DNA of 6,403 bases, from the NCBI GenBank assembly GCA_003554235.1, contig PWFY01000013.1, forward strand, positions 1 through 6,403, written 5' to 3'. The translations under genes and the position numbers were made by a program. Shown here in pieces: positions 1 through 6,403 of the stretch. The notes beneath the pieces are model-generated. The model saw only the letters and a list, made by a program, of their open reading frames with translations. It was not told the origin of the DNA and ran no database searches. Source of the stretch: Candidatus Aenigmatarchaeota archaeon. GTDB lineage: Archaea; Aenigmatarchaeota; Aenigmatarchaeia; PWEA01. How positions within the stretch are numbered: the first letter of the stretch is position 1; the number at the start of each line of letters is the position of its first letter.

Positions 1-1236
1 AAATACAGGGCAGAGAACGAGGACTGGAGGAAGACACCTAAAGAAGTGCTTGAATCCGAAGGAGAGTACACACGTAAGATCGAGGGACTTGAGCCTGATA
101 CCACATACGAGTTCAAGGCAGTTGGTGTATGGGACGACAAAAGATACACAACAAAGGAAAGGTTCCAGGAATCAAAAACAATACCTGTGGAACCAAAGGC
201 CTTTGTAGAAGAAAAAACAAGAGGTGTAAATGACATAGGAGTTTTGTTCCTTGGAGAAGGTATGAGCCTTGATAGTGAAATAATAGAATATAGATGGGAC
301 TTTTATGACGACGGTGAGTGGGACTACAAAAGCAACGAAACGGGAAAAACGGTATACGCCTATGAGGAAACAGGTGAATACGAAGCCGTTTTTGAAGTAG
401 AGGATGCCAAAGGAAAAACAGGTTCCGCCACAGTAAGTGTACATGTCAGACAGAGAAAACAGCCCATATACGAAATAGTCGAAGAGTCCGAAGCTTCGGA
501 AAGAGATGTCCACTTCAAAACGAACCACCACTACGACGAAGAACTGGATGAAACCACGATCTCGATAAATGTAAAGAATAATGCAGATGTGCGTAGGGAT
601 GTAAGCATAACTTTGAATATACCCAAGGACGCAATATCCTCATTTGAAGAAATGGAGACCTATCCAAATCCGACAGAGATACTTGAGGAAAATCCAAGGG
701 TGGTATGGAATTTCACTCTACCCGGCGACGAGACAGCAAGAATCGAAGTATCCTCAGACGGGTATATCGAACCGGAGATGTTCGATGGAATGAAGATGGT
801 ACAGGTCTACGAAACAGAAGAAGAATTAAAGATAAGGACTGTAACCGGACTTATAACAAGAGGTGTAAGGAGAATATGGGGTTTCATAGCTATAGTTGTG
901 ATCGCAGTTGTTGTGGTGCTTCTACTCGTTGGAAAAAAGCAGAGAAAGTCCGCCTTCGACTCTCTTGCCAAGATTAAAAAATCAGTCGAGAAGAAGGACG
1001 ACGATGAAAAAGAAAGTAAAAAGGAGGAATTTGACGAGAAGCTTATAGAAACTGCAAGGAAGGCCAAAGAAGCAGTCAGAGAAAACAGGGTTTCGGACCC
1101 ACGTAGCCTTGTCAGGAATCTTGAAAGGGCAAATGAAGCTCTTGAAAGAGGCGAGTTTGGTAGATTTGAGCAGCATCTCCATAGAACCGAAAATGAAATG
1201 AACTGTAGTGTAATGAGTAACAATGTGGTCTCGTAG
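1..1236 (+). CDS. Membrane-anchored surface protein with FnIII and PKD domains (5' end outside window)
   Basis: The frame is open from base 1, so the gene begins upstream; 411 codons are visible and the GTG at 46 is internal. Codons 1 to about 60 are the end of a fibronectin type III domain (GLEPDTTYEFKAVGVWDD is typical of its last strands). Codons about 61-151 form a PKD/Ig-like domain with the usual YRWDFYDDGEWD and YEETGEYEAVFEVED patterns. Codons about 155-285 are a beta-rich region like those preceding membrane anchors in archaeal surface proteins (TISINVKNN, SITLNIPKD, VVWNFTLPGDE). A single hydrophobic helix (IVVIAVVVVLLLVG) lies at codons 292-310, bases 874-930, followed by KKQRK and a charged, probably coiled-coil tail of about 100 residues, so the N-terminal part should be outside the cell and the tail inside. 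The role is likely adhesion or cell-surface structure; this is inferred from domains only. No sorting signal of PGF-CTERM type is seen. Confidence 0.85.
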   Translation, partial: KYRAENEDWRKTPKEVLESEGEYTRKIEGLEPDTTYEFKAVGVWDDKRYTTKERFQESKTIPVEPKAFVEEKTRGVNDIGVLFLGEGMSLDSEIIEYRWDFYDDGEWDYKSNETGKTVYAYEETGEYEAVFEVEDAKGKTGSATVSVHVRQRKQPIYEIVEESEASERDVHFKTNHHYDEELDETTISINVKNNADVRRDVSITLNIPKDAISSFEEMETYPNPTEILEENPRVVWNFTLPGDETARIEVSSDGYIEPEMFDGMKMVQVYETEEELKIRTVTGLITRGVRRIWGFIAIVVIAVVVVLLLVGKKQRKSAFDSLAKIKKSVEKKDDDEKESKKEEFDEKLIETARKAKEAVRENRVSDPRSLVRNLERANEALERGEFGRFEQHLHRTENEMNCSVMSNNVVS

Positions 1237-1252
1237 TATAGACAAATGGTGC

Positions 1253-1262
1253 TTACTTTTAA
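1253..1262 (+). promoter_or_regulatory. Candidate TATA box for the DUF167/MtaB-like pair
   Basis: The AT-rich stretch TTACTTTTAA is centred about 29 nt before the ATG at 1287. That is roughly the spacing expected for an archaeal TATA box giving a leaderless or very short-leader transcript. No Shine-Dalgarno sequence is seen before 1287, which fits a leaderless start. A second AT-rich box (TTCTAAATA, 1271-1279) lies too close to the ATG to serve it. This is positional inference only. Confidence 0.3.
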
Positions 1263-1286
1263 CCAAAAGATTCTAAATAGTTCTCT

Positions 1287-1565
1287 ATGGAAAGAGTGGC
1301 CATATATATCAAGGCGAACCCAGGCTCTGGTGAATTTTCGATAGAAGAAAAAAACAAGTGGACAGGAAGGATAAAAGTAAATCTATCGGAGCCTCCGAAG
1401 AAAAACATGGCAAACAAGGAACTCTTAAGTAGATTCTCGGAAATTCTCAACGCAGACGTAAGCTTAAAGAGAGGAGCAAAATCAAACAAAAAGGTCCTTT
1501 TGGTAAAAGGGCTTACAAAAGAAGAGGTCGGGGAGAGGTTGGAAAAACATGAAGGCAACTGTTGA
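1287..1565 (+). CDS. DUF167/YggU (UPF0235) family protein
   Basis: This 92-residue protein matches the small DUF167 alpha/beta family (usually about 75-110 residues) in order of motifs: an opening strand with VAIYIKANPGSGEF, then KVNLSEPPKKNMANKELL (family pattern APP..GKANxxL), then VSLKRGAKSNKKVLLVKGL (family pattern SGxxSRxK). The typical G-K in 'GKAN' is replaced by N-M here. The biochemical function of the family is unknown. The ATG at 1287 is chosen because it is the first Met and precedes the family's first strand by three residues; GTG at 1296 would also keep the domain. Its 3' end overlaps the next gene by 17 nt, so the two are almost certainly co-transcribed and probably translationally coupled. 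The joint placement hints at a role near tRNA or ribosome metabolism, but that is inference. Confidence 0.82.
   Translation: MERVAIYIKANPGSGEFSIEEKNKWTGRIKVNLSEPPKKNMANKELLSRFSEILNADVSLKRGAKSNKKVLLVKGLTKEEVGERLEKHEGNC
1535..1539 (+). promoter_or_regulatory. Shine-Dalgarno site GAGGT for the MtaB-like gene
   Basis: GAGGT lies inside the 3' end of the DUF167 gene, 9 nt before the ATG at 1549. It supports this ATG as the start even though it overlaps the upstream gene by 17 nt, and suggests translation initiates on the shared transcript. Confidence 0.5.
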
Positions 1566-2793
1566 AACCTACGGTTGTCCATCCAACAAGGCCCGTGGAG
1601 AAATAATCAAAGGACTGCTTGAAAGAAGAGGTTGTGAAATCGTCAAAAACCAGGACCTTGCTGATATCCTGATTCTAAACACATGCGCTGCCAAGGATTC
1701 CACCAAAAAAAGGCTTATCAACAGGCTGGATGACTGGACGAAGAACTACTCCGAAAGAGATGTGATGGTTGCAGGTTGTATGCCACAAGCAACCTATGGA
1801 AAGGCAAAGGATATTGCACCCCAAGCTTCCCTGGTTGGCCCAAACAACTGTAAAGACGTGCCAAGGGCCGTGAAAAAGATTAAGGAAGGAAATCCAGTGG
1901 AATATCTCGACGATAAGAAAGAGAAGAGATCCTGCCTACCGCGTATCAGAAAGAATAAGCTCATAGAGATATGTGAGATAACAAGGGGATGCTTTTGGAA
2001 ACCAAAACATAAGACAAGAAGCTACGAAATGAGTAGCATACTGGAAGAGATAAAAAGAAGCACGAGGTCTGGCTGCAAGGAGGTATGGCTGGCCTCCAGA
2101 GACGCAGCCTTCTACGGTAATGACATTGGAAAAAGCCTACCGGAACTTCTAAACAATGTGGTAAAAATCCCGGGCAGATTTCGTGTAAAGGTGGGTATGA
2201 TGAAAGTCGATAGCATACAACCAATTTTGGATGAACTGTTGAATGCCTACAACACAAAAGAAATATATTCCTTCCTTCATCTCCCCCTTTGGTCAGGATC
2301 CAATAAAGTACTCAGAAAAATGGACATGGGCTACACCGCCGAAGATTTCAAGGAAACTGTCAAAACGTTCAAAAAAAGAATTCCAGAGCTGAATCTTAAA
2401 ACCGATATAATAATTGGTTTACCTGGTGAAAACAAAGAAGACTTTGAACTGACCATGGATATATTAGAAGAGATAAAGCTGGATAGGGTTGATGTAAAAA
2501 TCTTCAGAGGCACCGAAAACACTGTGGACGAGGAGACCAAAAAGGAACGGTATGAGAGACTATCTAAAATTGCAAAGAATATCAGAATGGAAAGGCTCGA
2601 AAGTTTTGTGGGACAAGAAAAAGAGGTGCTGGTTATTGAAAAAAATAATAAGGGATGGGTTGGAAGGGACAAAACCTATAGAAATATTTTCCTCGGGGAA
2701 GGAGAAAAATCCATAGGAGACCTCTTGAACGTCAGAACAACTTCTAGAAGATTCTCAGGTCTTATAGGTTCTAAAATAAAATATAGAGACTAA
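1549..2793 (+). CDS. MtaB-like tRNA t6A37 methylthiotransferase homologue lacking two radical SAM cysteines
   Basis: The 414-residue protein has the three-part layout of methylthiotransferases (about 420 residues). The N-terminal MTTase domain is intact around its cluster ligands: C10 (ETYGCPSNKA), C46 (ILNTCAA) and C77 (MVAGCMPQ). A radical SAM barrel follows, recognisable from GCKEVWLASRD..YGNDIG, GMMKVDS, FLHLPLWSGSNKVLRKMDMGYT and KTDIIIGLPGENKEDF, and then a TRAM-like end (KGWVGRDKTYRN). Known e-MtaB/CDKAL1 enzymes convert t6A37 to ms2t6A37 in ANN-decoding tRNAs, using a CxxxCxxC-bound cluster to cleave SAM. Here the motif reads CFWKPKHK (residues 148-155): C148 remains, but Pro and Lys occupy the other two cysteine positions, in a stretch that looks about 8 residues shorter than usual. 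The usual Q in HLPxQSGS is W248, and the FxxRPGT loop is reduced to IFRGT. Family membership is clear; standard catalytic activity is doubtful. The next gene is 550 nt or so away. Confidence 0.85.
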   Translation: MKATVETYGCPSNKARGEIIKGLLERRGCEIVKNQDLADILILNTCAAKDSTKKRLINRLDDWTKNYSERDVMVAGCMPQATYGKAKDIAPQASLVGPNNCKDVPRAVKKIKEGNPVEYLDDKKEKRSCLPRIRKNKLIEICEITRGCFWKPKHKTRSYEMSSILEEIKRSTRSGCKEVWLASRDAAFYGNDIGKSLPELLNNVVKIPGRFRVKVGMMKVDSIQPILDELLNAYNTKEIYSFLHLPLWSGSNKVLRKMDMGYTAEDFKETVKTFKKRIPELNLKTDIIIGLPGENKEDFELTMDILEEIKLDRVDVKIFRGTENTVDEETKKERYERLSKIAKNIRMERLESFVGQEKEVLVIEKNNKGWVGRDKTYRNIFLGEGEKSIGDLLNVRTTSRRFSGLIGSKIKYRD

Positions 2794-2832
2794 AAAGACT
2801 TAAAGGACTCTATAAAAATTAAAAAGACTTAA
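2791..2832 (+). repeat. 13-bp direct repeat starting at the MtaB-like stop codon
   Basis: TAAAAAGACTTAA occurs exactly at 2791-2803 and 2820-2832, a period of 29 nt. The first copy begins with the stop codon of the MtaB-like gene. A looser relative (GACTTTAAAG, 2847-2856) follows. Role unknown; the low complexity means chance or slippage is possible. Confidence 0.6.
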
Positions 2833-2906
2833 TATACATTTAAATTGACTTTAAAGCTTTTCTAACTATTTAAAATTTAAATAAATCTTTTAAAACACTT
2901 ATTTGG

Positions 2907-2914
2907 TATTTATA
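2907..2914 (+). promoter_or_regulatory. Candidate TATA box TATTTATA
   Basis: TATTTATA is centred about 33 nt upstream of the ATG at 2944, so a transcript starting some 27 nt downstream of it would carry only a few leader bases before that ATG. It could drive the short ORF at 2944-3018 or a small RNA. Many AT-rich boxes lie in this gap, so the assignment is weak. Confidence 0.25.
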
Positions 2915-2933
2915 CATCCAATTTAACTACTAA

Positions 2934-3010
2934 AAACCAAAAGATGGATGAGGAAGTTCTACTAATGCACGACAAACGTCTATTAACCACCCAAGGTCAA
3001 ACCAAAAGAT
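2934..3010 (+). repeat. Two copies of AAACCAAAAGAT flanking the short ORF
   Basis: The 12-mer AAACCAAAAGAT is found at 2934-2945 and 2999-3010. Its last 11 bases (AACCAAAAGAT) occur again at 1261-1271, just before the DUF167 gene, and the core AACCAAAA recurs at 3321-3328, 28 nt before the mutase GTG. The copy at 2999 runs straight into TTTAAATAA, giving a sequence like an archaeal BRE plus TATA box. The sharing suggests a promoter element, but this is inference. Confidence 0.5.
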
Positions 3011-3018
3011 TTAAATAA
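2944..3018 (+). CDS. Possible 24-residue small ORF
   Basis: An ATG at 2944 opens a 24-codon frame ending with TAA at 3016-3018; the peptide begins MDEEVLLMHDKRLL and ends TKRFK. It lies in one of the few stretches of the gap with normal base composition and has a TATA-like box at a spacing suited to a near-leaderless transcript. There is no Shine-Dalgarno site, no recognisable motif, and such a length can occur by chance. It could equally be part of a non-coding RNA. Confidence 0.2.
   Translation: MDEEVLLMHDKRLLTTQGQTKRFK
3000..3018 (+). promoter_or_regulatory. Candidate BRE/TATA element
   Basis: AACCAAAAGA followed by TTTAAATAA fits the archaeal pattern of a purine-rich BRE next to a TATA box. 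Transcription would begin near 3040, where no start codon of a convincing gene follows; it could give a long leader for the mutase gene or a small RNA over 3040-3130. Confidence 0.3.
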
Positions 3019-3062
3019 TTTTTCTTTAAATATAATTAATAGTTGAGGCCTGTTACTCGATC

Positions 3063-3126
3063 AAGGGTCTTTAAGCCCTAATAAGTAGTTTAAAGCTCTT
3101 TTTAAGGGCTTTGAATCCTTAATAAG
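3063..3126 (+). repeat. Imperfect 23-nt direct repeat with 41-nt period
   Basis: The 23-nt stretches at 3063-3085 and 3104-3126 match at 18 of 23 positions when aligned without gaps. Both start with AAGGG and end with TAATAAG. Within the region, AAGCCCT (3073-3079) and AGGGCTT (3105-3111) are inverted, and AAAGCTC (3092-3098) can pair with GGGCTTT (3106-3112) in RNA with one G-U pair, so folded structure is possible. Role unknown. Confidence 0.5.
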
Positions 3127-3188
3127 CTTGATAAGAAATTTTAAATTTACTAGGGCATGTAAAAAGAGATTTAAAGAAATATAACGTG

Positions 3189-3215
3189 TTAAAAACTGTT
3201 TATATCAGTTTTTAA
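3189..3215 (+). repeat. Perfect 10-bp inverted repeat around a TATA-like loop
   Basis: TTAAAAACTG (3189-3198) and CAGTTTTTAA (3206-3215) are exact reverse complements separated by TTTATAT. The spacer resembles a TATA box, so the element could be an operator that overlaps a promoter for the downstream mutase operon, or an RNA hairpin. The T-run in the right arm also resembles a transcription termination signal. Nothing in the sequence decides between these. Confidence 0.6.
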
Positions 3216-3348
3216 GGACACCGTAAAGTTCAAGAAGCAAAATAAGTCCTATTTGGTTTTAAATCTTTTAGAAACCGCATGGACATCCTGCAGCTACATT
3301 GTAGTCTCAGTAGCCGGACGAACCAAAAACTTGCAAAATTTAACCAAG

Positions 3349-4884
3349 GTGGTTATCATCAGACCAGAAAAAGTATTCAAAAGATATGATATAAGAGGGA
3401 AATACCCAGAAGAACTGAACGAAGAGTTTGCAAAGAGGATAGGAAAGGCCCTGGGAAGTCTGTCCCTCAAAAACTTCACAGATGAAATAGTTGTCTGCAA
3501 AGACAATAAAGAAAGTTCGAGGAAACTAAAAAAGAAGCTCATTGAAGGACTTCTGTCTACAGGTATAAGGGTTGTAGATATAGGAACAGGGCCAACCGAC
3601 TATGCGGCCTACTCAGGAATGAAAAGAGGGTGTGTATCCGTTGAGACCACTTCTTCACATATGCCTCTAAACTTCAATGGATTCAAGTTCATGTACCCCG
3701 AAGGCAACGCCTTTGTAAACAGCGATCTCGAAAAGATTAAACAGTTGTTCAGGTCCAATGATTTTATCAGAGGGAATGGTTCTGTAGAAAAGAAGGAGGA
3801 TATGATCGAGGAATATAGACGCAGGCTTGTCAAATTTTCCGAAGATTTCTTTGAAAGGCAAAATAAAGTTGTGGTTGATAGATTAGGCGGAACTGCGCAG
3901 CTTGACAAAGATATTTTGAACAATCCTGATACAAACTTGATAGACATCACAAAAGATGAAACTCCCTCTATAGACCCACCCAACCCAAAACCAGAAAAAC
4001 TTGATAGACTAGCAAAAAAAGTTGAAGAGGAAGATGCTGATCTGGGTGTTGCCTTTGATTTAGATTCAGATAGAATCAGAGTTTTCTATGATGGAAGGTT
4101 TCTGTCTGGTGACGAATTATTCTGTATATTAGCACAGCTAACAGATGGCCCCATAGCAGCTTCAATAGATACCACATGGGCCCTCGAACAGTTTGGGGAG
4201 GTTAAAAACACAAGAATTGGAGATCCATTCCTGATGGAAGAAGCCATGAACTGTGGTGCAAAGCTAGCAGGCGAACCAAACGGACATTACGCATTCACTG
4301 AATTCGTGCCTTATCCTTCGGGAACATTGGTCTCGTTAATTCTCCACGGACTTGATATAGAAAAAAGGCTCAGAAAAGTTCCGGATATCTATATTGAGAG
4401 AAAGAACTTCGAAGTAGAAAATAAGGGTGAAATAATTGATAAGATCGGGGGAACTCTGCCTGAAAGTAGGATTATTTCAGACCTAGATGGGTTAAAATTT
4501 CGGCACGGAAACTCCACTGTACTTGTAAGGACATCAGGAAATTCAGAAAAGATAAGGATTGTTGTAGAAGGTAAAGGAAAAAAAGATGTCCAACATATAG
4601 CCAGAAGAGCAGAGGAAGCAATCAAAAGCCTCAGTGTTAAGAAATCAACGCCAAAGAACCAACTGGTTGGTGAAGTTGATAAAAAAAGGCCTGGTAGTAC
4701 AAGCTTTAGAAAAATAAAAAAACTTGTGATCAGGGAAGACCTTCTTGCTAACTACACAATAAAAAACTATTTGAAGTTTCCATTTGGACTTACGAAAAAC
4801 GAAGGTATTACGATGGACGGTGAAACAGAACAATCTGCAGGCAGGGAAATAAAAAATCCATCGTTACAAACGGAGGGCGAATAA
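3349..4884 (+). CDS. Alpha-D-phosphohexomutase (phosphomannomutase/phosphoglucosamine mutase family) with C-terminal extension
   Basis: The protein carries the four signatures of this superfamily in order: KRYDIRGKYPEEL near the start; the phosphoserine loop TTSSHMPLNFNGFKF with the likely catalytic S103; the Mg-binding loop DLDSDR (D237, D239, D241); the sugar-binding loop GEPNGH (308-313); and the phosphate-binding loop RTSGNSEKIR (394-403). Such enzymes move phosphate between C1 and C6 of hexose or hexosamine phosphates, feeding glycan and nucleotide-sugar synthesis; the exact sugar cannot be told. The usual TASHNP loop is TSSHMP here. At 512 residues it is longer than the usual 450 or so because about 82 lysine-rich residues follow the last domain (431-512). 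No ATG lies near the conserved N-terminus. I chose GTG 3349, seven codons before the conserved VFKRYDIRG; TTG 3331 and TTG 3253 are in frame alternatives. The ATP-grasp gene starts 2 nt after its stop. Confidence 0.85.
   Translation: MVIIRPEKVFKRYDIRGKYPEELNEEFAKRIGKALGSLSLKNFTDEIVVCKDNKESSRKLKKKLIEGLLSTGIRVVDIGTGPTDYAAYSGMKRGCVSVETTSSHMPLNFNGFKFMYPEGNAFVNSDLEKIKQLFRSNDFIRGNGSVEKKEDMIEEYRRRLVKFSEDFFERQNKVVVDRLGGTAQLDKDILNNPDTNLIDITKDETPSIDPPNPKPEKLDRLAKKVEEEDADLGVAFDLDSDRIRVFYDGRFLSGDELFCILAQLTDGPIAASIDTTWALEQFGEVKNTRIGDPFLMEEAMNCGAKLAGEPNGHYAFTEFVPYPSGTLVSLILHGLDIEKRLRKVPDIYIERKNFEVENKGEIIDKIGGTLPESRIISDLDGLKFRHGNSTVLVRTSGNSEKIRIVVEGKGKKDVQHIARRAEEAIKSLSVKKSTPKNQLVGEVDKKRPGSTSFRKIKKLVIREDLLANYTIKNYLKFPFGLTKNEGITMDGETEQSAGREIKNPSLQTEGE
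4872..4877 (+). promoter_or_regulatory. Shine-Dalgarno site GGAGGG for the ATP-grasp gene
   Basis: GGAGGG sits in the last codons of the mutase gene, 9 nt before the ATG at 4887. It fixes that start and shows the gene is translated from the mutase transcript. Confidence 0.6.
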
Positions 4885-4886
4885 GA

Positions 4887-5627
4887 ATGAAAAAGGTAGG
4901 TCTAATGTGTTACAGAGAACATGAAGTTTTCGACGAGGTAATTGAAAATCTAAAAGAAAGCGACATCGAAGCTATTTACTACAGTCCCGAGGAAATCATA
5001 CCCCCGGAAGACCTGGAAGAACTTGATGCTGTTTTCGGTAAAAGAAGTAGAAACGAGGTTTATGAAACACTTTTCAATGCGGAAAAGATGGGCATCGAAA
5101 CCTACAACGGCTTTTGTACACATCTTTTGTCAGATATGAACCCCCGGTCTTATGAAATTCTCACAGAGGGGGGCTATGATGTACCCAAATGGTCCTATGA
5201 AAACGATCTAGATGGAAAGGTCGTGAAAAAGCCAGTAAGTGAAAGGATGGAAGCAGAACCCGAACTAAAGGACGGGGTACGTCCTGAAAAGGGTTTCTTT
5301 TACCAAGATTTCATACCCAACTCGGGAATAGACTACAAGCTCTATGGAATAGATGAAGGTGATAAAAAAGAAGTATTTACAGTTCGCACTCCTTCTAAAA
5401 TGAGATTCGAAAGCGATGAAAGAAAACTAATTGAAAACGACAAAAAACTTGAAAGAGATGTAAAAGAAATAATGGAACTATTCGACAACGCAAGAGGCAT
5501 TGGAATAGATGTAATAAAGGCCGATAAGGATTATTTCATTGATATAAATGCAGCCCCGAGCTTCAGAGATGTTCCAAGGGCACCAGAAAGTATTTCCAAA
5601 TCCATTGAAAACATGCTAAAAAGTTAA
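4887..5627 (+). CDS. ATP-grasp family enzyme (RimK/ITPK/Ddl-like fold), substrate unknown
   Basis: This 246-residue protein has the shape of a small ATP-grasp ligase or kinase. Residues 1-80 form a Rossmann-like pre-ATP-grasp part (VGLMCYRE, EAIYYSPEEI, LDAVFGKRSR). The nucleotide-binding lysine region is GKVVKKPVSERM (K114, K115), followed by FFYQDFIPNSGIDYKLYGI, the strand pair seen in RimK and inositol phosphate kinases. The metal-binding triad appears complete: D208 in GIGIDVI, then D219 and N221 in FIDINAAPSF, matching the D/E/N set of D-Ala-D-Ala ligase. The loop between K115 and Y139 lacks the glycine-rich stretch of many relatives. The family forms carboxylate-amine bonds or phosphorylates polyols via ATP; which applies here is not visible. 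It directly follows the mutase gene and precedes the PHP gene, so its substrate could be a sugar phosphate or its derivative (inference). Cytoplasmic; no signal or membrane segment. Confidence 0.8.
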   Translation: MKKVGLMCYREHEVFDEVIENLKESDIEAIYYSPEEIIPPEDLEELDAVFGKRSRNEVYETLFNAEKMGIETYNGFCTHLLSDMNPRSYEILTEGGYDVPKWSYENDLDGKVVKKPVSERMEAEPELKDGVRPEKGFFYQDFIPNSGIDYKLYGIDEGDKKEVFTVRTPSKMRFESDERKLIENDKKLERDVKEIMELFDNARGIGIDVIKADKDYFIDINAAPSFRDVPRAPESISKSIENMLKS

Positions 5628-5652
5628 TTAACTCTCAAATTATATTTTCTTT

Positions 5653-5657
5653 GAGGT
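5653..5657 (+). promoter_or_regulatory. Shine-Dalgarno site GAGGT for the PHP gene
   Basis: GAGGT ends 7 nt before the ATG at 5665 and favours that ATG over the adjacent TTG at 5662. A TATA-like TTATATTTT lies at 5640-5648, but a promoter there would start transcription near or after the ATG and lose the Shine-Dalgarno site, so read-through from the upstream genes is more likely. Confidence 0.6.
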
Positions 5658-5664
5658 AGTTTTG

Positions 5665-6366
5665 ATGAAAATAGACTTTCACGTACATCCTAACATATCG
5701 AAGAAAATTAAAACCACAAAAGAGTATATCATATTCCAGGATGCAAAGGTAAAACAGATCTTAAGGAAAGTGGGGATAGATGGTATAATATACACTGATC
5801 ATATACATCACCCTGATTTCTGGAAAACACAAAAATTCATACCATATGGAAACAAGGACATCATACGAATACCCGGGGCAGAAATTTCAACTTCGTGTAA
5901 AAAGGATACACTGGTATTCGGGCCATTAAAGAAGATAAAGAACCTTGATAAATCATTTCCAAAAAAACTCTCCGAAGGCTTCAAACCACAGCTAAGAGAA
6001 CTCTCCGCAGCAACAGGTAAACTAGGACTGAAATTGATCTCAGCACACCATTTGAGAAAAATAAGACAAATAGAAGAGGAAGATTACAAATACTTTGATG
6101 CGCTGGAGTTGGACATAAGAAATCCCGAAAACAATGAAAAAATCATGAATATTGCTTCAAGGCATAATCTACCCGTGGTAGCAGGTAGTGATGCACATGT
6201 TGCTTATGGTGTAGGACTGGCCTGGACTGAAGTCAAAAATATCGATCCCTTGGAACTCCAGGGATGCAGACCACAGAGTAAAGATACAGAGACACTAAAA
6301 AAACTTTACAAGAAAAACAGGGAACTGAAAAAAAAGATAGTGGACCTCGAACAACGAACAAAATAA
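5665..6366 (+). CDS. PHP-domain metal-dependent phosphoesterase
   Basis: The 233-residue protein has the full set of metal ligands of the PHP (polymerase and histidinol phosphatase) domain: H6 and H8 in DFHVHP, D45-H46 in YTDHIHH, E73 in PGAEIST, H128 in SAHH, and D176 with H178 in GSDAH. This predicts a two- or three-metal cytoplasmic hydrolase acting on a phosphate monoester or diester such as a sugar phosphate, nucleotide or cyclic phosphate; the substrate is not evident. The extra histidines H48 and H49 and the second histidine H129 are unremarkable for the family. The last 25 or so residues are lysine-rich and probably a short coiled coil. RNase P subunit Rpp30 has a related fold but normally lacks these metal ligands, so it is a poor fit. 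The gene follows the ATP-grasp gene by 37 nt and is probably in the same operon as the mutase. No terminator is visible in the 37 nt after its stop. Confidence 0.85.
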   Translation: MKIDFHVHPNISKKIKTTKEYIIFQDAKVKQILRKVGIDGIIYTDHIHHPDFWKTQKFIPYGNKDIIRIPGAEISTSCKKDTLVFGPLKKIKNLDKSFPKKLSEGFKPQLRELSAATGKLGLKLISAHHLRKIRQIEEEDYKYFDALELDIRNPENNEKIMNIASRHNLPVVAGSDAHVAYGVGLAWTEVKNIDPLELQGCRPQSKDTETLKKLYKKNRELKKKIVDLEQRTK

Positions 6367-6403
6367 AAAACTCAAGAAGACTAGATCAATCCTACAATTC
6401 CAA

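Follow-up and report, generated by a model that had tools for sequence, protein, structure and literature searches.

What becomes of an MtaB-like protein when the cysteines of its radical-SAM cluster are lost and its gene is not? Archaeal MtaB enzymes are described as making ms2t6A and ms2hn6A with two clusters, a radical-SAM and an auxiliary one, and two SAM molecules, of which one donates the methyl group and the other is the source of the radical (PMC10702137). The window, by which we mean the whole 6,403-base stretch of DNA that was analysed, is contig C22 of a 560,609-base draft genome (G000; 91 contigs, 77% complete), and it carries in order a PKD-domain protein, DUF167, an mtaB-like ORF, a GlmM-like protein, an ORF without assignment and a PHP-domain protein (Table 1). 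An earlier note on this DNA had read the mtaB-like protein as one that has lost methylthiolation chemistry and kept its scaffold. We give a probability of about one half to the reading that it is an archaeal e-MtaB homologue that persists as a folded protein without catalysis, binding an iron-sulfur cluster and tRNA, and that would neither cleave SAM nor methylthiolate.

Table 1. Features of the window, with positions counted from its first base.
Feature	Position	Strand	Basis
PKD-domain protein, 5' end cut at contig end; syntenic marker in 6/6 genomes	1..1236	+	profile and locus comparison
DUF167/YggU gene; overlaps mtaB start; next to mtaB also in G003 and G004; no match in G001, G002, G005	1287..1565	+	profile and locus search
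mtaB-derived ORF, 414 aa; UPF0004/MTTase, radical-SAM-fold domain, TRAM-like C-terminus	1549..2793	+	ORF, profile matches, predicted fold
C10 codon, auxiliary [4Fe-4S] ligand position; kept in 3/3 eroded proteins	1576..1578	+	alignment
C46 codon, auxiliary [4Fe-4S] ligand position; kept	1684..1686	+	alignment
C77 codon, auxiliary [4Fe-4S] ligand position; kept	1777..1779	+	alignment
Eroded radical-SAM loop G147-C-F-W-K-P-K-H-K-T-R-S158; 2/3 cluster cysteines and net 8 residues missing	1987..2022	+	alignment, motif scan
Q248 to W, HLPLQSGS motif; eroded proteins W/L/V; Q in 99% of 129 intact	2290..2292	+	alignment
R260 to M, MNRxYT motif; eroded proteins M/V/M; R in 129/129 intact	2326..2328	+	alignment
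GlmM/phosphomannomutase-like gene; open from 3253, GTG start at 3349 chosen by us	3349..4884	+	ORF, profile, locus comparison

The radical-SAM site of the window protein

The frame is intact, and alignment bore out what the earlier note had read at the motif: C148 is present, P152 and K155 stand at +4 and +7 in place of the second and third cysteines, the loop has an 8-residue gap relative to 10 intact relatives, and the MTTase-domain cysteines C10, C46 and C77 are kept. The protein matches UPF0004 and scores 319.7 bits with TIGR01578 (e-MtaB), above the cut-off of 314.7. Pfam Radical_SAM aligns to it only from profile position 21; the alignments of the seven other radical SAM proteins of the same assembly begin at positions 1-6. 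Those seven all contain three clustered cysteines (five as CxxxCxxC and, by eye, one as Cx4CxxC and one as Cx7CxxC), and through them radical SAM chemistry is, to judge by their motifs, still present in G000. The window protein thus resembles an e-MtaB in its three MTTase-domain cysteines and, in its predicted model, in the succession of MTTase domain, radical SAM barrel and TRAM fold, although Pfam TRAM gave no match to it and none is listed for the G003 and G004 proteins (P0121 and P0003). Of the CxxxCxxC that holds the radical-SAM [4Fe-4S] cluster it has C148 alone, which also leaves one cysteine of the three-cysteine motif in the first barrel loop that marks the radical SAM superfamily in the catalytic sense. 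An enzyme-family fold, here a predicted one, without the catalytic residues is that of a pseudoenzyme.

The erosion is real, as the note had it, but wider than the motif. Conserved sites were taken from 129 intact proteins, 80% non-redundant, in which 39 columns are at least 95% conserved; P0060 and P0101 were counted as intact, and L030 (609 aa) and P proteins shorter than 395 aa were left out. Seven of the 39 columns are altered in the window protein, and 12 and 13 in the eroded proteins of two congeners, G003 and G005; the mean among intact proteins is 0.37 and the maximum 3. Residues G9, C10, C46, G76 and C77 are unchanged in all three eroded proteins.

Spread of the erosion and the number of losses

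Two protein searches, each scoring a capped set of candidates and each contributing its best 120 matches, gave 154 homologues. The motif CxxxCxxC is found in 150 of them (for P0122-P0154 it was sought anywhere in the protein) and CxxxxCxxC in 2; among the matches listed, only the window protein (P0001) and that of G003 have neither. The nearest named homologues among these matches come from Candidatus Aenigmatarchaeota. P0060 and P0101 are MtaB homologues with Cx4CxxC, that is, four residues between the first two radical-SAM cysteines. In a wider sample mtaB is patchy, 40 of 60 genomes having a match; a first survey of loci from 30 of those 40 found CxxxCxxC in 27 of the 29 loci other than the window, G004 among them, and 19 of 19 further loci (L052-L070) have it as well. 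One of the latter, the Marsarchaeota mtaB homologue at about 8001-9240 of L070, has an intact GCLSACTFC motif and a frame that is broken mid-gene, after the motif. A contig scan with the window protein as lone query found no relatives.

Within one genus of uncultured archaea the motif is eroded in three of six examined species, G000, G003 and G005. Three of the five other genomes of the genus have a match: G004 is intact (GCCGNCSYC), whereas the motif is gone from G003 (415 aa) and G005 (416 aa), differently in each and in neither as in the window protein, both with full-length frames. Each eroded protein has one loop cysteine left. The earlier note had held that complete motifs in all close relatives would count against its reading; two congeners turn out to share the loss in other forms. 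It had also suggested looking for a second, intact mtaB, and none was found: UPF0004 was matched once in each of four genomes of the genus and not in G001 or G002. The possibility that the eroded gene is a paralogue with an intact copy elsewhere was ruled out on this count, the assemblies being 77-94% complete, so that a missed second copy is possible in principle.

The PKD gene lies upstream of mtaB in the window, G003, G004 and G005, with DUF167 between them except in G005, and the four mtaB loci are orthologous. In G001 the downstream neighbour of the PKD gene, no more than about 50 bases away, is by eye the counterpart of the gene after mtaB in G004; in G002 the GlmM-like gene directly follows the PKD gene, with no mtaB between. 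No remnant of mtaB or DUF167 was found by tblastn in either G001 or G002 (best E 0.07), and searches did not find DUF167 in G001, G002 or G005; it is missing together with mtaB in the first two and alone in the third. Elsewhere in the order, DUF167 occurs in five of eight genomes, on a contig other than that of mtaB in G007 and G008, more than 400 kb from mtaB in G013; the other two, G009 and G010, gave no mtaB match at all. It appears that mtaB is dispensable in the genus, and a non-catalytic role would therefore be weak or replaceable.

Downstream of mtaB, the GlmM-like gene scores 226.8 with TIGR03990, well below the cut-off of 439, and is 87.5% identical to that of G002 over 559 bases of DNA, a value seemingly high between these species and perhaps due to transfer or strong constraint. 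The mostly non-coding spacer before it (2974-3339) is 78.7% identical to the G002 spacer over 367 columns; near its start we noted by eye an archaeal promoter-like element, CCAAAAGATTTAAATAATTTTT, which is matched over short stretches downstream of the G003 and G005 mtaB genes. No Rfam family reached its gathering score anywhere in the window, this spacer included. The 246-aa ORF at 4887-5627 has no Pfam or NCBIfam match; by eye we take it to resemble an ATP-grasp/RimK-type protein.

The number of losses depends on the tree consulted. In a tree built from Kae1, EF-2 and the PKD protein, five outgroup genomes included, G000 pairs with G004 (100/98) and G003 with G005 (86/83), though with long branches meeting at the root; both pairs persisted when RpoA1 and AlaRS were added (99-100), and RpoA1 alone supports the G000 and G004 pair weakly (64/50). 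Also on the other side, the closest pair by Kae1 identity is G000 and G002, and the order of genes downstream places these two together, and G004 with G001. Given vertical descent and no regain, at least two motif losses would be needed by the species trees. In the MtaB tree of 32 rows the three eroded proteins form one clade (89/86), as a single ancestral loss would have it, but this tree is suspect because of its long eroded branches (0.71-1.14; the six near intact proteins have 0.21-0.45). The 17-row tree groups the window protein with that of G004 (75/98) and G003 with G005 (60/63), and recovers a single eroded clade in 10% of bootstrap trees. A single ancestral loss was thus favoured by the 32-row tree and opposed by the 17-row tree and the species trees; the MtaB tree itself is ambiguous on the number of losses.

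Retention, decay and other readings

The protein has only one of its three radical-SAM cysteines left and has also lost several residues that are highly conserved elsewhere, so SAM cleavage and tRNA methylthiolation would probably no longer be possible, and the second half-reaction would not be expected to proceed without the radical-SAM cysteines. The auxiliary cluster would still be bound, and t6A-tRNA would be held through the fold and the TRAM region and left unmodified, the protein acting, for instance, as shield or chaperone of the t6A37 anticodon loop. In these archaea t6A is likely to be made, because Kae1 is full length in all six members of the genus and the Sua5/YrdC family is matched in all six (in G001 only within a 761-aa frame, maybe another family member); a short Sua5-like protein occurs in five.

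Retention in the eroded proteins is uneven. Over positions whose residue class is fixed in the six near intact proteins, pooled retention in the three is 87% for hydrophobic residues, 85% for Gly/Pro and 83% for Asp/Glu, and 67% both for Lys/Arg and for other polar residues, with 90-97% in leave-one-out controls within the intact six. Cysteines are kept at 12/12 positions in the MTTase domain and 6/15 in the radical-SAM domain; counted as ligand cells, 9/9 auxiliary against 3/9 radical-SAM cysteines remain (Fisher p 0.009, the lineages being related). Fixed Lys/Arg positions are kept at 84% in the window protein, and at 61% in G003 and 55% in G005, values that speak against an RNA interface retained in full. 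The earlier note's reading is supported in part: the radical-SAM centre is gone from a protein with intact frame and auxiliary cysteines, but the tRNA binding, bound cluster and regulatory part that it suggested are putative, and the basic residues are less well kept in the two congeners.

The main competitor, which we consider quite possible though short of even odds, is decay under relaxed selection: once the ms2 modification had become dispensable, the radical-SAM site would erode, DUF167 and mtaB would then be deleted, and the protein would be functionless. The genus offers a graded series of this kind, from intact G004 through eroded G000, G003 and G005 to G001 and G002 without the gene, and both the missing DUF167 genes and the patchiness of mtaB at large fit it. 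So does the G003-G005 comparison, in which dN is 0.565 for MtaB and lower for all seven neighbours (0.098-0.257 for six, 0.434 for the seventh). Against decay, all three frames have stayed open through an amount of change at which almost every neutral run had already hit a stop. When the G004 gene was left to drift neutrally in simulation, the first stop came after a median of 10 missense changes, with a 99th percentile of 69-70 and maxima of 86 and 165 in two sets of 300 runs. The branch to the window protein is longer than the G004 branch by about 0.36-0.52 changes per site, which we convert to roughly 150-210 residues. Decay is also opposed by the preferential keeping of hydrophobic, Gly/Pro and auxiliary Cys positions and by the confident predicted fold of the eroded proteins.

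The retention pattern cuts both ways. Of 300 neutral runs each, the excess of core over polar and basic retention was equalled in 2 for G003, in 1 for G005 and in 25 for the window protein, for which, taken alone, it is not significant. The core-over-polar differences, 0.16, 0.23 and 0.23 in the eroded three, are similar to the 0.09-0.22 of six intact outgroup proteins, so the argument from fold constraint is weakened; the pattern may be inherited from before the motif loss, and present selection need not explain it. The neutral ratio was rejected for the G003-G005 MtaB pair (2dlnL 144), with dS saturated and any time before the loss included in the pair's history; estimating dN/dS on the eroded branches alone was abandoned because synonymous sites of MtaB are saturated. 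From identities we calculate that the branches with the loss evolve about 2.9 times as fast as intact ones in the MTTase domain, 2.7 times in the radical-SAM domain and 1.4 times in the TRAM region; constraint therefore seems to have been relaxed without being lost, and relaxed least in the TRAM region.

These observations likely leave the eroded protein with a non-catalytic job or on its way out, the latter because two further species have no gene at the same place. We favour a dead MtaB held as a folded Fe-S and tRNA-binding protein over plain decay. What weighs most against it is that two of the six congeners, G001 and G002, have no mtaB and that Lys/Arg positions are poorly kept in G003 and G005; all three eroded proteins are moreover fast-evolving, the MTTase domain about as accelerated as the radical-SAM domain. 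Only tentatively, and with more doubt than attaches to decay, do we go further and propose a second, non-catalytic job for MtaB, as guard of the t6A37 loop or as an Fe-S protein of the auxiliary cluster, important enough for the fold and the N-terminal cluster site to have been preserved after at least two independent losses of the catalytic engine; the single eroded clade of the 32-row tree speaks against independent loss.

It is very improbable that the catalytic cluster is still held by migrated cysteines or other ligands and that the proteins are still radical SAM enzymes, with an altered motif. The earlier note had offered C129 and C142 as an unusual ligand set, an idea that we rejected: C129 is also present in intact G004 and others and C142 in P0002 and others, and C129 is missing from G003 and G005. 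C142, just upstream of the loop, is kept in all three eroded proteins, each of which has its one loop cysteine, and shifted spacings do occur, in P0060 and P0101 and in the Cx7CxxC protein of G000; but no eroded protein has more than that one loop cysteine, and the near-invariant Q248 and R260 are hydrophobic in all three. That an assembly or base-call error hides an intact motif is scarcely credible and was rejected, fragmented draft or not, because the loss recurs in two other species in different forms; conserved sites far from the loop are changed too, and the identical protein lies on two contigs (46,235 bases and the 6,403 of the window), possibly from the same reads.

Comparison with known systems

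The window protein is like e-MtaB (TIGR01578; MJ0867, MA1153; human CDKAL1) in its score above the cut-off, predicted three-domain fold and auxiliary Cys triad, and in the position of the eroded gene at the same locus as the intact gene of G004; it is unlike e-MtaB in having neither CxxxCxxC nor the Q and R conserved in that family's radical-SAM barrel. It differs from the catalytic two-cluster enzymes MiaB (7mjv-7mjz) and RimO (4jc0) in that its radical-SAM cluster site is gone. Since the eroded protein exceeds the cut-off of the NCBI naming model, it would be named a functional tRNA methylthiotransferase, a practical annotation hazard. No description of a methylthiotransferase without the radical-SAM motif was found in the titles and abstract openings of the open-licence literature, and this would be a pseudoenzyme in a family for which that search showed none. 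The genus provides a natural series of intact, eroded and absent genes for a tRNA modification enzyme at one conserved locus, in archaea in which t6A is probably still made. Should the eroded proteins have a function, they would separate binding by MtaB from its catalysis, a question also raised for human CDKAL1; if they have a second job, they would be naturally evolved methylthiotransferase pseudoenzymes beside intact and deleted siblings.

QueE and CDKAL1 keep their catalytic motif, unlike the proteins described here, in which it has been lost in nature. Both are nevertheless comparable as radical SAM tRNA-modification proteins with a role beyond modification: QueE is reported to act in cell division, the R27A variant, catalytically dead for queuosine, still modulating septation (PMC11142719), and CDKAL1 is reported to act in eIF4F assembly (PMC10131790). 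The TrmFO-like proteins of Mollicutes, as described in PMC7226160, likewise represent a relative of a tRNA-modification enzyme kept with altered function in a reduced-genome lineage; they belong to another enzyme family and are paralogues, whereas here the sole copy found is the eroded one.
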